50,893 bases of DNA from Bacteriovoracaceae bacterium (GCA_947446575.1 CANFHC010000023.1:1-50893), one strand, 5' to 3'. Counted from the first letter of the stretch, positions 1 through 50,893 are shown. Notes: generated by a model from the letters alone, not told the origin. Numbers and translations are program-made.

Positions 1-309
1 CACTTTTTGTGTTCTCAAAAAAGAGAAACGATTGCTTTTCAAAAACATGAAGCAGCTCTTTTAGAAAAAATTCAGACGATGAAAATCTATCGAAATTTTA
101 TGCAACCCAAGTTCACTAAAAAAAATCGCAATGATGAATATGCCCATCTCTGGTCACCAGCGATGTATTTAAAAATTGTCGATAAAATTTTAGATTTTGA
201 AGAAATTTTTAATATTCGAAGATTGAGGAGTCATTTTAAATTGGACGAGCGAGAAAATGATTTTTTAGATCGACATTATCCTTTTTCAAGACAAAAAATG
301 GCGAATTAA
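1..309 (+). CDS. 3' end of an unidentified gene, possibly a transposase C-terminus
   Basis: The frame is open from base 1, so the true start lies to the left; the TTG at 7 is only the first start-like codon. About 102 residues remain, basic and rich in aromatic residues. The stretch SPAMYLKIVDKILDFEEIF resembles the TPAMALGL..W..EELL pattern common near the C-terminus of DDE/integrase-core transposases, preceded by an IYRNF segment like the usual Y.NF.R. This is a weak resemblance from memory. No catalytic residues can be judged because the core would lie outside the window. A strong terminator follows directly. Confidence 0.4.
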   Translation, partial: HFLCSQKRETIAFQKHEAALLEKIQTMKIYRNFMQPKFTKKNRNDEYAHLWSPAMYLKIVDKILDFEEIFNIRRLRSHFKLDERENDFLDRHYPFSRQKMAN

Positions 310-323
310 TCGCCATTTTTTTT
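298..323 (+). terminator. Rho-independent terminator
   Basis: A perfect ATGGCG / CGCCAT stem (298-303 and 311-316) with a 7-base loop is followed by a T run to 323. The stop codon of the left-edge gene lies in the loop region, so this ends that gene's transcript. Confidence 0.85.
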
Positions 324-354
324 GTTCATTTAACATCAGTTGTCTGCTCACAAT

Positions 355-852
355 TTAAGATTTAAGCTTAAGAGAAAGTGTCAAAATAAATTTAGCAACA
401 GGTTCATTACCTTCAGAGGGTACAATGGCATCAATATGAACTGGAAAGTTCATGCGTTCTCCACTTGCAATAACCTCTGCCACGAATTTTTTAATTTCTG
501 GAATTTGATTACAAACAAAATGAACATCACCTTCAGCTCGCTTTAAAAAATCGGCATGAAAATCCTTAAAAGAAAGAGCTACTTTTTTCTTTGAGTCTGT
601 TATCTCTTTCATGGCCACTAGACCACCGGCCAGATCAGCTCCTGTAGCCAGCACACCAAAGTACATAGAATTCAAATGATTTTTTGTTCGACGGTTAAGA
701 GGGATTTTAACAACACAAACTTTTTCATCTAAACGAACAACACTCGGAGATACAAAAAAAATAAGCGGAACTTTTGTAATACCAAACAAACGAACAAATA
801 GAGTATCTTGATATTTTCTAGGTATCGAATTAGTAAAAAGATCTTTTATCAT
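355..852 (-). CDS. DUF4442 hotdog-fold thioesterase-like protein
   Basis: 165 residues, no signal peptide. The length and the segment NHLNSMYFGVLATGADLAGG match the DUF4442/PaaI-like hotdog family, in which the N-[x]-hFG-[x] region sits on the central helix and substrate acyl-CoA binds at a dimer interface. It would be a cytoplasmic acyl-CoA thioesterase; the substrate cannot be read from sequence. It is the last gene of the putA-proC transcript, starting 9 bases after the proC stop, which suggests co-expression with proline catabolism but no obvious biochemical link. The family call is fairly secure, enzymatic activity is inferred. Confidence 0.7.
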   Translation of the reverse strand: MIKDLFTNSIPRKYQDTLFVRLFGITKVPLIFFVSPSVVRLDEKVCVVKIPLNRRTKNHLNSMYFGVLATGADLAGGLVAMKEITDSKKKVALSFKDFHADFLKRAEGDVHFVCNQIPEIKKFVAEVIASGERMNFPVHIDAIVPSEGNEPVAKFILTLSLKLKS

Positions 853-861
853 TGATAATCC

Positions 862-1650
862 TTATTTTGATAATTCTATTGTTTTTGTATATGCTGCCGT
901 AAATGCTTTTGAGAAAATCTCTTGAAGATTGTTTTCTTTAAGAACTTCTAAGGCTTCATAAGTTACACCTTTTTTAGATGTCACTTGCTCACGTAATTCT
1001 TCAAAACTATGAGCTCCTTTCATTAGAGATGAACTTCCAAAGAATGTTTGGGAAATTATTTCTTTAGCAGGCACTCGCCCCTGTGTCATTCGAGATAACT
1101 CTGCTTCGAAAATTCTTGCAAGTTCAAAAACAAGTGCTGGACCAGAGCCACTAAAGGCCGTTGTTAAATCTAAATCAGCCTCAGTATTCATTTTAAATAA
1201 TTTCCCTGTCGCACATAATAGAAAATTTAAATTTGATTCTTCTTCAGAATTAAAAGAAGAATTTAAAAAAAGTAAATTAGCTCCCTCACCTAAAGCTGAA
1301 GGAGTATTGGGCATCAAACGGGCCACTTTTGAAGTCTTAAATTTCTCTATAAGCTTTTGCGTTTTTACGCCAGCTAAAATTGAAATGATTTTACTTTCAC
1401 TTTTGAATTCATAATGAAACGAATCGAGAACTTGAGGCTTAAACCCCAGCAAATACCAATCACAATTTGTAGGCATCTCTTCACAGCGAGATAAAGCGAA
1501 ACCTTTTACATCTCTGGCCAGGGCCTGGGCCTTAACTTCACTAGGCGTGTAAAGAAAAAATTCTGCATCAGGGATCCTTGCATTCATTCCAAGAACAAGT
1601 GCACTTCCCATATTACCGCAGCCAAAAACGCCTATTTTCAATTTTGTCAT
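862..1650 (-). CDS. proC: Pyrroline-5-carboxylate reductase
   Basis: 262 residues, normal family length. The N-terminus carries the Rossmann motif GVFGCGNMGSAL (residues about 8-19) that binds NAD(P)H, the middle has the signature MPNTPSALGEG, and the C-terminal dimerisation domain has SGSGPALVFELA and the closing pattern TSKKGVTYEALEVL (usually SPGGTT..AL..L). It reduces P5C to proline in the cytoplasm. The ribosome-binding site TAGGA overlaps the putA stop codon (gap 8 bases), so translation of the two is probably coupled. No proA or proB is nearby, so P5C may be supplied by PutA rather than by glutamate reduction. Confidence 0.95.
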   Translation of the reverse strand: MTKLKIGVFGCGNMGSALVLGMNARIPDAEFFLYTPSEVKAQALARDVKGFALSRCEEMPTNCDWYLLGFKPQVLDSFHYEFKSESKIISILAGVKTQKLIEKFKTSKVARLMPNTPSALGEGANLLFLNSSFNSEEESNLNFLLCATGKLFKMNTEADLDLTTAFSGSGPALVFELARIFEAELSRMTQGRVPAKEIISQTFFGSSSLMKGAHSFEELREQVTSKKGVTYEALEVLKENNLQEIFSKAFTAAYTKTIELSK

Positions 1651-1658
1651 CGATATTC

Positions 1659-4600
1659 CTAGAGTTCCAAATCCAGGGGAGCTCCATGTCTCATTGTATT
1701 GACGGCAAGAGACCTAACCCAAATAAAATTGAGCGCCTGATGATAGAAATCATTTGATTTTAAATGATCGGCCGTCGTTAATATTTGGCGCATTCTTAGA
1801 TCATTTTTACCGTCATTTAAAAAATTACCAACATGTGAAACATAATCATTTATCAAACCGTCATATATAATCACTGATAGTTTTGCGGTATTAAGGGATC
1901 GTCTCAAATCTTTTTCACTCACAAAATGAACGTCGAAATTCTCTTTCGAAAATCCTGATTGGTAAAAAACGTCACGTAAGCTAAGCCACCACTGATGCGT
2001 TTTTTTATTGCGAGCAAGAACCGTTAATCCTGTTCCTACTGAAAGACATGAAAAAATTTGGATTAAAGTTTTTAATTCTGGATGGTCAGTCGTAGCGACT
2101 AGAACAGCATGTTCCGTATAAAGGTGGTAATCGTTAAAACTTAATTGCCCTGGAATAACACGATTTTTATGCTCGCGTTCCATAAAACTTGAAAAGTTTT
2201 TCGTTAACCATTTTTTATAGTCGCGAAGCGGTTCTTTATAATTTCCGTAAATCCCTTGATAATATGTTTCAAAATTAGAAATAAATTGATCCAGAAATTT
2301 TTCTGTTCGCTCTTTTCTTGAATTAATTGATAACTTTGAAGGACGAGCAAGATCAAAGATATTATCGATTCCTTCTTCAGTTGCATAAGTTGGTAGATTT
2401 TGAGATTTTTCAAAACCACTTTCAAAAATCTGGTGAAGTGAAAGTATATAATGTCTACCGCCGGCCTTAGGTCCAGTTCCAGAGAGTTTAAATCCACCAA
2501 AGGGTTCAATCGCGACTCTTGCACCAGTTACTGTTCTGTTAATATAGATATTTCCCGATTCAATTTTTGTTAAAAGATAATCAATATCATTTTGAGATTG
2601 AGAAAAAATTCCACCAGTAAGAGCATAGTCAGTACTGTTAAAAAGTTTTGCCGCTTCATCTAGAGTATTGAACCCCATAATATGTAGAACTGGGCCAAAG
2701 AGTTCTCTTTGAGCAAAGCTTAGACTATCAAAAGCGCGTTCATAAGGAAGTTCAATTAAGACTGGTCCAACACAAAACCCAGGAAGATTTTCATTTGAAC
2801 GATCTAAAATAACCATTCCGCCGTGAGAATTAGCTTCTTTAGCCGCCTCTATAACTGAATTGCGTAAACGAGTTTGATCTTCTTTTGTAATAACTGGATT
2901 AATCGTTGTATCAAACTTATAGGACTCACCCACTTTTAAATCTGAACAAGCCTCTTTTAATCTTTCAATTAATTTATCTTTTAGAGAATTATGAACAATA
3001 ACCCGTGAGCATGCAGAACACTTTTGTCCAGCGTGCCCAAAAGCTGAGTAGAGAATTCCTGATACTGTTTCATCTAATTCAGCATTTGTTGTAACAATGA
3101 CAGCATTTTTCCCCCCCATTTCAGTGATGGCCTTTACGGGATATGTCTTTTGAGTCAATTTATTTTTGTAGAATCTTTTTCTCATGACCGAAGAAATATA
3201 AGTTCCGACGGTCTTAGAACCAGTGAAGACAATTGTTGAGATGCGAGCATCGCGAACTAGGAAATCTCCCACAGTTTCACCATCTCCAGGTAAGTGAATC
3301 AGTACATCTTTTGGAATTCCTGATTCATGTAAAATATTAACTAATTCTTGGGTGACTAGTGGAGTTTGTTCAGCAGGTTTTAAAATAACTGTATTCCCTA
3401 CTACAAGAGAACTGGCAACCATTCCACAGGGAATTGCCAATGGAAAGTTCCAAGGTGAAATAACGGCAGTCGGCCCCCTGGAAGTTAGATCAGTTATATT
3501 TCTTTGCAAATAAGCTTCGGTGCGGGCGTAAAAATTTAAAAAATCAATCGCTTCATCAACATCGGCTAAAGCCTCAGCAACAGATTTTCCGGCCTCATAA
3601 ACAATTAAAGCAGAAAGTTCATTTCTTCTTGCGAGCATCAGCCCTGCAGCTTTTACAAGCATTGCTGTTCTATATGGCCAAAGAGTATTTGCCCACTGTC
3701 CACTATTATAAGAATTATCGATAGTCGTTAAGGCCACTTCAGCGTCCGCAGTTGTCGCAAAACGAATTTTTCCCACAACGGTATTAGGATTTGAGCTAGC
3801 AATAATAGTTTTCCATTCTCCAAGAACGGTAAAACTATTTGTATATTCTCGACCTAAATTATTAGCTTCAAAATATTTTAGAGCACGCTCCATCCAAACT
3901 CTTTCATCGTCTAAATACAATCTTAATGGGGAGACATTAAAGAATTCGTCTTCTAATTTAGAAACTGAAAGATCACGATCAAGCTTACCTTCACTTATTT
4001 TATTTTTATGAATCGCATAAGGAGAAAGTAGTGTTTGATGTTTTTTATGCGATCGCATGATCGTTAGAACACCTACTTGCGAAGAGTTTTCCATAATACG
4101 ACGAACAAGATATGCCATTCCAACTAGAAGCGATCCAACAGGAACATAATTTCTTGTGGCCCATTTCATTTTTGCTAACGCCGTAGAAAGAGCTTCGTAT
4201 GTCATGTGTAAACACTGATGTTCTATTTCTCCAATTTGTGGAAAGAGAATTTCTTTAGCACTTTCTGCAAACGCATGATCAGAAAAATTATGTGACGCTA
4301 ATGCTAATTTTAAGTTTGGATGGGCCTCAAAGATTTTAATAATCAATTGTCTGAAATGAATATCTGTTTCTTCTTTATTTAAAAATTGTGGAGCATTAAA
4401 ACTGTGAGCGTCTGCTTCAACTGTTTCAGCATCCCAATAAGCGCCTTTAACTAATCTAACAGGCATTGTGTGACCGCGAAGAGCTGCAAGTGCAACAATC
4501 TCTTTTAAGTGTTTTGCCCCATCACGTAAATAAGCCTGAATAACAATCCCCGTCGCTTTGTAATCTTTTAGTTCAGGCGTTTCTAATAAAACTCGGCTAT

Positions 4601-5858
4601 AGATTTTAAAAACAATGTCACGGTAGTGATAGTGTTCAGCATCGATGTTGATGAAAACATCTTCAGCAAGAGCAGCCAATAAAATTTCGCGTAAACGAGG
4701 AGCCACTAAATTATAAGTATAATCAGGTGCGTGTGGTTTAAAATCAGAGCAAAGTGCAGAGACTTTAATTGAAACGTGAGCGCGATTGATTCCCGCCACA
4801 TTTAATTCACCTTTTTTTACATGGAGTGAAAATCCTCTTACAAGTTTTAGAACTTCATTTTTGTAATGGTCAGCCTCACGCTCGGAAACAACTAGTTCCC
4901 CTAATTGATCGAGTGTCACATCTCGTCCTGTTAGACTTAATGACTTAAGCGATTTATCGGCTTTTTCAATGGATTCACCAGCAATAAATCTTTTGGCCAT
5001 TAAACGAACACTGCTTCTGACAAGAGCGGCGAGAGGTCCTGCTGGAAATATAAGAGCTAAATAGTAAAAAATTTTAATTCCAATCGTGTAACGAGCTGGA
5101 AGAGATCTCTCTTGGCCTTTTTTCTTAAGCCTGCGAGCTTTGCCATTATCTTTTAAAAATCTTGATAGGGCCTCGATTAAAATTCTTTTAACTTCAACAC
5201 CCTTTTTGTCGTGATCCAGAGAAGGAAGAATGGCCAAGAACTTTAATAAATGAATTCTTAGAAGTGCATATTGAGCAGTTAGTCCTAAACCAAAATCAGA
5301 AACATCTTCAAAAAGACTTGGACGATACTCATTTAACTTCCCTAAAAGTAACTTCGTTATTTCATGGGCTCTTTCTTCAACTTTTACAAAGCGTTTGTCG
5401 TTTAATAAATCTGGCAATCCGTCTGTTGATATCAATGTTTCAATTACTGAAGGAAAGTGTTTAACTTGAAGACTTGCAGCGAGCTCGGTGTGTTTTCGTA
5501 GTTCTTTTACCAATTCAAGATTCAGGTCCAGTATTTCACTTTGTTGTAATAAAAATAATTCTTGAGAAAGTTTTGGTGTAAAAAAGCGAATTTCACGCGT
5601 TTTAAAAAAGAACCCCACAAGAAAGGGAATAGATCTAATTGTGAGCTGAATGCGAAAGTCAGATTTTGAATGTTTTAAAAAAGGAGATAATAAAACCCAT
5701 ACATCTTCGTTTAATAATTTATTGTTATCTATTAGCAAAGATGAAAACTCTTTATAGAAAAAAAGTTTCCAGTCTAAGTGATCAATCGACTGAAGAGTCA
5801 AAAGAAAGTCTTCTGGTGAACAAGCTGAACTTCCTGGCTTTGCCGGTACCTGTAGCAT
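1659..5858 (-). CDS. putA: Bifunctional proline dehydrogenase / L-glutamate-semialdehyde dehydrogenase (PutA)
   Basis: 1399 residues, longer than minimal PutA (about 1000). A large N-terminal region (about 1-330) precedes the FAD-dependent proline dehydrogenase barrel (about 340-630) with INIDAEHYHYRD, RLVKGAYWDAETVEA and YLVRRIMEN, the last being the substrate-binding RRxxEN-type motif. The aldehyde dehydrogenase (about 680-1180) has SPWNFPLAIPCG, ILKPAEQTP, EMGGKN and the catalytic cysteine in GHAGQKCSACSR. A tail of about 210 residues follows, as in longer PutA forms with a C-terminal ALDH-like flap domain. No N-terminal ribbon-helix-helix DNA-binding domain is visible, so it is probably not an autorepressor. 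GAGGT lies 5-10 bases before the ATG. It oxidises proline to glutamate at the membrane, feeding electrons to quinone. Confidence 0.96.
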   Translation of the reverse strand: MLQVPAKPGSSACSPEDFLLTLQSIDHLDWKLFFYKEFSSLLIDNNKLLNEDVWVLLSPFLKHSKSDFRIQLTIRSIPFLVGFFFKTREIRFFTPKLSQELFLLQQSEILDLNLELVKELRKHTELAASLQVKHFPSVIETLISTDGLPDLLNDKRFVKVEERAHEITKLLLGKLNEYRPSLFEDVSDFGLGLTAQYALLRIHLLKFLAILPSLDHDKKGVEVKRILIEALSRFLKDNGKARRLKKKGQERSLPARYTIGIKIFYYLALIFPAGPLAALVRSSVRLMAKRFIAGESIEKADKSLKSLSLTGRDVTLDQLGELVVSEREADHYKNEVLKLVRGFSLHVKKGELNVAGINRAHVSIKVSALCSDFKPHAPDYTYNLVAPRLREILLAALAEDVFINIDAEHYHYRDIVFKIYSRVLLETPELKDYKATGIVIQAYLRDGAKHLKEIVALAALRGHTMPVRLVKGAYWDAETVEADAHSFNAPQFLNKEETDIHFRQLIIKIFEAHPNLKLALASHNFSDHAFAESAKEILFPQIGEIEHQCLHMTYEALSTALAKMKWATRNYVPVGSLLVGMAYLVRRIMENSSQVGVLTIMRSHKKHQTLLSPYAIHKNKISEGKLDRDLSVSKLEDEFFNVSPLRLYLDDERVWMERALKYFEANNLGREYTNSFTVLGEWKTIIASSNPNTVVGKIRFATTADAEVALTTIDNSYNSGQWANTLWPYRTAMLVKAAGLMLARRNELSALIVYEAGKSVAEALADVDEAIDFLNFYARTEAYLQRNITDLTSRGPTAVISPWNFPLAIPCGMVASSLVVGNTVILKPAEQTPLVTQELVNILHESGIPKDVLIHLPGDGETVGDFLVRDARISTIVFTGSKTVGTYISSVMRKRFYKNKLTQKTYPVKAITEMGGKNAVIVTTNAELDETVSGILYSAFGHAGQKCSACSRVIVHNSLKDKLIERLKEACSDLKVGESYKFDTTINPVITKEDQTRLRNSVIEAAKEANSHGGMVILDRSNENLPGFCVGPVLIELPYERAFDSLSFAQRELFGPVLHIMGFNTLDEAAKLFNSTDYALTGGIFSQSQNDIDYLLTKIESGNIYINRTVTGARVAIEPFGGFKLSGTGPKAGGRHYILSLHQIFESGFEKSQNLPTYATEEGIDNIFDLARPSKLSINSRKERTEKFLDQFISNFETYYQGIYGNYKEPLRDYKKWLTKNFSSFMEREHKNRVIPGQLSFNDYHLYTEHAVLVATTDHPELKTLIQIFSCLSVGTGLTVLARNKKTHQWWLSLRDVFYQSGFSKENFDVHFVSEKDLRRSLNTAKLSVIIYDGLINDYVSHVGNFLNDGKNDLRMRQILTTADHLKSNDFYHQALNFIWVRSLAVNTMRHGAPLDLEL

Positions 5859-6004
5859 ATGATGACCTCGAAAAATTATTGTTTTAATTGCGCATTAGAA
5901 AATATCGCAAAAATTGGGTTTTCACTAGTTCAAAAATCACGTAAATACCGAAATAAACTAATCTAAATTTGACTAACGCGACTGGAGTCCATAGAATTTT
6001 TAAT

Positions 6005-7216
6005 ATGGCGATATCTCCACTTATTCTCCTTCTTTGTCACTCTGTTTTATCAGGGGCGGCTTCGAGCGTTTTTTACGAGTTAAAAGACCTTGAAGTACTG
6101 GAGCGCGAAAAAAACTTTGAAGAATTTCTTCTTCACGTAAACGATATCAGACCAAGCGAGCGTGATCGTCACTGGAAGGAAATGTTCCAAACGATGGCCA
6201 TGGGTCTCGTTGATTATAAAATAAAAACTAAAGACTTTACTTTAACAACTTATAGACAAATTGAGCAAATTGGCCGTTCAAGCGCTATGATGAATGATGA
6301 GTTTTTCCAGCTTAAACGTTCAATATATGCTAAAAAATATTTTACTGAATGTTTTAAAAAAGTGTCATTATTAACTGAAATTAATAAGATTGAGCAAGAA
6401 AAAAATCTTTGTGAAACCGAGCTTACATCTTTTTGGTATTTTTCAAAAAAAGATCCTGAACTAGGTCTTGATCTAGCGAGTATTCTAGATTCTAACTCAT
6501 CTTCTTTGAAGCAATGGCAGTTTTACTCACCCGCCATAAAAGACAGTATTGCTAATTTTTATTGCCAAAAGCCAACTGTTCAACAGGCCGTGCTAAAAAA
6601 GTTATATGAAGAAACTTATAGTTCTGAATTTAATGGAAATTATAAGACGCTAATTGATCGCGTCCTAACTCCAAAATGTTTTAACGAAATCGTCACCCCT
6701 CTAAAAGAAGTCCTCTCATCAACTAAAACGAATGGTCTCGACAAAGAAATGGCCATGAACATTTTAGAGTCTGAAGGTAAATTAACTAGAGATGAACTAG
6801 ATTTATATGCCATTGTCTACCTACTAGATGGTCCGGTAGTGGGTGATAAAATGAATATCGCTTGGAAAAAAGTTGAAGCCTTGAATGATAGTTTTCAAAA
6901 ACGTCAAAAATTATTAGATCAAATTAAAAATCTACCACTAATACCAGATAAGATTTTTAAAGACCCTAATCTTCCAAGAAATAAGGCCATAATCAATTTA
7001 TTTGCTAAAAACTTTCCTGAATATTTAAATTATTATGGATCGACTTGCGTAAAATACATTAGCAACTCCACTGAAGCCACACTCAACGTCAGCTCAAGCT
7101 TTCAATGCACAGAGTTTTTAAAGGCCGCTGAGGCAACAAAGAACCCCGGATCTTTCCAAGGCACACCTTGGATCAGTGACTCGGTAGAAAGCCAATATTC
7201 ATCAATTAAAAAGTAA
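6005..7216 (+). CDS. Exported protein of unknown function
   Basis: 403 residues from the ATG at 6005, chosen because it gives a compact signal peptide (MAISPLILLLCHSVLSGAASS). The frame also has a TTG at 5969 and an ATT at 5996; the only Shine-Dalgarno-like GGAG (5984-5987) is 17 bases from the ATG but 8 from the ATT, so the exact start is uncertain. The mature protein is helical, charged and has several cysteines (CFKKVS, CETELT, CQKPTV, CFNEIV, STCVKY, QCTEFL) that could form disulfides in the periplasm. No domain was recognised. It runs divergently from putA and ends at a bidirectional terminator. Confidence 0.7.
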   Translation: MAISPLILLLCHSVLSGAASSVFYELKDLEVLEREKNFEEFLLHVNDIRPSERDRHWKEMFQTMAMGLVDYKIKTKDFTLTTYRQIEQIGRSSAMMNDEFFQLKRSIYAKKYFTECFKKVSLLTEINKIEQEKNLCETELTSFWYFSKKDPELGLDLASILDSNSSSLKQWQFYSPAIKDSIANFYCQKPTVQQAVLKKLYEETYSSEFNGNYKTLIDRVLTPKCFNEIVTPLKEVLSSTKTNGLDKEMAMNILESEGKLTRDELDLYAIVYLLDGPVVGDKMNIAWKKVEALNDSFQKRQKLLDQIKNLPLIPDKIFKDPNLPRNKAIINLFAKNFPEYLNYYGSTCVKYISNSTEATLNVSSSFQCTEFLKAAEATKNPGSFQGTPWISDSVESQYSSIKK

Positions 7217-7249
7217 TTATAAAAATTGTTTTTTGCCCTTAAAACGACA

Positions 7250-7273
7250 AAACCCACTCTTTCGAGTGGGTCT
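7250..7273. terminator. Bidirectional terminator between convergent genes
   Basis: ACCCACTC / GAGTGGGT, an 8-bp perfect stem with a TTTC loop (7252-7271). On the minus strand it is followed by TTTTGTCGTTTT, and on the plus strand by CTTGTATT, so it serves best for the SWIB gene and can also end the exported-protein gene. Confidence 0.8.
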
Positions 7274-7300
7274 TGTATTAAATTCTTGTTCGAGAATTAA

Positions 7301-7750
7301 TTAAGAAAGGTGTTTTCCAACAATTCCTGCAAGTTCGAACATAGTTACTTCTTTTTTTCCAAAAAGTTTAGCTAGTTTTTCGTCAGCAAGGATGTTTCTT
7401 TTGTTTTTTGGGTTTTGAAGGTTGTGCTTCTTGATGTATTCCCAAATTTTAGAAACAACTTGTGTTCTTGGAAGTGGCTTGCTTCCTACGATTTCAGCAA
7501 GAGTAGCTGAAGGTGTAAGAGCTTTCATGAAAGCTGCATTTGGCTTTCTTGCAGTTTTAGCTTTTTTAGGAGCTGCTGCTTTTTTAGCTGCTTTAGGAGC
7601 TGCTTTTTTAGTAGCTTTTGGAGCTGCTACAACTTTTTTAGTAGCTTTTGGAGCTGCTTTTTTAGTAGCTTTTGGAGCTACTTTTTTAGTTGCTTTTGGA
7701 GCTGCTTTTTTAGTTGCTGCTTTTTTTGTAGCTTTTTTCTTTACTGCCAT
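7301..7750 (-). CDS. Histone-H1-like SWIB/MDM2-domain protein
   Basis: 149 residues in two parts. Residues 1-70 are a low-complexity Lys/Ala/Pro tail built from repeats such as KKAAPKATKK, typical of H1-like DNA-compacting proteins. Residues about 72-149 form a SWIB domain (LAEIVGSKPLPRTQVVSKIW, then KNKRNILADEKLAKLFGKKEV), the fold found in chromatin remodelling subunits and in chlamydial and some deltaproteobacteria-like proteins. It would act as a nucleoid-associated protein. GGAGG lies 8 bases before the ATG. An inverted repeat sits just upstream. The repeated tail gives a long in-frame antisense ORF on the plus strand, which I treat as an artefact. Confidence 0.88.
   Translation of the reverse strand: MAVKKKATKKAATKKAAPKATKKVAPKATKKAAPKATKKVVAAPKATKKAAPKAAKKAAAPKKAKTARKPNAAFMKALTPSATLAEIVGSKPLPRTQVVSKIWEYIKKHNLQNPKNKRNILADEKLAKLFGKKEVTMFELAGIVGKHLS
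7566..7735 (-). repeat. Tandem coding repeats in the Lys/Ala-rich tail
   Basis: The plus strand repeats gctgcttttttagtagctttt-like units that encode A-P-K-A-T-K-K blocks. Units are near identical at the DNA level, so copy number could vary by slippage or recombination without breaking the reading frame if whole units change. Confidence 0.8.
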
Positions 7751-7770
7751 TCGAGGATCCTCCGTTAAAA

Positions 7771-7792
7771 TTAGACATGTTGTCTTGTCTAA
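7771..7792. promoter_or_regulatory. Inverted repeat upstream of the SWIB gene
   Basis: TTAGACA-N8-TGTCTAA is a perfect 7-bp inverted repeat, 21 bases upstream of the SWIB ATG and just before its ribosome-binding site. It may be an operator or a 5'-leader hairpin. Function is inferred from position only. Confidence 0.45.
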
Positions 7793-7940
7793 AATAGTTA
7801 ATGAAATAGAAAATTAATATGAGTAACCGTTTTATCTTTTAAAGTTTCATTGGGAAATTTGAAATCTTTTTTTTGCTTTCCCTGAGTATTACTCTCTTAT
7901 ATATAAATTATTGCTTGAAAGTTTTCATCATGTCTAGAGG

Positions 7941-8020
7941 AAAAATCATTTTTTTTATTTTTTTCTCCTAGGAGGCCACTGGGGACGTCCCTAGGGCGCC
8001 TCTCCTAGGAAGATGATTTT
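7941..8020. repeat. Large GC-rich imperfect palindrome
   Basis: AAAATCAT (7942-7949) is mirrored by ATGATTTT (8013-8020). Inside, CTCCTAGGAGGC is mirrored by GCCTCTCCTAGGA, and the centre GGGACGTCCC (7982-7991) is itself a palindrome. The core is very GC-rich against an AT-rich background. No T run follows the stem on either strand in the usual place, so it is not a standard terminator, although it lies just after the GNAT stop codon on the minus strand. Confidence 0.6.
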
Positions 8021-8462
8021 AATTAAGAGTTTTTACCCACTCAACCACTAATCCTTCAGGTCCTAATTTTCTAGGAGTCTTCTTATATTGGTGACTTTCA
8101 TTGAGAGAATACATTCTAAAATTATCAATTCGACAGTAGTGGTAGATTTTTTTAAGTCCTTTTTCTCTGGCAACTTTTTCGAAAAACTCTTTAATTGTAT
8201 GAGAAAATCCGCTTCCTTGATGGGTAATCTTGATGGCTGTATTTTTTGTGAGTAACGAATCTTTTTCAACTTTATAGAAAACTGCAGCCAAAACTTCGCC
8301 TTCAAGCATGAGCGAAAAAAGCTCCCATCCTTCAGCTACTTCGTTTTTTACCTCGTCAAAGGTCCATTTGAAATCGGGTGAATCTGAAAATGCGTCAATG
8401 TTGTAATCGACTATAGATTTTATATCTTTTTCGGTTTTAGCTCTTTTGAAGGTGACTTTCAT
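8019..8462 (-). CDS. GNAT-family N-acetyltransferase-like protein
   Basis: 147 residues. The segment THQGSGFSHTIKEFFEKVAR corresponds to GNAT motif A (Q/RxxGxG/A then helix), and IDNFRMYSLNESHQYKKT corresponds to motif B, where a Tyr/Asn-containing helix faces the acetyl group. The substrate is unknown. It stands alone between two GC-rich palindromes. Its stop codon lies within the right arm of the larger one. Confidence 0.6.
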   Translation of the reverse strand: MKVTFKRAKTEKDIKSIVDYNIDAFSDSPDFKWTFDEVKNEVAEGWELFSLMLEGEVLAAVFYKVEKDSLLTKNTAIKITHQGSGFSHTIKEFFEKVAREKGLKKIYHYCRIDNFRMYSLNESHQYKKTPRKLGPEGLVVEWVKTLN

Positions 8463-8501
8463 GGCAATCCTTTGCGTGTATAGGGCGTTTCTACAATCTC
8501 T

Positions 8502-8532
8502 GTCCTACGGGCCTTCCAGGGCCTAATGGGAC
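8502..8532. repeat. GC-rich hairpin upstream of the GNAT gene
   Basis: GTCC (8502) pairs with GGAC (8529-8532), and inside it TA-GGCC pairs with GGCC-TA around a TTCCAG loop. It lies between the cytochrome c stop and the GNAT start. No T run follows on the minus strand, so a terminator role is doubtful. Confidence 0.45.
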
Positions 8533-8550
8533 TAATTTTTAAGAAGAAGC

Positions 8551-8871
8551 TTAATTATTAAGTTTAGAAATATAGGCAGCTAGATCTTTCATATCTTGTT
8601 CAGATAGCTTGCTCACAAAAGGGATCATTACGGGATTTTTTCTTATGACACCAGCTTTGATATCTTGAATTTGCTTTAATACGTACCAGTCATGCTGTCC
8701 AGCGATTCGAGGAGCTTTTTGGGCAGGATTACCGTCCCCTTTTTCTCCGTGGCACTGGATACATTGCTTATAGAGCTCAGCGCCTTTAGCGGCGTCTTGA
8801 GCATAAACAGAAGCCGAAAGTGAAATAAAAGAACCAAAAAATAAGAAAAATGCGACAAGAGAACTCTTCAT
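8551..8871 (-). CDS. Exported class I cytochrome c
   Basis: 106 residues from the ATG at 8871. This start is preferred over an upstream in-frame one because GAGGT lies 7 bases before it and it begins a clean signal peptide (MKSSLVAFFLFFGSF, cleavage after SVYA). The mature protein has the haem attachment motif CIQCH, GDGNPAQ, and the axial methionine in NPVMIPFVSKLS, with the closing helix DLAAYISKL. It is a c553/c4-like single-haem electron carrier of the periplasm. It is probably matured by the ResB/CcsA pair at 13.5-16.7 kb. Confidence 0.93.
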   Translation of the reverse strand: MKSSLVAFFLFFGSFISLSASVYAQDAAKGAELYKQCIQCHGEKGDGNPAQKAPRIAGQHDWYVLKQIQDIKAGVIRKNPVMIPFVSKLSEQDMKDLAAYISKLNN

Positions 8872-8948
8872 TATAATGACCTCGTTATAAATGTCTCGAT
8901 AAGAAAAATACATATTACACTAAACTATTTGAATTTTACTCTAAGAAA

Positions 8949-9623
8949 TCACAATGTCGCAACCACTTTGAGCAAAGTTTTAGCTGAGTCAACCGGATTG
9001 AGTTCTTGAATGACGTGTTTGATGACTTCAATATCCAGAGGTAAATCATTTTTTACAATAGATACTCCATCTGCTTCCGCCAGGGCCAATTGAGTAGATT
9101 TCCCTAGAGGAAACAGTCTTTTGAATACTTCTAGTATTGAAAGAATTCTTCGATTTTTTTCCACAAATGTGAGGTCATTCCAAAAAACCTTTTTGGGAAA
9201 AATGTCCTCATTTTTATTTATTTTTTCAAAAATCAATGCGCTTAAAAGAGTATTTTTTACCATTTTAAAGCTTTTTTCGAGGAGAATTTCCTCTGAAGCA
9301 GGAAACGCAGGCAGGTGATTTTCATCCCGCAAAAAGTTTTCTACCTCTCTAAAACTTAGACGTGTCAAAATATCCAGCGATTTTCCGACTGACAATCTTG
9401 ATATAGATTCCAAAAATAATGATATGTCTTCCAATGATGAAACGCCGGAATAACGAAGTGTCAAAATCTTGTCGTTTTGAAAATTGGGATTTTTATTTTC
9501 AAACGATATTACCCAGTTCCAATTTTCATCAATCTCTTGAGAAATGACCGATTGAGGATTTTTTAAAATGTTTTGAGCTCTTTGGGAGATATTTTGGGTA
9601 TTGAATACGTTATTTTCTTTCAA
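8949..9623 (-). CDS. Conserved-looking protein of unknown function (faintly IscU/NifU-like)
   Basis: 224 residues with a TTG start; an AAGG lies about 11 bases upstream. No signal peptide, no membrane segment and no cysteine at all. The middle segment GKSLDILTRLSFREVENFL is faintly like the GKSL.EA..I...DI..FL helix of IscU/NifU scaffold proteins, but every cluster ligand would be missing. I give that only as a possibility. Neighbours do not clarify its role: cytochrome c downstream and a divergent thiamine-pyrophosphokinase-like gene upstream. Confidence 0.5.
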   Translation of the reverse strand: MKENNVFNTQNISQRAQNILKNPQSVISQEIDENWNWVISFENKNPNFQNDKILTLRYSGVSSLEDISLFLESISRLSVGKSLDILTRLSFREVENFLRDENHLPAFPASEEILLEKSFKMVKNTLLSALIFEKINKNEDIFPKKVFWNDLTFVEKNRRILSILEVFKRLFPLGKSTQLALAEADGVSIVKNDLPLDIEVIKHVIQELNPVDSAKTLLKVVATL

Positions 9624-9665
9624 TGGGCTTGCTACCTTAGAAATTTTAATTTACAAAAATCTAGC

Positions 9666-10373
9666 ATGTCAGATTCAAAAGTTCATCCATTAAAAGCTTT
9701 TATTAAACTCATTGAAGGTTATGAGGCTGCACTTATATTAGGGCCAATGGATATAAAGAAATCACACCTCAATAAAGTGATTAAAAAAACTTCACCCACT
9801 TTGATCATCTTCGTTGATGGTGCTATTGAACATAAAAAGAAAATAGAACTTTCATCAATAAAGAAAAAAAAGATTCGCTTTTTAACTGTTGGCGATGGAG
9901 ATTCAGCAGTTTCTTTTGATCATTTCGATATCCTTCTCCCCCAAAAAAAAGATTATTCCGACTTTGCTTTTGTTACAGAAGGCTTAATGAAGTCAAAAAA
10001 CCTATGGAAGAGAGTCAACTTTTTAGGATTCAGCTCTCTTTTAAACGAGACACGATTTGATCATCTTTTTTTCAATTTGCAAGAAATTGAAAAACTTGTC
10101 AAAAAAAAATCTTTTCCAACTTCTTTGGATGATCGTTTTCTCTTTTTCCCTAAAGGAATAAATCAATTCTCTTATAAAGGACTTTTTAGCATCCTGAGTT
10201 TGAAGCCCAACTATTTGAAATTAACTGGTGCAGCAGAATACAGATTAGAAAAATGGGTTAAGTTAAATGCATTAAGTACTTTGGGCCTAAGTAATAAAGC
10301 CCATGGTAAAATCTTTATTCATTCAAAAAGTTCAGTAATTGTTTATTTAGCAGGCAAAAATTTAAGTTCGTGA
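9666..10373 (+). CDS. Thiamine pyrophosphokinase-like protein
   Basis: 235 residues from the ATG at 9666. IFVDGA, then RFLTVGDGDSA, then LLPQKKDYSDFAFVTEGL follow the order of the thiamin pyrophosphokinase catalytic domain (ADGG..., GD.DS, KD.TD...AL), which binds ATP-Mg and thiamine. The C-terminal part, with FPKGINQFSYKGLFSIL and KLTGAAEYRLEKW, could match the smaller substrate domain. The key residues are partly altered (GDGDS instead of GDlDS, YSD instead of pTD), so it may be a divergent member. Its 3' end overlaps the convergent acylase gene by 31 bases. Confidence 0.55.
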   Translation: MSDSKVHPLKAFIKLIEGYEAALILGPMDIKKSHLNKVIKKTSPTLIIFVDGAIEHKKKIELSSIKKKKIRFLTVGDGDSAVSFDHFDILLPQKKDYSDFAFVTEGLMKSKNLWKRVNFLGFSSLLNETRFDHLFFNLQEIEKLVKKKSFPTSLDDRFLFFPKGINQFSYKGLFSILSLKPNYLKLTGAAEYRLEKWVKLNALSTLGLSNKAHGKIFIHSKSSVIVYLAGKNLSS

Positions 10374-12760
10374 GTTCTATGGGCCAAAATATCAGCTTCA
10401 TCTAACCATTCTTCTCTGAATTTACCTTTAGCAAAAAGTTCAACTTGGTCATCATAAAAGGGAGAGAGAATATGTCCGGAATTTCCCACAGGCAAAATCC
10501 CCCATGATTTTTCTGGAACGGCAAAATCAATAATACGCCTAGTAGACGGTCCAGCTTTAACTTTGAATCCGTCAGCTAGCCCGTTAAATTTTTGTGCATT
10601 AACTTCGTTGGCAGACCCATTCATTGGAATGGGGCCAATATTAAAAATTTTATCAAAAGGTTTTACTCGTCCGATTGGATGAACAAATTCTAAAGTATGC
10701 AAATGCCCCCAGGACCAAGTATTAGAATCATCTCCGAGGGCTTGCCTTAAAGATTCAATCGAATTGTTGAAAGCATCTGTAAAGACTCTTTTGCGATCAA
10801 ATTTTTTCCACCATTGAGAATCGGCATTTAAAACTACGCGTTTAAAAAAATTCCAATGATTGGGCAACTTACTAAAAGTTTCCATCTCTTCACTTGAAAA
10901 ATCTTTAAGAAGAATCTTCGTGATTTCTCGGCACCAAGTATAATAAAGTGATGGAGCAATGGAATCTTTATCTGAGATATAATCCCATTTTTTTAAGATT
11001 TTTAAGTACGCCTGTCCTCTTTCTTTTTTCCAAAGATTTTGAAAATCAACACCCATTAGTAATTGAGTGAGAATTAATTTATTTTCTAAATTAAGGCTCA
11101 ACGTTTGCACTTCTTTTAACTCTTCAACAGACCAAACTTCTTTCTGCCCCAAAATTGTTTGCAAAGTTTTAAAGCGGTCATTGGATTGCCAATCTCCACG
11201 TAAATCTTCTGGGGTTGCTGGAGTTCCGGCGGGACGAGCGTTGGCAGAAATAATAATTCCACTCGAGGGATTTTCTAAATGAGGTTTTTTATCGAAACTT
11301 AACACACCTGTGTACTCATCTAAACCAGAACTACCATCCAGAATAAAATCACTTGCAGTATTGTGAGATTTTTCAGATATCTCTCCAAACATCCACCATC
11401 CAATATTCTTTTTGTCTGCATAAAGTACGTTTAATCCTGGAGCTCGTCCTAAACTCACTGCAGCTTTAAACTCTTCCATATTTTTGGCGCGCCCCATTTT
11501 AAAAAGGGCCAATAATGGGTCATTATCAAGCGATCGAAAGGCCCATTTTATTGCAATAGATTTATCTTCTGGATTTTTAAATACTTCATCCATAATTGGC
11601 CCATGATCCGTTTCAATAACCACCATTTCATACGGCTTTTGAGACTTAACTTTAATCATCTCAATTCGCTCGCGATAGGGAATACTCTTACCTCTAAATT
11701 CAGATGACTTAAATTTTGGATTTAATTTCTCTTTATATAAGTCCATATCGTCAACCAGACTCATTGTAAGTCCCCAACCTCTTTCATGATTATGAGAAAG
11801 AACTGGAAATGGAAGAATTGACAGAAAGTGACCGTACGTTTCAAAGTTCGGAGTTTTTAAATGAGCCTCAAACCAGACACCTGGATGAGAAAAACTAATA
11901 TGAGGGTCATTGGCGAGAATTGGAAATCCTGATTTAGACCTTCCGCCACTTAAAAGCCATCCATTTGATCCCTCAAAAAGGGGAAATCCTGATTCTAAAT
12001 CAGAGAGAATTTTGGAGACAGGAGATTCTATATCTACGACACGCTTAGATTTTTCTTTGTCTACTTTTTGTTTGTCTTTTAATTTTTCTTCATAAGGAGT
12101 CAAATCGTTTCTCAGTTCATCCGATAATTCACTTCCTAGGCGAGCACGCAATTTTGTCAAGAGTGGATCCTCTGTAGTGGCCACTCCAAAACTAAAACTC
12201 ATTAATCCAATAAAAGAATAACCATCAAGAGTGCTAAATGGACGAGGTTTAATTCCTAAAATTGAAAATTCAAGAGGGAGTTTTTCAGTATCTTGAAACT
12301 GATTAACTCCGTCATAAAAAGCTTCCATTTCATTCCACATTTCCATATTTAGAGTGTGGTCGTCTTTTTTGGCTTGCAACATTTCGCTCATTCTACTTCG
12401 AATGCCTAGTGTTCTAAAAAGTTTATCACTTGCTAATGTTTTATCGCCGAATAGTTCAGAAAGCTCTCCATTAGCCATTCGACGCTCAATTTCCATTTGG
12501 AATAAACGCTCGCTAGCTGCTACAAAACCCAAAGTCCTGAAAACATCAAGATTATTTTCTGCCTTTATATGGGGAACTCCGAATTGATCACGAATAACAG
12601 AAACTGACCCTTTTAGATTTTTTAGCGTTATTTCACCATCCATTGGAGCAATAGAGCTTTTGACAAAATAAAAAACATAAGAAAAAGTAACTAAAAGAAT
12701 AAAAAATAGAGAGATTAACCATTTCTTAAAAGAATTTTTTTTGTGTGTTAGGTATTCCAT
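10343..12760 (-). CDS. Penicillin-acylase-family (S45, Ntn-hydrolase) amidase
   Basis: 805 residues. A membrane segment at about 14-34 acts as signal or anchor. The small-subunit motif SVIRDQFGVPHIKA precedes the self-cleavage site, seen as EGSNGWLLSGG: Ser265 would become the N-terminal nucleophile of the large subunit. The paired motif ILANDPHISFSHPGVWFEAHL also fits the family. Members hydrolyse beta-lactam side chains, acyl-homoserine lactones or other amides in the periplasm; the substrate here is unknown. The start codon directly abuts that of the divergent membrane gene, and its upstream region has no clear ribosome-binding site, so the promoter must lie within that neighbour. Confidence 0.92.
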   Translation of the reverse strand: MEYLTHKKNSFKKWLISLFFILLVTFSYVFYFVKSSIAPMDGEITLKNLKGSVSVIRDQFGVPHIKAENNLDVFRTLGFVAASERLFQMEIERRMANGELSELFGDKTLASDKLFRTLGIRSRMSEMLQAKKDDHTLNMEMWNEMEAFYDGVNQFQDTEKLPLEFSILGIKPRPFSTLDGYSFIGLMSFSFGVATTEDPLLTKLRARLGSELSDELRNDLTPYEEKLKDKQKVDKEKSKRVVDIESPVSKILSDLESGFPLFEGSNGWLLSGGRSKSGFPILANDPHISFSHPGVWFEAHLKTPNFETYGHFLSILPFPVLSHNHERGWGLTMSLVDDMDLYKEKLNPKFKSSEFRGKSIPYRERIEMIKVKSQKPYEMVVIETDHGPIMDEVFKNPEDKSIAIKWAFRSLDNDPLLALFKMGRAKNMEEFKAAVSLGRAPGLNVLYADKKNIGWWMFGEISEKSHNTASDFILDGSSGLDEYTGVLSFDKKPHLENPSSGIIISANARPAGTPATPEDLRGDWQSNDRFKTLQTILGQKEVWSVEELKEVQTLSLNLENKLILTQLLMGVDFQNLWKKERGQAYLKILKKWDYISDKDSIAPSLYYTWCREITKILLKDFSSEEMETFSKLPNHWNFFKRVVLNADSQWWKKFDRKRVFTDAFNNSIESLRQALGDDSNTWSWGHLHTLEFVHPIGRVKPFDKIFNIGPIPMNGSANEVNAQKFNGLADGFKVKAGPSTRRIIDFAVPEKSWGILPVGNSGHILSPFYDDQVELFAKGKFREEWLDEADILAHRTHELKFLPAK

Positions 12761-13462
12761 GTGACAATCATAGAGATGAAAACAGTAAAATTCAATTCGA
12801 GAAGTATGTTAGTTGATGCTCTTAGGGGTTTTACCATCATTTTGATGGTCTTTTTTCATTTTAGTTTTGACCTGAACAATTTTGGCTTTATAAAGATTGA
12901 TATTATGCATGCTCCTTTTTGGTTTGCACTTCCTAGGATCATTGTTTTTCTTTTTCTCTTCGCTGTAGGAATGGGACTAAGATTGGCCCATGCCGATCAT
13001 ATTCATTGGAAGGCTTTCTGGATTCGATTTTTCAAAATTGCGGCATTTGCGATATTAATTTCAATTGTCACTTACTTCCTATTCCCAGAAAATTGGATTT
13101 ATTTTGGAACTCTCCACGCAATAGCATTGATATCTCTTCTCTCTTTGCCATTTTTAAAACGCCCAAATCTCTCTCTTATTGTTGCGCTTCTACTTTTTAT
13201 TCCTTCAATATTTTGGAATAAAAATATACCTTGGTTTAATCTACCTCATGAGTCATGGGACTATATCGAGCCATTTCCTTGGTTAGGTGCAAGTTTGCTT
13301 GGCATATTTGCCGTGCATAAAGGACTTCATCGCTATTCATTAAAAGAAAACAGGCTTGTTAAATCTCTGAACTATTTGGGTAAGCATTCTCTTTTTATTT
13401 ATCTCACACATCAACCAATTTTATTCGGTTCAGTGTACCTTACTCGTCTAATCATTAAATAA
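12761..13462 (+). CDS. DUF1624 / heparan-acetyltransferase-like membrane protein
   Basis: 233 residues from GTG at 12761, which has a TTAGG about 8 bases upstream; ATG at 12776 or 12806 are alternatives without a ribosome-binding site. The segment DALRGFTIILMVFFHFSFDL is typical of DUF1624 (HGSNAT catalytic-like, YeiB relatives), where the conserved His lies on the first membrane helix. About seven membrane helices follow, ending with HSLFIYLTHQPILF. These proteins probably transfer acyl groups across the inner membrane; the acceptor is unknown. Divergent from the acylase, with no intergenic space. Confidence 0.75.
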   Translation: MTIIEMKTVKFNSRSMLVDALRGFTIILMVFFHFSFDLNNFGFIKIDIMHAPFWFALPRIIVFLFLFAVGMGLRLAHADHIHWKAFWIRFFKIAAFAILISIVTYFLFPENWIYFGTLHAIALISLLSLPFLKRPNLSLIVALLLFIPSIFWNKNIPWFNLPHESWDYIEPFPWLGASLLGIFAVHKGLHRYSLKENRLVKSLNYLGKHSLFIYLTHQPILFGSVYLTRLIIK

Positions 13463-13531
13463 CTTATTACATTCCAACACCGTATCTCTGGTGATATAAA
13501 TTGATTCATTAATACACTCTATGGATCGACT

Positions 13532-15190
13532 ATGAAAAAGTTCAAAAATATCGATTGGGATAATGTCGAGCGCTTTATTGGTAGCTTAAAATTCGCTGTT
13601 ATAGTTATCAGTCTTTTTACTCTATCTATGATCATTGGAACATTTCTTGAAAGTTATTATGGAACTGATTTCGCCAATCGAGCAGTGTACAAAACCCCTT
13701 TTTTCATGCTCGTGCAATTTGGCATTCTCATGTCTATTATTTTCGCTGCAATTCTTAGGCTTCCACCAAAAAAGAGGCTTTACGGATTTTACACTATTCA
13801 TGCTGGATTAATTATAATTGGAATGGGCTCGCTTATTACATACGTGGCCGGAGTTGATGGGCAAATCACTCTGGCTCCCAACGAACCAAACCGTCAGGTA
13901 ATACTTACAAAAGATATTTTAAAAATTACCTATCCGACAGAAGGAAAACAAGTCACTACTTTTTTACCTTTTTCAGCCTTTAAGACAAATATTGATGAAA
14001 CTTACGACAATATTAATATTCGTGAATACATACCATTTGCCGAAGGAAAATTTGTTTGGAGTGATCCAATCAATCACTATCCAGAAGGGGCACAAATCCA
14101 TTCATCAAAATATCATTTTAAGAATGCATTTGCGGAGCAAGATATTACTCTTTCAATTCACCCAGAAGCGGGAAATGATTTTCAATCTAATATGCAAATG
14201 GGACCTCTTGCATTTAGCTATTACCCCTCAAGCATTGCGCATTGTTTTGCAGAAAATAATCCTTCTAAAATAATCGTTTGGAATTCGCAAACTGCAGAAT
14301 GTTTTACGCCTGAATCAAAGGCAATTCCTGTTAAAACGACTGGAGCTAATAATCGTTTTATCGTAATACCTTTGGGAAATACTTTTCTGACTTTTTTTCC
14401 AGATTTTTCTCCATTTCCAATGGATACAAAATTGCAGACTGACGAGAAATCCAACATTCGCGTTTTTTCTAAAAAACTTTTCGAAGAAAAACCTAATCTT
14501 TTTTTATTTGGGAAAAAAGTTAGTTTTTACTCTAAAGCTGAAAATAAATGGATCATGGAAGATATAGAAGTTGGAAAAAAAGCCGTGACTCTTCCTTGGA
14601 TGGGAGCTGAAATCAGCTTAACAGTTCACCAAGAAAAATTAGTTCCCTTTAATCTTCCAATCGCAACGATTCCTATTCAAAAAAATGGGAGCCTAATAAA
14701 AGGCGATATTCGCGCTGTTCGATTAGATATTTTAGGTAAAGAGTATTGGGTTACTAATTACTCGCCTCTCTCATTATTAGTCCAAGGTAAAAAAGTAGTT
14801 ATTGAAGTTACAAAAGAGTCCCTTAATCTTCCTTTTGAATTGGCACTAACAGAATTTAAAATGGATAAAGATCCTGGAACAAATAATCCAGCAAGCTATG
14901 AATCGTTCGTAAAACTTTTTGCTGATGGTGCGACTTCAAGTCACCATGTCTTCATGAACAATCCAATGAAACAATCTGGATACACTTTTTACCAAGCTTC
15001 ATATTCTCAAGATAGCCAAGGACAATACAATACCACCCTAGCTGTTAACGTTGACCAAGGGCGAGTCATGAAATATCTCGGTTCATTGATGCTCGTCTTC
15101 GGTGCTATCTGGCACTATAATTTAAACAATAAAAAGAAACCTAAAAAAGATAACCAACAAGATCCTGACGATCCTGAGGTAAATACATGA
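13532..15190 (+). CDS. resB: Cytochrome c biogenesis protein ResB/Ccs1
   Basis: 552 residues. Three N-terminal membrane helices (about 17-38, 57-77, 85-107) begin with SLKFAVIVISLFTLSMIIGTFLES, the family's opening pattern. A large periplasmic domain and one C-terminal helix (YLGSLMLVFGAIWHY) follow, with the family's NHP/QSGYTFYQASY-type segment at KQSGYTFYQASYSQD. Together with CcsA it carries haem to, and ligates it onto, apocytochromes c in System II. Its stop overlaps the ATG of ccsA by 4 bases (ATGA), so the two are translationally coupled. Confidence 0.9.
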   Translation: MKKFKNIDWDNVERFIGSLKFAVIVISLFTLSMIIGTFLESYYGTDFANRAVYKTPFFMLVQFGILMSIIFAAILRLPPKKRLYGFYTIHAGLIIIGMGSLITYVAGVDGQITLAPNEPNRQVILTKDILKITYPTEGKQVTTFLPFSAFKTNIDETYDNINIREYIPFAEGKFVWSDPINHYPEGAQIHSSKYHFKNAFAEQDITLSIHPEAGNDFQSNMQMGPLAFSYYPSSIAHCFAENNPSKIIVWNSQTAECFTPESKAIPVKTTGANNRFIVIPLGNTFLTFFPDFSPFPMDTKLQTDEKSNIRVFSKKLFEEKPNLFLFGKKVSFYSKAENKWIMEDIEVGKKAVTLPWMGAEISLTVHQEKLVPFNLPIATIPIQKNGSLIKGDIRAVRLDILGKEYWVTNYSPLSLLVQGKKVVIEVTKESLNLPFELALTEFKMDKDPGTNNPASYESFVKLFADGATSSHHVFMNNPMKQSGYTFYQASYSQDSQGQYNTTLAVNVDQGRVMKYLGSLMLVFGAIWHYNLNNKKKPKKDNQQDPDDPEVNT

Positions 15191-16740
15191 AAAAATTATT
15201 AGTTCTATTGGCTCTTTGTTTACTTGGAATAACTCCGGCAATGTCGGCAGATAATTATTTCTGTAAAAAGGATTTAGAAAAGCTCCCTATTTTGCAAGGT
15301 GGAAGAGTTAAACCTCTCTATGTTCACGCCGCAGAGGCCATAAAAAACTTAACAGGAAAATCGACTGTTGGTGAATTATCGGCGGTTGAAGCCTACTGCC
15401 TTCTCTCTTTAAATGGCATGGGTTTACCAAGTGATATTAAATTAGAGGCACGCATTGATCACGTCGATCTTATGAAGTTTTTAGGTCTTGAAAAAGATCA
15501 ACACACAATTGCTTATGAAGCATTGTTAGCAAAAGAAGATGCGATTAAATCTGAAGTCAGAATGATTAAGGATAACGAATCTTACAAAAAAGCGATGGGA
15601 AAACTCTACGACAGTATTTACCTCTATAAAGAAATAAAGGCCGGTGATAACTGGCTTCTTGCTGCCAACATTAATAATCATATTGAATGGCAACCAATCG
15701 TTGTTTACTTAACTGAGCAAAAAGTAATTGCTCAAAAGGCCCTTACTCCAGCTGATCCATTTCTCCCTGTATTACTTAAATCTAAGACAGAATTCGATCA
15801 AGCAAATGGAAATGAAAAATACGAATTAGAACTTGTGTACGCGAAAGCGGGCCTTGCAACTTGGGCGCTCACTCTCTCAATCATCGCTCTTGCGACTTTA
15901 GTGCTTTTTAAAAACTTCAATATTGCTTTAGGGATTGCAGGATTTTCTGCACTTGTACAAATTGTACTGATCGCAATGAGAGTTATTATTTCAGGTCGTG
16001 CCCCAATAACAAACATGTACGAGACAGTGCTCTTTTCTGGATTTGGATCACTTGCACTTGCGCTTGTTTTGGGACACTTTAAAAAAGAAAAACTTTTTGT
16101 CTATATGGGACTTGCTTATAACGTTTGTACTCTCATGATGTTGAATTTTGCCAACGGAATGCTTACAGCGACTATATCTCCTCTAGTTCCAGTGTTGCGT
16201 GATAACTTCTGGCTATCAACGCATGTAACTTGCGTAATACTTTCTTATGGAGCTCTAGCTCTTAGTTGGATTTTAGCAAATACAGTTCTCTTCAAACGTA
16301 GATGGGGATCAATCACTAAAAAAGATGAACTCATGTATGCAGACATTATCTACACGACTCTAAAATGGGGAACTACTATGCTTGCTGGGGGAGTTATTCT
16401 TGGTGGTGTGTGGGCCGATTATTCATGGGGAAGATTTTGGGGATGGGACCCGAAAGAGACATGGAGCTTGATCGTTCTTTGCACTTATATGGCCATCCTT
16501 CACGGCAGATACACTTCATGGATTAAACCCGCTCGTTTTATTACAATAACGGCCGGGGCTTTTATGAGTGTTATGATGGCCTGGTTTGGAGTGAATTATA
16601 TTTTAGCAACTGGACTTCACTCTTATGGATTTAGCGAAGGTGGAGCTATTTTCTTAGGATCTTTTTTCTTAATCCAGACAATTATTTTAATCATCACAAA
16701 CAATTACGAAGCTCCAAAAAACACTGCTTTGGAAGCATAA
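15187..16740 (+). CDS. ccsA: Cytochrome c assembly protein CcsA/ResC
   Basis: 517 residues. A signal-like N-terminus and a soluble region of about 200 residues, including KLPILQGGRVKPLYVHAAEA, precede about eight membrane helices. The haem-binding WWD-type motif is WGRFWGWDPKETWSLI, with histidines in LSTHVTCV and ILHGRYTSW as likely axial ligands. It is the haem transporter and lyase core of System II. The long N-terminal soluble part is typical of two-gene forms in Bdellovibrio and epsilonproteobacteria-like genomes. A strong terminator follows immediately. Confidence 0.93.
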   Translation: MKKLLVLLALCLLGITPAMSADNYFCKKDLEKLPILQGGRVKPLYVHAAEAIKNLTGKSTVGELSAVEAYCLLSLNGMGLPSDIKLEARIDHVDLMKFLGLEKDQHTIAYEALLAKEDAIKSEVRMIKDNESYKKAMGKLYDSIYLYKEIKAGDNWLLAANINNHIEWQPIVVYLTEQKVIAQKALTPADPFLPVLLKSKTEFDQANGNEKYELELVYAKAGLATWALTLSIIALATLVLFKNFNIALGIAGFSALVQIVLIAMRVIISGRAPITNMYETVLFSGFGSLALALVLGHFKKEKLFVYMGLAYNVCTLMMLNFANGMLTATISPLVPVLRDNFWLSTHVTCVILSYGALALSWILANTVLFKRRWGSITKKDELMYADIIYTTLKWGTTMLAGGVILGGVWADYSWGRFWGWDPKETWSLIVLCTYMAILHGRYTSWIKPARFITITAGAFMSVMMAWFGVNYILATGLHSYGFSEGGAIFLGSFFLIQTIILIITNNYEAPKNTALEA

Positions 16741-16743
16741 AAA

Positions 16744-16771
16744 AAGAGGGAAAAGTAAATATTTCCCTCTT
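16744..16771. terminator. Bidirectional terminator
   Basis: AAGAGGGAAA / TTTCCCTCTT, a 10-bp perfect stem with an 8-base loop, lies between the ccsA stop and the convergent exported-protein stop. A/T tracts flank both sides. Confidence 0.85.
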
Positions 16772-16790
16772 ATATATTTATTTAATCTTT

Positions 16791-17291
16791 CTAATTTCCA
16801 AAATTTACTTTTTCAATTCCAATAATGCCAAAAACTTTTGATCTTTTTGCGACGATATTCATTTTGTTAAAAATAATTTTGTTTTGAATAAGAATCGGTC
16901 CATTTTTATCCATGGCTAACTCCATCTCATATCCTTTTCTCTCTCCACTAATGCCGCTGTAGAGCGTATCCAAATAAAGGACACCTCCGCGCTCAGGATC
17001 GAAGTTATCACTATGCATGCGAACTGTTTCATATTTGTCTTTGCGATTTAAAACGATTCCATCTTTTAGTCCATCAGCTTTCAATTCAATCCGAGCTGTT
17101 TTAACACCGTTATGAAAAGTGTCTTGATACAAATGTTCAATGCCACGATTTTCACTATCCATCTCGTAGACAATTTTTCCGATATCACTATCGATATCAC
17201 TTGTCACAATACACAAGACTTTTTCGGATGCCTCTGCCCCAAAAATAATGAACGACACTAATACTGCAGTAAATACATTTCGTAATTGCAC
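16791..17291 (-). CDS. Small exported protein of unknown function
   Basis: 166 residues from a GTG start preceded by GGGGG six bases upstream. The signal peptide is MQLRNVFTAVLVSFIIFGAEA with cleavage before SEKVLC. The mature part looks beta-rich with alternating hydrophobic residues, for example GGVLYLDTLYSGISGERKGYEMEL. A single cysteine remains near the N-terminus. No family recognised. It is alone, ended by the shared terminator. Confidence 0.7.
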   Translation of the reverse strand: MQLRNVFTAVLVSFIIFGAEASEKVLCIVTSDIDSDIGKIVYEMDSENRGIEHLYQDTFHNGVKTARIELKADGLKDGIVLNRKDKYETVRMHSDNFDPERGGVLYLDTLYSGISGERKGYEMELAMDKNGPILIQNKIIFNKMNIVAKRSKVFGIIGIEKVNFGN

Positions 17292-17363
17292 GATTAACCC
17301 CCATCAAATAATTGATAGAAATTGATCGGCAATTTTTTCCGCCTAAGTGAATTTTTAGTAAAA

Positions 17364-18647
17364 TTATTCTTTAAAGAATTGCGATACCTGATCTACGTAC
17401 TCAACTGTCTTCATTCCCAAAAGAACAAAATCAATGCCATAGTTTAAGTATGCTTCAATGACATCAACTGAAAATACCTGACCAGTTTGACTAGGTATAA
17501 GTCCAACACTTTCAGCCTGAGCTTTAAAGGTATTTGCTTTTTTAGTCATATTTAATCTAGCAAACTTCAAAGAGTGATCGAGTAGTTGATAAAAAGGAGC
17601 TGCATCAGCGGCACTCAATCCACCATCTCCCCAAATGCGAGCAATGAATGGAAAAAAATGACCGTAATAAACTTGCTCAACTGCATCGGTTGTTGGAAGT
17701 GTACTCCACAGCTCATTAAACTGCTTAATAAGCGGTAATTCTAAAAAGTCCTGAGCGTCTACTAACTCGTCTCCAACGGTCGCTGCCAGCCACTTCTCTT
17801 CAATGAATTTCATACATACTTGATAATCGTGGATCGCACTCTTTTCATCAAAATCTTTTGTAATAAATTCATAAGTGGCCAATCTCACCAATTGATTATT
17901 AGTGAACGCATTTAATGGTCTATTAGACAAAGTTGTTAAATTATTAAGTTTCGCGAGCTCCAATAAACTCTCATCCCCATAGTCTCCAAATTTTTCGAGA
18001 GCTCCAATTTCAATTAAATTAAACGGGAATTGAATAGTCGAAAAATGATTTTTAGCACCGATGGATTTAGCTACTTCTAAAACTTTTGCTAAATTTGTCA
18101 CTTCTGGATCGTTGAGCGGCAAAACAAAATTGTTGGAACTTATTCCATAAGATTTTATTCTTCCAAGTCTCACTTCTTCTTCTAAATAAAGAAACGCCTT
18201 GGCAATTCTCTTATAATACTCTGCTTGATTGGCCTCGGGTGTTTTAAAATAGTATTCAGGATTATGTAGGAGAAAAGTATCGATAGATGAACGATTTAAT
18301 CTTTTTAAAGAAAGATCAATTTGATTTTTTAAAAAATCAGGGTGAATAGAATGTTTGAGATCTTCACTAATATTTACTAAATCGAGAACGGCCAATCCCT
18401 GCAAATTTAATTCTTCGATAACTTTTAAATTGGCCCCTTGAATATAACCGGCCTTAGTGACTATGTGGGGATTAAATTCTGGATGCTCTGTAAGCACATA
18501 ACCGATCAATTCTTCAGATTCTCCATTCGTATAATTTGATGATGTATCAATTAATGAACAACCTAATGTTAGAGCGTGAATCATTGCATTTTTATGTTCT
18601 GCTGAGCGAACGCTCATCCGATACGTACCAAGTCCAATTTGTCCCAT
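17364..18647 (-). CDS. Aldo/keto reductase
   Basis: 427 residues, longer than the usual 300-330. The N-terminus GLGTYRMS and LIDTSSNYTNGESEELIG carry catalytic Asp34 and Tyr39; Lys65 (IVTKAGYIQG) and His128 (FLLHNPEYY) complete the tetrad. The rest fits a TIM barrel with a modified C-terminal end, roughly 100 residues longer than normal (after SNRPLNAFTNNQLVRLATYE). It reduces aldehydes or ketones with NADPH; substrate unknown. GAGAGGA lies seven bases before the ATG. It starts 12 bases after the protease stop, so the two are co-transcribed. Confidence 0.88.
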   Translation of the reverse strand: MGQIGLGTYRMSVRSAEHKNAMIHALTLGCSLIDTSSNYTNGESEELIGYVLTEHPEFNPHIVTKAGYIQGANLKVIEELNLQGLAVLDLVNISEDLKHSIHPDFLKNQIDLSLKRLNRSSIDTFLLHNPEYYFKTPEANQAEYYKRIAKAFLYLEEEVRLGRIKSYGISSNNFVLPLNDPEVTNLAKVLEVAKSIGAKNHFSTIQFPFNLIEIGALEKFGDYGDESLLELAKLNNLTTLSNRPLNAFTNNQLVRLATYEFITKDFDEKSAIHDYQVCMKFIEEKWLAATVGDELVDAQDFLELPLIKQFNELWSTLPTTDAVEQVYYGHFFPFIARIWGDGGLSAADAAPFYQLLDHSLKFARLNMTKKANTFKAQAESVGLIPSQTGQVFSVDVIEAYLNYGIDFVLLGMKTVEYVDQVSQFFKE

Positions 18648-18659
18648 AAACCTATCCTC

Positions 18660-19544
18660 TCAAAGTGGCAGGACATCGCTTATACGGCTGACTCCTTCAC
18701 CTTTAGTTCCTAATTCATAAACTTGATTACGATAGCATCCCTTGACTGGATCCTCCACAAAATCATCTTCTCCGCGCACTAAAATTCCTTCAACTTCGAG
18801 TGTTTTACTATTAAAAACTGGTGAACCTGAATTCCCTTCAAATGAATCGAGTGTAGCCTTAAAAAAATGAGGATTGCTGATATCCGTAATGCCAGTATTG
18901 CCAGAAGAAATCAAAGGTAGCCCCAAAGGATGACCAATCATAAAAACTTGATCATCTAATTTTAGAGAACCTTTGCTTCTTAATTTTAGTGGTCTTCGAT
19001 CTAATACTTTTTCTTTTAATCGAATGACAGCAAAATCTCTTGTTGCCTCCGCATCAAATTGATTTTTTAATATCTCACTGCACTCGTATACTAAATTATT
19101 GCTGACTTTGTATCCAGTTTCAATTTCCTGTTCTGCCCTGACATTAAAAATAATTTTTTTATTAGCACAATCATCTGCGCTCATAAAGCAATGACCGGCG
19201 CTCAAAAGTAAGTCCGGTGCAATTAAAAAACCTGTACAGGAATTTAGTGAATGATGAGTGGCAAACTTTTCAGTTAAACAACTATTTACTCCATCCAAAT
19301 CAGTCAAGCTCTTGGCGGAAATGAATGTTCGCCCGAATTGTTTTATAAGAGCATCCCTCGAAACAATGAGTGCAACGGATTTTGAGAGTTCATTAATTGT
19401 AGCAGAGGAGTTTTTATCGACAAATTTTCTTTCATCAAGACCATAGATAGCAGAAGAGCCCTGAGTCGTATTAATAAGTGCGGCGTTAAGACTACTAGTC
19501 ATTTGTAACAAAAGAAGACTTAAAAATAAAACCCGCCCCATCAC
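18660..19544 (-). CDS. Exported trypsin-fold serine protease (V8-like)
   Basis: 294 residues with a signal peptide (first 21 residues). The triad is visible: His118 in LLLSAGHCF, Asp170 in TRDFAVIRL, Ser239 in EGNSGSPVF. Cys103 and Cys119 flank the histidine as the usual disulfide. The fold and SxxGHPLGLP motif fit the V8/glutamyl-endopeptidase group, consistent with secreted proteases for degrading host or prey proteins. It is paralogous to the next protease gene upstream (19627-20499), and it is followed closely by the aldo/keto reductase. Confidence 0.92.
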   Translation of the reverse strand: MMGRVLFLSLLLLQMTSSLNAALINTTQGSSAIYGLDERKFVDKNSSATINELSKSVALIVSRDALIKQFGRTFISAKSLTDLDGVNSCLTEKFATHHSLNSCTGFLIAPDLLLSAGHCFMSADDCANKKIIFNVRAEQEIETGYKVSNNLVYECSEILKNQFDAEATRDFAVIRLKEKVLDRRPLKLRSKGSLKLDDQVFMIGHPLGLPLISSGNTGITDISNPHFFKATLDSFEGNSGSPVFNSKTLEVEGILVRGEDDFVEDPVKGCYRNQVYELGTKGEGVSRISDVLPL

Positions 19545-19626
19545 TTTCTACCTAGGTGAAATTAAGTAGGCAGATCCTATCATTTATTACAATTTTGATA
19601 GCAAAATCTGTAGTTTTTACACTCTT

Positions 19627-20499
19627 TTAATGAATAAAATCCTTCAGTTCTTTGATATTTGTAATGCGTGTGACATCTTCGCCACGGCATTCATTCATTT
19701 TACAAACTTTAGGCCGGTAACAATTCATTTCAGAGTCCAAAACATAGTCTTGCTCCCCACGAACCAATATTCCTTCAACGGCGCCTGTTTTTGAATCAAA
19801 CACAGCAGAACCAGAGTTACCCCCGAACGTGTCTAAATTAGCTTGAAAATAATATTTATTCTTATTACTGCGAACAAAAGCATTATCAGAAATTTTAGTT
19901 GGTAAACCAGATGGGTGACCGATTACTACAATTTCAGCATTTTTACTAATCTTACCTGATTTTCTAAAAGCAAGCGGCTCTCGATTGCTCGGTCTATCTA
20001 ATTTTACTAAGGCAAAATCATTGTATGTACTGTCATCAAGTGCTCGAGCGATAATTTGAGTACACTTATAAATATCTTTTTTATTAATATTAAAAACATT
20101 CAACTCACTAGTAGTATTGGCATAATCAAAAACCCAAGAATTGCTTTCACAATCACTCATCGTTTGTATGCAATGACCTGCAGTTAATAATAAATCTTTA
20201 CCAACTAAGAATCCAGAACACATCGCTGCAGTTTGTTGTTTAGCAAATTTAGCATCGGAGCAAATTCCATCGCCTTCGAGTGTTCCACTTTTAATAGTAG
20301 AATAATCACCAAGCGTTTCAAGTGAAGATGAAGGAATCATCGCAGCCGTTGATTTAGATAATTTTTTATATATTGCCGATTGACTTTGATAAACATCAAC
20401 GCGGTTGTCTTCACCATAAACAACTTTTTCGACATCACTGGCAAGAATTGTAAACGATATTAAGAGAGAACCAACAAAGACCATATTTGTAAATCTCAT
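19627..20499 (-). CDS. Exported trypsin-fold serine protease, paralogue
   Basis: 290 residues with a signal peptide (MRFTNMVFVGSLLISFTILA). The triad is His109 (LLLTAGHCI), Asp161 (YNDFALVKL) and Ser229 (GGNSGSAVF). The two proteases share order and spacing of motifs and a common closing block (EGILVRGE.D.V.D....CYR), so they arose by tandem duplication. It has extra cysteines near the C-terminus (KVCKMNECRGED) that the sister lacks. Secreted or periplasmic. Confidence 0.92.
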   Translation of the reverse strand: MRFTNMVFVGSLLISFTILASDVEKVVYGEDNRVDVYQSQSAIYKKLSKSTAAMIPSSSLETLGDYSTIKSGTLEGDGICSDAKFAKQQTAAMCSGFLVGKDLLLTAGHCIQTMSDCESNSWVFDYANTTSELNVFNINKKDIYKCTQIIARALDDSTYNDFALVKLDRPSNREPLAFRKSGKISKNAEIVVIGHPSGLPTKISDNAFVRSNKNKYYFQANLDTFGGNSGSAVFDSKTGAVEGILVRGEQDYVLDSEMNCYRPKVCKMNECRGEDVTRITNIKELKDFIH

Positions 20500-20536
20500 T
20501 GTATAAGCCTTTTGTAAAAGTTAGATTTTTTTAAAA

Positions 20537-20559
20537 TGGCAGCGGTGAAACCGCTGCCA
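20537..20559 (-). terminator. Rho-independent terminator
   Basis: TGGCAGCGGT / ACCGCTGCCA, a 10-bp perfect stem with a 3-base loop, lies after the stop of the exported-protein gene at 20589 on the minus strand and is followed by ATTTTAAAAAAA. The T tract is short but the stem is very strong. Confidence 0.75.
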
Positions 20560-20588
20560 ACAACGACAGGAAAGAAACTGAGAAAGTA

Positions 20589-21824
20589 TTAAAGAGCTAA
20601 ACCATCAAATGGATTTAAATATTGTGCTTGAACTCGAGCAAGCCCAGTAGAATCTGAGTTAGATTCAAAGTAACCGTATAATGCACCTTCAGTAATTTTT
20701 TGTTTTTGATAAAAAGATTTAATAAAAGCGTCTATATTGTCTTTGAAAATTGCTCCCATTGGAACAAAACTTAATCCTAATCCAGCTAAACTTAACATCA
20801 CTCTTTTTCTTACGACTTGAGTTGGACGATCGTAGTTATAAGCAACAGCTGGTCTATTTTGTAACATGCTTTCTTTGTCAAAAAGGTTAACTACTACTTT
20901 TTCATTGTTATAAGAAACTTTTTGAAAAGCGTAGTTCATACGATCACTAACTTCTGTATAAATGCTTCCAGCATTTTTAAGGTTAGTTGTCGCTAATCTG
21001 TAGTTTGTGTAAAAATTATTTACACCGTACTTTAACCAGTTGTTTTTTGCAGCACTAGATTCCCAAAAAGCAAACCAATCAATACGTGATTCATAAATTG
21101 AAGACCAAATTAGATTTACTTCATCATGAGTTAATCCCAACTCCTCTTCTTTGAAGTTTTCTAGGTAATGCATAAGCATGTTTTGATGAAACTGTCTTCT
21201 TTCAGTGATAAGTTTTTCAACTTGAACAATCACATAGCTAACAGTGTTTAGCATAGGAAGATTCGACATTCTCTTACGAGCAAAATCAAGTCCCCAAGTT
21301 ACCGCTTTATAAGTTACGTTTCTTTTGTAAAAATAAGTTGAATCATTAACATTGGCGATCATTGTTGGATCTAACATTAGAATAGCATCAGTCATTTTTC
21401 CTTGAAATTGATTAACAACATCTAAGAAAATTTGGTGACTAAAAATAAAATCAATGTTTAGAACGGCTAATTTTTTTAATGAATCTACAACAACTTCAAC
21501 GTTTTGATCAAACTCTTGCTTGCTTCCATCAAAGTTATAATCCATACCTTCTTCAAGAACATTTTTAACTTCAGCATCGTAATTTGTTACGTTGTTATTA
21601 ATTAAAGACTGCTCTTGTAATAATTGAGATCTGACCATGTTTACGTAAGGAGTAACTGAGAATTTAACAGGAAGTGTTCTATCTCTAATACCGATTAATT
21701 TTCCGTCTGCCGCTCTTACAACTTGAAAGCGTTTAAAAAATGCATCTGCTGATTTAGCCTCTGCTTTTGAAGCGTTCATTGTGAAGACACACAATAAAGC
21801 TAGCAGTAGTGATAGTGTTCTCAT
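20589..21824 (-). CDS. Exported protein of unknown function
   Basis: 411 residues from the ATG at 21824, chosen because AAGGAGG lies four bases before it; the longer in-frame reading has no site. Signal peptide MRTLSLLLALLCVFTMNASKAEA. The mature protein is helical and tyrosine/asparagine-rich with no cysteine, and its C-terminal third has a short hydrophobic segment (RVMLSLAGLGLSFVPMGAIF) that could be a membrane contact. No family recognised. It has its own terminator and strong ribosome-binding site, suggesting high expression. Confidence 0.75.
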   Translation of the reverse strand: MRTLSLLLALLCVFTMNASKAEAKSADAFFKRFQVVRAADGKLIGIRDRTLPVKFSVTPYVNMVRSQLLQEQSLINNNVTNYDAEVKNVLEEGMDYNFDGSKQEFDQNVEVVVDSLKKLAVLNIDFIFSHQIFLDVVNQFQGKMTDAILMLDPTMIANVNDSTYFYKRNVTYKAVTWGLDFARKRMSNLPMLNTVSYVIVQVEKLITERRQFHQNMLMHYLENFKEEELGLTHDEVNLIWSSIYESRIDWFAFWESSAAKNNWLKYGVNNFYTNYRLATTNLKNAGSIYTEVSDRMNYAFQKVSYNNEKVVVNLFDKESMLQNRPAVAYNYDRPTQVVRKRVMLSLAGLGLSFVPMGAIFKDNIDAFIKSFYQKQKITEGALYGYFESNSDSTGLARVQAQYLNPFDGLAL

Positions 21825-21986
21825 ATTTTCCTCCTTGAAAAACGATTGTCTTTTCTGAGTATAAATGGCTTTCACTCTATTTTAGTAGAATGTAAGAAAA
21901 TATGATTTTTGAATTTGTAATGAATAAAAAAATTATTTTTTATATCCATTAACTGTATAAAAGCAAAAATGTCGGGATTATTTTTT

Positions 21987-22412
21987 TTAAATTTCAAAAT
22001 CGTCATAAGTTTGTTCAAACTTAACATCCATTTCTTTTGTAAAAAATCGACGTGAAAAATACTGACCTGCTCTTATTGTTTTGATCATATCGTATTCTTC
22101 TAACTTTCTAAGTGCAGAGTAAACATCTTCAATCGCCAAGCCTAAATTCTTGGCCATCTCAGTATGAGACATCATTTGTGAGATACCGTGTGAGCGGTGT
22201 AAATTTGGAAAGCACCAGACCCTGCGATAGATATACATGAGCACTAAAATCTCAATGCGGCTTAATTTAAAATCGACAATTATTTTATCAAAGAATACAT
22301 CAGGGATTTCTGAAGAGGTCGCTGAATGCAATATTCCTCCCCCCCCCTTATCGTTGGTGTTACCCACTTTTTTGGATCGATGTTCGGCCAGAATAGATTG
22401 TAAATCAACCAT
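21987..22412 (-). CDS. Winged-helix DNA-binding protein
   Basis: 141 residues from the ATG at 22412, with GAGGAAG seven bases upstream. After a flexible Gly-rich N-terminus, residues about 50-125 look like a winged helix: FKLSRIEILVLMYIYRRV, then SHTEMAKNLGLAIEDVYSAL as helix-turn-helix and KLEEYDMIKTIRAG as the wing. It resembles MarR/replication-initiator-like domains but matches none I can name. Its N-terminus contains an eight-G run. It would be a cytoplasmic regulator; target unknown. Confidence 0.65.
   Translation of the reverse strand: MVDLQSILAEHRSKKVGNTNDKGGGGILHSATSSEIPDVFFDKIIVDFKLSRIEILVLMYIYRRVWCFPNLHRSHGISQMMSHTEMAKNLGLAIEDVYSALRKLEEYDMIKTIRAGQYFSRRFFTKEMDVKFEQTYDDFEI
22339..22346 (-). 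repeat. Homopolymeric G8 tract inside a regulator gene
   Basis: Eight Cs on the plus strand give GGGGGGGG on the coding strand, at about codons 23-26 of the winged-helix gene. A run of this kind in a start-proximal position is prone to slipped-strand length change. Confidence 0.8.
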
Positions 22413-22484
22413 AATCAAACTTCCTCAATATCATCATAGCATAAAACAAGATTGAAAATCTACCATCGCAAATGACCGACTATT

Positions 22485-23024
22485 TCAATTGAGTTTTTTT
22501 CCCATGAATAGCAGAGTCATTTGATTGAATTTTTGCTCTATTTCAAAATTAAAACCCAAGCGTTGGTAGAAAGGAATATTTGCCGCTTCCGGCGAAGTAA
22601 CAAGGTGTACACCAATTATTTTTCTATTTTTTAAATCTTCACAATACTCATTAATTAACAAACTACCTAAACCTCTGCCTCGACAATTTGGATGAAAATT
22701 AATATGTAAGTGTGCTGGATATAAAGAGAATTGTTCAGAAAATGTGTTTAGTCCTGGTACTTCTAAGACACTTAAACTCGACTTTGAATCAATGCATCCA
22801 CTTAGATAACCTAAAACAATATCCCCTTCCATCATTATCAAAAATTCTTCTGGGTACGTTGTTAAGTAGTCACCACACCAGCGTTTAAAGAAGGCAATTT
22901 TACGCTCAGGTGTAGAAAATTCTTTTAAAGAAGATGAAAGATAAAAGATTTCCTTAATTTTTTCTATGACTAATGGTTTTACTTCATCGTTGGTTATTGA
23001 ATTAAATTTTATCGTATTAATCAT
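22485..23024 (-). CDS. GNAT-family N-acetyltransferase
   Basis: 179 residues. Motif A is HPNCRGRGLGSLLINEYCED (R/Q-xxGxG/A for CoA binding), followed by IGVHLVTSPEAANIPFYQRLGF, the family's motif B with Asn and Tyr. Substrate not recognisable. Its start overlaps the cca stop by four bases (ATGA), so it is the third gene in a coupled LysR-cca-GNAT cluster. Confidence 0.87.
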   Translation of the reverse strand: MINTIKFNSITNDEVKPLVIEKIKEIFYLSSSLKEFSTPERKIAFFKRWCGDYLTTYPEEFLIMMEGDIVLGYLSGCIDSKSSLSVLEVPGLNTFSEQFSLYPAHLHINFHPNCRGRGLGSLLINEYCEDLKNRKIIGVHLVTSPEAANIPFYQRLGFNFEIEQKFNQMTLLFMGKKLN

Positions 23025-24199
23025 TTTTTTAATTTTACTTCAATCGCTTTATAATAAATCAAAAAAGATCGAAGCGGTGCATCTAACAAATTTAATTCAT
23101 TGGTATCAAGTTTTATTTTTTCCCAATCTTCCCAAGAAATAATTAATTCCTTTTTTGGAAAATGTAAAAGCTCTAGCCACTCTTTTTTATCTTCTAAGTT
23201 TTTTAACTCTTTTAACAGTGGATCTTTTAGTCCCTCTTCTTTAACTTCAGTAAGAATCTTCAAGAAATCGTCTTTCGTGCATTCGTGAATTACTTCATAC
23301 GATTTGTAAAAAGATATTAGATCACGCAGTTTTTTTTCTGGCAGTGAAAAAAATCGCGAAACGTCCTGTGCATATTTAACATTTTGAAAAAAAACAAATC
23401 CCAGGATTTCTTCTTTAGAATGAAGATTTTCGGGATAAGTAAACTTTGTCCAAACAGAAAACTCACTCGGTATTTCTAATTTTTGGTCTTTAACAATCTT
23501 TGAAAATAAATTAAAAAACATGCCAGGATTCGACTTAAAAATTTCTTCTATAAAGTGGTGTTTAGAAAGTTTACTTAAATTAAACTCTCCTAACCTTGAA
23601 TAAAGTTTTTCATCTATCACAAAACGATCAAATTTTATTTGAAATCTTATCAGCCGTAAAAACCTAACTGCATCGAAAAAAAAATCACTGCTAATATTTT
23701 TTAAAAGGCCGTGCTCTAAATCGCGAATACCTTCAAAAGGATCAATTATCTTATCTCTATCCTCCTTCAGGTTAAGCTCAATTCCAATAGCGTTAATAGT
23801 AAAATCCCGGCGTTTAAATGAACTGTAATAATCTAAATTAGAATCCAAATCAGCCTCAAAATGATGATGGGAGAAATCATCTTCTTTATTTATTTCCAAC
23901 CTAGGACTACTAAACTCACATTTAAAATTGCCAAGATCAAAGCGAGTAATGAGATAAGGCAGTTCAGTAAATGAAATATTTTTATTTTTCAGAAAACTCA
24001 ACAGCTTTTGATAATAGGTAGGCCAAGATTTTTTTTCGATAAATGTATTGGCCCGTAACTCAAAATCTAAATCGTGCCCCAAAACATCTCGAAATATAAA
24101 ATCTCGAGGAGTTCCTCCGACTAACGTAAGAGTAAAACCCAAACTTTCGATTTCACCCAAGATTATTTTTAAATCTGTTGGGAGTTTCTCAATAATCAT
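23021..24199 (-). CDS. cca: tRNA nucleotidyltransferase / poly(A) polymerase family (CCA-adding)
   Basis: 392 residues. LVGGTPRDFIFRD (residues about 27-39) and GHDLDFEL (Asp43, Asp45) form the nucleotidyltransferase metal site; RRDFTINAIGIEL and FDAVRFLRLIRFQI are the class II motifs that read the ribose and fold the neck. It adds or repairs the 3' CCA of tRNAs. The tail is shorter than E. coli Cca and has no HD domain. Its start overlaps the LysR stop and its stop overlaps the GNAT start, both ATGA-type, so all three are translated together. Confidence 0.88.
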   Translation of the reverse strand: MIIEKLPTDLKIILGEIESLGFTLTLVGGTPRDFIFRDVLGHDLDFELRANTFIEKKSWPTYYQKLLSFLKNKNISFTELPYLITRFDLGNFKCEFSSPRLEINKEDDFSHHHFEADLDSNLDYYSSFKRRDFTINAIGIELNLKEDRDKIIDPFEGIRDLEHGLLKNISSDFFFDAVRFLRLIRFQIKFDRFVIDEKLYSRLGEFNLSKLSKHHFIEEIFKSNPGMFFNLFSKIVKDQKLEIPSEFSVWTKFTYPENLHSKEEILGFVFFQNVKYAQDVSRFFSLPEKKLRDLISFYKSYEVIHECTKDDFLKILTEVKEEGLKDPLLKELKNLEDKKEWLELLHFPKKELIISWEDWEKIKLDTNELNLLDAPLRSFLIYYKAIEVKLKK

Positions 24200-25101
24200 A
24201 TTTTAAATGTGTCTCGGTGAGATAATAATCGCTCTATTGTTTTTTTAATTCGAACAAGATCTTCTGATTCTTTTTGATAAACGATATAGAGTTTCCCACT
24301 TGGTGCTTCAAATTCTCCACCTAAAGTAGAAATTTTATCTTTAAAATAAGAACGATTTAAAACGTGGTTAGGAACTACAGCAATTCCTAATCCCTCGTAT
24401 ACGGCCTTTAACATATGCCCATGAGAGTTTACGGTAAAATGGATATTCATTTTTTTGGGAGTTGATTTAAATTTAAAACGGCACCATTTAAAAAAAAGAT
24501 GATCGTCTTTATCAAATAGAACTAGTGGTAATTCTTCTAAACGCTGCATCGTAAGTTTTGTTTTAAAATTAAAATCTTTATGATCTTTTGGAAAAACTAA
24601 AGTTGATTTTTCTTCCAGAAAAAATTCACGTTCACCTAATGATGGTGTCTCGTCTTCAGGCAAAATGAGAATATCGAGACGATTGTTTTCAAAATCGCTT
24701 AATAGGTCTTCAACATGTCCCATGCGTACAGAAAGTCTTAGGTCTGGATTTTCTTTGGCATAATCTACAATTTCATGAGCAAGCCAACTTTTTCCAATGC
24801 CAGTTAAAGTTCCGATGCGAACTTTCCCTTTCATTTTTTCTCGATCTTCTTGCAAGTTATCGAGTGTTTCTTGCATACTAGCAAGAAACTGAGACCCAAA
24901 TTGATAAAGTCTTTCACCTTCGCTGGTAAGAACGACGTTTTTACCACTGCGTTTAAAAATTTTTATTTCGAGTTTGCTTTCTAAGTTTTTTATACTCTGA
25001 CTAATGGCCGACTGAGTAACTCCGAGATCTTCCGCTGCCCTAGAAAAACTTTTTGCACGAGTTACAGCAACCAATGTCTGTAGTTGGGATGTTTCAATCA
25101 T
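24196..25101 (-). CDS. LysR-family transcriptional regulator
   Basis: 301 residues, normal length. Residues 1-60 form the winged helix (QLQTLVAVTRAKSFSRAAED, then LGVTQSAISQSIKNLESKL), and 90-300 form the periplasmic-binding-fold effector domain (IGTLTGIGKSWLAHEIVDY, then VVPNHVLNRSY). The target is unknown; LysR regulators usually act on divergent genes, but here the upstream neighbour (25148) is in the same direction, and the overlapping genes downstream are cca and a GNAT. Confidence 0.92.
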   Translation of the reverse strand: MIETSQLQTLVAVTRAKSFSRAAEDLGVTQSAISQSIKNLESKLEIKIFKRSGKNVVLTSEGERLYQFGSQFLASMQETLDNLQEDREKMKGKVRIGTLTGIGKSWLAHEIVDYAKENPDLRLSVRMGHVEDLLSDFENNRLDILILPEDETPSLGEREFFLEEKSTLVFPKDHKDFNFKTKLTMQRLEELPLVLFDKDDHLFFKWCRFKFKSTPKKMNIHFTVNSHGHMLKAVYEGLGIAVVPNHVLNRSYFKDKISTLGGEFEAPSGKLYIVYQKESEDLVRIKKTIERLLSHRDTFKI

Positions 25102-25147
25102 AAGTACCTCTAATAGATACTATCATATTAAATTAAAAAAATTAAAC

Positions 25148-25939
25148 TTAATTAGTTATGCATTCTAGGTAGAGATTTTGAGTAAAAGTGCTCGCCGAAT
25201 GTGTATCAAAATATTTACATGCATTTTGAAACATTTTCTTTCGTGAGCTTTCAGTCTCAGTACTACTACTGGCCTCTTCAGAAACTTGCATGTCACGTTT
25301 CATGGCAACACTTATTTTTTTTGCAGTATCAAATTCCAGTACCCAATCTTTTAAGGTCTGACAGCCTAGAAAAATTCTATTTTTATAGGCTTTTTCTACT
25401 TTTCTACACCATGCTTCTTGTGCTCGTATGGGAATTTCTATATCTACCATGGTTTTTCCAGGCTTAAATTTTACCTGCCCACTCGGCGTGACTTCGCTCC
25501 AATAGGCATAAAAAGTATCGGTTATTTTAGAATTGTATTTAGGTAAAACCCAGTCGCAAATTATTTTTTTCTTATCAATCAAATCTGGACCTTTCTCGCA
25601 ATTAGCGAGATGACTCTGAAACTCTTTTGAAAATTCTCTTGCTAGTACTTTATAATTAGAGCAACGAGTTGCATTGTCATTACTACTTAAAAAGTGATCA
25701 TAAACTTTCATTTTCCGAACTAAACTTCTTTGCTCTTTTTCTTCCGTTACAAAATTAATCACCGGATTCACGGTAGACTCAACAGCATCAGATGGTATTT
25801 TTATATCATTTTGGCAAACGACACAATCTACAGGAGCTTGTAGCTTATACTTATCGAAATCAATTTTACAAATTTCAGCTGCTCCTACTTGTATAGAAAT
25901 GAAAAAAAAGAAAAAGGATAATTTTCTTAAAATAGTCAT
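25148..25939 (-). CDS. Exported cysteine-containing protein of unknown function
   Basis: 263 residues. Signal peptide MTILRKLSFFFFFISIQVGA, then EICKIDFDKY. About nine cysteines in the mature protein, including CVVC near the N-terminus; the pattern suggests disulfides in the periplasm rather than haem, since there is no CxxCH. No family recognised. It lies just before the LysR-cca-GNAT cluster on the same strand. Confidence 0.7.
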   Translation of the reverse strand: MTILRKLSFFFFFISIQVGAAEICKIDFDKYKLQAPVDCVVCQNDIKIPSDAVESTVNPVINFVTEEKEQRSLVRKMKVYDHFLSSNDNATRCSNYKVLAREFSKEFQSHLANCEKGPDLIDKKKIICDWVLPKYNSKITDTFYAYWSEVTPSGQVKFKPGKTMVDIEIPIRAQEAWCRKVEKAYKNRIFLGCQTLKDWVLEFDTAKKISVAMKRDMQVSEEASSSTETESSRKKMFQNACKYFDTHSASTFTQNLYLECITN

Positions 25940-25978
25940 AATGAATTATTCGGAATGTCTGTAAAAGATCTTAGTGCA

Positions 25979-26013
25979 AAAAAAAGGGAGACCATAACAG
26001 TCTCCCTTTTTTT
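25979..26013 (-). terminator. Rho-independent terminator of the EF-G gene
   Basis: GGGAGAC / GTCTCCC with a CATAACA loop, flanked by A7 and T7 tracts, so it can end transcription in either direction. It lies between the EF-G stop and the exported-protein start. Confidence 0.92.
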
Positions 26014-26037
26014 GTAATCATTTAAAATTTAGGACAA

Positions 26038-28197
26038 TTATTCTGCTTGAGCAGCTAGTTTGTCTTTTCTTTCAGCGATAACTTTTTCAGCTACGTTGTT
26101 TGGACATTCAGCATATTTTGCGAATTCCATCGTGTATGAAGCCTTACCTGCTGACATTGAACGAAGAACTGTTGAGTAACCAAACATTTCTGATAACGGA
26201 ATCAGAGCGTTGATTGTAACTTCTCCAGTATCGTTTGATTCAGACGCTTGGATAATCCCTCTTCTCGAAGAAAGGTCTCCAATTACGCCCCCTTGATATT
26301 CATCTGGAGTCTCAACTTCAACTTTCATGATTGGTTCAAGGATAACTGGAGATGCAGCTTTTACCGCTTGTCTCATGGCCATACGAGAAGCAATTCTGAA
26401 CGCCAAGTCAGATGAATCGACATCATGGTAACGACCGTCTTGAAGATAAACTTCAACGTTGATTAGAGGGAACGCAGCTAGTGGACCTTTGTCCATAACG
26501 TCGTTGAACCCTTTCTCACATGAACCAATGAATTCGTTAGGGATCGATCCCCCTTTGATTTCGTTATAAAATTTGAAGACTTGTTTTTCGTCTTCTTTTT
26601 TCTCTTCTAATAATGGCTTGATCATCCCAACAACTTGACCGAACTGACCAGATCCACCCGTTTGCTTCTTATGAAGGTAGTCAAACTTAGCTTCGTGTCT
26701 GATTGTCTCACGGTAGTTAACTTGAGGTGCACCAACTTGAACGTCACAGTTGTATTCACGTTTTAATCTTTCTACGTAAATTTCTAAGTGAAGCTCTCCC
26801 ATACCAGCGATACGAGTTTCAGCAGATTCTTCATCTGTGAAAACGTGGAAAGTTGGATCTTCTTTCATAAATCTTTGTAGACCTTTTGAAAGACGAGTTT
26901 GTTGATCTTTATCTTTAACAGAGATCGATAATTCGATAACAGCTGCAGCAATGTGCATCCCTTCGCAAGAAATATGATCTAACTTGTCGTCACCAACAAA
27001 TGTATCCCCTGAAGCACAATCGATACCGATAATAGCGATGATATCCCCTGGACCTACAGTTTCAATGTTTTCGCGATCGTTAGCGTTCATACGAACGATA
27101 CGTCCTACGCGCACTCTCTTTCTAGTACGTGTATTGATGATCGTGTCACCTTTATTTAAAGTTCCTTGGTAAATACGAGTATAAGTTAACTGTCCGAATT
27201 GCTCGTCAGTAATCTTGAACGCCATACAAACAAGTGGCTTTGTTCCATCTGGAATAAGTTCAATTTTTTCTTTTGTTTCGTTATCAATTGCAATTGGTCT
27301 CTTACAAGTAAGAGGAGATGGAAGGTATCGTGCAACTGCGTTAAGAAGAAGTTGAACACCTTTATTTTTAAAAGCTGATCCCATAAATACTGGAGTTAGT
27401 TTTAAAGATTGAGTTCCAACTTTGACTGCATTGTGAATTTCTTCTTCAGAAATATCTTGTCCTTCAAGAATTTTTTCAACCATTGCATCATCGAAGTTAG
27501 AAGCTGCATCGAGAAGTTTTTCTCTGTAAGCTTCAACATCTTCAAGCATGTCTGCAGGGATTGCTTCTTTACGAACTTTCTCTCCGTTTTCTCCATCGAA
27601 GAAAAAAGCTTCTCTAGTGATAAGATCAACAACACCTTTGAAGTTTTCTTCAGCGCCGATAGGCAACTGCATAAGTACTGCATTGTGATATAGTTTTTCT
27701 TTTAGAGCAGCTACACCTTTATGAGGGTTAGCTCCCATACGATCCATCTTATTTAAGAAGGCCATACGAGGAACAGAATAACGTTTCATCTGACGGTCAA
27801 CTGTAATTGACTGAGACTGAACACCTGATACCGAACAAAGAACTAAGATAGCTCCGTCTAGTACGCGAAGTGAACGTTCAACTTCAACTGTAAAGTCAAC
27901 GTGACCCGGAGTATCGATGATATTGATACGACATTCTTTATCAATGCCTTCAGCGTATGTAATACCTGCGTTGTCAATTCCTCTCCAGTGAACAGTTGTC
28001 GCTGCAGAAGTAATTGTGATCCCTTTTTCTTTTTCGAGTTCCATGTGGTCCATAGTCGCACCAGCACCACCACCACGGACGTCTTCAATCTTGTGAATCT
28101 TGTCACAGTAGAAAAGGATACGCTCTGTAAGCGTCGTCTTTCCTGAGTCGATGTGAGCAGAGATCCCAATGTTTCTGGTTCTTGCCATTAATTTCAT
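26038..28197 (-). CDS. fusA: Translation elongation factor G
   Basis: 719 residues with GGAG seven bases before the ATG. The G1 loop is AHIDSGKTT (residues 14-22), followed by [17 protein letters not shown] (switch regions), [12 protein letters not shown] (G3) and [10 protein letters not shown] (G4). Domains III-V are complete ([14 protein letters not shown], then SSRRGIIQ). The Ser in AHIDSGKT and the [15 protein letters not shown] segment are more like mitochondrial EFG1 / spd-type EF-G than the standard AHIDAGKT form. It stands alone with its own terminator, not in a rpsL-rpsG-tuf operon, so it is probably one of two EF-Gs in this genome. Confidence 0.95.
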
Positions 28198-28473
28198 AAA
28201 TAATCTCCAAAAATTAAACCAAAGTGGTTTTATAAATTTACGTAAATTTTATTTAAAATCGAGTTTTAAAAAAATGTTTTTAAGCACGGATAATAAGAAA
28301 TTTAGAGAGATGAGTCAATGAAGAACGCATTGCCTACTTAAGAAAAAAGAGAAAAATGATGAACTCGAAGCATTACAAACAAATTGACAAGGAGATCAAA
28401 ACTCACTAAAAATTTTCCTCCGTCCATATTTTGGATGAATTAACCCAAATACTATAAAAAGGCATACTTCTCT

Positions 28474-29091
28474 ATGAGCAATGATCTAGGAAAACAAGAT
28501 CTTTACGAGGGTGTAAAAACCCTAATTGAAACAGACGCCGTTCATGTGCACCTCTCTCAACAGAAACTTTTCACTCTTTTTAGCATCGGATTCCAATACT
28601 TGTTGTTCCAATCAACGAGAAAACCAGGTGCTTATATTATTCGCGTGGAAGATGGTCATCTTGCTGAAAAGCTTGCCAAAAAGGCTAAAGACCCTTCAAC
28701 TCGTAAATTTATCCAATCCCTGCTTATTCCAAGAAAATTAAAATACGAAAAATCTGTCTTTTATCTAGATTACTTTCATTTTGGGTCATGGAATATGACT
28801 AGTGAGATTCCCAAAGAAAAAGTCCAGGCAGCTCTTATTGTTAAAAATACTTCTAATCGTCCCATGATGGAATTTACATCAGAAGATGAGACAGAAAATG
28901 CCGTTTTAGATACTATTAAAAATGGCGAATACTTAAAAACTCTAATGGAATTTGTTCCAAGAACAATCACAATTGCTTTTGAAGAAAATTTTGAAGGAAC
29001 AACTCAAGTTCTTTTTCCTTTCATTAAAAAAGAAAAAGAGCGAACAGTTTCAGGTGTGACAATTAGTGATGAAATTGAGTGGGAAGAATAA
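28474..29091 (+). CDS. Protein of unknown function
   Basis: 205 residues, no signal peptide or membrane segment, no cysteine. The middle carries a run such as IIRVEDGHLAEKLAKKAKDP, and the C-terminus is acidic (EIEWEE). No family recognised. It ends four bases before the convergent methyltransferase stop. The 276-base gap to EF-G contains nothing else I can support. Confidence 0.55.
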   Translation: MSNDLGKQDLYEGVKTLIETDAVHVHLSQQKLFTLFSIGFQYLLFQSTRKPGAYIIRVEDGHLAEKLAKKAKDPSTRKFIQSLLIPRKLKYEKSVFYLDYFHFGSWNMTSEIPKEKVQAALIVKNTSNRPMMEFTSEDETENAVLDTIKNGEYLKTLMEFVPRTITIAFEENFEGTTQVLFPFIKKEKERTVSGVTISDEIEWEE

Positions 29092-29095
29092 AATA

Positions 29096-29866
29096 TTATA
29101 TTTCGTAAAAATAAAGTTTCGTCTTTCGCCCGTCTTCTAAAGTTAAAACTTTTTGAAATTTAGTATTTGGAACTTGAAAACTATTAGAAATAAATAGTGT
29201 GCCGGGGCGCATTTCATTTTTTACTTTTTCATAGAGCTTCTCCATTATTGCCGGAGACAAAAAAGCATAAATTACATCGTAAGATTCAAAATTTGTCTGC
29301 CAAATATTTTTGCGAAAAATTTCTCCTCTCCTTAAAACTTTAGAAAAAACCCACGAAAGAAGGAATATTAGTGGAGCACTCTCAACTCCTGTTGATTCAA
29401 TATTTTTTTGGGCCAATGCTCTTACAACCCCCCCTAGACCAGAACCTAAATCTAAAACTTTCTTAGCTTTTCTCTCTTCTAAAATACTAAGCAGTTGATC
29501 AGAAGTAGTCTTATTGCTCAGATAAAGTGGAACACGCTCTTTTAATGTATGTGAGAAGGACAGGGCCAAAACAAGAAAAATAATTCCGTAAATCCCCGAG
29601 CTAAAATGCAAATAATTAATAGCCAGCAAAAAACAAATGGGAAACAAAAAAGAAATTATTAGAAACCATTTCGGTAATTTTAAAACAAAATGACATAAAA
29701 GTGAGCAAAGGGTCGCAAGTACTAAAACAAAACTCCAAGCATTCATCGTCCACTGCATCTTCCATAAAATATTTCTTAGAATAAACAATACTAAAACCTG
29801 AGTAATTAGTGCGGCCACTAGTGGATATTTTATGGTGAACGAATTAATTGAAATCTTATTTTCCAT
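29096..29866 (-). CDS. Membrane-anchored SAM-dependent methyltransferase-like protein
   Basis: 256 residues from the ATG at 29866. The first 130 residues hold about four to five membrane helices (LVAALITQVLVLFILRN, WFLIISFLFPICFLLAI). The last 120 residues have Rossmann motif I VLDLGSGLGGVVRALAQ with GVESAPL as motif II, and YDVIYAFLSPAIMEKL, so a SAM-binding domain faces the cytoplasm. Lipid, peptide or quinone could be the substrate; unknown. Resembles small membrane methyltransferases of the LOC/ATPSCKMT type. Confidence 0.65.
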   Translation of the reverse strand: MENKISINSFTIKYPLVAALITQVLVLFILRNILWKMQWTMNAWSFVLVLATLCSLLCHFVLKLPKWFLIISFLFPICFLLAINYLHFSSGIYGIIFLVLALSFSHTLKERVPLYLSNKTTSDQLLSILEERKAKKVLDLGSGLGGVVRALAQKNIESTGVESAPLIFLLSWVFSKVLRRGEIFRKNIWQTNFESYDVIYAFLSPAIMEKLYEKVKNEMRPGTLFISNSFQVPNTKFQKVLTLEDGRKTKLYFYEI

Positions 29867-29968
29867 AAGAAATATTTGAAACAATATTTTAGGAGAATGC
29901 AAGCGTGCGCTTTAGTTATCACATCTTCCAGATAAAAATAGTTGGTTATTGTCTAAGTAATCTCTTTT

Positions 29969-29995
29969 TAAAGCTTTATAAACTGCGCCCGATAA
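29969..29995 (+). promoter_or_regulatory. Sigma-28 (FliA) promoter of motAB
   Basis: TAAAGCTT (29969-29976), an 11-base spacer, and CCCGATAA (29988-29995) differ from the E. coli FliA consensus TAAAGTTT-N11-GCCGATAA at one base in each box with the exact spacing. Transcription would start about base 30002, just before the GGAGG of motA. Confidence 0.7.
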
Positions 29996-30021
29996 GTAAG
30001 TAATCTTTGGAGGATTTTTTT

Positions 30022-30879
30022 ATGATGTCGATTGTCGGTGGCGTATTTGTTCTTGCCTGTGTTGTTATGGGATACCTACTTGAAGGTGGAAATATTGCAG
30101 CTTTGGTGCAGCCTCTTGAGTTACTCATCATCGGGGGTTCTGCCCTAGGGACGCTTATCATTTGCGGTAGTCCACATATGTTTAAAGAAATGGTTCAAAG
30201 ATTACTACAAATTTTAAAAGGAAGTGGAGTTAACAAAGCTTCTTATATCGAGCTTCTTCAATGTATGTTTGAACTTATCAAAATGGCATCTGCCAACCCA
30301 ATCTCAATTGAACCACACGTTGAAAATCCAGAAACTTCGGAAATTTTTAAAAGATACCCTGCCGTTTTACACAATCATCATGCTATTGATTTTATCTGCG
30401 ATACATTGAAAGTTCAGATTGCTTCTTCTTTATCTCCCTACGATCTAGAAGATTTAATGAATTCAGATTTAGATTCAGTTCACGAAGCAGAACATCACTT
30501 GGTTGCAACTATGAACAGAACCGGAGATGCGTTTCCGGGCCTAGGGATCGTTGCGGCGGTTCTTGGGGTTGTTATCACCATGGGAAAACTAGATCAGGGT
30601 AAAGAAGTCATTGGTCACTCGGTTGGTGCCGCCCTCGTAGGTACTCTTTTGGGGATCTTAATTGCATACGGATATATTCAGCCTCTGGTTGCTAAGATTG
30701 AAACGATCATGGGTGAAGAGGCAAAATTTGTTAATACTGCAAAAATATGTCTTCTCGCTTATGCTAAGGGAGTAAACGCAAAAGTTTGTGCTGAATTTGG
30801 TCGTCGTTCAATTCCGTTGGAATTTAGACCATCTTTTAAAGAAGTAGATGAAGCAACAGCTAATGCAGGTAAAAAATAA
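30022..30879 (+). CDS. motA: Flagellar motor stator protein MotA
   Basis: 285 residues from the ATG at 30022, with GGAGG eight bases upstream. Four membrane helices; the cytoplasmic loop carries RTGDAFPGLGIVAAVLGVV, the family's DxxPGLGIVAAVLGVV signature with the essential proline. Together with MotB it forms the proton channel that drives the flagellar motor. A near-consensus sigma-28 promoter lies upstream. Confidence 0.95.
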   Translation: MMSIVGGVFVLACVVMGYLLEGGNIAALVQPLELLIIGGSALGTLIICGSPHMFKEMVQRLLQILKGSGVNKASYIELLQCMFELIKMASANPISIEPHVENPETSEIFKRYPAVLHNHHAIDFICDTLKVQIASSLSPYDLEDLMNSDLDSVHEAEHHLVATMNRTGDAFPGLGIVAAVLGVVITMGKLDQGKEVIGHSVGAALVGTLLGILIAYGYIQPLVAKIETIMGEEAKFVNTAKICLLAYAKGVNAKVCAEFGRRSIPLEFRPSFKEVDEATANAGKK

Positions 30880-30910
30880 TTTTTTAGCAAAAATTTAGGA
30901 AGACCTCATC

Positions 30911-31675
30911 ATGGCAGATGAAAAAGCCCCCATAATCATCAAAAAAATTAACAAGGGACACGCCGGCGCTCACGGTGGTGCTTGGAAAGTTGCGTTCGCC
31001 GACTTCATGACTGCGATGATGTGCTTTTTCCTCGTTATGTGGCTAATGGGAGCGGATGAAGAAACGAAAAAAGCGATAGCCAATTATTTTACCACTGTCA
31101 CTATCTTCAAAGGCGGAAGTGATTCATTGGGAAAAACGGGAAATACTCCAAATTCCAATAACTCTATTTTAAATGGCGGAGAAGGACAATTCGAAGAAAA
31201 AGACGTCACAGAGCCGGCCAGACCAAAACCAGTTTATCTGCAAGAACACAAAGTTTTAAGCAAACTTGTCACAGAAATTTTTGACGGGAATTCTTTCAGC
31301 GAAGACTTTACCGCCGAATATTTAAAGTTTGCCATTCCAGGAAATATTTTATTTCAATTTGGTTCAACCGAAATTTCTTACGAAGGTAAAAAATATTTAG
31401 CAAAACTAGCCGATGTTTTTAAAAATTATGAAGGATCTGTCTCCATCATAGGTCACACTGAAAAAGGTGAAGGCGAAACAGATCAAGCCAATTGGGAGCT
31501 CGCATTTAAACGGGCCATGGCCATTAGAAATTCCCTCATCAAAGATTTTAGAGTAAGGCCTGATCAACTAGTTCCATCGGCCCAATCCAGCACTGTTACC
31601 TCCTCCGAAGAAGAAAATAAGGGGATAAATGTAAATAGACGCGTGGAATTTGTCCTCCGACATAGAAATCTTTAA
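30911..31675 (+). CDS. motB: Flagellar motor stator protein MotB
   Basis: 254 residues. A single N-terminal helix, AFADFMTAMMCFFLVMWLMG, carries the proton-binding Asp31. The C-terminal OmpA-like domain binds peptidoglycan: NILFQFGSTEI, then SIIGHTEKGEG and GINVNRRVEFVL. It anchors the stator to the wall. It follows motA by 31 bases with an AGGAAG site and is part of the same transcript. Confidence 0.95.
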   Translation: MADEKAPIIIKKINKGHAGAHGGAWKVAFADFMTAMMCFFLVMWLMGADEETKKAIANYFTTVTIFKGGSDSLGKTGNTPNSNNSILNGGEGQFEEKDVTEPARPKPVYLQEHKVLSKLVTEIFDGNSFSEDFTAEYLKFAIPGNILFQFGSTEISYEGKKYLAKLADVFKNYEGSVSIIGHTEKGEGETDQANWELAFKRAMAIRNSLIKDFRVRPDQLVPSAQSSTVTSSEEENKGINVNRRVEFVLRHRNL

Positions 31676-31763
31676 GCCTAATTAAAGTTATTCTCCATTG
31701 ATACCGACAAGTTTGATCAACTACCGCTTTTGGTTGCGCACGAACGAATTTTCGAGGGAATCA

Positions 31764-32024
31764 ATGACTCATTCAAAAGATCAATTTATCGAAGCATTAA
31801 TTGCACAATACAAAGAAGAAATAGAAGAAATATTGGTTGAAAGCGAGCATGTTTATCGATCAACAATTGACTACGAGTTGTTAAATTCAAAAGTTGAAGA
31901 ACTTTTTGCGTGTGCTAAAGTTGATGGATTAGAAGAAAAAATTGTTTGGGATCTTTTGCATGCAAGAATTCCTTCTTACGTTAATTATATTAATTTCAAA
32001 ACTTCAGGCAAAAGAGCTGCTTAG
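31764..32024 (+). CDS. Small acidic helical protein of unknown function
   Basis: 86 residues from the ATG at 31764, chosen because GAGGGA lies just before it; a longer in-frame start at 31698 has no site. Predicted all-helix (EALIAQYKEEIEEILVESEH, then VEELFACAKVDGLEEKIVWD). No membrane segment. No family recognised. It is downstream of motB and could be part of that transcript. Confidence 0.6.
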   Translation: MTHSKDQFIEALIAQYKEEIEEILVESEHVYRSTIDYELLNSKVEELFACAKVDGLEEKIVWDLLHARIPSYVNYINFKTSGKRAA

Positions 32025-32049
32025 AAGTTAAATACTTTGGAGCCTTTGG

Positions 32050-32829
32050 TTGCTGCGAGAACTCTTCACTTACCTAAAGACGAAAGCCTCAAAGGAAGCT
32101 AAAGCTTTTGGCCATCTTTATGAAAGTATCGCCATTCAAGAAAGAGAAAAACGTTGCAAAAGTTTTTGGCTTCCTCACCGAACTAAGTGTAAAAATTTTA
32201 TTTCTTCGCATTTAAAATTAGCTAAGGCATTCGATCGAGTTCTGATTCTAGGCTCCGGTCCACTCCATGAAATTCCAATCGACATCCTTTCTACAACTTT
32301 TAGAGATGTAGATCTAATAGATATTGTGCATCTATCAGAGACAAAAAATAAATACTCTCATTTAAAAAACATCCATTTTATAGAAGCAGATATCACAGAA
32401 CTAGAAAAAAAGATTCTCCATGAAAAAAAAATTATAAATCAAGTTCCCACATTTTTTCAAAACCAAAAGTATGATTTAATTATATCTGCTAATTTACTTA
32501 CACAATTGTCTTATCATTTGAGAAATTTTTTAGAAAAAAAGGCTGTACCTAAACTAACTGATGTCGAGCTTGAAAAATTTTGTTATCAGGTCAGTTATGA
32601 CCATTACCAATATATTACAGGCTTTCAATGTCCGGTGATTCTCATAACTGATATTGAAACAGAATTCATCGGCATTCATGATGAATTAATAGATAAGCAA
32701 ATGCCCTATTTAAATTTCCCTCTGCCCGCGCCGAAAGATTCATGGTTATGGAATTTGGCTCCACGGCCGGAAGTCTCCAAAGACTATTCTGTGAGAATGA
32801 AAGTTGCAGCTTTTATCTTGAATTATTAA
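32050..32829 (+). CDS. Class I methyltransferase-like protein
   Basis: 259 residues with a TTG start preceded by GGAG at the normal seven-base distance. RVLILGSGPLHEIPIDIL fits SAM-binding motif I, and FIEADITEL then YDLIISANLLTQL fit motifs II-IV of the Rossmann-type fold. The C-terminal half is unlike common families. The substrate is unknown. It precedes murJ on the same strand. Confidence 0.55.
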   Translation: MLRELFTYLKTKASKEAKAFGHLYESIAIQEREKRCKSFWLPHRTKCKNFISSHLKLAKAFDRVLILGSGPLHEIPIDILSTTFRDVDLIDIVHLSETKNKYSHLKNIHFIEADITELEKKILHEKKIINQVPTFFQNQKYDLIISANLLTQLSYHLRNFLEKKAVPKLTDVELEKFCYQVSYDHYQYITGFQCPVILITDIETEFIGIHDELIDKQMPYLNFPLPAPKDSWLWNLAPRPEVSKDYSVRMKVAAFILNY

Positions 32830-32852
32830 AGCAATCCGCCTTTAATTAATGA

Positions 32853-34460
32853 ATGAAAGAAAATAAACCAGAAAAAAGTGGCGCCCTTTTAGTCGGCCTT
32901 GGAATTATATTGAGCCGTATCTCAGGTCTTATTAGAATAAGAGTTTTTGCTCATTATTTTGGTAACTCTGATGCTGGAGACGCTTTTAATGCTGCCCTAA
33001 AAATACCCAATTTTTTACAAAATCTTTTTGGTGAAGGCGTTCTCTCCGCTTCTTTTATCCCCGTTTATGCAAACCTCATTGCAAAATCCCACAATGAACA
33101 TGTTGACAAAGAAAATCAAATTGAAGCTAGTAAAGTTGCTTCAGTTGTTGGTAGTCTTTTGTTTACTGCTGTATCAGTCTTGGTTTTGTTAGGTATTTTC
33201 GTCACACCTTTTCTGATCGATACAATTGCACCTGGATTCTCTGGAGAGAAAAGACTTTTAACGATAAAAATAGTACAAATAGTTTTTCCTGGAACTGGCT
33301 TTCTGGTTATGTCAGCTTGGTGTTTGGGGATATTAAATTCACATCGCAAATTTTTCTTATCCTACGTTGCTCCCGTCGTTTGGAGTTTTGCCCAAATTGT
33401 TACTCTTGTCCTGTTTGCTAAAGGCAACTCGCTAAATAATTTAGCCGAAATAAATGCTTGGGGATTAGTGGCCGGAAGTTTTCTCCAATTTGCCGTGCAA
33501 TTTCCCGTTGCTTTAAAATTAGTAAAACATTTCAGACCATCTCTCAATACTCAAATTACCAACGTCAATATTGTCATTCGCAATTTTTTTCCGGTGGTAA
33601 TTTCTCGAGGAGTTGTTCAACTATCAGCTTACATCGATAGCATGTTGGCCAGTCTCCTTCCAACCGGAGCAGTTTCAACTTTAACCTATGCCCAAACATT
33701 ATATCTTTTACCTATTTCATTATTTGGAATGAGTGTAACGGCTTCAGAGCTTCCAGCAATGTCATCGATTAAGGGATCTGTTGATGAAATAAATATTTAT
33801 CTCCGTGCTCGACTTGAAGGTGGGCTTAAAAAAATTGCTTTTTTTATAGTTCCTTCTGTCTGTGCGTTTATTTTTTTGGGAAATGTTATGGTCAAGGCCA
33901 TCTTCCAATCTGGTAAATTTAATAACGACGACGCTCATTATACATGGATGGTTTTAATTGGTTCGACGGTTGGTCTGTTAGCCTCAACTCTAGGCAGACT
34001 TTACTCTTCAACTTTTTATTCTTTAAAAGACACAAAAACTCCACTTAAGTTTGCGGCCATTAGAGTTCTGCTTACGACCATGTTAGGTTATCTTTTTGCA
34101 TTTCCCCTTCCGCGTTTATTAGGGCTCGAGCCTTCTTGGGGAACAGCGGGTTTAACAGCTTCTGCTGGTATGTCTGGTTGGGTGGAATTTTATCTTTTAA
34201 GATCAGCACTCAATAAAAAAATTGGAGATACAGGGCTTAAAATCTCTTATCAATTAACACTTTGGACTTCAGCAATAATTGCTTCTTTAGTTGGATTACT
34301 AGTAGAACGCTTCGTTTATATGCGCCCTATTCTTTCAGCAGTTGTGATTTTCTCATTTTTTGGTTGTGCTTATTTTGGTGTAACTTATTTATTTAAAATA
34401 GAGGAATCTAAACTCACACTTGATAAAGTATTTAATAAACTTAAACGTTTCAAAAAATAA
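32853..34460 (+). CDS. murJ: Lipid II flippase MurJ
   Basis: 535 residues with about 14 membrane helices, normal length. The opening GLGIILSRISGLIRIRVFAH and SDAGDAFNAALKIPNFLQNL with FGEGVLSASFIPVY are diagnostic for MurJ/MviN; the charged Arg and Asp residues in the central cavity are those known to bind lipid II pyrophosphate. It moves lipid II across the inner membrane for peptidoglycan synthesis. No clear ribosome-binding site precedes the ATG. A bidirectional terminator follows. Confidence 0.95.
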   Translation: MKENKPEKSGALLVGLGIILSRISGLIRIRVFAHYFGNSDAGDAFNAALKIPNFLQNLFGEGVLSASFIPVYANLIAKSHNEHVDKENQIEASKVASVVGSLLFTAVSVLVLLGIFVTPFLIDTIAPGFSGEKRLLTIKIVQIVFPGTGFLVMSAWCLGILNSHRKFFLSYVAPVVWSFAQIVTLVLFAKGNSLNNLAEINAWGLVAGSFLQFAVQFPVALKLVKHFRPSLNTQITNVNIVIRNFFPVVISRGVVQLSAYIDSMLASLLPTGAVSTLTYAQTLYLLPISLFGMSVTASELPAMSSIKGSVDEINIYLRARLEGGLKKIAFFIVPSVCAFIFLGNVMVKAIFQSGKFNNDDAHYTWMVLIGSTVGLLASTLGRLYSSTFYSLKDTKTPLKFAAIRVLLTTMLGYLFAFPLPRLLGLEPSWGTAGLTASAGMSGWVEFYLLRSALNKKIGDTGLKISYQLTLWTSAIIASLVGLLVERFVYMRPILSAVVIFSFFGCAYFGVTYLFKIEESKLTLDKVFNKLKRFKK

Positions 34461-34480
34461 TACCCTTCCCATAAAAAGAA

Positions 34481-34507
34481 AGAGGGATATTCCCTCTCTC
34501 ATCTTTT
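34481..34507. terminator. Bidirectional terminator between murJ and hsp20
   Basis: AGAGGGA / TCCCTCT around TAT (34481-34497), with TCTTTTT on the plus strand and TTCTTTTTA on the minus strand. It ends both convergent genes. Confidence 0.82.
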
Positions 34508-34512
34508 TACAT

Positions 34513-34980
34513 TTAATGAATGGTAATTTTTTTTGCACTCACATCAATATTTTGAGATTTTTTAATTTGTACATGTAAAATTCCATCTTTTAAGACGGCA
34601 TTCACTTTTTCTTTATCAATATCACTTGGAAGAGCAATAGTGCGATAGAAACTACCAAAAGATCTTTCTACTCGATGGTACTTATCTTTTTTTTCTTCAT
34701 TAAAGCCTTTTTTCTCGCCTTTTAAAACGAGATAATCGTCTTTGACAGATACATCGATATCTTCTTTTTTTACTCCTGGAATTTCCGCTTCAACATTGTA
34801 AGCATCAGCTGTTTCCTCGATATTGACCAGCGGTAAAAAAGTAGTGATAGATGGATCATAATAATCTTCGACTCCACGATTAAAAAAGTCATCAAAGTTT
34901 TTGAGAAGATCATAATCTCCCATCCGGCGATTTTTGGAAGAAAGATTTCGATTGGATGAATTTTTTGATAAAAAGTTCAT
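34513..34980 (-). CDS. Small heat-shock protein (Hsp20 / alpha-crystallin)
   Basis: 155 residues from the ATG at 34980, chosen because AAAGGAGG lies six bases before it. After a disordered N-terminus, the alpha-crystallin domain (about 50-140) has VNIEETADAYNVEAEIPGVKKEDI, a run usual in the family, and ends with the GILHVQI motif. It binds unfolding proteins. The upstream gap to marC is 113 bases and no heat-shock promoter could be assigned. Confidence 0.93.
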   Translation of the reverse strand: MNFLSKNSSNRNLSSKNRRMGDYDLLKNFDDFFNRGVEDYYDPSITTFLPLVNIEETADAYNVEAEIPGVKKEDIDVSVKDDYLVLKGEKKGFNEEKKDKYHRVERSFGSFYRTIALPSDIDKEKVNAVLKDGILHVQIKKSQNIDVSAKKITIH

Positions 34981-35093
34981 AAATACCTCCTTTGTATTTA
35001 AATAACCTTGGATTTGATTATTTCCCTTTCCTGGCCGTTCAAGAATTAGATAATATAGAAATAGAGATTCGCAAAAAGCAATAGGATCAAATA

Positions 35094-35738
35094 ATGAATC
35101 AAGCATTCAGCGACGTTATAAAATTTAGTATTACACTTATTTCTATTATCAACCCACTAGGAGCTATTCCAGTATTTTTAGGATTTACCAAAAATCATAA
35201 AAATTTAAATATAAGAAATGTTACCAACACTTGCGCGACTGCTTGTACGATCACTATTTTAGTTAGTTTAATTTTTGGTCAAATGCTTTTGAATTTTTTT
35301 GGGATCTCTGTAGCCTCATTTACAATCGGAGGAGGATTTCTCCTCTTTACTATGGCCTTCAGTATGATTTCTGGGCATCAATCGACTACAAAAATCAATA
35401 CAGAAGAAATTCGCTCTTTTGATTTCGAAAGAGAAATTGGAATCATACCATTAGCGATTCCATTACTATCCGGTCCCGGTGCTATTTCTACATCTATAAT
35501 TCATGCCAAACATTTTACCACTACTGCTCATTGGATTATAGTTAGCATCATGGTCATTTTAATTGGGATACTCATAAAAGTTATTTTGAGCTATGCAGAG
35601 AAAATTGGTGAGCGCCTGGGCCAAATTGGACTAAACGTAATGACACGTATTATGGGTTTGATCTTACTTTCTATGTCGATAGAGATGATTGCAAGTGGAA
35701 TAAAAGAAATTTTACCAATACTTAAAAGTTCAATCTAA
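35094..35738 (+). CDS. MarC-family integral membrane protein
   Basis: 214 residues with six membrane helices. The first helix SIINPLGAIPVFLGFT and the mid-protein IPLAIPLLSGPGAIST match the two NPxG / GPGAI motifs of the MarC/UPF0056 family. The function of the family is unsettled (once linked to antibiotic resistance). It runs divergently from hsp20. Confidence 0.9.
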   Translation: MNQAFSDVIKFSITLISIINPLGAIPVFLGFTKNHKNLNIRNVTNTCATACTITILVSLIFGQMLLNFFGISVASFTIGGGFLLFTMAFSMISGHQSTTKINTEEIRSFDFEREIGIIPLAIPLLSGPGAISTSIIHAKHFTTTAHWIIVSIMVILIGILIKVILSYAEKIGERLGQIGLNVMTRIMGLILLSMSIEMIASGIKEILPILKSSI

Positions 35739-35828
35739 TAATAATATGACCATTTCCTAACTGGTAAACAGTTATTCACTCTATTAGTCTTTGGATCATT
35801 ACCCAAATGATTTTCATAGGATGAAATT

Positions 35829-35972
35829 ATGCTTGCTAAAATTTACAGATTCTTTATAAATTGTTTATCCCGCTCTATATCTAATGAGAGTTCAGAAACT
35901 TTCAGAATCCTAGAACTTAAACCGCGCCAAAATCTTGACGATTTACATGCACTAAAAAAACTTAGAATTTGA
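35829..35972 (+). CDS. Small ORF, 47 residues, possible small basic protein
   Basis: ATG at 35829 with AGGA upstream (35819 region), TGA at 35970-35972. It reads MLAKIYRFFINCLSRSI..., with a short amphipathic start and a basic end (LHALKKLRI). It lies in the 288-base gap between marC and the BI-1 gene, which otherwise holds nothing clear. Coding is plausible but not proven. Confidence 0.4.
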   Translation: MLAKIYRFFINCLSRSISNESSETFRILELKPRQNLDDLHALKKLRI

Positions 35973-36026
35973 ATTTTTTAGGAGTATAATGAGTCTTATT
36001 CAAACTTATTTGACTAGGGAGTTTAT

Positions 36027-36740
36027 ATGGCAAACGAAGGCCAATTTTTTACACAAGGTGATGTTGTTGCTAGAGAGAATTCTACTTTTATGACGAGAGT
36101 CTATCAGTGGATGTGTCTTGGAGTTTTACTAACTGGAATCGTTGCTTCAGTAATTGGAACAAACGATGAATTAGTAAAAACAATTATTATGAATCGTCCG
36201 CTTTTTTGGGTTGTGATCATTGCTCAATTTGGTTTAGTTATGGCCATTAGTGGTTTAATCAACCGCATGAGTGTAATGACTGCGACAGCACTTTTTCTAC
36301 TTTATTCTGCTTTAACAGGTGTGACATTTTCCGTTATTTTTGCAATCTATACCGCAACTAGTATTCAATCAGCTTTTTTTACAACAGCGATTGGATTTGG
36401 TGGTTTAACTGCCTTTGGATATTTAACGAAAAAAGATTTGGGACCAGTTGGCTCATTTTGCATGATGGGACTTTTTGGAATGATCGGCTACTCTCTTCTT
36501 GCTATGTTTTTCCCAACAATGATGGGTGGAGCTGCTGGATTAGTTTATAGCTTAATCGGCCTTTTAGTTTTTGCGGGCTTAACAGCTTACGACACTCAAA
36601 AAATTAAAATGATAGGAAGACAGTCCGTTTCTGAAGAAGATAAAGGACGAGCAACTATTATGGGTGCTTTGACTCTTTATTTAGATTTTATCAATATGTT
36701 TATGATGATATTACGCTTAACTGGCGACAGAAGACGCTAG
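36027..36740 (+). CDS. Bax inhibitor-1 / YccA-family membrane protein
   Basis: 237 residues. After a short N-terminal stretch, about seven membrane helices follow, with TRVYQWMCLGVLLTGIVAS at the start and YDTQKIKMIGRQ near the end, the family's signature around the pore (conserved Asp in AYDTQ). Members are pH-gated calcium-leak channels or inhibitors of FtsH proteolysis. GGGAG lies before the ATG. A strong terminator follows. Confidence 0.93.
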   Translation: MANEGQFFTQGDVVARENSTFMTRVYQWMCLGVLLTGIVASVIGTNDELVKTIIMNRPLFWVVIIAQFGLVMAISGLINRMSVMTATALFLLYSALTGVTFSVIFAIYTATSIQSAFFTTAIGFGGLTAFGYLTKKDLGPVGSFCMMGLFGMIGYSLLAMFFPTMMGGAAGLVYSLIGLLVFAGLTAYDTQKIKMIGRQSVSEEDKGRATIMGALTLYLDFINMFMMILRLTGDRRR

Positions 36741-36746
36741 AATGAT

Positions 36747-36772
36747 AAGGGTGCTTCGGCACCCTTTTTTTT
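36747..36772 (+). terminator. Rho-independent terminator
   Basis: AAGGGTGC / GCACCCTT with a UUCG-type tetraloop and a T8 run; it is a textbook intrinsic terminator for the BI-1 gene. Confidence 0.95.
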
Positions 36773-36859
36773 GTTAATTTTTCTTCACAATTAATACGCT
36801 CAAGTATTGAACAAAGCTTCCCACCTCAATTTTTTTTACTTATCTGCTATGCTTTTACT

Positions 36860-38398
36860 ATGAAAAATATAATTTTTATTATTCTCTTATGTGTTTCTTG
36901 CTCTACTCAAAACGTACGATTACCAGCTAGTTATAATACGCAAGATCCTCTCATTTTGAAGTATGAACAAGATATTAATGACTTCCAAAAGACTGTTGAG
37001 GAAGCACTTGTTTGGCGGGCAAAGTCTTTGGAGTTTTATAAACTTCATGAAAATGAATTGAAACAAAAAAATCAACTGTCTCATCAAGCGATGCTGAAAA
37101 TATTTGAGAGTACAAAAAGTTTTCTAGCAATAAGAGAAAAAATAAATCGCACTGTTGAAAAATTTAAATTTGATAATTCTACCAGCTTAAAATTTGCTCC
37201 AGGAAAAGGAACAAAAATAGAAAAGTATGACCAACCAGTTGGCGATACTGATGTGCAGAACTCTACTCCAAGAACAGTTATTAGAATTGATCCAAACGAT
37301 GATCAAGGACGAGAAATTCTCTTAAAGTTAAAAATAGGTCTCTCGGCTGCGACTGTAATGTATGACAACTATATGATTGGTGTTTATCCATATGAAAAGC
37401 ACCGTAAAACTAGACGCCTTATCAATTTAGATAATCCTGAATATAAACTGGCCCTTGAGAAAATCACTGATAATTTTTTCAGCCTAAGCAATAGACTTCA
37501 ATTCTTAGCCGCAACTAGAATATTTAAGAGCACGGAAGATTTTGACTTAAAAGAAAAACGGATTGCTAGCAACGAAGAAAAATACCTCGACCTTTTGATC
37601 AATCAAAGTCCTGTTTATCAATTTATGAAAACGGGAAAACATTTAGAAGAACAACCAAATGTTGTTAGAGCATTTGCAGATAGAATTTATGATACTGGAA
37701 GATTTTTAGTTGAATCTTTTAGCTATTTTACTAGTATGGCGTTTGGAAATACGATGGGAATTGTCCAATTTAGAGAAGGAAAATTGAAATCCTTATCTGT
37801 TGCAGAAAAAAATGAAATTAAATCTGTCTTGCGTCCACTCGATATCATGATGGAAAAAACACCATTTCGACTTACAGATAAATTTATTCCTGGCTATTAC
37901 GGACACGTGGCCATTTGGATTGGGACTAAAGAAGAGCTAATTCAATTAGGAGTATGGGATGATCCTATGGTCGCTAAATACCATGATCAAATTGAAGAAG
38001 GACGAAGCATAATAGAAGCTCTTAGACCAGGAGTACAAATTAATACTTTTGATCACTTCTTAGATATTGATGATCTTCTTATTGTTCGAGATAGAAACTT
38101 AAATGATGATCAAAGAAGAGAATTTATCGTAAGAGCATTCGCTCAAATCGGAAAAGAATATGATTTTAATTTTGATGTAGAGACAGATAATAAAATTGTT
38201 TGTTCTGAAATCGCCTATGTCGTTTTTCATGACATACAATGGCCAACAGAAAAATCTCTTGGCCGATATACAATTAGTCCAGATAATGTCGCCGTTAAAG
38301 CAATTCATCAAGGGCCACTCACTCCTCTAGTTATTTATCGTTCTGGAGTTAAACAAACGGGTGATCTTGAAGTTGTTTTAGAAGATATACTTAAATAG
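36860..38398 (+). CDS. Lipoprotein with a YiiX/YebB-like papain-fold hydrolase domain
   Basis: 512 residues. MKNIIFIILLCVSCSTQN is a lipoprotein signal, with the acylated cysteine in VSC. Residues about 20-300 are helical and unrecognised. The C-terminal 200 residues resemble the YiiX/NlpC-P60-like superfamily: GYYGHVAIWIG (catalytic His), EALRPGVQINTFDHFLDIDDLLIVRD, then GKEYDFNFDVETDNKIVCSEIAYVVF (catalytic Cys in VCSE). Such enzymes cut peptides or lipids; a cell-wall or membrane target is likely but unproven. Confidence 0.72.
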   Translation: MKNIIFIILLCVSCSTQNVRLPASYNTQDPLILKYEQDINDFQKTVEEALVWRAKSLEFYKLHENELKQKNQLSHQAMLKIFESTKSFLAIREKINRTVEKFKFDNSTSLKFAPGKGTKIEKYDQPVGDTDVQNSTPRTVIRIDPNDDQGREILLKLKIGLSAATVMYDNYMIGVYPYEKHRKTRRLINLDNPEYKLALEKITDNFFSLSNRLQFLAATRIFKSTEDFDLKEKRIASNEEKYLDLLINQSPVYQFMKTGKHLEEQPNVVRAFADRIYDTGRFLVESFSYFTSMAFGNTMGIVQFREGKLKSLSVAEKNEIKSVLRPLDIMMEKTPFRLTDKFIPGYYGHVAIWIGTKEELIQLGVWDDPMVAKYHDQIEEGRSIIEALRPGVQINTFDHFLDIDDLLIVRDRNLNDDQRREFIVRAFAQIGKEYDFNFDVETDNKIVCSEIAYVVFHDIQWPTEKSLGRYTISPDNVAVKAIHQGPLTPLVIYRSGVKQTGDLEVVLEDILK

Positions 38399-38421
38399 TA
38401 ATTAAAATTTTATTTAAGTAT
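38387..38421. repeat. AT-rich inverted repeat covering two stop codons
   Basis: ATACTTAAATA / TATTTAAGTAT, an 11-bp perfect inverted repeat. It covers the stop codons of both convergent genes, because both proteins end in Ile-Leu-Lys. A weak bidirectional terminator is possible. Confidence 0.5.
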
Positions 38422-39579
38422 TGAATTGAAAATCGTCTGTATTTTTTCAAAGTATAATTGAGCATCCGCCATCGTCATCAGTGGAGAAAAAGAAAATCTT
38501 AATGAAGAGCGAGAATCTTCAAAACTATATCCCATACTCATAAGTATACGGTTTTCTTTTATTATTCCAGATGAACAAGCAGAGCCAGTCGAGAGATCAA
38601 CTCCCATCATATCAAATTTGGCGCCTAAAATTTCTGCTTTTTGCCCGTGCAAAACAAGAAAAATTGTATTGAGGTTTCTTTGTTGAGCCTTTACTCCAAC
38701 AACTACTCCTCGATCACCAATAAGAGTTTTTAAATTTGTTTCAATGAAATCTTTGGCATCGCTTAATTCTGTTGGATTAAATTTTTCTTTAATCTCTTCA
38801 AGAGCAAGCTTTAAAGTATAAACCCCAATTGCATTTTCAGTTCCAGGCCGAATTCCCATTTGTTGGTTACCACCAGTCAGCAATGGAGAAAACTCCAAAT
38901 CCTTCTTGATAAAAGAAAATCCAATTCCTTTTAAGGCCCCAAATTTATGACCAGAGAAAGTATAACCATCAAGCTTGAAAGATAGGTAGCGCCAGTTGCG
39001 GATCTTGCCCACGACCTGGACAGCATCTACATGAATAAAAGCGTTGGTTTGCTCTTTTATCGATTCAGCTATCGTTAATGGCCAGTGGACACCAGTTTCA
39101 TTATTTACATAAGTGAAGTTTAGGAAAACTTCACGACCACAAGATTGCTCTTCTTTAATATTTTTAATTAATTCATCAACATTAAAAGCGCCATCAAGAT
39201 TCACATTAAAAAAATGAACAGAATGCCCAAGGGATTCTAGATCCACTTTTAATTGCACTACACAAGCATGATCGACAGCAGAGAAGAAAAAGCTTGCAGC
39301 TTTTTTCTCTTTAAATTTACGAAAGGCTACACCCTTAAAAAATGTATTTATTCCTTCAGTGGCACCTGAATGATAAAAAAGATTAAATTCAGAAGGCTCT
39401 AGCGAAAAAGTTTGAAACAAATAATCAGTCGTTTCATTTATATACTTTCTAGCTTTTTTTCCAGTCTGATGAAGTGAAGATGGATTGCCAAATAAAAAAT
39501 CCCCGCTCCGAAGAAAGTCTATGACTTTTTCCGAGAGCGGGGATGTTGCATTATAATCAAAATAGAAACGACTACTGAT
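38410..39579 (-). CDS. Cysteine desulfurase (NifS/IscS-like), non-AUG start proposed
   Basis: 389 residues if read from ATC at 39579, the usual family length. A TTG at 39420 would give only 336 residues and would drop the conserved N-terminus (FYFDYNATSPLS, then GNPSSLHQTGKKAR). The rest is complete: FYHSGATEGIN, NETGVHWPL, HVDAVQVVGK, the PLP lysine in FSGHKFGALKG, and the catalytic cysteine in TGSACSSG. It supplies sulfur for Fe-S clusters or tRNA thiolation. No ATG, GTG or TTG lies between the upstream in-frame stop and 39420. ATC is preceded by GGAG with a six-base gap and overlaps the regulator's stop codon. A terminator-like hairpin lies within codons 12-29. Confidence 0.9.
   Translation of the reverse strand: MSSRFYFDYNATSPLSEKVIDFLRSGDFLFGNPSSLHQTGKKARKYINETTDYLFQTFSLEPSEFNLFYHSGATEGINTFFKGVAFRKFKEKKAASFFFSAVDHACVVQLKVDLESLGHSVHFFNVNLDGAFNVDELIKNIKEEQSCGREVFLNFTYVNNETGVHWPLTIAESIKEQTNAFIHVDAVQVVGKIRNWRYLSFKLDGYTFSGHKFGALKGIGFSFIKKDLEFSPLLTGGNQQMGIRPGTENAIGVYTLKLALEEIKEKFNPTELSDAKDFIETNLKTLIGDRGVVVGVKAQQRNLNTIFLVLHGQKAEILGAKFDMMGVDLSTGSACSSGIIKENRILMSMGYSFEDSRSSLRFSFSPLMTMADAQLYFEKIQTIFNSILK
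39494..39544 (-). terminator. Strong terminator/attenuator-like hairpin inside the cysteine desulfurase gene
   Basis: On the minus strand ATCCCCGCTC (39535-39544) pairs with GAGCGGGGAT (39499-39508), ten perfect base pairs. The interior also pairs, AAAGTC with GACTTT around ATA. TTTTTT follows at once (39494-39499). It has all the parts of an intrinsic terminator in the direction of transcription, while encoding residues about 12-29. Confidence 0.75.
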
Positions 39580-40087
39580 TGATCTCTCCGATTGGATTTC
39601 TAATCGCAGAAGTTAAGATACCAGAGTTAGAATGAGATTCAGCGTTTGCGCCAATTCCTGCTTCAGCTTCAGTTTCTTTTGACTTTCTAACTAGATCGCC
39701 AAGAGATGTTGTTGCTAAATATTCTTTCATGATGATACCTAAGTTCATGAAGTAGTTTTTAGAAAGGTGGAATTCAAGTGAATTCGCACTTTCAGCTTCA
39801 GATCCTACGATGTCTCTAGCTGGGTTGATGTTTTCACCAACACATTCTAGTACGTCTTTAATTGTAATTTGGTCCATGTTTCTCGCAAGAACATAACCGC
39901 CACCTGGGCCTCTAACCGACTTTACAGCTTGGCCATTTCTTAGCTTTCTGAAAAGTTGTTCTAGGTAGTGTAGACTGATGTTTTGTCTTGTTGAAATTTC
40001 CTGTAGTCTTACCGGATTCCCATTTGAATGAGTAGTAAGGTCTAACATTGCTCTAACTGCGTAACGTCCTTTTGATGTAAGTCTCAT
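39572..40087 (-). CDS. Rrf2-family regulator, IscR-like but without Fe-S cysteines
   Basis: 171 residues. The winged helix MRLTSKGRYAVRAMLDL, with LQEISTRQNISLHYLEQLF as recognition helix and SVRGPGGGYVLARN as wing, matches IscR/Rrf2. The dimer helix ends in TTSLGDLV, like IscR's ITLGELV. Between them, where IscR has its three cysteine ligands, this protein reads RDIVGSEAESANSLEFHL with none; the only cysteine is Cys82, before that region. The C-terminal 40 residues are a non-conserved tail. Its gene precedes a cysteine desulfurase, the typical isc setting. Likely a sulfur or Fe-S regulator that does not bind a cluster in the usual way. Confidence 0.9.
   Translation of the reverse strand: MRLTSKGRYAVRAMLDLTTHSNGNPVRLQEISTRQNISLHYLEQLFRKLRNGQAVKSVRGPGGGYVLARNMDQITIKDVLECVGENINPARDIVGSEAESANSLEFHLSKNYFMNLGIIMKEYLATTSLGDLVRKSKETEAEAGIGANAESHSNSGILTSAIRNPIGEINQ
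39577..39589 (-). promoter_or_regulatory. Ribosome-binding site and proposed ATC start of the cysteine desulfurase
   Basis: GGAGAG (39584-39589) is followed after four bases (six from GGAG) by ATC (39577-39579). The in-frame reading from there gives ISSRFYFDYNATSPL, which fits the family's N-terminus of a few residues before the YLDNNAT-type strand. A CTG about ten codons upstream is the only other near-start codon and has no such site. Confidence 0.6.
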
Positions 40088-40156
40088 TGGTCTTCCTCCA
40101 TAAAAAATCCAATTGATCTGGCCTGGTCTAGATAAAATTCTTTAGAAAATGTGTGC

Positions 40157-40173
40157 CGTCTTCTATGAAGACG
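40157..40173 (-). promoter_or_regulatory. Leader hairpin upstream of the Rrf2 gene
   Basis: CGTCTTC / GAAGACG, a seven-base-pair perfect stem around TAT, lies 70 bases upstream of the Rrf2 ATG and downstream of the proposed promoter, so it would fold in the 5' leader. There is no T run, so it is not a terminator. Confidence 0.5.
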
Positions 40174-40236
40174 CTAATCCTTGCGCCTTCAATGAAACTA
40201 ATTCTAAATTCCTTCAGAATCATTTCTACCTAGAAT

Positions 40237-40266
40237 AGTATGACAACCAAACGTATTCGAAGTCAA
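40237..40266 (-). promoter_or_regulatory. Possible sigma-70 promoter of the Rrf2-desulfurase genes
   Basis: On the minus strand TTGACT (40261-40266) and CATACT (40237-40242) are separated by 18 bases. The -10 box matches consensus at four of six positions. Part of the stretch, TGAC...GTCA, is also a loose inverted repeat that an Rrf2 dimer could bind. Confidence 0.3.
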
Positions 40267-40440
40267 TCAACAAAATTCTATCTTTTAATTGTAAGGTATT
40301 GAAATCAAGGTAATCTTGAGCGTCGTAAAGTGGATTTTTCTCAATAAAACCGATGAATTAGGTCACTTGATTCGTGGCAAATTGTTGAGTAAAAAAAATT
40401 ATACAAAAGTATTTTTGTCGGTATTTTTTGCCCGCTAGTA

Positions 40441-40863
40441 TTAGAGTTTTGAGAGAAAAAAATGGCGACTCTTCTCATTTACTATCTCTATTTTCAATTG
40501 ATAAAACTTAAATTCATCACCAATGATTCTTTGTAGCTCATAGAGGTAAGGCATCCCCCACTCAATGAGAAAGTAATCCTTTTCCTCTAAATACATTGGT
40601 ATTTCTAAGTGAATAAGTTCTTCTTTTTTTTCTATTCTATAAAGATCAGCATGAACAATATTATCAACTTCATTGATTAATGAATAAGTGGGACTAGGCG
40701 CCTCGCCTTTTTCTAAAAATAATCGGGTGAAAGTTGTTTTTCCGGCCCCCACTGGTCCATCAAGAATAATTACACAAGGAGGTTGAACAACTTCTTTAAG
40801 TTCAATGACTATATTGGGTAAATCAGATTCTAAAACTTTTTTCCATGAACGAATCACACTCAT
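40441..40863 (-). CDS. tsaE: tRNA threonylcarbamoyladenosine biosynthesis ATPase TsaE
   Basis: 140 residues, normal length. Walker A GPVGAGKTTFTR, then APSPTYSLINEV, HADLYRIEKKEEL and YFLIEWGMPYL are the four TsaE signatures. It is the ATPase partner of TsaB/TsaD in forming t6A37 on tRNAs that read ANN codons. It is the last gene of the six-gene run with cdaA and glmM, 15 bases after the pdxJ stop. Confidence 0.93.
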   Translation of the reverse strand: MSVIRSWKKVLESDLPNIVIELKEVVQPPCVIILDGPVGAGKTTFTRLFLEKGEAPSPTYSLINEVDNIVHADLYRIEKKEELIHLEIPMYLEEKDYFLIEWGMPYLYELQRIIGDEFKFYQLKIEIVNEKSRHFFLSKL

Positions 40864-40878
40864 AATGAACCTAATTTA

Positions 40879-41634
40879 TTATTTTAAAGGGTGAGCTTCA
40901 AAACTTGCCTTCAAACCTTTAATCGTGTTTGAAAGACCATTAAAAAGTGAATGGCAAATAATCCAATGCCCAATGTTATATTCTTCAAAAATTTTTTCTT
41001 CTAGTAAAGGCCGTACACTTTCATCTGTTAATCCATGTCCTGCATGGGCTGCAATTTTATGATTATGTAAAAATTCACGTGCGTTTTTATATTGCTCAAT
41101 GAATTTTGAAAAATCATCACCATTAGCAAATACTTTCGCAAATTCCCCCGTATGAATTTCTACGGCATCTATTGGCAACTCTTTTGCTCTAACGAGTGTT
41201 TCAATTTTTGCCTCAAGAAACAAAGATATTTTTACATCTTTAATAGAAGCTTTTAATTTTTTTACAGCATCTTCAACGCGAATAAAGTTCGAATCGTCTA
41301 ATAAATCTAGACCACCTTCAGTTGTTTTTTCTTCTCTTTTTTCAGGGACCAAACAAATCCAATCGGGAGTTGAAGCAATTGCAATTTCTACAATTTCAGG
41401 ATTAACACCCATTTCTAAATTGAGTGGCTTTCCAAATCTTTTAGTGACGAGTCTTACAGCTTCAACGTCGTAGTCTTGAATATGCCTCCTATCTTCACGC
41501 AAATGGATTGTAATTTGATCAGCACCATTTTGCAGTGAAACTTGGGCAGCATCTACGACACTTGGATAGTCTTCGCCGCGTGCTTGTCTCAGGGTAGCGA
41601 CATGATCAATATTTATTCCTAAACGAGGTATCAT
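40879..41634 (-). CDS. pdxJ: Pyridoxine 5'-phosphate synthase
   Basis: 251 residues. GINIDHVATLRQARG at the N-terminus and ITIHLREDRRHI (substrate-binding) with LNLEMGVNPE and AAHAGHGL match PdxJ throughout. It condenses 1-deoxyxylulose 5-phosphate with 3-amino-2-oxopropyl phosphate to make pyridoxine phosphate, the PLP precursor. The start is 18 bases from the glmM stop, within the same operon. PLP is the cofactor of the neighbouring desulfurase, a loose thematic link. Confidence 0.96.
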   Translation of the reverse strand: MIPRLGINIDHVATLRQARGEDYPSVVDAAQVSLQNGADQITIHLREDRRHIQDYDVEAVRLVTKRFGKPLNLEMGVNPEIVEIAIASTPDWICLVPEKREEKTTEGGLDLLDDSNFIRVEDAVKKLKASIKDVKISLFLEAKIETLVRAKELPIDAVEIHTGEFAKVFANGDDFSKFIEQYKNAREFLHNHKIAAHAGHGLTDESVRPLLEEKIFEEYNIGHWIICHSLFNGLSNTIKGLKASFEAHPLK

Positions 41635-41652
41635 AAAACTCCTAAAAATAGC

Positions 41653-43020
41653 TTAGCCAATTTCTTTTGTTACAACTTGAATCAATCGATTACATTCTGA
41701 TTCAACCAGATCTGCATTTTCCCCTTCAACCATGACTCGTAGTAATGGTTCGGTGCCTGAATACCGTAAAAGGACTCTTCCCTTACCGTCCATTTTCTTT
41801 TCTGCCTCTTTAGTCGCATCGTCAATAGACTTTACGGTTTCTAAAACAGGTTTATTTTTTACTACGACATTTTTAATCACTTGCGGGAATAATTCAATTT
41901 CAGACACTAGGTCTTTTAGTGACATATTAAAATACTTCATTGCTTCAATTACTTTCAATCCCCCCAAAGAGCCGTCACCTGTTGTAGAGTGTTTGCTAAA
42001 AATAATGTGCCCTGAAGGCTCTCCACCTAATATGCAATTATGTGCACGCATATACTCAATGATATAACGATCACCTACTTTCGTGCGAACAAATTTTAAT
42101 CCAAGTTTTTTTATGTAGAGCTCTAGACCTAAGTTTGACATGACAGTCCCAACAACTGTATCACCTATTTTGAGTTCACCACGGGCGAGCAATAGTTTTG
42201 CAAATAAACCAATAAGCTTATCCCCATCAACTAAAGTTCCTTCTTGGTCAATTACACTTACTCTGTCGCCATCACCATCAATACAAATTCCAATATCAGC
42301 TCGGTATTTTAGCACTTCTGCACGAGCTGCCTCAGGGTGAAGTGAGCCACAATTTTTATTTATGTTTTCCCCATTGGGCGAAATACCAATAGAAAAAACT
42401 TCAGCACCTAATTCATGAAAAATCATAGGAGTTACTTTATAGCCAGCACCGTTGGCGCAATCTAAAACGATTCTCATTCCGTCTAAGTCGTAGTCACTAC
42501 CTAGAGCAGATTTTACTTGAACGATGTAGCGTCCATAAACTTCTTTAAGTCTTTCAGCGTTTCCCAATTGGCCAGCATACTTAACTGGCATGAGTTCAGG
42601 ATTTAAAATTAATTTTTCTAATTCCAATTCTATATGATCAGGAAGTTTATTGCCTTTACCATCAAATATTTTTATTCCGTTATCTTGAAAATGATTATGT
42701 GAAGCTGAAATCATAACTCCAGCATCTGCACGCATAGAGTGCGTGACAAACGCGACTCCTGGAGTTGGCAGAGGACCAGTTAAAATAACTTCCCCCCCTT
42801 GAGAGCATACCCCAGAGGCAAAGGCCATCTCTAGCATATAACAAGAAAGTCTAGTGTCTTTACCGACAATAATAATTGGTTTGGTATTGTTGGGATTAAT
42901 CGCTTGGAAGTGATATGTGACAGCTCGTCCGAGAGCAGTCGCAATTTCTGCGGTCATAGGATAAGCATTGGCCTTACCTCTAATACCATCCGTACCAAAT
43001 AATTTTCTTTCTGATGACAT
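41653..43020 (-). CDS. glmM: Phosphoglucosamine mutase
   Basis: 455 residues. FGTDGIRGKAN, then GVMISASHNHFQDNGIKIF with the phosphoserine at about Ser107, DGDGDR as metal-binding loop, GGEPSGHII, and RYSGTEPLLRVMVEG for the phosphate site: all four domains are intact. It converts glucosamine-6-P to glucosamine-1-P for UDP-GlcNAc, peptidoglycan and LPS. It lies after cdaA-cdaR. In Firmicutes GlmM binds and inhibits CdaA, which makes the arrangement functionally meaningful. Confidence 0.97.
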   Translation of the reverse strand: MSSERKLFGTDGIRGKANAYPMTAEIATALGRAVTYHFQAINPNNTKPIIIVGKDTRLSCYMLEMAFASGVCSQGGEVILTGPLPTPGVAFVTHSMRADAGVMISASHNHFQDNGIKIFDGKGNKLPDHIELELEKLILNPELMPVKYAGQLGNAERLKEVYGRYIVQVKSALGSDYDLDGMRIVLDCANGAGYKVTPMIFHELGAEVFSIGISPNGENINKNCGSLHPEAARAEVLKYRADIGICIDGDGDRVSVIDQEGTLVDGDKLIGLFAKLLLARGELKIGDTVVGTVMSNLGLELYIKKLGLKFVRTKVGDRYIIEYMRAHNCILGGEPSGHIIFSKHSTTGDGSLGGLKVIEAMKYFNMSLKDLVSEIELFPQVIKNVVVKNKPVLETVKSIDDATKEAEKKMDGKGRVLLRYSGTEPLLRVMVEGENADLVESECNRLIQVVTKEIG

Positions 43021-43054
43021 ACATTTTCCTATTCAAGACAAAGCTTGGAACTTT

Positions 43055-43732
43055 TTATTTCTGCAACTGGCGCTTAAAATTCAAAAGCTGAGTTTTATAT
43101 TTTAATTTTATTTTTGTAGAGTCTTCAACTTTTAATCTTGGGTCTAAATCAGAAAGCGAGAGATTCATAGCGCCTTCATCTTTATTGAATAAAGCAAGAT
43201 TAACAGGGGCCGTCTCAATACGCGAAACACTTTTTAAAATAACGACTGGCCCAGAAATCATTACATTTTGAGGTTCTACTACGACTTCTTTAATCTTTCT
43301 ATCTTTAGGAGCATCCCCGATGTATTGCACTTTAACAGGTAATTCCATTAAAACAACTCGATCGAGTTCTATGGCGGTCTCTTTCGGAGAAATGTCTAAC
43401 ACCTCTACACCAAAGGGAACAGTAACGTCGCTGACATAAAACTTAACTTTAAAACTTTTTCCCGAAGAAACAAAATACGGATTCAAATCAACATTCAATT
43501 TTTCTTTGTTGGTAAAAATATTTTGAATAAAAGCTTTCGAGCCTTTTATTTTAAGTGTGACTTCTTTTTCAGCAAGACTTGCCACCATATACCCTTTGGG
43601 AGTTATGTAATTGATTGAAAGTTTCTTTTCAATTTGTACCGGCTCACTGTTTAGGACATAGAACCACAACGACACTGCAAAAAAGATGGCGATAATTTTT
43701 AGTGAATGTCTTTGAGCTGTTTCTCTTTTCAT
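43055..43732 (-). CDS. cdaR: YbbR-domain regulator of c-di-AMP cyclase (CdaR)
   Basis: 225 residues. One N-terminal membrane helix (SLKIIAIFFAVSLWFYVL) is followed by two to three YbbR repeats on the outer face (LPVKVQYIGDAPKDRKIKEV, then VEPQNVMISGPVVILKSVSRIETAPV, as in the repeat consensus). It would sit in the membrane next to CdaA and modulate it. Gap to cdaA three bases. Shorter than Bacillus CdaR (about 480 residues), so it has fewer repeats. Confidence 0.88.
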   Translation of the reverse strand: MKRETAQRHSLKIIAIFFAVSLWFYVLNSEPVQIEKKLSINYITPKGYMVASLAEKEVTLKIKGSKAFIQNIFTNKEKLNVDLNPYFVSSGKSFKVKFYVSDVTVPFGVEVLDISPKETAIELDRVVLMELPVKVQYIGDAPKDRKIKEVVVEPQNVMISGPVVILKSVSRIETAPVNLALFNKDEGAMNLSLSDLDPRLKVEDSTKIKLKYKTQLLNFKRQLQK

Positions 43733-43735
43733 TTT

Positions 43736-44551
43736 TTATCGAATCATATCTTTAGTTTTAATAGGTCTTAAACTACCATCCAAACTTTCATTACTCCAAA
43801 TGTGTCGCAAATACTGTCCAAGCTCTTTTTCCGTTTTGCAAAGATAAAAAACCCCTTCAACACAAAGGTTAATTTTACCTGTTTCTTCAGAAACTGTAAC
43901 TACTAAAGCATCTGTCACTTCAGTTAGACCCAAGGCAGCTCTATGCCTAGTACCAAGATGTCGTTCAATATCAAAATTTTTTGATAAGGGTAAAAAACAT
44001 CCGGCCGCAGAGATTTTACCATTTTGAATAATGATGGCCCCATCATGTAATGAGGAGCTGGATTCAAAAATGGAATAAATAATATCGGAATGAATACGCG
44101 AGTCGAGCCTTGTTCCAGTATTCACAAAATTTAGTAAACCATGAGTTCGCTCTAAAACAATTAAGGCCCCAATTTTTTCTTTAGATAATGCACCAGTTGC
44201 TTCAACTATTTCATCTATTTCAAAATCGTATTCGTCTTTATCAAACAATGTGAGAAAATGTTTTTTGGTGCCGACTGAGGCCAATGCATTTCTAAATTGA
44301 TCTTGAAAAAGAACAACGACGATAATAAAGAATGAATCAAAAAAGTGAGCAAGAACCCAATTGAGAGAATAAAGTTTAAAAGTAATTCCTAGCCAAAAAA
44401 GGGCGAATAAAACACCTAGCCCCACAATCATCTGTGCTGCTTTTGTTCCACGAACGATTAATAGCAACTGATATATAAGGATCGTCACGATAAGAATATC
44501 GATTAGATCCTTAAAATTAAGATGCGCTAAAAATGTCGTTAAAAAAGTCAC
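43736..44551 (-). CDS. cdaA: Membrane diadenylate cyclase CdaA
   Basis: 271 residues. Three N-terminal membrane helices (IDILIVTILIYQLLLIV to about residue 85), a short linker, and the DAC domain with both catalytic motifs: SSLHDGAIIIQNGKI (DGA) and ERHLGTRHRAALG (RHR). VVTVSEETGKINL also fits. It makes c-di-AMP from two ATP at the inner membrane. Family and activity are well supported by the intact motifs. It starts 11 bases after the AAA+ regulator gene ends. Confidence 0.95.
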   Translation of the reverse strand: MTFLTTFLAHLNFKDLIDILIVTILIYQLLLIVRGTKAAQMIVGLGVLFALFWLGITFKLYSLNWVLAHFFDSFFIIVVVLFQDQFRNALASVGTKKHFLTLFDKDEYDFEIDEIVEATGALSKEKIGALIVLERTHGLLNFVNTGTRLDSRIHSDIIYSIFESSSSLHDGAIIIQNGKISAAGCFLPLSKNFDIERHLGTRHRAALGLTEVTDALVVTVSEETGKINLCVEGVFYLCKTEKELGQYLRHIWSNESLDGSLRPIKTKDMIR

Positions 44552-44562
44552 CCGAGTCTCTC

Positions 44563-46533
44563 CTAAGCAGCGTTAGCAAACTCGTCGTCCTCTTTTTGGA
44601 ATCTGATACGTTCATCTTCAGATAAATTAAGTGATTTTAAAATATCCGTACTCATCAGAAGTTTTTTTCTTAAGGCCTCACGACTGATTCCCATTTCTTT
44701 AGCAGCTTTGGATTTATTACCATTGCTTCTTCTGATTTCTGCATGAATCATTTCGCGCTCTATCAAGGCAAGTCTGTCTTTAAGAGCAATTGTATGATCA
44801 CTAACAAAAGGAAGATCTCCAAACATTCTCTTCTTTTCAGAGATGTCTACAATTGGAGAAGCTGAGTCCTGAATATCAATATCAGTGATAACGTGTGCCT
44901 TAGGATTATAGAGAACCGCTCGCTCGATAGAGAGTTTAAGTTCTTTAATATTTCCCGGCCAGTCGTATTTCTTTAATTTTTCCATTAGTTTTGGAGCAAA
45001 AGTTTTAAGCAATAAGCCTTGTTTTTTGCATTCGACTTTTAAAAAGTAATCAACTAAGAGTTCAAAGTCGTCACCTCTTCTGCGTAATGGTTCAATGAAA
45101 ACTGTGGCCTTCGCTAAGTATTCATAAAGCTCGCGATCAAACTGTCCGTTGGCAACTAAAACACCTAGGTCTCTAGTTGTTGAAGCGACTATGCGAACAT
45201 CCATACTAAACTTAGTATCCGGAATATGGCGATCTCTTAAAATGACCACTAACCTCTTTTGATTTTTTGGAGAGAGTGCCCAAATCTCATGCAGGTGAAT
45301 AGATCCTCCCTTGCAAGTAATGAGTTTACATTCTTTTTCATCTGGTCCAAAAAGAGCAATTTCAAGTTCTGTTTGATCCTTATCTTCACAGTGAATAATT
45401 TCGAAAGGTTTTAGGCCTCGTTGACCTTCCACATGAATAATTTTTGCATAAAGAGATTTACCAACACCTTTTTCCCCATAGATTAATACAGGTGCTTCAA
45501 TATCTTTTAATTTCATAATTGTGCTTCGAAGACTTGCTACGTGTGGAACTTTACCAATCAATGCATTTTTTCTATCGAATGGACCAGAAAATCTTCTGAT
45601 CGTTGACTTATCTGACATTGGAGTAAAGTTGTAAAAAACTGAAGAAAAGATGAGAGATAAAACTTTCATTGTTTTTTCATCTTCGATCGTAAAGCGGTCT
45701 TCGTTTCTTTTATTTAAAACTTCAATAACACCAATAATTTTATCTTCACGGTTATGAATCGGATGACAGATAATCGACTTAGTTTCAAATCCAAATTTTT
45801 TATCAAATCCTTCATTGAAACGAGTACTATCATGAACCGTATCGATATTGAGAGCTACTCCAGTTGTAAAAACTGAACCTGCAATTCCCATACGATAATC
45901 AAACTTTAATTGCTCTTTTCTTATTCCTAAAGCACAGACTGCTTCAAGTTCATTTGTTTCTGGATTAATTAAAAAAAGTGACGCTCTTTGAGCATTTAAA
46001 ATACGAATCACCTCTTCAAGCATAGATTCGATAAATCCTTCTTTATCTCCAAAATGTGTAATGTCTTTAAACAGAGATAATAAAAGTGAGAAGACCTCAA
46101 ATCCGTCGGTCGCCTTAGTGTATCGCTCTTTTATTGCAGAATCGATCAAACAGTCTTTTAGACGTTCTGATGAAAAACCCATAATATAGTGTTCAAGAAA
46201 TTTAGTGATGCTTTTTTCTTCTTCAACCTCAACTCCATAAATGATCTTTTGATCATCGAGAGTTTGAGAAAAAGCGCGTACGACTTTTCCCGTTAAATCC
46301 ATGTGATGCTTTTTATATTGTAATGAAATGGAAAGCTCTTGCCCAACTGAAATTCGCTCGGCTGTAGCAAAACCAAACCCGGTTAAACTTATATCAATAA
46401 GTTTAGCGTCAGTGATATATTCATTTGAGCCACGTGCACGTTCAATTTGAACCAGGAATCGCAAATCATCAGCTTCTTCTACAGGGATTCTGAATGACTG
46501 GTAAAATTTAAACTCTGAAAAACTGGCCAACAT
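44563..46533 (-). CDS. PilZ-GAF-AAA+-Fis regulator with a degenerate ATPase
   Basis: 656 residues. Residues about 5-115 look like PilZ (LIDISLTGFGF holds the DxSxxG half, but the RxxxR half is incomplete). 145-302 is a GAF domain. 325-560 is an AAA+ domain with Walker A GEKGVGKS (353-360), but the Walker B reads GGSIHLHEI (409-417), where GGTLFLDE is normal, so the catalytic Asp is His. The GAFTGA loop that touches sigma-54 is absent (LFGPDEKECKLITCKGG). 585-625 is a Fis-type helix-turn-helix (NKSKAAKEMGISREALRKKL). AAGGAG lies seven bases before the ATG. It is the first gene of the cdaA operon. Likely a DNA-binding sensor that does not drive sigma-54. Confidence 0.88.
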   Translation of the reverse strand: MLASFSEFKFYQSFRIPVEEADDLRFLVQIERARGSNEYITDAKLIDISLTGFGFATAERISVGQELSISLQYKKHHMDLTGKVVRAFSQTLDDQKIIYGVEVEEEKSITKFLEHYIMGFSSERLKDCLIDSAIKERYTKATDGFEVFSLLLSLFKDITHFGDKEGFIESMLEEVIRILNAQRASLFLINPETNELEAVCALGIRKEQLKFDYRMGIAGSVFTTGVALNIDTVHDSTRFNEGFDKKFGFETKSIICHPIHNREDKIIGVIEVLNKRNEDRFTIEDEKTMKVLSLIFSSVFYNFTPMSDKSTIRRFSGPFDRKNALIGKVPHVASLRSTIMKLKDIEAPVLIYGEKGVGKSLYAKIIHVEGQRGLKPFEIIHCEDKDQTELEIALFGPDEKECKLITCKGGSIHLHEIWALSPKNQKRLVVILRDRHIPDTKFSMDVRIVASTTRDLGVLVANGQFDRELYEYLAKATVFIEPLRRRGDDFELLVDYFLKVECKKQGLLLKTFAPKLMEKLKKYDWPGNIKELKLSIERAVLYNPKAHVITDIDIQDSASPIVDISEKKRMFGDLPFVSDHTIALKDRLALIEREMIHAEIRRSNGNKSKAAKEMGISREALRKKLLMSTDILKSLNLSEDERIRFQKEDDEFANAA

Positions 46534-46644
46534 AGGATGTCTCCTTACTAGAGATATTAATTCTCGTAAGACATATCGACTGTTTTAATCAAAAACTTGA
46601 ATATTGTGCCAACAATAATTTGCAATCTTTAAATTTAGAAGGTT

Positions 46645-47766
46645 TTAGTCGATTTCTAAAGGCTTAGTGCTTGATTCTCTTTCTGAAGTTTTCTGCTCTT
46701 CTACCTTTATAGGTGCTTCTTGATGATTGATTGGCTTCTCACTCAATTGCGCCGGCGGACTTTTTTCAGCAAGTTTTGGAGTGACTTTTTCAACTGGCTT
46801 TTCTTTTAAGTCGTGAGCAATTGCATTATGAATGGCCGACTTAAAAAGTTTCCAATATTGGGCAGACTTAGCTGGATCACTTGTTGGAAGCTCTAATGTG
46901 TAAGTGGGAATGTCTCGCTCCTTCCCTGCCCAGTTCCCAAGTGAACCTGGAAAGAAAGGATAGTTTTCAATTTTATAGTCAGAAGCATCTTTACTCATTT
47001 GAATCAAAAGTTCGTGAGCTTTAGCGCCATCAACAAAGCCATCAACAATAGTATTTGGCCCATCATAGTCCAGCATTGTTAGTGGCGAGTGCACAGAAAT
47101 AATTTTATCTGGTCCATATCTTTTTATTAGATTGATTTGAAATATAACTTCCGGCTCGCTACTGGCCGTGATTCCTGGGTTTCTTCGTTTATCTTTTCTA
47201 AAATGAGAAATCCACAATTTCCTAGCATCACGGGCCCAGTCTTTAGTAGGGAAATTGCGATTAACATCAACACCACGAGCATTCACTCGCGTAGGTCGCA
47301 CTTTAAAAAAAGAATCCGGATTTACAAGCGGAGCCACGATGACTATTTTGTTTGCGAAGTCTTTTTTCATGATTTCGGGATCTGCATAAACTGTCTTTAA
47401 ATACTTCATTATGTCAAAACAAAATTTAATGGGAGTGATTTCATCTCCGTGAACACCACACATAACGAAGGCCACATCTTTTTGCTTAAAGCTTGGCTTC
47501 TCTTCATCGCTTACATCGCCAAAAATGGTCCAAGTAAGTGGATCACCTAAAACAGAATTACGAACGTGAACCCAATCATATGTTTCACATTCACTTTTAT
47601 CCCATCCGTACTTTTTGAATCGATCATCTAATTTTTTACAAAATGAATTTAAAGCGGGAGTTAGCTTAGGGGAGCTCGTAGAGTTCACCTCAGAAGCTGT
47701 GACTTGAACAAATATAATATTGATGGCCCAAAGAAAGAAAGGTAATTTAATAGTGAGAGATTTCAT
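46645..47766 (-). CDS. Exported M14-family zinc carboxypeptidase-like protein
   Basis: 373 residues from the ATG at 47766. Signal peptide MKSLTIKLPFFLWAINIIFV. The zinc ligands are the His and Glu of GVHGDEITP and a later His in IISVHSPL; RPTRVNARGVDVNRNFP carries the substrate-binding Arg/Asn, and TYTLELPTS the catalytic Glu. It resembles the murein-peptide amidase MpaA group, which trims peptides. The C-terminal 50 residues are a Pro/Glu/Lys-rich tail. Periplasmic or secreted. It is divergent from the RimK-like gene with only 54 bases between starts. Confidence 0.85.
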   Translation of the reverse strand: MKSLTIKLPFFLWAINIIFVQVTASEVNSTSSPKLTPALNSFCKKLDDRFKKYGWDKSECETYDWVHVRNSVLGDPLTWTIFGDVSDEEKPSFKQKDVAFVMCGVHGDEITPIKFCFDIMKYLKTVYADPEIMKKDFANKIVIVAPLVNPDSFFKVRPTRVNARGVDVNRNFPTKDWARDARKLWISHFRKDKRRNPGITASSEPEVIFQINLIKRYGPDKIISVHSPLTMLDYDGPNTIVDGFVDGAKAHELLIQMSKDASDYKIENYPFFPGSLGNWAGKERDIPTYTLELPTSDPAKSAQYWKLFKSAIHNAIAHDLKEKPVEKVTPKLAEKSPPAQLSEKPINHQEAPIKVEEQKTSERESSTKPLEID

Positions 47767-47820
47767 ATGCACTATTATAGCTTTTAAAAAACTAAGATTT
47801 CAAGCAATAGGTACTTAAAG

Positions 47821-48690
47821 ATGGCACTTACATTCAATAAAACTATTTTGATCGCAAGTGAATCTCCCGACCTTTACACGACTAAAAGACTTTTATTAGA
47901 GGCTAAAAATCTAAAATTCAAAGCCCAATGGATGAATCCCTATGAATCTTTAATTCCCATTAATCAAAAACACTCCCCTATTAATTCATCCCAAGGTCTT
48001 TATTTTTTTAGAACTACCGGCATTCGTTACGATGAATTTGATATTCTTTTGGCCATCCATCACCAAAAATCCGGTTTTAAAATTACAAACCCGATAAGTG
48101 TCCTGGACACTTTTCGGAATAAAGATAAACAAATGCTTTTTTTTGAGCAAAACAAAATTCCGCTGATTGACACTATCGTCTATCGAGGCGTTCTCAATGA
48201 AAAGAATTGGGGGCAGATAAAAAAACTTTCTCCAAAAGGAAAATTCATCCTCAAAATGAACAGAGGTAATCAAGGCATTGGTGTTAACTTAATAGAAAGC
48301 CTGCCTTCACTTAAAAGTGTCCTGGAGACTTTTCATGCAATGAGGGATCAAAAGTTTTTAATTCAACCCTTTGTTGAACACAAAAAAGAATGGCGGGTGT
48401 TTGTTGTAAGACAAGAAATAATAGGAGTTATTGAACGCACAATCTCGGATTCTGATTTTCGCGGGAACTCTAATCGGTCATCTGGAAAATTGATAAAAAA
48501 AATATCAAAAGAAATACAAGAAGAAATTTTAAGAGCAGTTCAATTGAGTGGATTGGATTATTGTGGTGTAGATATAATGGAGACGAGTAAGGGATTTTTG
48601 TTTCTGGAAATTAATTCTGTGCCTGGATTTGAACAAATGGAAGAACTCACGGGCTTAAATATTGCCCGAGAGCTCATCACTAAATTATAG
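47821..48690 (+). CDS. RimK-like ATP-grasp ligase
   Basis: 289 residues, no signal peptide. The ATP-grasp fold is visible from FILKMNRGNQGIGVNLI (lysine of the glycine-rich loop), FLIQPFVEHKKEWRVFVV (adenine-binding edge), and LDYCGVDIMETSKGFLFLEIN, ending in NSVPGFEQMEELTG (metal-binding Glu/Asn). It resembles RimK, which adds glutamates to ribosomal protein S6. The acceptor here is unknown. Overlaps the convergent PLD-like gene by six bases. Confidence 0.87.
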   Translation: MALTFNKTILIASESPDLYTTKRLLLEAKNLKFKAQWMNPYESLIPINQKHSPINSSQGLYFFRTTGIRYDEFDILLAIHHQKSGFKITNPISVLDTFRNKDKQMLFFEQNKIPLIDTIVYRGVLNEKNWGQIKKLSPKGKFILKMNRGNQGIGVNLIESLPSLKSVLETFHAMRDQKFLIQPFVEHKKEWRVFVVRQEIIGVIERTISDSDFRGNSNRSSGKLIKKISKEIQEEILRAVQLSGLDYCGVDIMETSKGFLFLEINSVPGFEQMEELTGLNIARELITKL

Positions 48691-50139
48691 TAAATAATCA
48701 AAAATATTTGCTGGAACCTTTAAGAGAAAATACTCAATTTTCTTAAGAAAGCCCACGTTATAAAAAAGAACATCATCAACCGTTTTATTAGAATCAAGCT
48801 CAATGCTATTTTTTATTCTTCCTTCAATATCCTCTGTCACAATTCTGGCAAGCTCAGGGTTATTGTCACAAGAAATTGTCATTTCTGTATTTAAATTAGC
48901 TGAACGAGGATCAAAGTTAAAAGTTCCAATCACTACGTCTTTTTTATCGAAGACGAAAGATTTTGCATGAACACCAAAACGAGAGTGGGCGACTAAGTCG
49001 TCAATTGTTGGATAATTTTCTGGTAGAGATCCTTTATAAATATAAGACTCCATTCCTTTTTCTAACCATCCTTTAATTGTGCTATCAAAAACATCGTAAA
49101 CATATACCGCATCTGTTGAATTCAAACTATTTGTTAAAAGAGTTACTTTAACTTTATTTCTCAATGCCGTCTCAAGCGCTGTCTTTGATTCATCGTTTAC
49201 AATAAAATATGGTGAATCAAAAAGAACGGATTCTTTTGCATTTTTAATTCTCTCGGCAATATCATGCTTAATAATCCGCTCTGATCTATTTTTTTGTCCA
49301 ATAATAGGATACTCAGAATTAAAGCTCATGTTCTCACATGTTCCTTGATATTCTTCAGATAGTTCTGCTTTTCCCTTAACTCTAATATCATTGACTAACA
49401 ATGCATCTGAGACCATTGAAAATTCTTTTGCCTTATTAACTTTTTCATTCCAATTTTTTAAATCCTGGCGGTATCTAAAGCTGTCATACTCTCCTTGATC
49501 ACGACGATAAATTCCATCACTTTCTTCTGGCTTGTGATCACGCACAACTATCTTTGAGACTTCTGCATCCCAAACTTTATTAAATGTATCTTGAATAGAA
49601 GTAACGATTTCACCCTTTACTTCTATGTCTCGATCTAAAAAGTTAAAGTCTTCACGCAAATCAAAATATTCATCTCCAATATTTCTTCCACCAGTAATTG
49701 CTTCAACTCCATCAATCAATAAAACTTTTCTATGATTTCTGTATGTACCTCTAAAAAGATTTAATGTTGCTGTTGGATTAAAATACTTAACTTCAATTCC
49801 AGCTTCAGCCATTTGATGAGCATAAAATGGTGAAAATTGACTTTTGATCATGGCATAATCAAGCAGCATGCGAACCTTTACTCCAGAGTGAGCTTTATCA
49901 ATTAAAGCCTGAGTAAAGATTCTTCCCGATTTATCTAAATTATAAATAAAGTATTCAACATCAATTGATTTTTCTGCCCTCTCAATCATTTGCAAACGTT
50001 CTTCTAATGAAGCAAGGCCATGATTTAGTAGTTTAATTTGATGAGTCTTCTGGATGCGCATTTTAAATGGATCAATCACTTGTGCTAAAGCCTGCGAACC
50101 AAAAGCAGCTAGAGACAATAAAAGAATCAACCTTTTCAT
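48685..50139 (-). CDS. Exported phospholipase-D-superfamily protein
   Basis: 484 residues with a signal peptide (MKRLILLLSLAAFGSQALA). Two HKD motifs are complete: RNHRKVLLIDGVEAITGG (His136, Lys138, Asp143) and GVHAKSFVFDKKDVVIG (about residue 400). SIDVEYFIYNLDKSGRIF and DEYFDL match the cardiolipin-synthase/secreted PLD group. It cuts or transfers phosphodiesters of lipids or nucleic acids in the periplasm or outside; substrate unknown. It ends overlapping the RimK-like gene. Confidence 0.92.
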   Translation of the reverse strand: MKRLILLLSLAAFGSQALAQVIDPFKMRIQKTHQIKLLNHGLASLEERLQMIERAEKSIDVEYFIYNLDKSGRIFTQALIDKAHSGVKVRMLLDYAMIKSQFSPFYAHQMAEAGIEVKYFNPTATLNLFRGTYRNHRKVLLIDGVEAITGGRNIGDEYFDLREDFNFLDRDIEVKGEIVTSIQDTFNKVWDAEVSKIVVRDHKPEESDGIYRRDQGEYDSFRYRQDLKNWNEKVNKAKEFSMVSDALLVNDIRVKGKAELSEEYQGTCENMSFNSEYPIIGQKNRSERIIKHDIAERIKNAKESVLFDSPYFIVNDESKTALETALRNKVKVTLLTNSLNSTDAVYVYDVFDSTIKGWLEKGMESYIYKGSLPENYPTIDDLVAHSRFGVHAKSFVFDKKDVVIGTFNFDPRSANLNTEMTISCDNNPELARIVTEDIEGRIKNSIELDSNKTVDDVLFYNVGFLKKIEYFLLKVPANIFDYLL

Positions 50140-50301
50140 TTAAACCTCTGATTTCATATATTAATAACTCTATTTTAAAGGGTATTTGCCCGACTATCGA
50201 CGCACCATGTAACTCTTTCAGCCCCCGTTCATATAACAGACAGTTTTTTATGATTCCAAAACCAAATTTTAGGTCACATAATCTTAGGAATTCCCCATCT
50301 C

Positions 50302-50317
50302 AAAAGGATAAGTTATT
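50302..50317 (+). promoter_or_regulatory. Ribosome-binding site and proposed ATT start of the MBL-fold gene
   Basis: AAAAGGA (50302-50308) is followed after six bases by ATT (50315-50317). The frame has a TAA at 50309-50311, and no ATG, GTG or TTG appears between it and the conserved N-terminus (LVSFPVGSYQCN). Confidence 0.55.
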
Positions 50318-50893
50318 AACACTCTTAAAAAAAACACCCTAAATCTCGTAAGTTTTCCTGTTGGAAGTTATCAATGTAATTGCTCAATTCTTTTCTCGGA
50401 CAAAACTCGCGAGGCTATCATTATTGACCCAGGCAATGACCATGACTTTATTTTAAACAAAATTAGAGACCTCAATATTAATGTTAAAAAACTTCTTCAT
50501 ACCCATGCGCACTTTGATCATATAGGAAGGTCTAGTGAAATCAGTAATGCGACAGGAGCGACAATGCATCTGCATAAAGGAGATCAATTCCTCTATGATA
50601 TGCTCCCTCAACAAGGACTTTATTTTGGTCAACAAGTCGGCACACCTAAACCGTTAGATGCCCATCTTGAAGATGGTGAAACATTTTCTTTTGAAGACTC
50701 TGAAATCAATACTTTTTTAACTACCATGCACACTCCTGGTCATACCCCTGGTTCTTGTTGCTTCTATAGTGAATACTTCGAAACTCCACAGCTTTTTGCT
50801 GGTGACACTCTTTTTCAACAATCTATTGGAAGAACTGATTTACCCGGCGGAGATGGAAGACTTATTATCAAATCAATTAAAGAGCGCCTCTTA
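50315..50893 (+). CDS. Metallo-beta-lactamase-fold hydrolase (glyoxalase II-like), 5' part
   Basis: 193 residues in the window, running off the right edge. The N-terminus LVSFPVGSYQCNCSILF, then AIIIDPG, the metal motif THAHFDHIG (HxHxDH), MHTPGHTPGSCCFY and LFAGDTLFQQSIGRTDLPGG are those of GloB/YcbL-type hydrolases. It probably hydrolyses thioesters such as S-lactoylglutathione-like substrates. ATT at 50315 is the best start: reading from there puts about a dozen residues before the first strand, as in relatives. Confidence 0.9.
   Translation, partial: MNTLKKNTLNLVSFPVGSYQCNCSILFSDKTREAIIIDPGNDHDFILNKIRDLNINVKKLLHTHAHFDHIGRSSEISNATGATMHLHKGDQFLYDMLPQQGLYFGQQVGTPKPLDAHLEDGETFSFEDSEINTFLTTMHTPGHTPGSCCFYSEYFETPQLFAGDTLFQQSIGRTDLPGGDGRLIIKSIKERLL

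Follow-up and report, generated by a model that had tools for sequence, protein, structure and literature searches.

A PilZ–GAF–pseudoAAA+–Fis regulator behind a FliA-type promoter, often placed ahead of cdaA in Bacteriovoracaceae

The window analysed here is a whole stretch of 50,893 nt from a Bacteriovoracaceae bacterium (GCA_947446575.1 CANFHC010000023.1:1-50893), and the genes, domains and promoter elements of the cluster described below all lie on its minus strand. A gene encoding a 656-aa regulator (44563..46533), for which we use the working name REG, is followed after a gap of 11 bases by cdaA, encoding a membrane diadenylate cyclase (43736..44551), then by ybbR (cdaR-like, 43055..43732) and by glmM, encoding phosphoglucosamine mutase (41653..43020), which comes directly after REG where cdaA and ybbR have been lost. 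The ribosome-binding site of REG, AAGGAGACATCC, occupies 46535..46546. Pfam recognized PilZ (2.7e-8), GAF (5.2e-11), Sigma54_activat (4.1e-22), AAA lid (1.9e-15) and HTH_8 (2.8e-9) in REG, each match exceeding its gathering score, and DAC (1.7e-41) and YbbR (1.3e-8) in the products of cdaA and ybbR. CdaA also passed the cut-off of NCBIfam TIGR00159 (216.7 versus 188.8 bits) and carries the DGA and RHRAA motifs at residues 170 and 202. The Pfam matches and reading-frame coordinates confirmed the PilZ, GAF, AAA+ and Fis helix-turn-helix (HTH) order, 11 bases from cdaA, that had been proposed from the sequence alone, and showed that the span then given (43055-46533) also includes ybbR (43055-43732). 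The 11-base spacing is usual in the genus, not across the whole family.

The AAA+ and lid region of REG (residues 325-554, 44872..45561) retains an unbroken P-loop, GEKGVGK. Its Walker B segment reads GGSIHLHEI, with His in place of Asp, and the GAFTGA loop is missing, both losses having been noticed correctly in the sequence-only reading. Furthermore, both arginine fingers are gone (FDRELYEY versus FREDLYYR in regulators of the same genome), and the sensor II Arg is replaced by Lys. The motif table of 66 REG orthologs showed no GAFTGA in loop L1 and no Arg at either arginine-finger column in any of them; the Walker B Asp was lost in 60 and kept in 6, and the sensor II Arg was still there in 7, while the Gly and Lys residues of the P-loop were kept in 66/66. 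GAFTGA or GSFTGA was present in the other regulators of this genome whose motifs could be recovered, and FREDL in three. Sequencing error as the source of the motif loss was dropped, since the losses are conserved over the 66 orthologs. Fold search placed REG with the PspF, NtrX, FleQ and VpsR type, and REG reached the cut-off of none of the NCBIfam sigma-54 activator models. REG thus has the AAA+ fold with P-loop and the Fis-type HTH of a bEBP, while GAFTGA and the arginine fingers are absent from all orthologs and the Walker B Asp from most, so we regard it as a pseudo-enhancer-binding protein. From its motif content, REG should bind nucleotide but not hydrolyse it, and should make no contact with sigma-54. 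In the Fis-type HTH (residues 588-625, 44659..44772), the recognition-helix contact residues R618, R622, K623 and K624 were invariant in all 66 orthologs. The HTH is thus conserved as strongly as the P-loop, suggesting that DNA binding is under selection; AAA+ surface residues, for example in L1, are free to vary. Published bEBPs without GAFTGA act on sigma-70 promoters, as shown for Rhodobacter capsulatus NtrC and VpsR, and R. capsulatus NtrC needs the binding but not the hydrolysis of ATP (PMC10274813).

The PilZ part of REG (residues 1-118, 46180..46533) searched alone by sequence gave no match among solved structures, and its fold was therefore settled by structure prediction and fold search, in which the model (pLDDT 84) matched PilZ structures with Z of 10-11. 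When REG was aligned to VCA0042, residue 7 onto 132, Y11 and R15 coincided with what we take, from the presumed residue numbers, to be the RxxxR place. REG has the DxSxxG motif (D47, S49, G52) and the second Arg, R15, all invariant among its orthologs, but not the pair of RxxxR and (D/N)xSxxG that goes with c-di-GMP binding. The first Arg is replaced by Tyr, Phe or Leu in 65/65 orthologs having that column and is never Arg. Among six PilZ matches in the same genome, four have RxxxR upstream, none of which is REG. In PlzA, R145D, a substitution at the first-Arg position of RxxxR, abolished c-di-GMP binding (PMC8323883), and this result together with the replacement in REG makes canonical c-di-GMP binding by its PilZ domain unlikely. 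The suggested c-di-GMP input through PilZ was thus not upheld, and the domain probably serves structure or protein contacts.

The GAF domain (residues 167-293, 45655..46035) contains NKRNEDRFTIEDE, the NKxnFxxxDE signature of cyclic-nucleotide GAF domains, with N274, F281 and D285 present in 66/66 orthologs and K275 in 65. The nearest solved relatives are the GAF domains of CyaB, PDE2A and other PDEs. This signature is also known from GAF domains with no known cyclic nucleotide. Judged by its cyclic-nucleotide-type signature, the GAF domain, not PilZ, would be the likelier sensor of REG.

The named relatives of REG belong to Bacteriovorax and Bacteriovoracaceae. With a profile of 29 orthologs, REG was found in 114 of 129 Bacteriovoracaceae genomes, a few copies being partial at contig ends; among the matches listed from 240 other genomes of the phylum no full-length REG appeared, only AAA+-HTH matches. 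A DAC gene was present in 94 of the 114 REG genomes and in none of the other 20. In 91 of the 94, REG and DAC lay on one contig and strand: 54 were tight pairs (DAC domain at most 560 nt from the end of the REG match), another 35 lay within 6 kb, and two were 13 and 22 kb apart. Conservation of the domain order with cdaA, the test named in the sequence-only reading, was accordingly borne out, the two lying on the same strand at most 6 kb apart in 89/94 genomes that have both. In several genera REG and cdaA are parted by a UPF0047 gene of opposite orientation, and REG lies away from cdaA in two genomes (G025 and G033). In 18 of the 20 cdaA-less genomes REG stands before glmM on the same strand. 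On the tree, DAC presence required six changes, at least four of them on supported branches. At 13 cdaA loci from other families, most had a long same-strand gene before cdaA, the tested examples being FtsH and FolP. The distribution and gene order indicate that REG is a family-specific gene placed ahead of an old cdaA-ybbR-glmM cluster. Since REG is kept in 20 genomes without a DAC gene, cdaA cannot be its sole purpose, and the bond between the two is not exclusive.

REG is preceded by a sigma-28 (FliA) type promoter, TCAAGTTT-N12-GTCGATAT (46573..46600), in which TCAAGTTT (46593-46600) and GTCGATAT (46573-46580) are separated by a 12-bp spacer; it conforms to the TAAAGTTT-N11-GCCGATAA type that marks the FliA regulon. 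A fliA gene was found in the genome, and flagellin genes with located starts carry similar sites. A FliA-type score of at least 12 of 16 was reached by 46/64 REG promoters versus 72/1280 shuffles, the scores of related genomes not being independent. The 186 genes at 21 loci that have free upstream DNA included 14 scoring 13 or more, namely nine REG, three cdaA, motA and one M14 gene, the motA being that of the window at 30007. After these shuffle, gene and motA controls, chance as the origin of the FliA signal was dropped. With two mismatches allowed, the loose Bdellovibrio consensus gave 22 matches in the window versus 15.5 expected, which is not significant alone, so the case for FliA rests on conservation across genomes; a scan of the own genome for near-perfect sites gave one match, its criterion being too strict. 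We further examined 38 loci with a cdaA separated from REG or spaced from it. FliA scores upstream of these cdaA genes were higher than those of other genes (Mann-Whitney p ~1e-9, uncorrected for relatedness, with counts from the 186-gene set as background), and the sites typically lie 55-77 bp 5' of the start. Separated cdaA genes tend, by this scoring, to have a FliA-type promoter of their own. In the other Bdellovibrionota sampled, by contrast, cdaA comes after ftsH- or folP-type genes and as a rule has no FliA-type site before it, 1/13 loci scoring 13. We infer that FliA transcribes REG and many separated cdaA genes in the motile/attack phase. In Bdellovibrio notation the REG promoter reads TCAAG-N16-TCGATA; in Bdellovibrio the FliA motif TTAAG-N16-CCGATA marks 92 of 140 attack-phase promoters (PMC3627812).

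Six bp upstream of the -35 element of REG we found an 18-bp palindrome, TGCAAATTATTGTTGGCA (46607-46624), a candidate operator of the form TGCAA-N8-TGGCA (family consensus TGCCA-N8-TGGCA). Both the FliA-type promoters and the palindrome had been overlooked in the sequence-only reading. Across the family the palindrome sits 6-9 bases upstream of -35, in register with the FliA-type promoter. Its size and symmetry recall the operators of NtrC-type Fis HTH dimers; the idea of a sigma-54 site was dropped, there being in our own judgement no GG/GC -24/-12 pattern. A palindrome score of at least 8 of 10 was found in 52/64 REG promoters versus 6% of shuffles, with half-sites spaced by exactly 8 bp in 50 of the 52, and among the genus matches listed, palindromes with zero mismatches occurred at REG promoters only. 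Across eight genomes, TGCCA-N7..9-TGGCA sites inspected by eye did not favour the 8-bp spacing, and a search for palindrome-like sites in the eight genomes and the genus matches listed found no REG regulon beyond its own promoter. The palindrome was absent before separated cdaA genes, so direct control of cdaA by REG is not supported there. It was kept in 45/46 promoters from cdaA genomes versus 5/18 from cdaA-less ones; independent pairs allowed four supported comparisons only, about three in this direction, which is not significant. Although the palindrome is weaker in the cdaA-less genomes, their HTH is unchanged, a combination that simple autoregulation does not predict.

The reading that we tentatively prefer, with slightly less than even confidence, is that REG is a FliA-driven, ligand-gated DNA-binding pseudo-bEBP acting probably on its own promoter, in an operon that delivers cdaA-ybbR-glmM in many of the genera. 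REG would be a one-component transcription factor of NtrC-family descent that still binds nucleotide at its P-loop, neither hydrolyses ATP nor contacts sigma-54, and works as a ligand-gated DNA-binder through its Fis-type HTH. It would be made from the sigma-28 promoter in the motile/attack phase and would probably bind the 18-bp palindrome, whose centre lies about 49 bp upstream of the presumptive start site. Bound there, beside its own promoter, it would control its own transcription, as we propose, any sign given to this regulation being equally provisional. In the contiguous genera REG may gate sigma-28 transcription running into cdaA-ybbR-glmM, and where cdaA has its own promoter the link to motility would go through FliA alone. 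Against this, an upstream activator is seldom needed at FliA promoters. The earlier proposal of a retooled regulator serving c-di-AMP thus stands as regards the disabled AAA+, the intact DNA-binding domain and the conserved place beside cdaA, while a dedicated c-di-AMP purpose is weakened by the 20 genomes without DAC. An extension, which we consider rather improbable, is that the GAF or pseudo-AAA+ domain senses a cyclic nucleotide, possibly c-di-AMP itself, with feedback acting at the palindrome beside the FliA promoter; c-di-AMP and wall-precursor supply would then be set by the swimming attack phase.

Alternatively, REG might be an attack-phase regulator with targets elsewhere, its place before cdaA-ybbR-glmM being an inherited FliA unit and the palindrome being bound by another factor. 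We hold this to be unlikely, yet a serious contender, because 20 genomes retain REG in the absence of cdaA, in 18 cases with glmM still following it in the same orientation, because REG stands apart from cdaA in the two genomes mentioned, and because separated cdaA has a FliA-type promoter and no palindrome. However, the palindrome, nearly unique in the genome among the genus matches listed, is in register with the FliA promoter of a Fis-type regulator's own gene, and the search of palindrome-like sites found no other targets. The sequence-only reading had PilZ bind c-di-GMP, switch REG and so link c-di-GMP to c-di-AMP and cell-wall supply. The PilZ fold itself is certain from its Z of 10-11, D47, S49, G52 and R15 are retained, and c-di-GMP governs predation versus axenic growth in Bdellovibrio (PMC3271064); but the first RxxxR Arg is Tyr, Phe or Leu in every ortholog with the column, its equivalent in PlzA is needed for binding (PMC8323883), and the genome has four PilZ matches other than REG with RxxxR upstream, which leaves this link quite doubtful. 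Insertion of the REG pseudo-AAA+ ring into a true sigma-54 activator, poisoning or tuning its assembly, would agree with a retained AAA+ fold and P-loop whose hydrolysis parts are gone; we judge it very improbable, since the HTH conserved like the P-loop implies selected DNA binding, and AAA+ surface residues, those of L1 for instance, are free to vary. The idea that REG works as a normal sigma-54 activator, its motifs being unusual, is nearly excluded already: REG does pass the Pfam Sigma54_activat cut-off, but it has no GAFTGA and no arginine fingers, 60/66 orthologs are without the Walker B Asp, and no NCBIfam sigma-54 activator cut-off is reached.

Under the preferred reading of REG as a FliA-driven pseudo-bEBP, the ingredients are known singly: bEBPs without GAFTGA, PilZ transcription factors, and FliA as the Bdellovibrio attack-phase factor. 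A literature search of limited scope found neither the PilZ-GAF-pseudoAAA+-Fis combination described nor cdaA placed in a FliA regulon, and the portion used here of the Bdellovibrio FliA attack-phase regulon account (PMC3627812), whose promoter motif resembles that of REG, names neither cdaA nor a PilZ-bEBP. The predicted recruitment of c-di-AMP synthesis, throughout the family, to a flagellar/attack-phase promoter appears to be new. In this mostly predatory family, it seems, cdaA has left an ftsH/folP-type neighbourhood for a promoter of the flagellar/attack-phase type and a new pseudo-bEBP, suggesting a tie between c-di-AMP and the free-swimming hunting stage in Bacteriovoracaceae. Control of c-di-AMP synthesis in Gram-negative bacteria is a largely open field, and the apparent relocation of cdaA makes a link between hunting, c-di-AMP and wall-precursor supply directly testable. 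The family also offers a natural experiment in bEBPs without a motor that are predicted to have kept nucleotide and DNA binding.

Among known systems, VpsR (Vibrio) and FleQ (Pseudomonas) are, like REG, NtrC-family AAA+-HTH proteins that match it in sequence and fold; both are tied to cyclic-dinucleotide signalling, and VpsR lacks GAFTGA and regulates sigma-70 promoters. Unlike them, REG has PilZ-GAF in place of the receiver-like N-terminus and a FliA-type promoter in front; its arginine fingers are both gone, and the Walker B Asp is missing from most orthologs. MrkH (Klebsiella), among the best PilZ fold matches, is likewise a transcription factor with PilZ, but it contains neither AAA+ nor Fis HTH, and it binds c-di-GMP, whereas REG has no RxxxR. 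Proteins of the NifA/NorR type share the GAF-AAA+-Fis order, and NifA matches REG over GAF and AAA+; they are active sigma-54 ATPases, whereas REG has lost the motor and gained an N-terminal PilZ. NtrC and NtrX of Rhodobacter and Caulobacter resemble REG in deletion of the GAFTGA-bearing L1 loop, with NtrC acting on sigma-70 promoters. These are two-component response regulators, whereas REG has no receiver domain, and NtrX, its best NCBIfam and fold match, is matched with 152.8 bits versus a cut-off of 600.

Several lineages within the Bacteriovoracaceae (loci L038, L039, L040 and L041) have a REG-to-glmM interval, running from the PilZ-GAF-pseudoAAA+-Fis regulator gene to glmM, that lacks both cdaA and ybbR. 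When we looked for a DAC gene in the genomes of these four loci, none was found, and c-di-AMP synthesis has apparently been lost naturally in these lineages. In two genomes from the same genus (G019 and G136; loci L157 and L158), neither REG nor cdaA lies beside glmM; no full-length REG was found for either genome, and no DAC match was found for G019.

In four genomes of the source genus a DAC domain is also encoded by a second ORF, which is divergent and about 404-429 aa long (G001:C18:55984-56334, G002:C124:64740-65087, G005:C17:15494-15844 and G013:C178:3935-4285).

As a positive control for the FliA-type promoter we used the site in the window at 29969-31675 (+ strand) that serves motA and the next gene, an OmpA-type motB-like gene; there the predicted FliA-type promoter reads TAAAGCTT-N11-CCCGATAA.

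The window carries an M14 carboxypeptidase gene (46645-47772, - strand) and a divergent ATP-grasp (RimK-like) gene (47821-48690, + strand), and in many genera both remain beside REG. REG-like proteins also occur elsewhere in two genomes, as adjoining, divergently oriented pairs (G023:C3:482649-486128 and G015:C1:1453511-1456854) with 30-32% identity across PilZ, GAF and AAA+.
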